DNA from: Lachnospiraceae bacterium
Lineage (GTDB): Bacteria; Bacillota; Clostridia; Lachnospirales; Lachnospiraceae
Direction: 5' to 3'
Assembly: GCA_024691125.1 (NCBI GenBank)
Contig: JAILNV010000128.1
Coordinates: 1-32,433, forward strand
Length of the DNA: 32,433 nucleotides
The notes beneath the pieces were generated by a model. That model was given only the letters and a program-made list of their open reading frames with translations. It had not been told where the DNA came from and did no database searches. The translations under genes and the position numbers were made by a program. Below, piece after piece: positions 1 to 32,433 of the stretch (position 1 is its first letter; each line of letters opens with the position of its first letter).

Positions 1-1242
1 TTCAAAATTCGTAAGCGATGAATTACCGGCACACCAGTCAAACTCCATGTCGGATATGATATAAAGCTTGGCAGGCATGTCTTCCTGCTTTACATGATTT
101 TTAACGGCTGTTCTCAATATGAGGTCAAAAGTCGCTGCTATATCCGTGTTGCTGCATTCATTATAACCCATGCAGTACCTCATCTTCTCAACTATATCCC
201 TTCCCTTTACTTCAACGAGCTGAGGCCTTGTTGAGAAGGTTATGAAATGTCCCTTGAACGCACCGGTATTATGCTCTGCAAAATAGATACCGAGCGACTG
301 TGCGACTGCTGCAGGCAGAGGCCTGAACCCGCCATACATGGAGCCGGATCCATCTACAACCGCAAGCGCATTTTCACTTCCGGTGAAGTTCTCAAGAGCA
401 TTCCATGTAACATCCATGGCACGTCTCTCATCCTCAGTAAATCCCATACGTCTCATCGACCTGTCTATTACAGGTGCCACAACATCATAAGGTGTAAGTG
501 TTCCTGTGTGCATAGCAGAAGGATCTGTTTCTGCCTTTTTAAGGAATGCGGAATACCTCTCCTGATCATTCCTGTAAAATGCTGCCCTGTACTTATACAA
601 TGCCTTGGATGCCTGCTTCTCATAGTCGAAGGAATAATCCTTCTCCCTGAGATTGTTCTCTATTATCCTGATATAGGAACGGAGAGCGGACAGGGTTCTC
701 CTGTATGCAGCATCCTTGTATCCCATCTTCCTTGCTATCCTCTTGGCTGTCAGTACCGTTTCCTTATTGCTTGCATTTACGGAAGGGAGCCACTTTGCAA
801 GAAGAGATACTTCTCCACCTTCCTTCATCGCATTGATATCCTTATCAAGCTTAGTCTTTAAGTACTCCATGAACATGTCCTCACAGGGAGTGCCCATGAG
901 AACAAGAAGATCATCATACCTTCCGTATTCAGCTACGTTTTCGATATTCTTCTTTACTGTTTCAGGCTCGTTTTTTGCAAGGTACCCAAGAATTATCTTA
1001 AACGCCCTTCTCTCACCGAGGCCGCCCCTTATATCCCTTGCATAGAAAAGGATCTTGGTTGCTATATCAGGATCTTCGGCGTATGCCTTTATAAACCTTC
1101 CGGTTATATCCTCTTCACACGCATTCCTTAATGCACCTATCGTTGCAAAAAGATCAAGGCAGTCCGACATTGTTGTAGCATATGTCACTGCTCCGTTTTC
1201 GGTATAAGCCCTGTTTGCTTCCTTCTTCAAAAAGTTCAACAT
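1..1242 (-). CDS. Ro60-like RNA-binding protein (TROVE/DUF2828 type with VWA-like domain), 3' end cut off
   Basis: The frame is open for 414 codons and runs off the left edge, so the C-terminus is missing. The N-terminal 280 residues are helical with the family pattern FYARDIRGGLGERR (about 66-79) and LLAKWLPSVNAS (about 147-158), which I recognise from DUF2828 proteins, bacterial relatives of the TROVE domain of Ro60. A VWA/MIDAS-like fold follows: DGSGS at 297-301, NTD at 365-367 and SDMEFD at 397-402, so all three metal-binding motifs are present. Family members and Ro60 bind structured RNAs, including Y RNAs and defective RNAs; that role is inferred here. The start was chosen at 1242 because an AGGAG lies 9 nt upstream; an ATG two codons earlier is too close to it. 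The gene shares its strand with the tRNA-like RNA modules at 1295-1512 and is divergent from the WYL regulator. Confidence 0.8.
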   Translation of the reverse strand, partial: MLNFLKKEANRAYTENGAVTYATTMSDCLDLFATIGALRNACEEDITGRFIKAYAEDPDIATKILFYARDIRGGLGERRAFKIILGYLAKNEPETVKKNIENVAEYGRYDDLLVLMGTPCEDMFMEYLKTKLDKDINAMKEGGEVSLLAKWLPSVNASNKETVLTAKRIARKMGYKDAAYRRTLSALRSYIRIIENNLREKDYSFDYEKQASKALYKYRAAFYRNDQERYSAFLKKAETDPSAMHTGTLTPYDVVAPVIDRSMRRMGFTEDERRAMDVTWNALENFTGSENALAVVDGSGSMYGGFRPLPAAVAQSLGIYFAEHNTGAFKGHFITFSTRPQLVEVKGRDIVEKMRYCMGYNECSNTDIAATFDLILRTAVKNHVKQEDMPAKLYIISDMEFDWCAGNSSLTNFE

Positions 1243-1265
1243 TTTCATTCACTCCTTTTTTATTC

Positions 1266-1295
1266 GGTTTGCGGTATTGTGGCTTCCCGCAAACC
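1266..1295 (-). promoter_or_regulatory. 9-bp hairpin just before the ribosome binding site of the Ro60-like gene
   Basis: GGTTTGCGG and CCGCAAACC pair perfectly around a 12-nt loop on the minus strand. A short A-rich stretch and AGGAG follow. There is no U-tract, so it is not a normal terminator. It may separate the upstream RNA modules from the mRNA (processing or stability) or affect translation. Function is inferred. Confidence 0.5.
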
Positions 1296-1400
1296 AACAA
1301 GATACAGTTTTTCACCACCGCGGGATCCTCCCCCGCAAGAACTGGCCGTGCCACAGCGGCCGTTCAATGGTTCCCAAAGGATTGCTGTATGTATCTTTCA
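1295..1400 (-). ncRNA. Second Y-RNA-like module with a bulged closing helix
   Basis: This minus-strand module is closed by AAGATACA (1390-1397) pairing with TGTATCTT (1299-1306). Beyond a bulged G the helix can continue with U-A and two G-U pairs. The 5' strand and following bases, AAAGAtACATACAGCAA, match the upstream tRNA-like module except for one base, and the bulged G is in the same place. Inside are two hairpins. GAACGGCCG pairs with CGGCC-A-GTTC (1339-1365, one bulged A). GCGGG pairs with CCCGC around a 7-nt loop (1320-1336), the size of a tRNA T-arm but without a TTCRA loop. I read it as a diverged second copy of the Y-like RNA; the insert has lost most tRNA identity. Alternatively it is only leader structure of the mRNA. 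Confidence 0.5.
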
Positions 1401-1512
1401 TACAAGACACATTTCATTAGGAACAGGATTCGAACCTGCGTCTGCATGACTAAAAATCATGTGATCTACCAATTAAACGATCCCGGATTGAGTTGCTGTA
1501 TGTGTCTTTATG
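1399..1512 (-). ncRNA. tRNA-mimicking Y-RNA-like element (tRNA-Lys UUU fold)
   Basis: On the minus strand CATAAAGACACAT (1500-1512) pairs with ATGTGTCTT-G-TATG (1399-1412), a 13-bp helix with one bulged G. It encloses a tRNA-like fold. The T-arm is GCAGG/CCTGT with loop TTCGAAT (1423-1439), the variable loop has 5 nt, and the anticodon arm is CATGA/TCATG with loop TTTTTAG and triplet UUU at 1452-1454. The D-loop is AATTGGTA (1467-1474) with an imperfect D-stem. The acceptor position has only about 4 bp (GGGA 1481-1484 with TCCT 1419-1422) and no CCA. Length, bulged closing helix, tRNA mimicry and position beside a Ro60-like gene all match the known logic of YrlA-type bacterial Y RNAs. A decayed tRNA-Lys is the alternative, but the long outer helix argues against it. 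Confidence 0.65.
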
Positions 1513-1559
1513 TGCTTATGGTACATTATGAGAAGGGATAATAAAAGAAGCAGAATGCA

Positions 1560-1588
1560 ATTATATTGTAACCCCAAAATATTTGCAT
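1560..1588 (-). promoter_or_regulatory. Predicted promoter for the Y-like RNA / Ro60-like transcript
   Basis: TATAAT lies at 1565-1560 on the minus strand, with a weak -35 (ATGCAA, 1588-1583) 17 nt upstream. Transcription would start near 1553, about 40 nt before the first RNA module. The poor -35 would fit activation by a regulator. It coincides with the -35 hexamer of the divergent promoter. Confidence 0.4.
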
Positions 1589-1611
1589 AAATCCTTCTAT
1601 TCTGTTATTAT
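1583..1611 (+). promoter_or_regulatory. Predicted promoter of the WYL regulator gene
   Basis: TTGCAT (1583-1588), a 17-nt spacer and TATTAT (1606-1611) make a good sigma-A-type promoter. Transcription would begin near 1618 and include the structured leader at 1640-1693. Confidence 0.5.
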
Positions 1612-1617
1612 TTGATT

Positions 1618-1732
1618 ATCTGACGACCCCATATAGGATGAACGGATATGACGAAGTCATATTCAGCGTCCGTTCCGACGATTGGCCGCTGAACATAGGT
1701 GAGGGGGCAATTCATATTTCATAGGAGAAATT
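1618..1732 (+). promoter_or_regulatory. Structured 5' leader with a pseudoknot before the WYL regulator
   Basis: Three perfect helices are possible. GAACGGA (1640-1646) pairs with TCCGTTC (1669-1675). Nested inside, TATGAC (1647-1652) pairs with GTCATA (1656-1661) around a GAA loop. TTCAGCG (1662-1668), left as a bulge, pairs with CGCTGAA (1687-1693) outside the first helix, which makes an H-type pseudoknot. CCCC (1627-1630) could also pair with the G-run at 1703-1707. The ribosome binding site AGGAG (1723-1727) is 5 nt before the ATG. I do not recognise a known riboswitch or ribozyme. The inverted repeats could instead act as DNA operators. Confidence 0.5.
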
Positions 1733-2725
1733 ATGACTGAAAAATATAAGATTTATATACCGGAAGATATGAAATCCCGTCTTATGAACGATGCTGAACT
1801 GTTTGAATTCATGAAAAAAGACGGTTCCATCAACTTAAATGCTTTTCTGAAGGAACTACTCATAAATTACTTCGATGAGTACAGAGACCGAAAGGCCAAA
1901 CTACTTGATACCATCCTCACAGATCTTGGGCAGTTTCCTTCCATATCCCCTAAAGATGCCGAAACTATAGCCGACAGGATCATTAATACATACATGAAAA
2001 GTGAAAAATACAGATCTGACCGCAGCACTGCCATCACCCTTACTGTAAGCGGACGATCCCTGGATGTTATGCGCGCTATAGAGAATAACCTCTTAACTGA
2101 TATATCTCTGTCCCAGTATATAAATGATCTCTTGAGCTCATATCTTTCCATTGCGCGAAATGACCGCGAGGTTATCATCTTCAGGGATACCTTTGAGGTG
2201 CTAAATGAAGCAATACAAAAGAAAAGGATAATAACGTTTTCAACATCCTCTGCCGAAAATCTGGTATTTACGGTTAAACCATATATCATAGCTGCATCCA
2301 AAGAAGAGCAATGTAACTATCTTCTGTGTTCAGATACTACTCACAGATCTCTTCATACGTACAGGGTATCAAGGATAAAAGCACTGTATACAACATCCGA
2401 CTGTTTTATCCCTGACGATGACGATCTTCTGAAATTGCAGGACATAGCAAGAAGAAATCCGTCTTCGACATCCAAAAACATAGATGCAGTAGTACAGCTG
2501 ACCGATAGAGGTGTCCACAAATTCCATATGATCGTAAAAAACAGACCAGATGTGCTGAGAAGGGAAGGAAATACCTATTACTTCAGCTGGCCCAAAAGAG
2601 CCCTTGAAGACTATTTCCGCCGTTTTGGATATGATGCTCTTTTCATCTCTCCTGAAGAATGCCGGGAATCGATGAAGTATTTCTATGGCAGATCATTAGA
2701 TACATATAACAGGAACAGATTATGA
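1733..2725 (+). CDS. RHH-WYL transcriptional regulator
   Basis: The protein has 330 residues. Two segments near the N-terminus have the beta-alpha-alpha pattern of ribbon-helix-helix DNA-binding domains: KYKIYIPEDMKSRL through about residue 48, and AITLTVSGRSLDVMRAIENN through about residue 142. A WYL domain follows from about 160 to 240, with PYIIAASKEEQCNYLLC and the closing LHTYRVSRIKAL typical of the fold; the WYL tripeptide itself is NYL. A C-terminal extension reaches residue 330. WYL domains act as ligand-sensing parts of bacterial regulators, often of defence or stress genes. The gene is divergent from the Ro60-like/Y-RNA-like unit with overlapping promoters, so it probably controls that unit and itself. 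RHH assignment is by pattern only; WYL is the firmer call. Confidence 0.75.
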   Translation: MTEKYKIYIPEDMKSRLMNDAELFEFMKKDGSINLNAFLKELLINYFDEYRDRKAKLLDTILTDLGQFPSISPKDAETIADRIINTYMKSEKYRSDRSTAITLTVSGRSLDVMRAIENNLLTDISLSQYINDLLSSYLSIARNDREVIIFRDTFEVLNEAIQKKRIITFSTSSAENLVFTVKPYIIAASKEEQCNYLLCSDTTHRSLHTYRVSRIKALYTTSDCFIPDDDDLLKLQDIARRNPSSTSKNIDAVVQLTDRGVHKFHMIVKNRPDVLRREGNTYYFSWPKRALEDYFRRFGYDALFISPEECRESMKYFYGRSLDTYNRNRL

Positions 2726-2972
2726 TCACATACCAAATTCTTCACATAACTTATCGTAACGGACCTGCTCCTTTTCCTTGATTGCTTTCGTAATGTGAAT
2801 TTTTAAATTCTATATATTTTGCCCTAATTCAAAGTTATTTTCCGCAATAAGCAACAGCATCAGCCTGGAATTGAAGACCTTCTTTGCCACCTATATGTGC
2901 AAACTCTGTCTGTATAGACTTGCGCACAGGATATTTCCCATTGAATCTTTCCCTGATAATATTCTCTATAAC
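2726..2972 (-). pseudogene. Decayed coding remnant
   Basis: Two stretches read like real protein on the minus strand but in different frames and without a usable start. ITKAIKEKEQVRYDKLCEEF ends at a stop at 2726-2728. RKSIQTEFAHIGG and GKEGLQFQADAVAYCGK end at a stop near 2835. Stops interrupt both frames between them. The simplest reading is the 3' end of a lost gene broken by frameshift and deletion. I cannot name the family. Confidence 0.3.
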
Positions 2973-2973
2973 A

Positions 2974-2992
2974 GGGACCAAAGAACCGTCCC
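2974..2992. repeat. REP-like hairpin
   Basis: GGGAC and GTCCC pair around a 9-nt loop with an AAAGAACC core. Similar GGGAC/GTCCC hairpins with this loop recur between genes in many Firmicutes, from memory. Whether it is repeated in this genome cannot be seen from one copy. Confidence 0.35.
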
Positions 2993-3006
2993 CTCGAACA
3001 TACGAA

Positions 3007-3429
3007 AGCGGATGCCGACTCAATATCGTCTGCATCCGCTCTCAAACCTGCTCTTCAGTTCCCAATGGACTATACCTCTCATTTCCGTTCCGCTTTTTCG
3101 GGGTGGTCGTAATTTATGTTAATTTTATAGTGCCCGTCTGCACTCAATCAATTATCCGACTCCCTATTCAATTGTATCGACATCGGTTCGGTACCCGGAC
3201 TTTACTGTACATACCCTTCTTAATGTACCTCTGCTTCACAACGCCTGTCCTGTTCTAATACCGTGTCTTAAGACCCTAACCTCAGTCACGACACCCTTCC
3301 ACTTTGGAACTTATGATAAATGTTGAAGTGAATTATAAAGCTAAACTTAAGTTTCCGGTGGTCCGTACCTCCTTACATTTATTTTCAGAAGCTTCCTCGA
3401 CTTCCTTTTTCCTTAACCTCTTGCTTTAT
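3007..3429 (-). ncRNA. Candidate long structured non-coding RNA
   Basis: A perfect consensus promoter starts a minus-strand transcript near 3429, yet no credible reading frame with a ribosome binding site follows. The sequence is rich in local pairings: ATAAAGC at the predicted 5' end with GCTTTAT (3335-3341), GTGTC/GACAC (3263-3294), GTACAT/ATGTAC (3207-3228) and AGTGC/GCACT (3129-3144). A strong hairpin of 9 plus 3 bp with one mismatch (AGCGGATGC with GCATCCGCT, 3007-3040) could be its end, although the U-tract after it is weak. The 3' boundary is therefore uncertain, and the RNA could extend to about 2835. I checked it against memory of RNase P, tmRNA, SRP and 6S RNA and found no match. 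Large ornate RNA classes remain possible. Confidence 0.45.
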
Positions 3430-3435
3430 GTTTAG

Positions 3436-3464
3436 ATTATATATCCTCTCTTCTTAATTGTCAA
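3436..3464 (-). promoter_or_regulatory. Perfect consensus sigma-A promoter for the non-coding RNA
   Basis: TTGACA (3464-3459), exactly 17 nt, and TATAAT (3441-3436) on the minus strand match the consensus at all twelve positions. It is the strongest promoter seen in the window and it is not followed by a gene. Confidence 0.75.
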
Positions 3465-3621
3465 TACTTTTTATAATAAAAAAATATATTTTTTACTCTT
3501 TTGCATCCGCATTATCTGTATTATCTGTTTATTATTTTCTAAATCTTTATATTGTTTATACTTTTCTGCCAACTCTAAAAATTAATCACTTAATTTTCGA
3601 TGTTCTTTAAGCAATACAATA

Positions 3622-3650
3622 ATGACATTTGGGCACAAAAGTGATAGAAT
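3622..3650 (+). promoter_or_regulatory. Predicted promoter of the Thr-rich lipoprotein gene
   Basis: ATGACA (3622-3627), a 17-nt spacer and TAGAAT (3645-3650) give a likely start near 3657, about 47 nt before the coding region. GGAGG at 3692-3696 is the ribosome binding site. Confidence 0.5.
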
Positions 3651-3703
3651 ATTTATGTTTTGGAGATATATAAAAAAGAAGCTTTAGATATGGAGGAATT
3701 GTT

Positions 3704-4324
3704 ATGAAACGTAATTATCTGTTAGCCGCAATCCTGGTAACATCTCTTATGCTTATGCAGGGCTGCTCTTCTTCTAAAACAAGCACGACCACTTTTACGA
3801 CCAATGTAACCAATGAGAACGGTGAAACCACCACACACACCAAGACAACCACAGTGGAGGACGGTGAAGTCAGCACCGAAGAATCAACTGTTGTTACCGA
3901 TGCGGACGGTGTTACAATGACCGATGACGGTTTTGTAAGAAACGACGAAAATGTGGACCTGAGAGATGAATGGCATAAGATATTCAATTACGGATGTGAA
4001 GGCGTCAGTGAAGCGGGCGACACCATCTTTCTTGCATATGACGATCCGGATCTGACTTTTGCTGCCATGATGGTTATCGATAAGGATAATTATCTTACCT
4101 TATATGATTACGGTGAGGTTAAGGAAGAGGATGATGCCTATGTTATCTATGATGTAGACGGTGACCATTATGTTCCGTTTTCCGTAACGGAGAGTGAAGA
4201 CGACTATATCGTTGTTGAATTCAAGGATGGCGATGTCGCCACCTTAAACACAGTCGATCAGGATACCATCATTAATGATATGGTAAGCGTGATCGAAGAT
4301 ATCAATACAGAGGCGGAAGAATAA
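3704..4324 (+). CDS. Thr-rich lipoprotein of unknown function
   Basis: This 206-residue protein starts with a lipoprotein signal peptide (MKRNYLLAAILVTSLMLMQGC); Cys21 would be lipidated and the protein anchored outside the cytoplasmic membrane. Residues 22-75 are a Thr/Ser/Glu-rich spacer with repeated TTT and DG motifs, probably a flexible stalk. The rest is an acidic beta-rich domain containing DGDHYVPFSVTESEDDYIVV, which I do not recognise. The gene has its own promoter and a GGAGG site 7 nt before the ATG. It stands alone, convergent with araD across a shared terminator. Confidence 0.75.
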   Translation: MKRNYLLAAILVTSLMLMQGCSSSKTSTTTFTTNVTNENGETTTHTKTTTVEDGEVSTEESTVVTDADGVTMTDDGFVRNDENVDLRDEWHKIFNYGCEGVSEAGDTIFLAYDDPDLTFAAMMVIDKDNYLTLYDYGEVKEEDDAYVIYDVDGDHYVPFSVTESEDDYIVVEFKDGDVATLNTVDQDTIINDMVSVIEDINTEAEE

Positions 4325-4348
4325 ATCGCACACAATATAAATATCAGA

Positions 4349-4394
4349 GCCTCCGGCAAAAGATCCATTGAATCTTTAGACGGAGGCCCGTTTC
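4349..4394. terminator. Bidirectional terminator between the lipoprotein gene and araD
   Basis: GCCTCCG (4349-4355) pairs with CGGAGGC (4381-4387), and an inner AAAGAT/ATCTTT stem extends the hairpin. On the plus strand CCGTTTCT follows. It lies between convergent stops, so it can serve both strands. Confidence 0.65.
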
Positions 4395-4419
4395 TATATC
4401 TTACTGACCGTAATATTAT

Positions 4420-5112
4420 CTACTGGCCGTAATATGCGTTGGCACCATGCTTTCTGTAGAAATGCTTTTCCTTGATATTATCAGGTGCCGGTTTAACGTC
4501 GGGATTGATAAGCTCGGTATTCCTTGCCATCTTGGCCACTTCTTCAAGCACTACCGCATTATGAACTGCCTCTGCAGCGTCCTTGCCCCAGGTGAAGGGA
4601 CCGTGATTCTTGCACAATACGGCAGGCGTATACTCAGGATCCAGTCCGCGTTCCTCGAAGGTCTCTATTATTACCTTACCGGTATTCTTCTCATATGCCT
4701 CGTCTATCTCCTCTGTCGTAAGATTCCTTGCGCATGGAATGGAACCGAGGAAATAGTCTGCATGTGTAGTACCGTATAACGGGATATCCCTTCCGGCCTG
4801 AGCCCATGCAACGGCTTCGGGTGAATGGGTATGCACCACCCCGCCAATCCCCGGATATTTCTTATACAGCTCAAGATGTGTGGCTGTATCACTTGAAGGC
4901 TTATACTTGCCCTCTACCTTGTTTCCATCAAGATCCATGACCACCATATCATCGGGAGTAAGCTCATCATAATCAACACCGCTGGGCTTTATCACGAAAT
5001 AGCCGCTCTCTCTGTCTATACCCGAAACATTACCCCATGTATAAGTAACCAGGCCTCTCTTCGGAAGCTCCATATTCGCTTCATATACTTCTTTCTTTAA
5101 TTGTTCAAGCAT
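4420..5112 (-). CDS. araD: L-ribulose-5-phosphate 4-epimerase
   Basis: AraD converts L-ribulose 5-phosphate to D-xylulose 5-phosphate, linking L-arabinose breakdown to the pentose phosphate pathway. At 230 residues it is nearly the length of the E. coli enzyme (231), and the active-site residues line up with an offset of one: Asp75, His94 and His96 (GVVHTHS), catalytic Asp119, His170 (CKNHG) and Tyr228 near the C-terminus. [10 protein letters not shown] is the phosphate-binding region. It lies 57 nt downstream of the FGGY kinase and is probably co-transcribed with it. GAGGA precedes the ATG by about 8 nt. The class II aldolase family also contains fuculose aldolases, but length, metal ligands and the C-terminal Tyr favour AraD. 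Confidence 0.93.
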
Positions 5113-5169
5113 ATTTCTGTTCCTCTCTTTTATTTTAAAATATGAACCGTCAATCTCTCTTCGGAACCC

Positions 5170-6765
5170 TCAGATCGTGAAATGCTCGGCTGCGGCAGCT
5201 TCTGCGGGAAGTGTCTTCTTATAAGCTTCCACATATTCGTCAAAGCCCTTAACATCAGCCTGATCGGGCTCCATAACATCTCCGCTGTCTCCTCCGAATA
5301 CCTTATCGCTTAAATATACCGGCAGTGTCGTTCCCTTTCCGTTAAGCATATATGCCGCAAGCAGTGCCATTCCCCACGGACCGCCCTCTCCTGCAGTCTT
5401 CATAACAGCTACCGGAGCGTTCATGGCTGCTGCGAGCATGCTCTGGCCTACACCCTTGGTCTTAAAGAAGCCGCCGTGTCCGAACAGCTTATCTACCTTA
5501 ACATTCTCTTCCTTAAACAGGATATCGCAGCCTATCTTAAGTGTGGCAAGCGATGCATACAGATGCGATCTCATGAAATTGGCAAGCGTGAACTTCGCAT
5601 CAGGCGTTCTTACGAATAATGGTCTGCCGGCATTAAGTCCGGTAACCGCCTCACCTGCATTATAATTATATGCAAGCAGTCCGCCGCAGTTCTTGTCGCC
5701 TTCAAGAGCCTTATTGTACAGAAGTCCGTACAGTTCTCCCATATCGGGCTTATTGCCCTTGGCTTCCTCATATTCCTTAAACAGATTAACCCATCCGTTA
5801 AGATCTGTGGTACCGTTATTGCAGTGTACCATCGCAACCGGAGCGCCGTCCGGCGTTGTTACCATATCTATCTCTTCATGAACCTTGGACATTGATTTTT
5901 CCAGAACAACCATTGCGAAGAATGATGTTCCTGCGGAAACATTTCCTGTTCTTACTGCTATCGAATTCGTTGCCGCCATACCGGTTCCCGCATCGCCTTC
6001 GGGAGGACATAAAGGCGTACCCGCTTCGAGCTCACCTGTGGGATCTAAGAACTTAGCTCCCTCCTCACTTAACGTGCCTGCGTTTTCTCCCGCATTAAGC
6101 ACCTTGGGAAGTATGTCCGCAAGCTTCCATGCGAAGCCTCTGTCTGCGATCAGCGCATTGAACTTATCCATCATTGCGCTGTCATAGTCACGGGTCTCAT
6201 CATTTATCGGGAACATACCCGAAGCCTCACCTACTCCCATAACCTTCTCACCGGTAAGCATCCAGTGGATATAGCCTGCAAGTGTGGTAAGAAAAGCAAT
6301 ATCCTTCACATGATCTTCCTTATTGAGAATAGCCTGATACAGATGTGAAATGCTCCAGCGCTGCGGCACATTGAAGTTAAATTCCTTCGTAAGGGCCGCC
6401 GCAGCCTCGCCTGTGATGGTATTTCTCCATGTTCTGAATGGTGTCAGAAGCTTACCGTCCTTATCAAAAGGAAGATAGCCGTGCATCATTCCCGAAATAC
6501 CTATTGCCGCAAGCTTATTAAGCTTAACTCCGTACTGATTCTTAACATCCTCTTTAAGCTTCCTGTAGCAGTCCTGTAATCCTTCATGGATATCATCGAG
6601 GCTGTAGGTCCATACACCGTTCTCGAACCTGTTCTCCCATTCATGATCTCCGCCGGCAACAGGTACATGATCCTCGTCTATAAGCACTGCCTTGATACGT
6701 GTCGAACCGAATTCAAGACCCATGACCGCCCTGCCGCTCTCAATAAGTTCCTTTGTGTTTCCCAT
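5170..6765 (-). CDS. FGGY-family carbohydrate kinase, probably L-ribulokinase or xylulokinase
   Basis: This 531-residue sugar kinase would phosphorylate a pentulose with ATP. The N-terminal motif [15 protein letters not shown] is the first phosphate loop, [15 protein letters not shown] is the substrate-domain motif, [14 protein letters not shown] the second ATP loop, and [20 protein letters not shown] the C-terminal adenosine motif. Position directly before araD suggests L-ribulose as substrate, giving L-ribulose 5-phosphate for AraD; xylulose is the alternative. It is not a close sequence match to enteric AraB as far as I can tell, so no symbol is given. No isomerase (AraA) or transporter gene is nearby. 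AGGAGG lies 6 nt before the ATG. Confidence 0.85.
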
Positions 6766-6864
6766 AAGTAACCTCCTGTGAATTATATTGTTTGTTTCCT
6801 TCTGTAAATATATCCTTAACAGACTCTTTATCGCATATCCGTTTCTTTTCCATTCCTGATGGGA

Positions 6865-7350
6865 TCATTTCAAATGCGAAGTTATGATCTCCCTTGCCTT
6901 GTCGGGCTCATCGCTTACCGACAGTACAGCGCAGCTTCCCTTTCTGTACACAACAGCTGCATTAAGCTTTTCAAGCTCTGCCGGAACGTAATCCTTGTAG
7001 GATTCTATCTGCTCCGACACGCGGGTTCTTAACACGTCTTCTGCCTTACCCGCATCTGCCTCGCTGCCGCATTTAATTACTGCTATTTCCTCCGCGGTAG
7101 CGCCGCTGCTTTCGTAAAATACCGCCTCCGTTATGTCAGTATCCCCGAAGCTGTAGAACATTGCTGCCGTGTCAAGATCTATGGGTGACAGATCATCCTT
7201 ATAGGCTATCCCTGACTTAAGCTCATCGGCAAGCTCCTGTGCATTGACATTCGCTCCCGAACCTCCGCAGCCTGCCATCGACGCCAGCATAACCGCTATG
7301 CCTGCTGCCGCAATGATCCTTCTTATTACTTTTCCTGTTGATCTTTTCAT
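6865..7350 (-). CDS. DUF4358 lipoprotein
   Basis: This 161-residue protein has a lipoprotein signal peptide ending in LASMAGC and matches the pattern of DUF4358 in Clostridia: SPIDLDTAAMFYSFGDTDI, then YESSGATAEEIAVIKC and a C-terminal VYRKGSCAVLSVSDEPDKA. Its function is unknown. DUF4358 genes commonly sit beside MBOAT, DHHW and SGNH genes, as here, so it probably works outside the membrane in the same surface-polymer modification pathway. It is 236 nt downstream of the SGNH gene with a hairpin between, so it may be transcribed partly on its own. Confidence 0.75.
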   Translation of the reverse strand: MKRSTGKVIRRIIAAAGIAVMLASMAGCGGSGANVNAQELADELKSGIAYKDDLSPIDLDTAAMFYSFGDTDITEAVFYESSGATAEEIAVIKCGSEADAGKAEDVLRTRVSEQIESYKDYVPAELEKLNAAVVYRKGSCAVLSVSDEPDKAREIITSHLK

Positions 7351-7533
7351 ACTCTCCTCCTCCTAAATCAGATTAAATGTTCCTGCCGCAAAGACCGGAA
7401 CATACACTAAAATATTATCATAAACCGTTCCTTCTATAAAGAACTTTTACTTTAAAAATCACCCGTAAAACTTGCAATATTATTCATATCATCAGGCTGT
7501 TTTACGGAATTATTTTTGCGTTTAATCGAGCAA

Positions 7534-7563
7534 ATGGCATCTGCGGGTAATCACAGATGCCAT
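7534..7563 (-). terminator. Possible terminator or attenuator after the SGNH gene
   Basis: ATGGCATCTG (7534-7543) pairs with CAGATGCCAT (7554-7563), a perfect 10-bp stem with a 10-nt loop, 24 nt after the SGNH stop. The U-tract on the minus strand is weak (TTTGCTCG), so termination may be partial. The remaining 180 nt up to the DUF4358 start show nothing else I recognise. Confidence 0.45.
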
Positions 7564-7586
7564 ACTATTCTTTCACATCATTCACA

Positions 7587-8753
7587 CTACTGTACCACTA
7601 TCGCATGCTCCAACAGGTACTGCTTCCATTTATCCATGTACTGAGCCTTCAGATGGATTCCGTCAGCAGCCATCTCAGGCGGCAGGAAGCCGTCCGCTCC
7701 CATAAACACCGAACCCACATCCAGATAATATGCCCTTTCTTCCAGCGCGATCTGCTTAAGCATCTCGTTCCGCTTCGTTACGTTTGCATTGCTGTGAGTC
7801 TTGTCTGACTGTGATTTCGCAGCGGTGACGGGAAGTATGCCGTGTACATAGATGATCGCTCTTGGCTCGGCATCTCTTATCATCTGTATCAGCTCGGCGT
7901 ATTTATTCCTGAATACGTTCTCGTTACCACCCACCTCGTTAAGGCCTACTTTAATATAAACCTTCGAGAAAGTATCATATGGCATTGCATTAACTATGGG
8001 AACCTTACCCGCATCGGTATTCACTACCTTCATGGTATCATATTTATAGAGCTGGAATCCGGTTGCCGCATAAAACGTTCCCGGAAGTCCGGAATACATT
8101 CCGAACCCCTGCAATCTCGAATCACCGATGAACAGCGCATCATTGAAGTAGCTCTCATCCACAGTCGTAAACGGAATCGGATAGTTAACATCGGGATCCA
8201 CGTACTCATTCACACCCTCTGCCTCCATAAGAGCGGCATCCGTGTCATCTGCACTCACGTTCTCCACATTGTCTGTCGTGTCATCCTGCTCTAAGCCGGC
8301 CTGATCATCCTGAACATCTTCCGCAGTTCCGTTATCTGCCGTGCCTTCAGCGTTATCACCTGCGTAATCCAAAGCACCCTCTCCCGATACCTCTTCGCCT
8401 GCGCCTGCCACCTCATTCACAACAGACATTGCAACATTATCTGCCACATCCTTCTTATCTTCATCTGCTGCCGCCTCAGCCTCATACTTAAGCCTCGCAA
8501 GCTCATCCTGTGTTTTTGCGTAAACGTATGTCCCGTTCATGACCTCGAAGAGTTCCTTCGCTGTCTTTCCCGAATCCCACAGAGCTATCATTGTGCCTGC
8601 TGCCACCGCGAGGAACAGAGTACATACTATCACCAGCACTACCGAAGCCACTCTTATTATTCTCCTTCTTTCGTGCAGCTTGCGTTCCGCCTCGCTAAGG
8701 TTATTCATTTCAGTTGATGTTCCCAGAAAATCAAATATATATCTTTTATCCAA
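7587..8753 (-). CDS. Membrane-anchored SGNH/GDSL hydrolase
   Basis: The 388-residue protein has a cytoplasmic tail, one transmembrane segment (about 33-57), an acidic disordered linker (about 90-190) and an extracellular SGNH domain. Block I is FIGDSR with Ser212, block III KVGLNEVG (270-273, in place of the usual GxND) and block V DGIH with Asp364 and His367. SGNH enzymes of this type add or remove acyl groups on polysaccharides. With the MBOAT and DHHW proteins upstream it probably transfers or edits acetyl groups on a cell-surface glycan; the substrate is not visible. It is on the same strand as these genes but separated from them by 274 nt. Confidence 0.82.
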   Translation of the reverse strand: MDKRYIFDFLGTSTEMNNLSEAERKLHERRRIIRVASVVLVIVCTLFLAVAAGTMIALWDSGKTAKELFEVMNGTYVYAKTQDELARLKYEAEAAADEDKKDVADNVAMSVVNEVAGAGEEVSGEGALDYAGDNAEGTADNGTAEDVQDDQAGLEQDDTTDNVENVSADDTDAALMEAEGVNEYVDPDVNYPIPFTTVDESYFNDALFIGDSRLQGFGMYSGLPGTFYAATGFQLYKYDTMKVVNTDAGKVPIVNAMPYDTFSKVYIKVGLNEVGGNENVFRNKYAELIQMIRDAEPRAIIYVHGILPVTAAKSQSDKTHSNANVTKRNEMLKQIALEERAYYLDVGSVFMGADGFLPPEMAADGIHLKAQYMDKWKQYLLEHAIVVQ

Positions 8754-8811
8754 TTCCGTTTTCCTTTATATAGTCCAAATACTTATCTGCGCACTGCCTT
8801 TAACCTGTATC

Positions 8812-8949
8812 TCATGGAATAACACAGCTCCGTCTTACTGCTTCACTGGCCACTCTGCTGTCGAAATATACTGTAGCCGACATGATAAGCGCACTGTCTT
8901 CGATCTCAAGAAAATATATCGGAGCGAAGTCCTCTCTGATTTCGCATCG
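8812..8949 (-). pseudogene. Possible coding remnant in the DHHW-SGNH gap
   Basis: The 274-nt gap between the DHHW and SGNH genes contains a protein-like stretch on the same strand, including EIREDFAPIYFLEIEDSALI and then TVYFDSRVASEAVRRS, ending in a stop at 8812-8814. It has no start codon with a ribosome binding site at its beginning. It may be the tail of a lost gene or chance. A promoter for the SGNH gene could also lie here, but I see no convincing one. Confidence 0.2.
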
Positions 8950-9027
8950 TAATCCCGCAGGAGATTTTTGTTTAATTATTATAGCACTACCCCCACCCTG
9001 TTTGCTATCTGTTTATCAACTCTTTTG

Positions 9028-10167
9028 CTACAAGTTTTTTACCAGTCTGTAGAAATGATTATCCTCATTATAATGCATGAAGTTATACAGAAGAAGTATG
9101 TCCGCACCCTCATGCTCTTTAAGCAGTTCATTCACGGGTCTGTCATAGTATCTTAGATCTATTACGGTTATCGTATCATAGTTAAATGTAAGAAAAGGTA
9201 TCAGGCAGTTGGAATAAGAATCCTTGAACAGTATAAGCTCACTTCTCTTATCCTCTCCTTCGGAAGGCATGCTCTTTACTGTACTCAATCCTTCGTTTCC
9301 GTACATAAACATTGCATACTTATCATAAACCCTAAGCTTATCCGTATCGTACAGCCTGTCATGACTTACTTCTCCGGCTTCATAATCCGCTACGGGAATG
9401 TCATAATAAGTCAGCACATCAGGTTCTACGCCATACCCCTTATATTTCGAATAGTATGTCCCGTAGAAGCCCGGCACATCCTTCCTTATCCCTGACAGCA
9501 TATCCATGCTCACAGGCTCAAGTCCCAGTTCCTCACACAGTTTCAAATATCCGTAATATGCTCCCTGTGTCGTCCAGTGATGATCTGTCCTGTAATAGAT
9601 ATACTCATCCCTGTGCTCATTAAATATATCGGACACATCTATTGTATTAACATTGTCATAGGATAAAAGAGCCGAATACAGATCCTTAATCCCGCTCTTC
9701 TGTGAAATGTTCGGGAATCCCGCCGGAAGCTTATCTTTCATTATCTCACAGGAATTCGGAACGATGCATACATTAATGTCCCTTCCGCACTTCCCGGCGA
9801 AATTAACCATTGCCGCCTTATTCTTACCAAGCTGTTCATTAACCTTAACCAGTTTTTCGAACAGGTAACCGTCCTTTCCTCTTGTGATTCCGTTATTCTC
9901 ATTCTTAAGCTGTACCTGCTCCGTGACCGCCTTAAGCTTTATCAGCAAATTACGGAACGGAAGCTGTTCCTCTGTATAGAGCTCGAACTGCTCCATGAAG
10001 CTCCCGTCCGCAAGACCCGACATCGTAAGCTTCGGCCGTGCTGCGAGATAACGGTTCTCGCTTTCCGAGAACACTGAATCCCTGTGGGTTAAATAACCCG
10101 CAAAACACAGAAGGATCATTATCGATATTATTATTGTAAGAGGATTATTTCTTAATCTTTCTAACAT
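9028..10167 (-). CDS. DHHW-family protein (AlgX/AlgJ-like)
   Basis: This 379-residue protein has an N-terminal signal anchor (about 8-26) and an extracytoplasmic SGNH-like domain. The signature YRTDHHWTTQGAYYGY (193-208) contains the DHHW motif, and LILFKDSYSNCLIPFL near the C-terminus supplies the nucleophile block. Relatives such as AlgJ/AlgX work with an MBOAT protein to acetylate exopolysaccharides outside the membrane. The gene follows the MBOAT gene by 63 nt on the same strand, the usual arrangement for this pair, and is probably co-transcribed. The polymer is not identified. Confidence 0.85.
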   Translation of the reverse strand: MLERLRNNPLTIIISIMILLCFAGYLTHRDSVFSESENRYLAARPKLTMSGLADGSFMEQFELYTEEQLPFRNLLIKLKAVTEQVQLKNENNGITRGKDGYLFEKLVKVNEQLGKNKAAMVNFAGKCGRDINVCIVPNSCEIMKDKLPAGFPNISQKSGIKDLYSALLSYDNVNTIDVSDIFNEHRDEYIYYRTDHHWTTQGAYYGYLKLCEELGLEPVSMDMLSGIRKDVPGFYGTYYSKYKGYGVEPDVLTYYDIPVADYEAGEVSHDRLYDTDKLRVYDKYAMFMYGNEGLSTVKSMPSEGEDKRSELILFKDSYSNCLIPFLTFNYDTITVIDLRYYDRPVNELLKEHEGADILLLYNFMHYNEDNHFYRLVKNL

Positions 10168-10230
10168 GATCTGATTTCTCTGTCTGTAATTAATCTCTAC
10201 CTGTTCTCCGGTTCAAAACATAGCCCGCAC

Positions 10231-11619
10231 TCAGAAACGGAAGTACAGAAACGGATTATACGAAGCATCCGCAAGATAAGCTATGCACAGCACGAATATT
10301 CCTGTAAGGACCGGAATAACTATAAGCCTCCGCTCCTTTATCCTGTCATACAGCCTGTTCCCGAGTCCTGATGAAAGCAGACAGCCAAGGAGAAGGATAA
10401 CTCCGTAATTCCTTATATAATACAGTATCTCATTTGATACACCGCCTATGAACAGCCTTGATAAATACACTCCCAGCTGTCTGAGGTCTGATATTGCAAA
10501 CAGCATCCACCCGAAGCCTATCGCAAGCAGTGAATATATCCGTGCAATCACTTTGTTCCCTTCCATGAATCTCCCAAGGCCCGCCCTTTCTGCCATAAGG
10601 AGCACGAAGAAATACAGACCCCACAATATGAAGTTCCAGTCTGCCCCGTGCCAGAAGCCTGTAATGAACCATACAATAAACAGATTGAATACCTTCCTTA
10701 CGGGTCCTCTTCTGTTACCGCCAAGAGGTATGTACAGATATTCCTTAAACCATCCGCTTAACGTCATATGCCATCTTCGCCAGTACTCGGTTATGGACAG
10801 AGAGGTGTACGGCAGATCGAAGTTCTTAGGGAACTTAAATCCGAGCATCTTGCCAAGTCCGATAGCCATCATGGAATAGCCGTTGAAATCAAAATATATC
10901 TGAATCGTATAAGCCAGCATACCGAGCCATGCCATCGGAGAAGACAGAGAAGAATATCCTGTTGTTTCAAGCTCCTTCCACAGCGCCCCGGCGCTGTTGG
11001 CTATAAGAACCTTCGATCCGAGTCCCAATATAAAGAGCTTAAGCCCTTCTTCCACTTCCGAAAGAGAGATGACCCTGCTCTTAAGCGCCTCGGATACATC
11101 ACTGTATACCACTATGGGACCTGCTATAAGCTGTGGGAACATACACAGATATGTTCCAAGATCTATTATGGAATTCTCTACCTTAACCTTCCCCCGGTAC
11201 AGGTCTATCACATACGACATTATCTGGAAGGTATAGAAGCTTATTCCCAGAGGCAGTGTAATATCAACCCTGCTTAATCCCGTACCTGCAACGGCATTTA
11301 TATTATCTATAAAGAAATTAATATATTTAAAGAAGAAAAGCATGCCGATGTCGAAAACAAGCGCTCCTATGAGCGCAGGCCTGACTGCACCGTTTCTTCT
11401 CTTCGCTCTGTCTATCAGTCTTCCGGCAAAATAGTTGACAAGGATGGAAACGCCCAGCAATATAAGGTACTTAGGTTCTCCCCAGCCATAGAATATAAGG
11501 CTTCCGATAAAGAGAACAATGTTCTTAAGCTTCATTGGAACCAGATAATACACTATAAAGAATACCGGCATAAACCAGAATATAAATAATAAAGAACTGA
11601 ATATCATCTTTGTTACCAT
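10231..11619 (-). CDS. MBOAT-family O-acyltransferase (AlgI/DltB-like)
   Basis: This 462-residue protein has about ten membrane segments. It moves acyl groups from a cytoplasmic donor across the membrane to a partner enzyme outside. The conserved block YWRRWHMTLSGWFKEYLYIP (279-298, His284) and the catalytic-type WHGADWNFILWG with His324 are intact, as is PQLIAGPIV (162-170). The start is uncertain: ATG at 11619 or at 11607 (MIFSSLLFIF), neither with a strong ribosome binding site. The gene begins the DHHW/SGNH/DUF4358 cluster and lies 144 nt downstream of glyA, beyond a hairpin. Confidence 0.9.
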   Translation of the reverse strand: MVTKMIFSSLLFIFWFMPVFFIVYYLVPMKLKNIVLFIGSLIFYGWGEPKYLILLGVSILVNYFAGRLIDRAKRRNGAVRPALIGALVFDIGMLFFFKYINFFIDNINAVAGTGLSRVDITLPLGISFYTFQIMSYVIDLYRGKVKVENSIIDLGTYLCMFPQLIAGPIVVYSDVSEALKSRVISLSEVEEGLKLFILGLGSKVLIANSAGALWKELETTGYSSLSSPMAWLGMLAYTIQIYFDFNGYSMMAIGLGKMLGFKFPKNFDLPYTSLSITEYWRRWHMTLSGWFKEYLYIPLGGNRRGPVRKVFNLFIVWFITGFWHGADWNFILWGLYFFVLLMAERAGLGRFMEGNKVIARIYSLLAIGFGWMLFAISDLRQLGVYLSRLFIGGVSNEILYYIRNYGVILLLGCLLSSGLGNRLYDRIKERRLIVIPVLTGIFVLCIAYLADASYNPFLYFRF

Positions 11620-11640
11620 TGTAGATTTTTAGTAATACTT

Positions 11641-11676
11641 ACAGCCACCATATCTGTCCGATACAGTGGCTGTTTT
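11641..11676 (+). terminator. Hairpin between glyA and the MBOAT gene, with a U-tract only on the plus strand
   Basis: ACAGCCAC (11641-11648) pairs with GTGGCTGT (11666-11673), with a further inner TATC/GATA stem. T-residues follow on the plus strand (TTTTAAT), whereas the minus strand, where both genes lie, has no U-tract. It may stop antisense transcription or act as an RNA stability element. Confidence 0.4.
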
Positions 11677-11763
11677 AATAATCTCTTTAAGAAGATAACT
11701 TACTGTCATTAAATCCGCTGATCAATCATATCAGACTCGATCTTTCTTCTCATAGTCTGCCGG

Positions 11764-13002
11764 TCAGATGAGCGGATACTTCTTTGTAAGCTCATCAACG
11801 ATGGCGCGTGCCTTCTCTACTCCGGCTTCGCCTTCCTTAACAACTAAGGATATTGCTTCAGCGATCCTGTCCATATCCTCGGTGTTCATTCCCCTTGAAG
11901 TAACAGCCGGTGTTCCAAGCCTTATCCCGCTTGTAACGAAAGGCTTCTGCGGATCGTTGGGAACAGTATTCTTATTGGCTGTAATATGAGCCGCATCAAG
12001 AAGCTTCTCTATTTCTTTTCCGGTAAGCTCCTGAGGTCTTAAATCCAGAAGCATAAGGTGGTTATCCGTACCGCCTGATACGATGCTTAAGCCTCTGTCC
12101 ATAAGTCCCTTTGCAAGAGCCTGTGCATTATCGATTATATTCTTTCCGTATTCCTTGAATTCAGGTGAAAGCGCCTCCTTGAAGCATACAGCCTTGGCTG
12201 CGATCACATGCATGAGAGGACCGCCCTGGATTCCCGGGAATATTGCCTTGTTGAAGTTGAACTTATCGGCGGCTTCCTGATTGCAGAGGATAAGACCTCC
12301 TCTGGGACCACGCAGGGTCTTGTGGGTTGTTGTAGTAACAACATCAGCATAAGGGATGGGACTCTCATGATAGCCTGTAGCCACAAGACCTGCAATATGA
12401 GCCATATCGACCATAAGGTATGCTCCTACCTCATCACAGATCTCCCTGAACTTCTTGAAATCGATCTTCCTTGCATAAGCGCTGGCACCTGCAAGGATCA
12501 TCTTGGGCTTGCACTCAAGCGCTATCCTTCTTACCTCATCGTAATCTATGAAGCCTTCATCATTGACTCCGTAATGAACGCAGTTGAAATATTTACCTGA
12601 CATATTCACCGGTGAACCGTGCGAAAGATGTCCGCCGTGATCAAGGTTCATACCCATGAACGTATCACCGGGCTCAAGCATTGCAAAGAAAACAGCCATA
12701 TTGGCCTGTGCGCCCGAATGGGGCTGAACGTTGGCGTAATCACAGCCAAACAGCTTCTTTGCTCTCTCTCTTGCCAGATCCTCTACTATATCAACACAGT
12801 CGCATCCGCCGTAATACCTCTTACCCGGATAACCTTCCGCATATTTATTCGTAAGCGGGCTTCCCATAGCAGCCATAACCGCCTTGCTTACCCAGTTCTC
12901 AGATGCGATAAGCTCAATATGGCTGTTCTGCCTCTCCTGTTCCTTTACAATGGCTTCAGCGATCTCGGGATCGACTGATCTTACTTCATCCAGTGAATAC
13001 AT
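11764..13002 (-). CDS. glyA: Serine hydroxymethyltransferase
   Basis: GlyA converts serine and tetrahydrofolate to glycine and 5,10-methylene-tetrahydrofolate, the main source of one-carbon units. At 412 residues it has normal length. [14 protein letters not shown] (29-42), [10 protein letters not shown] (57-66), the cofactor-binding [14 protein letters not shown] (92-105), [14 protein letters not shown] (197-210) and the PLP-binding [14 protein letters not shown] with Lys228 are all intact. GGAGGG lies about 8 nt before the ATG. A TATAAT-like box near 13080 could be its promoter. I see no riboswitch in the 138-nt upstream gap. Confidence 0.97.
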
Positions 13003-13140
13003 ATATTTCCCTCCGTTTCATAACTGTATACTCATTATCCCGTCCGTTTTACATGCCGTAAAGACGAACCGAATATCATTATATATAATGTTTGGCAAAA
13101 AAACAACAATACTTTTCCTTAGTTTATGCTTCGTTTACGC

Positions 13141-13701
13141 TTATCTGAGTCTTGTACTTTCATATCTGGCTTTCATCTTAAGGCAGTTTAATATCTCCTT
13201 GTATTTTTCCTCAAGCGTATCGCCTCTTAACTCAAGATCCATGACAAGAGCAACATTATCTATATTGTCCTCATCAAGGCTCTTCCACATCCCCGTGAAG
13301 ACATCAAGCTTCTTTTCATATGTGTCTGCATCCAGAAATTCATCAAGGAACTCCATATTGTTCGCAGCTTCATCCTGCGCCTCCGCAGTATCCTCTGCAT
13401 AATTATCTTCGGCCGCCTCTACATAAGCTCCGGCACCCTTCTCCCCATCTTCTTTAACATTCTTCCCGGTGCCCGTGACCAGTGTGAATCTCCACTTCTG
13501 CTTTACGTCGGGATATTTCTCATGATCCACCTCGCTCATGAACATTTCCAGCGGACGCGCGCATACCCTGTCCCCCGAAAACAGATTTCTGTAGATTACC
13601 AGCTTCTCTTCCGTCTCCGAATGTCTCGCAACCGTAATAACCTGATAGTATTCACCCTTAAAATGCTTATACACCTGATTTTCCTTTGGTTCCTCTCTCA
13701 T
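13141..13701 (-). CDS. DUF1653 protein with C-terminal extension
   Basis: The first 70 residues match DUF1653, a small beta-rich domain: VYKHFKGEYYQVITVARHSE, then VIYRNLFSGDRVCARPLEMF and KWRFTLV. A low-complexity acidic stretch rich in Ala, Glu and Asp follows. The last 60 residues form a predicted helical tail with no family I can name. The function of DUF1653 is unknown. I chose the ATG at 13701 (186 residues) because GAGGTGGG lies just upstream and the domain begins there; an in-frame ATG at 13734 would add 11 residues. It lies between holA and glyA on the same strand. Confidence 0.7.
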   Translation of the reverse strand: MREEPKENQVYKHFKGEYYQVITVARHSETEEKLVIYRNLFSGDRVCARPLEMFMSEVDHEKYPDVKQKWRFTLVTGTGKNVKEDGEKGAGAYVEAAEDNYAEDTAEAQDEAANNMEFLDEFLDADTYEKKLDVFTGMWKSLDEDNIDNVALVMDLELRGDTLEEKYKEILNCLKMKARYESTRLR

Positions 13702-13818
13702 TTTCCCACCTCTTGTTTTGTTGTTCATACACATTTTCCGAGCCCGTTCCGGACAGCTACTCTAAATACAGCTTATACAAAAAGAAAAACATCCCTTATT
13801 TCAATCTGCTTCCGGCTG

Positions 13819-14844
13819 TCATGACGCATATTTGATAATGAGCATCTCTACCGCTATGACATCATTTATCCTTCCCTGCTTAAACAGGGCTTCCGTATCA
13901 ATACAGTCGGTAACTGCTTCCTTAAGATACTCATATGTAAAGCGCGAGGACATATTCACGTATTTATCCACGAAGAATTTATTAATCCCGGCCAGCTTCT
14001 CTATGCTTTCATAATTCTTTCCGGCAGCCTTCAGTACCTTTACCTTCATCAGGATATTGAATTCACGTGTTATGAGTGCAAGGATTCCCATCGGGCGCTC
14101 ACGAAGCTCAAGCAGGTCATAATACAGCTTCAGCGCTTTTCTCCTGTTCTTCGATGCGATGGCTCTTACCATTTCAAAAACATCATTACCGATATTCCTT
14201 GAACATACTTCTCTTACATCATCCCCGTCTATACTGCTGTGACCCAGTCTGTAACAGATAAGCTTCTCCGACTCATTGTACAACAGGCTCATATCCTCTC
14301 CGGCATATTCATACAGCAGCTCCATGGCGCCGCGGGTTATGTTAAGGTCTGCGTCCTTAAATCTCTTAAGCAGCCATTTGTTGAGTATATCCCTGCTCAT
14401 TCTTTTGAACTCGACCGTTCTTCCAAGCTTCTGTACCGTCTTATACAGCTTATATCTCTTGTCTACGATCGTCTGTTCATACTTCTTTTCTGCACCCTTG
14501 TCATGTCCTCCCTTGTATGACTCCACAAAAATTATATATGAAGTCTCCGGGAGTGATGGCAGATAATCAGCCAGCTCATTTTCACTCACCTTGAATATAC
14601 CTGTATCTTCCACAACCGCGACACGGTGCGGCGCAAAGAACGGAACCGTATCCAGAAAGCCGATAAGCTCATTGATATCGGGCATCTCTCCCGAATACAC
14701 CTTCACGTTTATCCCGTCGTCATCTCCCGCAAGTGCTTTCACGAGCTTATCCCTGTACTGGCGTATAAGATACCGCTCTACACCCATAAGGAAATATATA
14801 TTCTTAAATCTGCCTTCTTTAATATCCGAATCTATACTTTTCAT
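13819..14844 (-). CDS. holA: DNA polymerase III subunit delta
   Basis: HolA opens the sliding-clamp ring as part of the clamp loader during DNA replication. The 341-residue length is normal. The N-terminal FKNIYFLMGVERYLIRQYRD is the usual opening of the AAA-like domain; IIFVESYKGG, the central LLYEYAGEDMSLLYNESEKL (about 183-202) and DVFEMVRAIASKNRRKAL follow. The C-terminal collar includes FTYEYLKEAV and EALFKQGRINDVIAVEMLII. It is 84 nt upstream of the DUF1653 gene on the same strand. Confidence 0.93.
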   Translation of the reverse strand: MKSIDSDIKEGRFKNIYFLMGVERYLIRQYRDKLVKALAGDDDGINVKVYSGEMPDINELIGFLDTVPFFAPHRVAVVEDTGIFKVSENELADYLPSLPETSYIIFVESYKGGHDKGAEKKYEQTIVDKRYKLYKTVQKLGRTVEFKRMSRDILNKWLLKRFKDADLNITRGAMELLYEYAGEDMSLLYNESEKLICYRLGHSSIDGDDVREVCSRNIGNDVFEMVRAIASKNRRKALKLYYDLLELRERPMGILALITREFNILMKVKVLKAAGKNYESIEKLAGINKFFVDKYVNMSSRFTYEYLKEAVTDCIDTEALFKQGRINDVIAVEMLIIKYAS

Positions 14845-14950
14845 GCTTATGCCTTATTATATATTGATCCTTGAATCATCATATCATATCACCAACCTTA
14901 AGTATACAGTATAATATTTCCTAATTTCACACGAAAATTTCAATCAGCCA

Positions 14951-14980
14951 TTGTCAATCATACGCATAGTATCGTAGAAA
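14951..14980 (+). promoter_or_regulatory. Predicted promoter of the PepSY peptide gene
   Basis: TTGTCA (14951-14956), an 18-nt spacer and TAGAAA (14975-14980) are the best candidate upstream of the isolated plus-strand gene at 15029. The match is moderate. Confidence 0.35.
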
Positions 14981-15028
14981 TGGATTAAGAAACACAAGCA
15001 AATTCTTATAACACAGGAGGATAAGATC

Positions 15029-15295
15029 ATGAGCGATATCAGTAAGAAAATAGACGATGCGGAAATGTCCGAAGTTGTTGGAGGTATATCCAAGGACAAA
15101 GCGCTTTCAATAGCCCTTTCCCATGCCAATCTGCCCAAAGATAAAGTCTGGGTAAAAAAGAACAAGATTGACATCGATGACGGAATAAAGGTATTCGAGA
15201 TCGAATTCCATGCAAATAACAAGGAATATGAATACGATATAGACGCTTCCACCGGAGAGATCCGCAGCTTTGATATTGACAGCATCTATGACTGA
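15029..15295 (+). CDS. Small secreted-type PepSY protein with a double-glycine leader
   Basis: This 88-residue protein joins two recognisable parts. Residues 1-19, MSDISKKIDDAEMSEVVGG, look like a bacteriocin-type leader ending in Gly-Gly, the cleavage signal for C39-peptidase ABC exporters. The remainder is a PepSY domain: ISKDKALSIALSHANLP, then FEIEFHANNKEYEYDIDAST and GEIRSFDID. PepSY domains often inhibit proteases or sit in sensor and redox proteins. It has its own AGGAGG (8 nt spacing), a likely promoter and a perfect terminator, so it is a single-gene transcript inside a minus-strand region. No exporter or modification gene is in the window. That it is exported and trimmed is inferred from the leader alone. 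Confidence 0.8.
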   Translation: MSDISKKIDDAEMSEVVGGISKDKALSIALSHANLPKDKVWVKKNKIDIDDGIKVFEIEFHANNKEYEYDIDASTGEIRSFDIDSIYD

Positions 15296-15305
15296 GCATC
15301 GACTG

Positions 15306-15338
15306 CTCCTGCCTTCTTAGGAAGGCAGGAGTTTTTTT
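15306..15338 (+). terminator. Strong intrinsic terminator of the PepSY peptide gene
   Basis: CTCCTGCCTTC pairs perfectly with GAAGGCAGGAG around TTAG (11 bp, 15306-15331), followed by seven T. The convergent comEC stop codon lies in the end of the T-tract. Confidence 0.95.
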
Positions 15339-17775
15339 AATGTATATATTTCCTTATTTCAGTTTTCCCGCGTGATATTACCGTATCGATCTCACCTGCT
15401 TCACTTGTAACACAGATGAGTGTTTCTCCCGATTCTTTCAGAAGTTCCAGGGTTTCTTCATGCGGATGTCCGTATCTGTTATTTATACCTGCAGATATCA
15501 CTGCCACTCTGGGTCTTATCGTCTGAATGAACCAGGCATTCGCCGCTGACCTTGATCCGTGATGAGCCACCTGCAGCCAGTCATATTCACCCGGTCCTCC
15601 CTCTGTCAGATCATCCTCAACCGCCGAGCTTATATCCCCGGTCATCAGAGCGCTGAAGTTATCGGAGTTATTATGACCATTATATCGGACACTTACCACA
15701 AGAGAGCCTTCATTAAGGTCTTCATACGTATTTCTGCTCTTATCAGGAGCAAGGCAGGTAAGCCTAAGCCTTCCGTATTCTATTTCATCACCTCCGGCCA
15801 GCGTATATACAGGGATTCCTCTTCGGCAGGCAGCCTTCATTAACGGCATGTAATTCTCACTGCTTATCTGAACGTCACCTTCCGGTATGATGATCCTTCC
15901 TATTGCAATCCCGGAAGTCTCCATATCAAGTATTTCTATCAGGCCGCTTACATGGTCCGTATCAAGGTGTGAAACAAATACCGTATCTATCTTTCCGATC
16001 CCGCAATATTTAAGGAACGGGACCACCGTATATTTCCCGAGTTCTTTAACATCCGTACTCCCGCAGTCAAACATCACAGACGGAATATCCTCACCATGCA
16101 TGACAATACACTGCCCCTGGCCTGCATATAATGCCGATATCTCGTATCCTGGTCTTATCCTTGCAAACAGAACCACCGAACCCGCAAACAGTATACAGAT
16201 AAGCACCGCCGATCGTATTCTTAGATACCTTACGATCCTGTTCCTTAAAGCCGATATCCCTTCAGCCGTGCCGTATTTTCTATGATCCATCTGCCTGAGC
16301 GCAGCTCTTCTAAGCCTCTGTTCCTGATGCATAAGACAGTATCCCATTAAAACAGCCGCTGCTACAGTCAGGTAATACACTGCCATCTGCCACGCCATCG
16401 GCCTTCCCGTGATGATGATCCCTCCCGGAAGCCTGTTAGCTCCTTCCGTAACAAGGTCATACAGCCGCAGTATCCCCGAGGTAAGCAGGGAGGATATCCT
16501 GCACAGTCCGTCAGCCGCAGTACCCGACGCCGTACATACCGCCGATACCGCCGTTCCATGCTCTGCGGCAGACATGCTCAGGACTATGTTCCCGGCTATA
16601 CCCGTAATGAGGCTTCCAGCCAGCAATATCCCAGCAAGAGGGATCACCAGAAGATTAACTATTATCCCATATGCAGGGAGCTGATAGTAATACCACATCG
16701 TAAGAGGCGCTGTTGTAATCTGCAGTGATAACGAGAAAAGCAGCGTTCTGAGTAATGCCATCACTGCCCTTACCATTCTCTTATCGCTCCTGTGAAGCCT
16801 TAGTACCCTGTTCCTGTCGAACAGATACTGTACGATAACACGTACAGAAGGATATACCAGTCCTATTCCTATGACAGCTGCAAATGAAAGCCTGAATCCT
16901 GCCTCATACAGATAAGACGGATTAATCACAAGCATTATAAACGCAGCTATCGCCGCCGATGTCCTTAGATCGTTGGTACGGTTAAGCAGCACCGCCCCCA
17001 TCGAAACCAAGAACATTATCATCGCGCGTACAGCCGATGTAGGCATACCCGTCATGATGCAGTACAACACCGTACACCCGGTAGCAAGACACGCTGCCGG
17101 CGTCTTAGGCACTCCGGTCTTTCTAATCCCCCCGAACAGAATAAAACCCATAGTTACAATATGGAGCCCCGACAGTGCTAGAATATGCGATATTCCCGCA
17201 TTTTTATACTGTTCCCTGACGTCCTCGTCAAGATCCGAGCGTTCTGCCAGCACAAGAGCCTTGATTATGCCACTGTACCTCTCGCTGTAGTAATGCTCGA
17301 AAACAGTCTCCGTGCGCAGTCTTATCCGGTACAGGGCATCCTTAAGATGGTTATATGCCTCTCCCTTATTTTCCACATGTCCATCATAACAGACATAGCT
17401 GTAATGCTTGTTGCGGTAATATTCCCGCATATCAAACTGACCTCTGTTATATGCGGGTCTGAACAGATTCATACGTCCCCGTATACCTACGGTCTGCCCT
17501 ATATGCAGTTGTGCTCTTTTGAATTCTTCGTTAGAAAGATATATCAGGATATTCTCAGAAAGTTCTTTATCAGTCTCTGAAATGACTTTTAAATGTATTA
17601 CAGATTTGTCGTTTTTGTTTTCTATCTTCTTTACAGTGCCTTCCACACCCAGCTCAATGCCGTCATACCTTCCGGACTGCCGTCCACTGTCTGAACTGTC
17701 ATACAGCAGCATCAGAACCGAAAGTATCAGGACAAAAAGTAGGGAAAAGACACATACCGGTCTCCTTATACCCAA
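15337..17775 (-). CDS. comEC: DNA uptake channel protein ComEC/Rec2
   Basis: ComEC forms the membrane channel that brings single-stranded DNA into the cell during natural transformation. At 812 residues it has all three parts: an N-terminal DUF4131/OB-like domain after the first membrane segments, the competence domain with ISHILALSGLHIVTMGFILF and GMPTSAVRAMIMFLVSMGAV, and a C-terminal metallo-beta-lactamase-like domain with VFVSHLDTDHVSGL and LQVAHHGSRSAANAWF, keeping the metal-binding His and Asp residues. It follows the GerMN lipoprotein gene by 37 nt, and comEA lies on the other side of the two-component genes. The gene appears intact, so competence is possible, but other competence genes are not in the window. 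Confidence 0.94.
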   Translation of the reverse strand: MGIRRPVCVFSLLFVLILSVLMLLYDSSDSGRQSGRYDGIELGVEGTVKKIENKNDKSVIHLKVISETDKELSENILIYLSNEEFKRAQLHIGQTVGIRGRMNLFRPAYNRGQFDMREYYRNKHYSYVCYDGHVENKGEAYNHLKDALYRIRLRTETVFEHYYSERYSGIIKALVLAERSDLDEDVREQYKNAGISHILALSGLHIVTMGFILFGGIRKTGVPKTPAACLATGCTVLYCIMTGMPTSAVRAMIMFLVSMGAVLLNRTNDLRTSAAIAAFIMLVINPSYLYEAGFRLSFAAVIGIGLVYPSVRVIVQYLFDRNRVLRLHRSDKRMVRAVMALLRTLLFSLSLQITTAPLTMWYYYQLPAYGIIVNLLVIPLAGILLAGSLITGIAGNIVLSMSAAEHGTAVSAVCTASGTAADGLCRISSLLTSGILRLYDLVTEGANRLPGGIIITGRPMAWQMAVYYLTVAAAVLMGYCLMHQEQRLRRAALRQMDHRKYGTAEGISALRNRIVRYLRIRSAVLICILFAGSVVLFARIRPGYEISALYAGQGQCIVMHGEDIPSVMFDCGSTDVKELGKYTVVPFLKYCGIGKIDTVFVSHLDTDHVSGLIEILDMETSGIAIGRIIIPEGDVQISSENYMPLMKAACRRGIPVYTLAGGDEIEYGRLRLTCLAPDKSRNTYEDLNEGSLVVSVRYNGHNNSDNFSALMTGDISSAVEDDLTEGGPGEYDWLQVAHHGSRSAANAWFIQTIRPRVAVISAGINNRYGHPHEETLELLKESGETLICVTSEAGEIDTVISRGKTEIRKYIH

Positions 17776-17812
17776 TTCTCCTCCTTATTGTGTTATTACT
17801 GAATTGCCGTCA

Positions 17813-18781
17813 TCATTTATTTTCACCGCTGTTCCCGGCACCGTCCACGATCTCAAGATTCCTCTCGAAGGCCTCGTTTAGATAGCTGTGATCTCCGAAG
17901 GATATCTCCGTCTCCGAATCAACCATGAACTGAACCTTGTTAATATTCGGAAGCTCGGTCAGAGAATTGATGAACGAATACAGAACCACCTCGTCGCTCA
18001 GTTTTCCCTGCTTCTGAAGAAATTCCTTGCTAAGGTTCACATAGCATACTCCATCCTTCGTGATCACGGAAAGAATCTTTACATCGGGCGCTGTTACAGG
18101 ATATACACCATACGAAAGCGGTCCCGATATCAGATGCTCAGTCACGAGCTTTTCCAACGATATATTGGAGTTATAAGCAATGTTTTCGGAGGTTTTTATA
18201 AGTCCTGTTCCTTCCTCATCGGCATAATAAAGAATAAGCCCCGTTCTTTCATATGCATTTATCTCATCACCGGCATTATCTATAAACATATCTGCCGTCA
18301 TAAGGCCTACTGGAATCCCTTTCGAATCATTAAGTACGGAACCATCCACCGTGAACGTAATCTCATCAACGCCCTCGATCTGATCCAGCGTTCGCACTAT
18401 GGCTGCACGTCTCAATATTTCATCCCGGCCCGCATTTCTCAGATATTCCGTACTGAAATCAAGGAGCAGCAGACCATCCGTCAGTACGACGGAATTGACA
18501 CGGATCTCCTCCGGTATGGCTGCACGCAGCTCATAATCCGAAGGCTGAAGCCTCAGCTGCTTAATAGCTTCTTCGATCATTCCATCAGTGTCCTGCTGCA
18601 CCATATCATATCCCATCGCCGCAACCTTCACATTATCCTTATCCGGATAGTATATAAGGAAGTTGCCCTCCGCTTTGCTGTTTCTGCCTGAAATACATCC
18701 TGACAGCAATAGCGAAAGATTTATGATAAAGACCGCGAATATGATGTTATATGCTTTTTTCTTCCTTCTTGTTCCCTTCAT
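17813..18781 (-). CDS. GerMN-domain lipoprotein
   Basis: This 322-residue protein has a lipoprotein signal (INLSLLLSGC; lipidated Cys29) and two GerMN-like repeats of about 100 residues each. The first contains AAIPEEIRVNSVVLTDGLLL and LDFSTEYLRNAGRDEILRRA; the second has ILSVITKDGVCYVNLSKEFL. GerMN domains occur in the spore germination protein GerM and in actinobacterial LpqB. It overlaps the 3' end of the histidine kinase gene by 35 nt, so the two are translationally coupled, and an accessory role in kinase sensing is likely. AAGGA precedes the ATG. Confidence 0.85.
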   Translation of the reverse strand: MKGTRRKKKAYNIIFAVFIINLSLLLSGCISGRNSKAEGNFLIYYPDKDNVKVAAMGYDMVQQDTDGMIEEAIKQLRLQPSDYELRAAIPEEIRVNSVVLTDGLLLLDFSTEYLRNAGRDEILRRAAIVRTLDQIEGVDEITFTVDGSVLNDSKGIPVGLMTADMFIDNAGDEINAYERTGLILYYADEEGTGLIKTSENIAYNSNISLEKLVTEHLISGPLSYGVYPVTAPDVKILSVITKDGVCYVNLSKEFLQKQGKLSDEVVLYSFINSLTELPNINKVQFMVDSETEISFGDHSYLNEAFERNLEIVDGAGNSGENK

Positions 18782-20231
18782 CTGTTTCCTTATCAGCCGT
18801 TGTATGTGTTCTCGGTATCTTTATGGTAAATGTAGTGCCTATTCCCTCACTGCTCTCCACCTTTATGGCGCCGTCATGCATCAGCACGGTATTTCTTGTT
18901 ATAGCAAGTCCGAGACCTGATCCGCCTATTTCCTTGGAATGTGACTTGTCCACCCTGTAGAAGCGTTCAAAAATGTGAGCCTGCGACTCCTCCGGAATAC
19001 CCATACCGGAATCGGATACCACCACGGTAAAGAACTGATGGTCCGCATCCACGCTCACCTTCACCCAGCCGTTCTCTTTATTGTACTTTATGGCATTCTC
19101 TATAACATTCATTATCGCAAGGGACAGCTTGATCTCATCTATTTCCGCACTTACAGGACGGATGCTCTCCAGAATAAGTTCTACCTTGGTCCTGTCCGCT
19201 ATCGGTCTGACTCTCTTAAGGATATCCTCAAGCATTGAATTAATATCGACAACACTTATGTTCATAAGTCCGCCTGCCGTCTTGTCAAGCTTAACCAGGG
19301 ACAGCAGATCATTGATAATCTTATCCTCCCTGTCTATTTCCTTCGTAATATCCTCCATGAACTCCCTGTATATCTCAACAGGAACATCATCCTGGGTAAG
19401 CAGCGAGTCTGCCAGGACCTTTACGGAGGTTATTGGAGTCTTAAGCTCATGTGAGACATTGGATACGAATTCCTGTCTTGACTCCTCAAGCGTGTTCATT
19501 TTATCCATAAGCTTGTTAAACGAGGCAGAGATAACTTCCGTTTCGATATAATCTGGAACCGATATCTTCTCTTCGGTAAAGCCCTCTTCCACCTGGATTA
19601 TCGCAGTATTTATAGCACGGAAAGGTCTGATGAGATTCATCGAGACGAACACTGAAAAGCACACGGCCAGAATGGCAACAATAATCTCGAACAGAGTTGC
19701 CTTTCTTCCCATAATGCTTATCGTTTCGGCAATATTGTCTGTAGATACGCTGGTTAGAATGACACCGATCACAGCACCTGTAGCCCTGTCTGTTATCGGC
19801 GTGGTAAATTCGATATATCTATTGATCTTGTCATGCTTGGCTATTGATGTCTTATCAAAACATCTTAAGATCTCCTCGGAGATCATTATCTTTCCCTGGC
19901 TTATTGAGTAGGTATCCTTGATTATCTTAAGGTCATTGTCGATTATCATTATCCGGCCGTCATATAGCGAAGAGAACTGCTCCAGCTCCGCATTAATGAC
20001 CTCGGATGACTGATCTGCAAGATAGCCGTAAGTAATGAGATGGTCTGCCAGAATGGTACACTGATTCTGTATTTCGGATTTCCTGACGGATATCGCCCTT
20101 GTTTCATAACTGGTAAGCAGAATACTACGGAGGATTACTCCCGGCACTATGCCCATAATGCATACAGCGATAAAAATGCGTACTCCCAGACTCCTGAACG
20201 GAGCAAATCTTCTGAGGCGCTCCCTAACCAT
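18747..20231 (-). CDS. Sensor histidine kinase
   Basis: A membrane kinase that phosphorylates the response regulator encoded just upstream. The start chosen (ATG at 20231, 494 residues) overlaps the regulator stop by 8 nt, typical of coupling; an in-frame ATG at 20279 would add 16 residues. The order is: TM1 (about 15-37), extracytoplasmic sensor (about 38-178), TM2 (about 180-201), HAMP, HisKA with SNVSHELKTPITSVK and phosphorylated His261, N box NVIENAIKYNKENG, G1 box VSDSGMGIP, F box FERFYRVDKSH and G2 box GGSGLGLAITR. All catalytic boxes are intact. It resembles WalK/PhoR-type kinases. The signal is unknown. Confidence 0.93.
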   Translation of the reverse strand: MVRERLRRFAPFRSLGVRIFIAVCIMGIVPGVILRSILLTSYETRAISVRKSEIQNQCTILADHLITYGYLADQSSEVINAELEQFSSLYDGRIMIIDNDLKIIKDTYSISQGKIMISEEILRCFDKTSIAKHDKINRYIEFTTPITDRATGAVIGVILTSVSTDNIAETISIMGRKATLFEIIVAILAVCFSVFVSMNLIRPFRAINTAIIQVEEGFTEEKISVPDYIETEVISASFNKLMDKMNTLEESRQEFVSNVSHELKTPITSVKVLADSLLTQDDVPVEIYREFMEDITKEIDREDKIINDLLSLVKLDKTAGGLMNISVVDINSMLEDILKRVRPIADRTKVELILESIRPVSAEIDEIKLSLAIMNVIENAIKYNKENGWVKVSVDADHQFFTVVVSDSGMGIPEESQAHIFERFYRVDKSHSKEIGGSGLGLAITRNTVLMHDGAIKVESSEGIGTTFTIKIPRTHTTADKETDEGNKKEEKSI

Positions 20232-20913
20232 GGAAATAATAACCCACACCCCATTTCGTCTGAACATACTTAGGCTCACCCGGTTCCGGCTCTATCTTCT
20301 CACGAAGCCGTCTGACATGTACATCAACAGTTCTGGAACCGCCCGGATAATCAAGTCCCCAAATAAGTTCGAGCAGCTTCTCTCTGCTGTATACCTTGCC
20401 CGGATTACCCGCCAGAAGCTCGAGAACCTCGAACTCCTTGACTGTAACGTTGACCTCCTTACCTGCAATGAAGAGCCTCTTATTATTAAGCTCCAGACGC
20501 ATGTCGCTTATTTCAAGCACCTGATCCTTCTGTTCATTCTTTTTATTCCTGTTAGGTTCGGTCCTTCTTAGGATAGCCTCCATCCTCGCCTTTATCTCAT
20601 TTATATTGAACGGCTTGGTAACATAATCATCCGCGCCGTAATTAAGGCCCGCTATCTTGTCATTGTCATCATTCTTCGCTGTCAGCATAATGATGGGAAC
20701 CTGAGAGAATCCCCTTACTTTTTGGCATACTTCAAACCCGTCGAGCTTCGGCAGCATAACGTCAAGCAGTATAATGTCATAATTATTATTTCGGATCATT
20801 GCAAGCGCTTCTTCACCGTCATAAGCTGCATCCACCTGTGTATCCTCATTGCTGATACCAAACACGATACCCTTAACTATGATTTTTTCATCATCTACAA
20901 CCAGAACCTTCAT
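20224..20913 (-). CDS. OmpR/PhoB-family response regulator
   Basis: This 229-residue regulator has a receiver domain with acidic VDDEK at the N-terminus, phosphorylated Asp51 in IILLDVMLPKLDGF, LTAKND and the conserved Lys in DDYVTKPF. The winged-helix output domain ends in YPGGSRTVDVHVRRLREKIE and WGVGYYF. It is the first gene of a response regulator-kinase-GerMN lipoprotein unit. It resembles WalR/PhoP; target genes cannot be deduced, although comEA upstream and comEC downstream are on the same strand. Confidence 0.94.
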   Translation of the reverse strand: MKVLVVDDEKIIVKGIVFGISNEDTQVDAAYDGEEALAMIRNNNYDIILLDVMLPKLDGFEVCQKVRGFSQVPIIMLTAKNDDNDKIAGLNYGADDYVTKPFNINEIKARMEAILRRTEPNRNKKNEQKDQVLEISDMRLELNNKRLFIAGKEVNVTVKEFEVLELLAGNPGKVYSREKLLELIWGLDYPGGSRTVDVHVRRLREKIEPEPGEPKYVQTKWGVGYYFHG

Positions 20914-20952
20914 ATTCCACCCCTTATTATTACAGCAATTAATTCCCCGCTC

Positions 20953-21657
20953 CTATATACATATCCTGTCTTTGATCTTATTAAACATTCCTTCCTTGAT
21001 ACCGCTTATCTTCATGATATCTTCTATCGAAGAAAACCCTCCGTTACTGTCCCTGTATTCAATGATCAGCCTTGCCTTGGCCTCTCCTATACCGGGTAAA
21101 GTCATAAGCTCCTGCTCGCTGCCCGTATTAATATTTACCCTTAACGGAGACATTTCATTTCCGGTCCCATCCGGATGTGATCTCCCCGCAGGGTGTTCGC
21201 TGTCCTCATATACAGAGTTTACGACCTCTTCCTGCCTTGGTATGTATATCTTCTGACAGTCTGTAAGCAGCAGCGCCTGATTAATATAATCTCTGTCAGC
21301 CTCATCATTCATCCCTCCGGCAAGCTCCAGTGCATCCGCTATACGCTTTCCTTCATCCAGTGTGTAAACTCCAGGCCATATCACGGCTCCGCATACATAC
21401 ACCGTTACTTTTGCAGGTTCTTTTGCAATTACAGGATCCGTTGATGTCCCGGAATGCCCGGACGCCACTTTTTCTTCATCCGAAGCATTAGGATTTCCTG
21501 CTTTGTCTGTATCGTTGGTATTGCTTAACTGTTCCCCGGATAAGACTGTTTCACGCTCCGGAAGAATGACTGCTTCGTCTTTACTGCATCCCGCCGCAAA
21601 CATCAAAGCAGAAGAAAGGATAGTGATCATCAAAATGTCCAATATGTATTTTTTCAA
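20953..21657 (-). CDS. comEA: ComEA-like DNA-binding lipoprotein
   Basis: ComEA binds incoming double-stranded DNA at the outer face of the membrane and passes it to ComEC. The C-terminal helix-hairpin-helix repeat is clear: VNINTGSEQELMTLPGIGEA, then IIEYRDSNGGFSSIEDIMKI and SGIKEGMFNKI. Before it lies an SLBB-type domain (VTVYVCGAVIWPGVYTLDEG). I chose a TTG start at 21657 because AGGAGG lies exactly 6 nt upstream and the product then begins with a compact signal peptide ending in LMFAAGC, a lipobox; an ATG at 21702 would add 15 charged residues and lacks a ribosome binding site. A lipid anchor rather than a membrane helix would be less usual for ComEA. Confidence 0.87.
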   Translation of the reverse strand: MKKYILDILMITILSSALMFAAGCSKDEAVILPERETVLSGEQLSNTNDTDKAGNPNASDEEKVASGHSGTSTDPVIAKEPAKVTVYVCGAVIWPGVYTLDEGKRIADALELAGGMNDEADRDYINQALLLTDCQKIYIPRQEEVVNSVYEDSEHPAGRSHPDGTGNEMSPLRVNINTGSEQELMTLPGIGEAKARLIIEYRDSNGGFSSIEDIMKISGIKEGMFNKIKDRICI

Positions 21658-21728
21658 AACAAGCCTCCTGTGCAGGCTCTTATGCATTGAACATTTTATC
21701 ACAGTTCCCGTCCGGTTTAAAGATTTAT

Positions 21729-23831
21729 TTACTCGGCACAGTAATAAATTTTCTTTTCCGTAACTACGAACACATAATCCTCTATCCTTACGGAATCCAT
21801 GGGATACAGCCTTACCGGATGATCGATCATTTTACCGTTCACATACAGTCCGTTTGTACTCTTAAGATCCTGTACATACAGATTTCCGTTCTTGACAACG
21901 AACCTGGCATGCTTCTTGCTGACTCTGTTGTTCGCCAGAATAACATCCCCCTCTTCCCTTCCGATACACACATCAAGCCCCTCGACGATCTCTATCGTAT
22001 ACTGCCTCATCTCATGATATGATGGAGCTAACACAAACATATAGACGGCATTTTTATGCGCCCTCTTTAATTCCGGTGTATCGATCTTAAGGATATCCCC
22101 GAACTTAAGCGCTTTGGGTTCCGTCCTTCCGTGTCTCGGAGCGCCGTAAAGTACGCCGTTTATAAATGTTCCGTTGGTACTGAGCATGTCGGAATACTCG
22201 AATCCTGTATCGGTCTTGACGAATTTCCCGTGTGTACGTGATGCTATCGGAGAGTCGATCTTTATTTCCTTTCCGTCGCTGCTGAACATCCTTCCGACCG
22301 TGACCGTATCACTCACCGAATAGTTGAAGAATCCACTGAACTGGGTAAATACCAGAAGCCTGAATTCATCCATAACCTCGAGGCCCAACGTGACTGTCGG
22401 TTCGAAATAGACCACCTCGTCATCAAAGGCTCTTCCGGCCTCAGCAATAGAGGGACGGCCCTCAGGATCCTTTTTTATAAGCCGCTCAACATAGTCCCGC
22501 ACCTTTTTTTCATTCTTTCCATAGACATACTTAACCAGCTTACCCAATGAATATATGTCGGCCGCACACGGATCATCAGGTATTTTGCGCGGTGAATTTA
22601 TGAGCTCCGGGGCAACGAACTTCTTAAGATCGACAGCATTGAAATGATCCTCGATCAAATCACGTCCCGGATATCTGTTCCTGACATTAAGGATCCTGGA
22701 TATATCAAAATCGACAACATAGGTAAGTATTATATCCACCTTCACACACACATATATGTATTCCGGATTCAGAGACATATGCGCTATCGAAGGATTTCCC
22801 TCATGCATACAGCGAATCATCCGCATGATACTCCGTATAAGCTCCTCCTTCATTCCGCCCCTGTCTATTCTGTCGATCACATTCTGTGTCAGCGCATGAG
22901 GTTTTCCCTCGAATTCCAGAACCAGTCTTCTGTAATCACTCGTTCCTATTTCTTCAACCCTGCATGGCTTATATCCTGCCATTTCAGAAAGCCTGTCCCA
23001 CAGTATTTCAATTCTTTCAAGTTCCCGAAGCCGCTGTTTATATATGATGGAATCCAGAACATCAAGATATTCCATATCCTTTCGTTTCAGCATGTAAAAA
23101 GTCTTTCCGTCACCCGACACATACATGCCGAAATTACTGCCCTTGACGAACTCAAGCTCATCATAGTACTCAAGCGGTATCGGATAGTAATCCTCAAACG
23201 GCACGAGCTCATAATCAAACTGCTCCTGTACATAATTAAGAAGGCAGAGCATCCTGTGGAACAGACGGAGTAATGCCGCGCTATCCTCCTTCGTGCCGCA
23301 GCCCTTGTCTTTCAACGGTCTTGAGCATCTTACATACATATCGTAAGCAATACCCTTCATGCTTTTGTTTGTATGGCGGTCATCCAGATATTCATAGGGA
23401 TATACCTTGGCATAATCCCTTATAAAATCTCTTATCTGCTGTCTTGTGTAATCCTCATGATCCTTTTTCGCGAAATCAACCACATGCCTTAAATAGAAAT
23501 TCTTTTTCGATATCCGCCTTCTGTCTTTCAGTCCGTTCCTGCTGTTCTTAATACGCTTAAGATCTATAAATATGCTTCTTAAAGCCTCCTGCGAAGTTAT
23601 ATTGTAAGTCTCTGCCCGGCTCTCTTTCTCAAGCTCTATGCCAAGCATTTCCATGGCTCTTCTTATCCCTATAAGACACGCATCATAATCGGTCATCATA
23701 TGCTTTTCGGCTTCCAGGCAGCCAAGATACATCTGATCGTTATGTGTAGCCTCCAGCACAAAATCAAAATTTCCCTTCGGAATGCTTATATGGGGCGTTA
23801 TTCTTATCTGATTTACTTCCACGTGAATCAT
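21729..23831 (-). CDS. Pseudokinase with two FHA domains
   Basis: This 700-residue protein has no transmembrane segment. Residues 1-220 are basic and helical, of unknown type. A Ser/Thr-kinase-like fold spans about 228-470. It keeps a glycine-rich region and Lys249 (FYMLKR), the APE motif (408-410), ADIYSLGKLV (424-433) and KKDPEGRPS, but the HRDLKPEN loop reads HMSLNPEY (351-358), losing the catalytic Asp and Lys, and DFG is DFD (374-376). It is therefore probably catalytically dead. Two FHA domains follow, each with intact phosphothreonine-binding residues: GR 513-514 with STNGT 551-555, and GR 624-625, Ser638, His641 and STNG 658-661. It probably scaffolds phosphorylated partners. GGAG is close to the ATG, so a GTG at 23822 is an alternative start. 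Confidence 0.8.
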   Translation of the reverse strand: MIHVEVNQIRITPHISIPKGNFDFVLEATHNDQMYLGCLEAEKHMMTDYDACLIGIRRAMEMLGIELEKESRAETYNITSQEALRSIFIDLKRIKNSRNGLKDRRRISKKNFYLRHVVDFAKKDHEDYTRQQIRDFIRDYAKVYPYEYLDDRHTNKSMKGIAYDMYVRCSRPLKDKGCGTKEDSAALLRLFHRMLCLLNYVQEQFDYELVPFEDYYPIPLEYYDELEFVKGSNFGMYVSGDGKTFYMLKRKDMEYLDVLDSIIYKQRLRELERIEILWDRLSEMAGYKPCRVEEIGTSDYRRLVLEFEGKPHALTQNVIDRIDRGGMKEELIRSIMRMIRCMHEGNPSIAHMSLNPEYIYVCVKVDIILTYVVDFDISRILNVRNRYPGRDLIEDHFNAVDLKKFVAPELINSPRKIPDDPCAADIYSLGKLVKYVYGKNEKKVRDYVERLIKKDPEGRPSIAEAGRAFDDEVVYFEPTVTLGLEVMDEFRLLVFTQFSGFFNYSVSDTVTVGRMFSSDGKEIKIDSPIASRTHGKFVKTDTGFEYSDMLSTNGTFINGVLYGAPRHGRTEPKALKFGDILKIDTPELKRAHKNAVYMFVLAPSYHEMRQYTIEIVEGLDVCIGREEGDVILANNRVSKKHARFVVKNGNLYVQDLKSTNGLYVNGKMIDHPVRLYPMDSVRIEDYVFVVTEKKIYYCAE

Positions 23832-23922
23832 ATCTCCTTACAACATGTTTTACCTTTGTGAAAGGTATGCTTATATAGGATTTTACCACTATTCACCCAT
23901 TCATGATACCCCCTTAATTAAC

Positions 23923-23948
23923 AAAAGGCGTTCCGAAGAACGCCTTTT
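23923..23948. terminator. Bidirectional intrinsic terminator after htrA
   Basis: AAAAGGCGTTC pairs perfectly with GAACGCCTTTT around CGAA. On the minus strand the stem is followed by TTTTGTTAATT, serving the htrA-like gene that stops at 23984. It also isolates the FHA gene downstream. Confidence 0.85.
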
Positions 23949-23983
23949 TCCAAACACTATGCTTAAATGAACTGTTGTAACGG

Positions 23984-25498
23984 TCAATATCCGAATATTG
24001 AGAAGGGATCGATATAGAAGTTTCCGAAATCTTCATCCGGGGTTCTGTTCTGCTCCTGATCCTGATCTTCCTGCGGCTCCGGTTCCTCCTCTTCTTCTAT
24101 ATCGGAATCGGCTCTCTTACCGAGTGTCACCTCTACCGTGACATCTTCATACTCTGTTCCGTTCGATCTCTTAAGAAGGACCTCTACCTTTTCGCCTGCC
24201 TTGTAATACTGCAGCTGCTCCTTGATATCGTTTATCGATGATACCGTAACTCCGTCAAACTTGCGGATAACATCGCCCTTGGTAATTCCGGCCTTATCGG
24301 CGGGACCGTTCTTCTCAGCTTCTGAAATATATACTCCTTCAGGAATGTTGTAGGTCTTTGAAACATCCTGTGTAACCGATACTCCGGTTATACCGAGATA
24401 GCTTGCGTCTTTCTTGTCAACAAGCTCTCTTGTCTGTCTGTTCATGAGCTCTTCGATCACAGGAGTGGCTGCTGAGATCGGGATCGCATATCCCATTCCT
24501 TCTATCTGTGACGAAGCAAGCTTGGCCGAATTGATACCTATGACCTCGCCTCTCATATTGAGCAGGGCGCCGCCGCTGTTACCGGGGTTGATGGCCGCAT
24601 CCGTCTGAATAAGATCGCTTGCTATCTTATCAAGCTCAACATCACGGTTAAGAGCGCTTATTATACCGGTTGTTACCGACTGGCCGTATCCAAGTGCATT
24701 TCCTATTGCCACAACCTGCTGCCCTATAACAAGATCATCTGAATTTCCCATGGTAGCTATTGCTATCTCATCCATGGTGCTGTCCTTAATATCAGACAGC
24801 TTAACAGCTATTACCGCAAGATCGTTATCCGGATCCGTACCCTTTATTACTGCGCTGTATATTTCCTCATCTATAAAGGCTACCGACAGCTCCTTGGCTC
24901 CTTCAACAACATGGTTGTTTGTCACTAAAAGCAGCTCATCGTCATTCTCTCCGACAATAATACCGGAACCTGCGCTCATGCTCTCGTACTGCTGTATTCC
25001 TCTTCCGAACAGGGATCTTATCTCCTGAACGCTTTTATTCGTGATGGATACGATCGAAGGCATCACGTTTTCCGCTACAGTTGCCACATCAAGCGTTCCC
25101 GTTGCTGCCATCTGAGCTACTTCCGATTTATTTACGGTTGCCTTCTTCTTATCGGCTTTTTCTTCCGTCTTTTCTTCTGTAGCTGCGTCATCTGCCTTGC
25201 TTTCAGCCTGCTTAAGCGTAGCTTTGCCTGTTTCTTCCGTATTATTCTTCGCTTCCTTACTGCCGCTTCCGATTCCTGTCTTTTCCCTTATAAGGTCGCC
25301 TGCCAGGTTTACACCCTGAAATGTTCCGCCTGCGATCAGTCCAAACACAAGTGCATAGGCAACGCACATGAACCATTTCTTTCTCTTTTCCTTTTTCTGT
25401 TCCTTAAGCTCTCTTGCCGCTTTTTGCCTCATCTGTGTCTGAAGCATTTCGTTCTCGCCCGGAGTTGTCCTGTTGTCATGGTCATAATATTCGTACAT
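23984..25498 (-). CDS. HtrA/DegP-type membrane serine protease with PDZ domain
   Basis: A quality-control protease outside the membrane. The 504-residue protein has a basic cytoplasmic tail, one membrane segment (about 43-62), a Lys/Glu-rich linker (about 80-125), a trypsin-like domain with His196 (TNNHVVEG), Asp226 (DPDNDLAVI) and Ser308 (NPGNSGGALLN), and one PDZ domain (about 365-465) containing GPADKAGITKGDVIRKFDG. The C-terminus is an unusually acidic tail (DIEEEEEPEPQEDQDQEQN). The triad is complete. Upstream, a TGTATC/GATACA inverted repeat at 25581-25601 could be an operator or leader hairpin; nothing else is visible in the 188-nt gap. GGAAGGG precedes the ATG. Confidence 0.95.
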   Translation of the reverse strand: MYEYYDHDNRTTPGENEMLQTQMRQKAARELKEQKKEKRKKWFMCVAYALVFGLIAGGTFQGVNLAGDLIREKTGIGSGSKEAKNNTEETGKATLKQAESKADDAATEEKTEEKADKKKATVNKSEVAQMAATGTLDVATVAENVMPSIVSITNKSVQEIRSLFGRGIQQYESMSAGSGIIVGENDDELLLVTNNHVVEGAKELSVAFIDEEIYSAVIKGTDPDNDLAVIAVKLSDIKDSTMDEIAIATMGNSDDLVIGQQVVAIGNALGYGQSVTTGIISALNRDVELDKIASDLIQTDAAINPGNSGGALLNMRGEVIGINSAKLASSQIEGMGYAIPISAATPVIEELMNRQTRELVDKKDASYLGITGVSVTQDVSKTYNIPEGVYISEAEKNGPADKAGITKGDVIRKFDGVTVSSINDIKEQLQYYKAGEKVEVLLKRSNGTEYEDVTVEVTLGKRADSDIEEEEEPEPQEDQDQEQNRTPDEDFGNFYIDPFSIFGY

Positions 25499-25686
25499 AA
25501 TTCACCCTTCCTTTCTCTGAATATTGTCGGATTAAATAAATAATTGATGCTTAAAAATGTGATCTCATTCGTTTATTGGATGTATCTGTTTCCCTGATAC
25601 AATTACATCATACCTTCCATTTGTGTTCATTCTATAATCCGACGGTGAGAAAAAAGTGATAAAATTATGTTCAAATTGTGAACTCC

Positions 25687-27411
25687 TTAATAACCGACCT
25701 TGATCGACTCCTGCGTCAGCACATGCTGTTCCAGCTCATCTATCTGTTCACCTATCGTATCATTAAGCTCCTTCAGCGTTTCATCCGGATCGGCGCCGTT
25801 CCACACCTTGGTAAATGCTATTTCCAGCTGTACCCAGTAATTACCGGCCTCTATCATTTTGGGAAGCGGAACCGATTTCTCATATTCCTGCATTACGTTT
25901 CCGATCTCGGTATCTTCATAATCGACATTCTTAAGGCATGATATCCTTCCCGCCTTCTTATATATGTCTGCTGCCCTTGTATATGCCATATACTCGGCAA
26001 AATCATTTGCCGTTTCCTTATTAAACGAATATCCGTTTACAACAACGGTAGATGTTTCGGAAAGTCCTCTTGCCTTAAGCGTAGTGCTTATGTCCGGAAG
26101 CACGGCAACACCATAGTCATAATTGAATTCACCGTTCTCTCTTGCTTCCCTGATCTTGGCTATGGCATCCGTCGTAGCTACGGTAAATACCGTTTTTCCC
26201 TCTATGAACTCTTCAAGAATACTGTCATAGGTAACTGCTTTGGAATCGATGGAGAAGAACTGGTTAATGTTCTGATATACCTTAAGACAGTCTACTGCCT
26301 GCTGGTTGTATATATTGAAATAGGAATTGTCGTCTCCGTCCTCTCCACCTACGTTCATATAGTTTCCTACAAAGAAATAGTTGTAGAATATGTCCGAAAC
26401 ATCCCACTTAAAGATAGCCTCAACCTCTTCCGGCGCATCATAGTTGTTGGCAAATGTAAGGATATCATCAATCGTAGCCGGTATCATGTTGGCAAGCTTT
26501 TCAAGTACCTGCGGATCAGCCGTAACATCCTCTTCACCCATCGGGTCTTCCTCGGAAGCACCGTCTTCTCCCTGTTCGTCACCTGCATCTTCGAAAGCCT
26601 GTTCCGAATCGTCTTCCTGTCCTGTTGTATCGGAATTGCCGGCAGAAGAACCCACTGTATTTACAACCTTGATCCCGTTATTCGAGGCGGTCGCCGGTTC
26701 TCCCGTTTCATTACCGCTTAATCCCGTCACGCTTCCACCCGAAGCTTCGCCTGCCGTATCTGCATTAGCTCCGGTATCCTGCTCTTCCATCTCCGCATAG
26801 AAAGCTTCACTGTTTTCGTCATCCCCCATATTCTGCTTGGCGATGTTGGCCATATATGTCTTATTGTACAGGAGAAAATTGGTTTCATAATACAGCGGAT
26901 ACCCCACATACTTACCCGCACAGCGTATAGCATGAAGTGATGTCTGCGGATAATTAATGGCGTTAATAACCTTCTGCGGATCGGTTATCTCTGACGCCAG
27001 TCCCGCATAATATGCTTTCATAAGATTATCATGTGTTGTTATATAGAGATCGGGTGCAACGACAGTCTCTCCGTTTTCGACCGATCCCTCATATACGGAC
27101 GCGTGGTTTATCTGTTCCAGCAGCTCTACTCCGCTCACAAGCTCAGGCTTAACCTTTACTCCGGTCTCAGTCCTGTATGCAAGAGCAATATCCGTTAAGT
27201 ATTCGGTCAGCGAATCATCGGCGTACCACAATATGACAGTACCGTCCTCATGAAGGGCTGCCGCCTTATCCGCAGCCGCCGACACCCCTGCAGGCTTCAG
27301 GCCTTCGCCTTCCCTGTCACCCGAATACATCGGATCTTTTATTTTTACTGCCAACAGTATCATTGCAGCCACAAGAACGACTGCAATGATCACGCTTACT
27401 ATCCTCTTCAT
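25687..27411 (-). CDS. Membrane-anchored solute-binding-like protein with disordered insert
   Basis: The 574-residue protein resembles family 1 extracellular solute-binding proteins of ABC sugar importers: TVILWYADDSLTEYLTDIAL near the N-terminus, YPLYYETNFLLYNKT in the middle and FAEYMAYTRAADIYKKAGRI towards the end. The N-terminus is an uncleaved-looking membrane helix (about 5-23) without a lipobox Cys, so it is tethered rather than lipidated. About 100 residues (196-298) rich in Gly, Ser, Asp and Glu interrupt the fold. No permease or ATPase gene is next to it, so transport is unproven and sensing or scaffolding is possible. Its ribosome binding site lies in a 14-bp tandem repeat. Confidence 0.75.
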   Translation of the reverse strand: MKRIVSVIIAVVLVAAMILLAVKIKDPMYSGDREGEGLKPAGVSAAADKAAALHEDGTVILWYADDSLTEYLTDIALAYRTETGVKVKPELVSGVELLEQINHASVYEGSVENGETVVAPDLYITTHDNLMKAYYAGLASEITDPQKVINAINYPQTSLHAIRCAGKYVGYPLYYETNFLLYNKTYMANIAKQNMGDDENSEAFYAEMEEQDTGANADTAGEASGGSVTGLSGNETGEPATASNNGIKVVNTVGSSAGNSDTTGQEDDSEQAFEDAGDEQGEDGASEEDPMGEEDVTADPQVLEKLANMIPATIDDILTFANNYDAPEEVEAIFKWDVSDIFYNYFFVGNYMNVGGEDGDDNSYFNIYNQQAVDCLKVYQNINQFFSIDSKAVTYDSILEEFIEGKTVFTVATTDAIAKIREARENGEFNYDYGVAVLPDISTTLKARGLSETSTVVVNGYSFNKETANDFAEYMAYTRAADIYKKAGRISCLKNVDYEDTEIGNVMQEYEKSVPLPKMIEAGNYWVQLEIAFTKVWNGADPDETLKELNDTIGEQIDELEQHVLTQESIKVGY

Positions 27412-27454
27412 ATCTACCCTTATTTATCTGCCCTTATTTATCTGCCCTTATTTA
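27411..27454. repeat. 14-bp tandem repeat covering the ribosome binding site
   Basis: The plus-strand unit TATTTATCTGCCCT occurs twice exactly (27421-27434, 27435-27448) with partial copies on both sides. On the minus strand each copy carries AAGGG followed by an AGAT, so the ribosome binding site of the solute-binding-like gene (AAGGGTAGATATG) is present about three times. Probably slipped-strand duplication. Confidence 0.75.
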
Positions 27455-27487
27455 CGAATCCTTCCCCAAAACGTCCCGTACCGACAG

Positions 27488-28687
27488 TTAGGATAATGCC
27501 TCTCTAAGGAGCCTTATCATATCATCAACATCCTCTTTTGTTATTATAAGGGGAGGAATGAACCTTATGATATTTGCCCCCGCCGTTATTATGATAAGTC
27601 CGTTCTCCACTGCCTTTTTGCACACATCACCGGCCTTCTTCTTATCGGGATCCAGTTCGATTCCCTGTATTAAGCCGACTCCGCGATGAGCCGTTATGAA
27701 GTCATACTCCTTCATGACCTCTTCAAGCCTGTCATACATATATGAACCGACAGTCCTTACATTATCGGTGATATTCCTCTCTTCGAACTGCCTTAGTACC
27801 TCACATACCGCTGCCGTTACCAGAGGATTTCCGCCATACGTTGTTCCGTGATCGCCCGGAGCCAGGGTCTTATCTGCAAGTCTTTCCGTCATCATGAAAG
27901 CACCGACCGGAACGCCACAGCCAACAGCCTTGGCAACCGTCAGTATATCGGGTTTTATCCCGTAAGCTTCGAATGCGAACATATTCCCGCTCCTGCCCAT
28001 GCCACACTGTATCTCATCGAGTATAAGCAGTATATCCTTCTCATCGCACAGCTTTCTTATTTTCTTAAGGAACTCAGGTTCTGCGGGATATATGCCTCCC
28101 TCACCCTGTATTGTTTCCATTATAATGGCGCAGGTTTTGTCACTCACCTGTGCCAAAACGCTCTCGTAATCGTTAAAATCAGCATATTTAATATGCCCGA
28201 TCATCGGATAGAAAGGCTCGCGGTATGCCTTCTTACCGGTAACAGACAGTGCTCCCATCGTACGCCCGTGGAAGGAGTTGTTCATGGCTATTATCTCATG
28301 GTCAGTCTGTCCGTCCTTGTTGTAGGCATATTTTCTTGCACTCTTTATCGCGCCTTCTATTGCCTCAGCGCCACTGTTTGTAAAGAACACCCTGTCCATG
28401 CCTGCTGCCTTTGTCAGTGCATTTGCCGCTTTTTCAAGCGGTATTGAATAGAACAGGTTGGATGTATGTATAAGCTTGTCTATCTGTGCCTTTAGTGCAT
28501 CATTGTATTCCCTGTTGCCGTACCCAAGTGCGAATACAGCTATGCCTGCACAGAAGTCAAGATACTCCCTGCCGTCAGTATCATAGAGCTTAACCCCCTC
28601 TCCGCGATCAAAAACAACCGGGAAACGGTTATATGTATGAAGCAGCTTCTGCTCCGCACTATTGATTATCTCATTCATATTACCCAT
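27488..28687 (-). CDS. argD: Acetylornithine aminotransferase
   Basis: ArgD makes N-acetylornithine from N-acetylglutamate semialdehyde in arginine synthesis, using PLP. Motifs include the substrate-side LDFCAGIAVFALGYG, the cofactor-binding FTNSGAEAIEGAIKSARKYA, the Asp of LLILDEIQCGMGRSG and the PLP-binding Lys in ILTVAKAVGCGVPVGAFM. The start at 28687 (399 residues) follows AGAGGTG by 4-6 nt; ATGs at 28705 and 28678 are alternatives. Succinylornithine or GABA aminotransferase would look similar, but position after argJ and argB settles the role. It is the last gene of the arginine unit in this window; argC is not present. Confidence 0.95.
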   Translation of the reverse strand: MGNMNEIINSAEQKLLHTYNRFPVVFDRGEGVKLYDTDGREYLDFCAGIAVFALGYGNREYNDALKAQIDKLIHTSNLFYSIPLEKAANALTKAAGMDRVFFTNSGAEAIEGAIKSARKYAYNKDGQTDHEIIAMNNSFHGRTMGALSVTGKKAYREPFYPMIGHIKYADFNDYESVLAQVSDKTCAIIMETIQGEGGIYPAEPEFLKKIRKLCDEKDILLILDEIQCGMGRSGNMFAFEAYGIKPDILTVAKAVGCGVPVGAFMMTERLADKTLAPGDHGTTYGGNPLVTAAVCEVLRQFEERNITDNVRTVGSYMYDRLEEVMKEYDFITAHRGVGLIQGIELDPDKKKAGDVCKKAVENGLIIITAGANIIRFIPPLIITKEDVDDMIRLLREALS

Positions 28688-28745
28688 ATCGCACCTCTTT
28701 TGCATGACACTATTTATGGTTTTACACCCGGATCACATGATCAGC

Positions 28746-29651
28746 CTACAGAAGCGTATCTTCCTCGTCATCCGGGAAAAACATCGTACCGATACCTTTA
28801 TTTGTAAATATCTCAAGCAGCAGTGTATGAGGCTTTCTTCCGTCAAGAATATGCACCCTGTTTACTCCGTGGTCTATCGCATCCGTGCAGTTGTTAAGCT
28901 TAGGAAGCATTCCTCCGCCGACATTCCCCGATTCTATCAGTGCATTGGCCTGTGATACGGTAAGCCTTGAAATAAAGGATGACTTATCCTGGCAATCCTT
29001 ATATACGCCCTCAACATCAGTAAGGAACGCAAGCTTGTCAGCGCGCATTGCCTTGGCTATCGCACATGCCGCATCATCCGCATTAATATTGTATGTGTCG
29101 AAGTTTTTATCGAGTCCAATCGGAGAAACGATGGGAAGGAAGTCATTCTCCAGCAGGTCTTCCAGTATCTTGGTATTCACTGCCGTGATATTTCCAACAT
29201 ATCCTATATCCTGTCCGTCTGCATACTTCTTCTCTACAGTAAGAAGGCCGCCGTCCTTTCCCGATATGCCTACAGCATTTACACCCATCTCCTGCACCAT
29301 CGCAACCAGACCCTTATTTACTCTTCCGAGTACCATCTCCGCGATTTCCATCGTTTCCTCATCCGTCACCCGAAGACCGTTGATGAACTGAGCCTCTTTG
29401 CCGGATTTCTCAACCCATCTGCTTATGTCCTTGCCGCCACCGTGAACAACTATTGGCTTGAATCCGACAAGCTTAAGCAGTGTAACGTCCTTAATGACAT
29501 TCCTTTTAAGCTCTTCATCACTCATTGCGCTTCCGCCGTATTTAACTACTATTACCTTTCGGTTGTACTTGCGGATGTAGGGCAGGGCTTCGATCAGAAC
29601 CTCCGCCTTCTTATAATACTTCTCCATATATTCTTCTTTTGTAACTGACAT
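28746..29651 (-). CDS. argB: Acetylglutamate kinase
   Basis: ArgB phosphorylates N-acetylglutamate, usually the feedback-regulated step of the pathway in organisms with ArgJ. At 301 residues it has the amino-acid kinase fold: [82 protein letters not shown] and [14 protein letters not shown]. The N-terminal helix ([20 protein letters not shown]) is the extension typical of arginine-sensitive, hexameric forms, so feedback inhibition by arginine is likely. AAGGAG lies 7 nt before the ATG. It lies 59 nt upstream of argD. Confidence 0.96.
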
Positions 29652-29783
29652 TATTCCGCTCCTTACACTTCCAACCGGTTTCTTTCCCGGTCATATAAAC
29701 GTAACTACTATAATTTAACACAATCAGTCCTGAACGTAAACCGCATTTATATGTTAAGCTTCCAAGACCGTCTTAAGCTGCTG

Positions 29784-29972
29784 TATTGTATGCCAATTTC
29801 CGTATTCCGCTTCAGCTTCCGATTCCGTGGTTACCTCTGTATTCCGCTTCAGCTTCCGTATTCCGTGGTTGCCTCTGCATTACGTGACTGCCTCTGCATT
29901 ACGCGACTGGCTATGTATTATGTTACTGCCTCTGTATTACGTGGCTGCCTCTGTATCCCGGTTCAGCTTCTG
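29784..29972. repeat. Degenerate 19-bp tandem repeat overlapping the argJ 3' end
   Basis: Ten units in a row, nearly all 19 bp (one of 18), can be aligned, with a plus-strand consensus near TATTCCGTGGCTGCCTCTG. The first five to the left include two identical TATTCCGCTTCAGCTTCCG copies. The last unit (29954-29972) contains the argJ stop codon and final codons, so the array may have grown from the argJ tail. The period is not a multiple of three and no frame is kept. The rest of the 310-nt argJ-argB gap holds no feature I can support. Confidence 0.8.
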
Positions 29973-31186
29973 TAATCTGCGTTTATCTTCACATAATCGT
30001 AGGTTAGGTCACAGCCCCATGCCGTTGCTTCGCTGCTTCCCTCATGCATATCGATAAAGATCGTAACCTCATCCTCCTTAAGGATCTTAAGTGCCTCATC
30101 CTCATCGAAATCAAGCGGGATTCCGTAATTAAACACCTGCAGTCTTCCCGCTGTGCTCTCAAAGAACAGCTCAACATCTTCCTGGTTAAAATCAACGCCC
30201 GAATATCCCATCGCACACAGGAACCTTCCAAAGTTGGCATCGCATCCGAACACGGCGGCCTTGCTGAGATTGGAGCTTATAACCGACCTGGCAAGTACTC
30301 TTGCATCCTCCTTGCTTTTTGCATTTACCACATGTGCTGTAAACAGCTTTGATGCTCCTTCACCATCCTTTGCCATCTTCATGGCCAGAGTCCTGCACAC
30401 CTCAAACAGTGCCTCTCTGAATGTATTGTAATCTTCATTCTCTTCTTTGATCGTTTCATTCTCCGCAAGTCCGTTTGCCATCAGAAGAAGTGTATCGTTT
30501 GTTGATGTGTCACCGTCTACAGATATCATATTGAAGGTATCTGCCACCACCTCTGAAAGAGCCTTCTGCATAAGCTGTTTATCTATGCTGAGATCTGTTG
30601 TAAGGAAACCAAGCATGGTACACATATTGGGATGTATCATACCCGAACCCTTACTCATTCCACCAAGTATGACCTTCTTTCCGCTTATCTCAAAGCTTAC
30701 GGCGATCTCCTTGTTTACCGTATCGGTAGTCATTATCGCCTTACTTGCATCCGTACCCGCTTCAGGTCCTTCCTCAAGAGTAAGAGCCATAGCCTTAACG
30801 CCTGCCTTCAGCTTATCAACAGGAAGCTGCATTCCGATAACACCTGTCGATGCAACCGCAACCGAATCAAAAGGAACAAGCAATGCTCTTTCTACCGCGT
30901 TGGCTGTGGCAATACATGCATCCATGCCCTCCTGACCCGTACATGCGTTGGCGATCCCCGAATTGATCACTACAGCATGCAGTGGTTTACCTGAATCCAC
31001 AATTTTCTTATCCCACTGAACACAGGCTGCCTTAACAACATTACTTGTAAATGTTGCAGCCGACACGCACGGTGCCTTACTGAACACCATTGCCATATCG
31101 GTCCTTCCCTTATATTTGATTCCCGCTGCGCAGCTGGCTGCCTTGAATCCTTCAGCTGCGGTAACTCCTCCTTTTATGATCTCCAT
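29963..31186 (-). CDS. argJ: Bifunctional ornithine acetyltransferase / N-acetylglutamate synthase
   Basis: ArgJ moves the acetyl group from N-acetylornithine to glutamate, recycling it, and some forms also make N-acetylglutamate from acetyl-CoA. The 407-residue precursor cleaves itself before Thr190. The site reads KGSGMIHPNMCTMLGF, with Cys189 in place of the usual Ala. Other family motifs are INSGIANACTGQEGMDAC, VASTGVIGMQLPVDKL and the C-terminal GCDLTYDYVKINADYR. The gene starts after AAGGAG with an 11-nt spacing. It follows the GNAT gene by 66 nt and probably belongs to the same transcript. Its last codons are part of the 19-bp tandem repeat. Confidence 0.95.
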   Translation of the reverse strand: MEIIKGGVTAAEGFKAASCAAGIKYKGRTDMAMVFSKAPCVSAATFTSNVVKAACVQWDKKIVDSGKPLHAVVINSGIANACTGQEGMDACIATANAVERALLVPFDSVAVASTGVIGMQLPVDKLKAGVKAMALTLEEGPEAGTDASKAIMTTDTVNKEIAVSFEISGKKVILGGMSKGSGMIHPNMCTMLGFLTTDLSIDKQLMQKALSEVVADTFNMISVDGDTSTNDTLLLMANGLAENETIKEENEDYNTFREALFEVCRTLAMKMAKDGEGASKLFTAHVVNAKSKEDARVLARSVISSNLSKAAVFGCDANFGRFLCAMGYSGVDFNQEDVELFFESTAGRLQVFNYGIPLDFDEDEALKILKEDEVTIFIDMHEGSSEATAWGCDLTYDYVKINADYRS

Positions 31187-31252
31187 ATAGTTATATGCTC
31201 CTTTCTCCTATCTGTCAGCGGGATCTGCCCGCCAATGATTTATTGTTACTTC

Positions 31253-31705
31253 TTACGAATTAAACCTTACTATATTATCCTCATTCAGTGTAAAATCGTA
31301 GTAATTAAGGTCTTCTCTTTTCGTCCATCCTATGGTCTTCCAGAACGCATTTCCTATATCATTCTTTGTAAAGGCTATAAGGCTCACCTTATTTATCCTC
31401 TCCTCCCTCAGCGCTTTCATCGCATAAACCACCATCTGCTTTCCTATGCCTCTTCGCCGGTGATCCGGATGCACGCACACGTGATAGAAACACCCCCTTC
31501 TCCCGTCATGTCCGCACAGGATGCTTCCTATTACTATACCATTCTCAACAGCCACGACCGAAGTGGATGGATTTCTTATAAGGAAGCGCTCCACACCCTC
31601 GTATGAATCGTCAATGCTTCTTATTGCAAACCCCTTTATACACATCCACAGATCCTTAACCTGTTCATAATCGTTTATTGTCATAGTCCTTATTTCAACA
31701 TTCAT
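31253..31705 (-). CDS. GNAT-family N-acetyltransferase
   Basis: This 150-residue protein is one GNAT domain. Motif A, VHPDHRRRGIGKQMV, is the acetyl-CoA pyrophosphate loop; IGSILCGHDGRRGCFYHVCV is the preceding strand pair, and NDIGNAFWKTIGW is the C-terminal motif B region. I chose ATG at 31705 because AAGGAAGGGT lies just before it and IEIRTMTINDYEQ-like GNAT openings begin there (here MNVEIRTMTINDYEQV). It is the first gene before argJ and shares the regulatory gap with argG, so an arginine-related substrate such as glutamate is possible but not shown. The fold also resembles YpeA-type acetyltransferases. Confidence 0.85.
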   Translation of the reverse strand: MNVEIRTMTINDYEQVKDLWMCIKGFAIRSIDDSYEGVERFLIRNPSTSVVAVENGIVIGSILCGHDGRRGCFYHVCVHPDHRRRGIGKQMVVYAMKALREERINKVSLIAFTKNDIGNAFWKTIGWTKREDLNYYDFTLNEDNIVRFNS

Positions 31706-31732
31706 ACCATACCCTTCCTTATGACGGTTCAT

Positions 31733-31761
31733 ATTATATAAATATCTGTGCTGCTGTGCAT
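31733..31761 (-). promoter_or_regulatory. Predicted promoter of the GNAT-argJBD unit
   Basis: TATAAT (31738-31733) on the minus strand is well placed, about 28 nt before the chosen GNAT start. The -35 (ATGCAC, 31761-31756, 17-nt spacing) is weak. Confidence 0.35.
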
Positions 31762-31860
31762 AGTTACCATTTTTCGTAAAATGAATCCGCATCCGTAATT
31801 ATACATTTTTCATAGAAGCAATGCAATCCGGCATCGAAAAAGCCTTCCATTTTTGTTTTA

Positions 31861-31952
31861 TGCATGATTATACATGTTTTATGCATATTATGCAACGATT
31901 ATTTCGTATCAAATTAAAATTTTTGATTTTTTATGCAAGATTATACTTGCAT
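31861..31952. promoter_or_regulatory. Cluster of ArgR operator-like palindromes
   Basis: Three AT-rich palindromes lie between the divergent GNAT and argG genes: CATG-N6-CATG (31863-31876), TGCATA-T-TATGCA (31882-31894) and ATGCAAG-N6-CTTGCAT (31933-31952). They resemble the ARG boxes recognised by the arginine repressor ArgR in Firmicutes. The third overlaps the predicted argG -35, so arginine-bound ArgR would block argG. ArgR itself is not in the window. Confidence 0.65.
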
Positions 31953-31975
31953 TTCCCATTCAATTGTTGTATTCT
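31947..31975 (+). promoter_or_regulatory. Predicted argG promoter
   Basis: TTGCAT (31947-31952), exactly 17 nt, and TATTCT (31970-31975). Transcription would start near 31982. The -35 is inside the third ArgR-like palindrome. Confidence 0.5.
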
Positions 31976-32040
31976 TTATTACGCTTGAAGAAAACAGATC
32001 ACATAAGTATCAACATAATATACTCAGGAGGACATATATA

Positions 32041-32433
32041 ATGAAAGAAAAGGTTATACTGGCCTACTCGGGCGGCCTCGATACCAGCGCGCTTATTCCC
32101 TGGCTGAAAGAGAATTTCGACTATGACGTTATCTGCGTCTGCGGTAACTGCGGACAGGCAGAGGAACTTGAAGGACTCGAGGAAAGAGCCCTCTCATCGG
32201 GAGCATCCAAGCTCTATATTGAGGATCTTACCGATGAATTTGCCGAGGACTTTATAATGCCCTGCGTTAAGGCTCATGCCGTATATGAGAACAAATATCT
32301 TCTCGGTACCTCTATGGCACGCCCGGTAATAGCCAAGAAGCTGGTTGAAATTGCCCGCAAGGAAGGTGCTACCGCCATTTGTCACGGTGCAACAGGTAAG
32401 GGGAATGACCAGATAAGGTTCGAGCTCGGGATC
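32041..32433 (+). CDS. argG: Argininosuccinate synthase, 3' end cut off
   Basis: ArgG joins citrulline and aspartate with ATP to make argininosuccinate, the penultimate step of arginine synthesis. The 131 codons present include the PP-loop AYSGGLDTS (residues 9-17), [40 protein letters not shown] and [14 protein letters not shown], all diagnostic. The window ends inside the gene. AGGAGG lies 9 nt before the ATG, and the upstream gap carries ARG-box-like operators. Confidence 0.96.

Follow-up and report, generated by a model that had tools for sequence, protein, structure and literature searches.

The locus described here probably encodes a Ro60–Y RNA-like ribonucleoprotein system of the DUF2828 branch, set inside a WYL-controlled RNA-repair operon, as judged from sequence comparisons and structure models. 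It lies in the window, the whole 32,433-nucleotide stretch of contig JAILNV010000128.1 (positions 1–32,433) from a Lachnospiraceae bacterium (assembly GCA_024691125.1, 89% complete), and the contig end falls inside the DUF2828 gene (Table 1). The RNA units found at DUF2828 loci apparently form an undescribed noncoding RNA family. The main comparison sets comprised 80 bacterial and 80 viral DUF2828 loci, and genome-wide pattern searches covered 150 genomes.

Table 1. Features of the DUF2828 locus in the window
Feature	Position	Strand	Basis or remark
DUF2828 + DUF7788 (vWA-like) Ro-like protein, 416 aa, cut by contig end	1..1248	(-)	Pfam
Unit 2	1298..1397	(-)	strict pattern match; insert without tRNA likeness
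Unit 2 parts	5' arm AAGATAC 1391-1397; ACAGCAA 1382-1388; 3' arm GTATCTT 1299-1305; conserved G 1298	(-)	
Unit 1	1403..1508	(-)	strict pattern match; inside the 114-nt element 1399-1512 of the initial annotation
Unit 1 parts	5' arm AAGACAC 1502-1508; ACAGCAA 1493-1499; 3' arm GTGTCTT 1404-1410; conserved G 1403	(-)	
tRNA-Lys(UUU)-like insert of unit 1	1415..1488	(-)	ARAGORN tRNA-Lys(ttt)
Inner TGGGGT box, candidate regulator site	1571..1576	(-)	
Outer TGGGGT box, 55 nt from inner	1626..1631	(-)	
Regulator: two RHH-like motifs, WYL, C-terminal domain	1733..2725	(+)	Pfam, AlphaFold, Foldseek

Predicted fold of the DUF2828 protein

Pfam analysis assigned the protein to PF11443 (DUF2828, 4.2e-34) and PF25043 (DUF7788, 1.9e-24), in line with the branch to which it had initially been attributed; Pfam TROVE was not among the matches. 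DUF2828 is a family of unknown function (Pfam entry), neither NCBIfam nor PADLOC holds a family for it, and a PDB search by sequence returned nothing meaningful. The fold was judged on the nearest full-length relative (L052), which is 96% identical over the 416 amino acids present in the window. Its model (pLDDT 83) retrieved TROVE, Ro60 or Rsr structures at all Foldseek ranks from 1 to 12 (E values of 4.3e-8 to 4.1e-4), with TM-scores of only about 0.38–0.55. The DUF2828 protein is predicted from this model to fold like Ro60, with a helical-repeat ring and a vWA domain. A sequence-profile link between DUF2828 and TROVE was discarded as weak, the hhalign probability being 6% with both alignments shallow. 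Residues D298, S300, S302, T367, and D399 were invariant among 13 DUF2828 proteins; we take D298-S300-S302 (D-x-S-x-S), T367, and D399 to be the vWA metal-site pattern.

Two RNA units upstream of the DUF2828 gene

The family signature is a 7–9 bp helix, AAGNNNC-NN-ACAGCAA ... GNNNCUU-G, around a variable insert. Units recur as modules of an array, a feature that the initial annotation had missed together with unit 2; it had described a single element with a 13-bp end helix and one bulged G. Positions 1500–1512 and 1399–1412 (-) indeed pair across these 114 nt with G 1403 bulged; the conserved helix is shorter, comprising 9 bp (AAGACACAU/AUGUGUCUU) followed by the conserved G in the window and in three relatives (L052, L053, and L070). 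In each of these relatives, which share the 5' arm, linker, and ACAGCAA of unit 1 identically, at least one of the four outer pairs past the bulged G is broken, and all three hold one more unit upstream than the window, which makes the extra pairs of unit 1 look like a deletion scar. Unit 2 has a nearly identical copy in L052, and its minimum free energy fold closes the outer helix. The folding-energy z-scores of the two units were −0.85 and −1.71, so folding energy alone is insufficient to reveal them.

Unit 2 ends 49 nt from the DUF2828 start codon, and no terminator-like site was found between the array and the gene in the window; discrete RNAs would thus require processing of the leader. 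A promoter scan gave a single site, on the opposite strand and no better than chance. Such a layout would also suit an autoregulatory leader, in which the units serve as a cis site for DUF2828 control of its own mRNA and yield no free RNA, and in the bacterial loci the region upstream of the gene is where units were looked for and detected. The phage loci described below make this explanation unlikely. A GA-cis RNA in the leader of the WYL gene was rejected as part of the system; it is a dispersed element with 14 matches (E ≤ 0.001) scattered over the genome of the window, matches in 10 of the 150 genomes, and no match exceeding the gathering score in L052.

Distribution and covariation of the units

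Strict units were present in 77/80 bacterial and 55/80 viral DUF2828 loci, or in 76/79 and 45/60 clusters, respectively, after near-duplicates had been collapsed. The bacterial loci contained 195 units in sense and 7 in antisense orientation, compared with 6 after single-base shuffling; the corresponding numbers for the viral loci were 135, 1, and 3. No recognizable unit was detected in L010, and no strict unit in L036, L048, and L097 or in 25/80 viral loci.

Covariation of the outer helix, proposed initially as a test of the RNA, proved strong. Partner arms were picked by sequence anchor and not by complementarity. All three free positions paired at 78% of 171 sites, as opposed to 38% with arms swapped (maximum of 44% in 1000 swaps), and within one locus the value was 78% with the unit's own arm versus 25% with the arm of the other unit.

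Two strict patterns searched in the 150 genomes matched 16 times at 15 distinct sites. Twelve of these sites lie upstream of DUF2828, 2 precede RtcB in a genome that gave no DUF2828 hit, and 1 is an orphan; the reversed-pattern controls gave 1 hit in total. A loose unit pattern matched 96/150 genomes and was useless as a discriminator. By eye, TTCGCAACTTTTTTTCCGTGAT and close variants were noticed upstream of the arrays in L005, L006, L008, L013, L014, and L017.

In the literature covered (titles and the starts of abstracts, with subscription papers mostly outside), DUF2828-linked Y RNAs were described nowhere except as a suggestion in the available text of PMC12282133; the name DUF2828 appeared in plant papers alone, judged by title.

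tRNA likeness of the inserts

The tRNA-Lys(UUU)-like fold with a rudimentary acceptor stem reported initially for the insert of unit 1 was recovered by ARAGORN. A covariance search with the Rfam tRNA model (RF00005) scored 40.2 bits (E 3.8e-07) at 1420–1483 (-); this match spans only model positions 5–66 of 71 and thus indicates a short acceptor stem. The insert lacks the 7-bp acceptor stem and the CCA of a tRNA gene, the latter being absent from the sequence as the initial annotation had stated, and has the lowest score among the 37 tRNA matches of the genome.

Upstream of DUF2828, ARAGORN gave 29 hits in 25/99 loci; these showed 15 different anticodons of three bases, as well as three odd loops, and the shuffled control gave 0 hits. 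One of them, a tRNA-Asn in L078, could be a genuine tRNA. If tRNA genes, whether ordinary or decaying, had been acquired beside the DUF2828 gene, this would account for the scoring of some units as tRNAs by ARAGORN and Rfam, and phage loci hold many real tRNAs. This explanation is nonetheless highly improbable: the window insert, with its truncated features, sits inside a covarying helix, the pseudo-anticodons vary from hit to hit, and many units have no tRNA-like insert. The same diversity of anticodons makes a normal tRNA at the site, named beforehand as a possible refutation, unlikely.

A T-loop core occurred at 71 sites upstream of the gene in 56/80 loci, with 0 antisense sites there; 116 kb of coding sequence contained 0. 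A strict T-loop was found in 54/192 bacterial inserts and was missing from 138/192, so mimicry of tRNAs is not what the units have in common. That most inserts fail this strict criterion of tRNA likeness had gone unnoticed in the initial annotation. In some loci, the unit occupies the position of a tRNA anticodon arm.

The ribonucleoprotein might instead protect cells and phages from tRNA-cutting toxins by means of diverse tRNA mimics acting as decoys, and not serve quality control. The diverse anticodon loops, the occurrence of DUF2828 homologues in 682 phage records, and the RtcB neighborhood are compatible with this, and in the available text of PMC7790460 Hughes et al. consider YrlA as a possible competitive inhibitor of an anticodon nuclease. 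We regard protection by decoys as possible but rather doubtful, since most bacterial inserts have no strict T-loop, and neither in Listeria phage AG20 nor in Enterococcus phage VRE9_3 did the Rfam tRNA model match any unit 5' of the gene.

Units in phage loci

Many bacteria carry DUF2828 homologues, as do the phages, among them the B. subtilis phages FADO and PJN02. Of 129 units in viral loci (72/80 loci counted), 15 were located downstream of the gene, and in phages Snenia, Alf5, and CoN_Ph7 all ACAGCAA sites with a partner and a following G were downstream. In AG20, a promoter-like TTGACA-17-TATCAT stands immediately 5' of three units. Both observations argue against an autoregulatory leader, and feedback would need no arrays with inserts that vary among units. 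The skipping-rope RNA was dismissed as a phage form of the units because its structure differs.

According to the available text of PMC12282133, the protein CKA15_055 of Listeria phage CKA15 is Rsr-like by HHpred, very abundant unannotated RNAs arise up to 2 kb upstream, and Y RNAs were suggested; AG20 is called >99% identical to CKA15. AG20 encodes a DUF2828-type protein with the three units directly 5', and the same 411 bases occur in the CKA15 record OR088597.1, where the unit array occupies 25,210–25,620. The published coordinates 26,236–26,727, as given in the portion available, contain no unit. The units are a candidate explanation for some of the puzzling abundant RNAs of Listeria phages. 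In several mycobacteriophage records, the DUF2828-type protein already bears the name "Ro-like RNA binding protein," and PMC12282133 attributes Y RNAs in mycobacteriophages to Chen et al. 2014. Caution is advised with phage tRNA calls, some of which appear to be tRNA–Y hybrids.

Divergent regulator and RtcB

The RHH-WYL regulator proposed initially was borne out by its model (pLDDT 86.6), which contains tandem RHH motifs (strand then helices at residues 2–65 and 98–138), a WYL barrel, and a C-terminal domain; Pfam reported WYL alone (3.9e-06) and no RHH family. The best Foldseek match was RspWYL1 (6oaw, E 1.3e-17). Such a regulator was divergent in 35/80 relatives, of which 21 had two TGGGGT boxes, 9 had one, and 5 had none; where two were present, a spacing of 55–56 nt recurred. 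The frequency of TGGGGT was 0.31 per kb on one strand of the whole divergent loci, boxes included.

An RtcB RNA ligase was encoded directly downstream of DUF2828 in 46/78 relatives, leaving 32/78 without it in this position; four further relatives had it ≤700 nt upstream. RtcB downstream and a divergent RHH-WYL gene occurred together in 28 loci. In the window's own genome, 89% complete and with the contig ending inside DUF2828, RtcB was not found. The RNA surveillance or repair ribonucleoprotein postulated initially fits the predicted Ro-like fold, the RHH-WYL regulator, and RtcB beside DUF2828 in relatives.

Proposed function

For the Ro60–Y RNA-like system, we propose that the DUF2828 ring would grip each unit via the helix, the bulged G, and ACAGCAA, much as Ro60 does with the end helix of Y RNA. 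The effector would be the insert, which in unit 1 mimics a tRNA; it would either cover the ring or dock it to a tRNA-recognizing enzyme. The system might serve the handling of broken tRNAs that are resealed by RtcB. The WYL domain may sense an RNA or nucleotide signal; the regulator would detect single-stranded RNA or DNA arising from damage, whereupon the array, DUF2828, and rtcB would be activated from one promoter.

The results point to a second, separate version of the Ro60–Y RNA machine in bacteria and phages. With a likelihood somewhat short of an even chance, DUF2828 and the units represent a second Ro–Y RNA lineage that uses an RNA code of its own. In such a lineage, a portable helix module would be joined to tRNA bodies in several ways, and arrays would allow bacteria and large phages to load one ring with exchangeable adaptors or decoys of tRNA shape that serve tRNA repair and defence. 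The module would enclose either a whole tRNA mimic, as it does in the window, or some other insert; alternatively, it would substitute for the anticodon arm where the tRNA body has a complete acceptor stem, and on this tentative reading the latter arrangement would amount to a circularly permuted YrlA. Given a putative RNA partner whose signature is defined and covaries, DUF2828, a family without an assigned function, becomes a testable Ro60-like machine. To our knowledge, how Ro proteins and Y RNAs work is not yet settled for Ro60 itself, and the DUF2828-unit system offers a natural comparison.

Comparison with known Ro–Y RNA and WYL systems

With the bacterial Y RNA (YrlA) and Rsr/Ro60 (TROVE) systems, as described in the available text of PMC8394870, the DUF2828 loci have in common a Ro-like gene, tandem leader RNAs, an end helix, a variable insert, and a tRNA-like domain. 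The units stand beside a Ro-family gene, a Y RNA feature, if DUF2828 is counted as Ro family. By eye, four TROVE loci of the same class (L153–L156) have tandem Y-like RNAs in their leaders. In the TROVE comparison set, which consists of 12 overlapping loci from only 6 genomes, the signature GNAGTG..GAGNTACTTC occurred in 6/12 loci, as opposed to 0/99 bacterial and 0/86 viral DUF2828 loci; GAGNTACTTC alone occurred in 8/12, 4/99, and 10/86, respectively. Conversely, strict ACAGCAA units were found in 0/12 TROVE loci. The domain order also differs: by eye, the TROVE loci have the T arm followed by the D arm, whereas the window keeps the tRNA order. The Rfam YrlA model gave no match in window positions 1240–1735 (E ≤ 1), and in 18 phage loci no match exceeded the gathering score; the model was discarded as a discriminator because six TROVE loci remained unmatched too.

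The Salmonella rsr-yrlBA-rtcBA operon, as presented in the available text of PMC7790460, likewise combines a Ro-like protein, a tRNA-mimic RNA, RtcB, and a divergently transcribed regulator, but with TROVE and the sigma54 activator RtcR in place of DUF2828 and RHH-WYL. By analogy, the DUF2828 system may be linked to RNA damage. RspWYL1, an accessory protein of type VI-D CRISPR, shares two RHH motifs, the WYL domain, and the C-terminal domain with the regulator of the window at 19% identity, and prefers single-stranded RNA according to the available text of PMC6547453. In contrast to RspWYL1, the window-type regulator is encoded divergently from an RNA-repair operon, where paired boxes occur, and for this reason it is probably a transcription regulator.

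Features of the window and distribution of the RNA units

Both ARAGORN and Rfam called the tRNA-Lys(UUU)-like core that the initial annotation had claimed for a 114-nt element in the leader of the DUF2828 gene, and another element built in the same way lies next to it.

Features of the window around the DUF2828 leader
Feature	Position	Strand	Remarks
DUF2828/DUF7788 protein gene	1248 to contig end	-	domain matches
114-nt element with tRNA-Lys(UUU)-like core	1399-1512	-	leader of DUF2828 gene; ARAGORN and Rfam
Second element, built as the 114-nt element	1298-1397	-	leader of DUF2828 gene
WYL-domain regulator, divergent	1733-2725	+	other side of array
GA-cis RNA (RF02987, 63.4 bits)	1632-1718	+	leader of WYL gene

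The first unit of the related loci L052, L053, and L070 is missing from the window (compared at 1508-1530); judged from these sequences, whole units seem to have been gained and lost. GA-cis RNA is a dispersed element, as the genome of the window has 14 matches to it at E ≤ 0.001 and 10 of 150 genomes have matches; it is perhaps a mobile element or marks a regulon.

Among 150 genomes of the window's family, DUF2828 was present in 19, and AC[AG]GCAA was found ≤900 nt upstream of it in 16 of these. In L005 this site seems to lie within an upstream gene, the real unit containing ACAGCAC. A variant unit (AGCAGCAA) was present in L014, the array of L012 was placed farther upstream, ahead of the RNA ligase gene RtcB, and the region upstream of DUF2828 in L010 contained no unit. 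For bacterial relatives, one genome per species (84,980 species) was scanned with a 13-protein alignment, and the best 80 of at least 552 were kept. In these best 80, the loose motif AC[AG]GCA[AG] occurred ≤700 nt upstream in all 79 loci having ≥300 nt of upstream sequence; its density was 3.37 per kb upstream versus 0.66 in coding sequence. Each unit opens with a 5' arm (mostly AAGNNNC), which two free bases separate from ACAGCAA; the insert comes next, then a complementary 3' arm and a G. With partners picked by complementarity, a 3' partner was found at 192 of 233 sites (82%, versus 32% with arms swapped) in 89 of 99 loci, followed by G in 187 of the 192 units. At least two units were present in 59 of the 89 loci, with arms all different in 50 of the 59.

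Two strict patterns run over the 150 genomes gave 16 matches at 15 sites (one G033 site was matched by both), and reversed-pattern controls gave one match in total. Twelve sites were located upstream of a DUF2828 gene, at most about 1.6 kb away (with RtcB in between in genome G051), and two ahead of RtcB in G135, a genome without a DUF2828 match. Near the orphan site L248 (G092:C220:3653-3701), inspection by eye revealed neither DUF2828 nor RtcB among the open frames up to about 1.2 kb away. Many units escape the strict patterns, which gave no match in 9 of the 19 DUF2828 genomes. One of the two units of the G135 pair (L151, G135:C22) has a tRNA-like insert.

Covariation of the outer helix

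Because the first partner set had been picked by complementarity, pairing was retested with partners picked by a sequence anchor only, which was present at 171 of 174 sites. All three free positions paired in 78% versus 38% after swapping (1000 swaps, maximum 44%). Mutual information between the arms peaked at five expected partner pairs (0.30, 0.25, 0.44, 0.45, and 0.63), with values ≤0.13 elsewhere and a shuffle maximum of 0.10; the remaining two expected pairs are nearly invariant and thus gave 0. Within loci, a full fit was obtained with the unit's own partner in 78% (136 units) versus 25% with that of another unit (292 comparisons), so kinship of the loci is not the cause. The outer helix, whose covariation had been named in the initial annotation as a check on the Y-like RNA, therefore covaries.

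RtcB and the divergent regulator

RtcB directly follows DUF2828 in 46 of 78 loci with ≥400 nt of downstream sequence; in four loci it lies ≤700 nt upstream in the same orientation. The order in L052 is regulator, units, DUF2828, RtcB; in the window's genome (89% complete, the contig ending inside DUF2828), RtcB was not found. The RHH-WYL regulator of the window type is divergent in 35 of the best 80 of at least 552 bacterial loci, and occurs together with downstream RtcB in 28 loci. TGGGGT boxes, the candidate regulator sites, number two in 21 of the 35, one in nine, and none in five; paired boxes are usually 55-56 nt apart, and the window has both at 55 nt.

The regulator model contains two strand-then-helices motifs ahead of the WYL barrel and matched best to RspWYL1 (E 1.3e-17), then to PafBC, DriD, BrxR, and CapW. 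RspWYL1 is reported to prefer ssRNA (PMC6547453), and the titles of the DriD entries and of one CapW entry describe ssDNA-bound forms; by analogy, a response to a nucleic-acid signal is therefore plausible.

tRNA-like inserts and hybrids

The T-loop core occurred 71 times upstream in 56 of the best 80 of at least 552 bacterial loci, with no antisense occurrence there and none in 116 kb of coding sequence. Of 17 loci scanned with Rfam, 11 had a tRNA match above the gathering score upstream of DUF2828. ARAGORN called 29 tRNA-like stretches, spread over 25 of 99 upstream regions; 15 different three-base anticodons were represented, along with three odd loops. The Asn stretch in L078, near a tRNA cluster, may be a true tRNA. 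A strict T-loop was located inside 54 of 192 units, and many units carry other inserts.

In a second arrangement, the unit hairpin (3' arm, short loop, 5' arm, ACAGCA) takes the place of the anticodon arm, with a D-like arm on its 5' side and a T arm on its 3' side (antisense control 0), in 3 of 99 bacterial (L001, L003, and L005) and 8 of 86 viral loci, six of the latter distinct. L002 and L004 resemble this form by eye. For four of five such RNAs, the computed fold has an acceptor stem of 7 bp, then a D arm, the unit hairpin, and a T arm; the L235 RNA did not give this form. tRNA-like bodies with the hairpin in this place were seen in L172, L175, L178, L181, L235, and L236, and Rfam read the scanned hybrids L181, L235, and L236 as tRNAs of about 115 nt.

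The putative Ro60-like protein and phage loci

The protein of L052, the nearest relative, is 96% identical to that of the window over 416 residues. Foldseek ranks 1-12 of its structure model (pLDDT 83) were all TROVE/Ro60/Rsr (E 4.3e-8 to 4.1e-4, TM-scores 0.38-0.55); sequence profiles gave no DUF2828-TROVE link.

A DUF2828 homologue is encoded in 682 of 50,697 phage records. In 80 loci kept from 534 relatives on viral contigs, strict units were present in 55 (135 sense, 1 antisense, 3 shuffled), and in 45 of 60 clusters after near-identical loci were collapsed; chance may account for a few, for example the ACGGCAA sites of L193/L194. ACAGCAA with a pairing partner was found near the gene in each of six annotated phages with different hosts. 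A skipping-rope RNA (RF02924, 62.4 bits) was located at L167 6185-6281, among phage tRNAs near a DUF2828 gene.

Listeria phage CKA15 is reported to have an Rsr-like protein, found in purified particles, and three very highly transcribed unannotated regions ≤2 kb upstream of its gene, suggested to be Y RNAs (PMC12282133). The CKA15 unit array lies at 25,210-25,620 of OR088597.1, inside this 2-kb stretch; no unit was found in 26,236-26,727, the transcribed region for which coordinates are given (PMC12282133). Positions 2909-3568 of L242 (about 26,140-26,799 of Listeria phage AG20), with no unit inside and a promoter-like sequence ahead, probably correspond to the most abundant CKA15 phage RNA region.

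Comparison with Y RNA systems

At the sequence level, the comparison across loci shows the units to be a family of structured RNAs that are putative partners of DUF2828, and a Y-like ribonucleoprotein within an RNA-repair operon is a likely reading of the locus. By analogy with Ro60/YrlA and the Salmonella operon (PMC8394870 and PMC7790460), the protein would bind units released from the leader, and the job of the insert and the regulator signal would be comparable.

The TROVE control comprised six genomes from 196 order-level and 245 class-level genomes. Inspection by eye showed Y-like RNAs in tandem in the four class-level TROVE leaders (L153-L156), at least one of the RNAs having a tRNA-like middle. 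These RNAs carry the TROVE signature, and Rfam YrlA gave no match at the gathering score upstream of the four genes. Of 12 overlapping TROVE loci, six contained the signature GNAGTG..GAGNTACTTC, which occurred in no DUF2828 locus; its second half alone, GAGNTACTTC, was present in 4 of 99 bacterial and 10 of 86 viral DUF2828 loci. The strict ACAGCAA unit was found in no TROVE locus. From the TROVE leaders and a YrlA alignment, we infer that YrlA, in which the T arm precedes the D arm inside the end helix, is a circular permutation of the form with the replaced anticodon arm. The layout of TROVE-linked Y RNAs, in tandem in the leader, is the same as that of the DUF2828 arrays.
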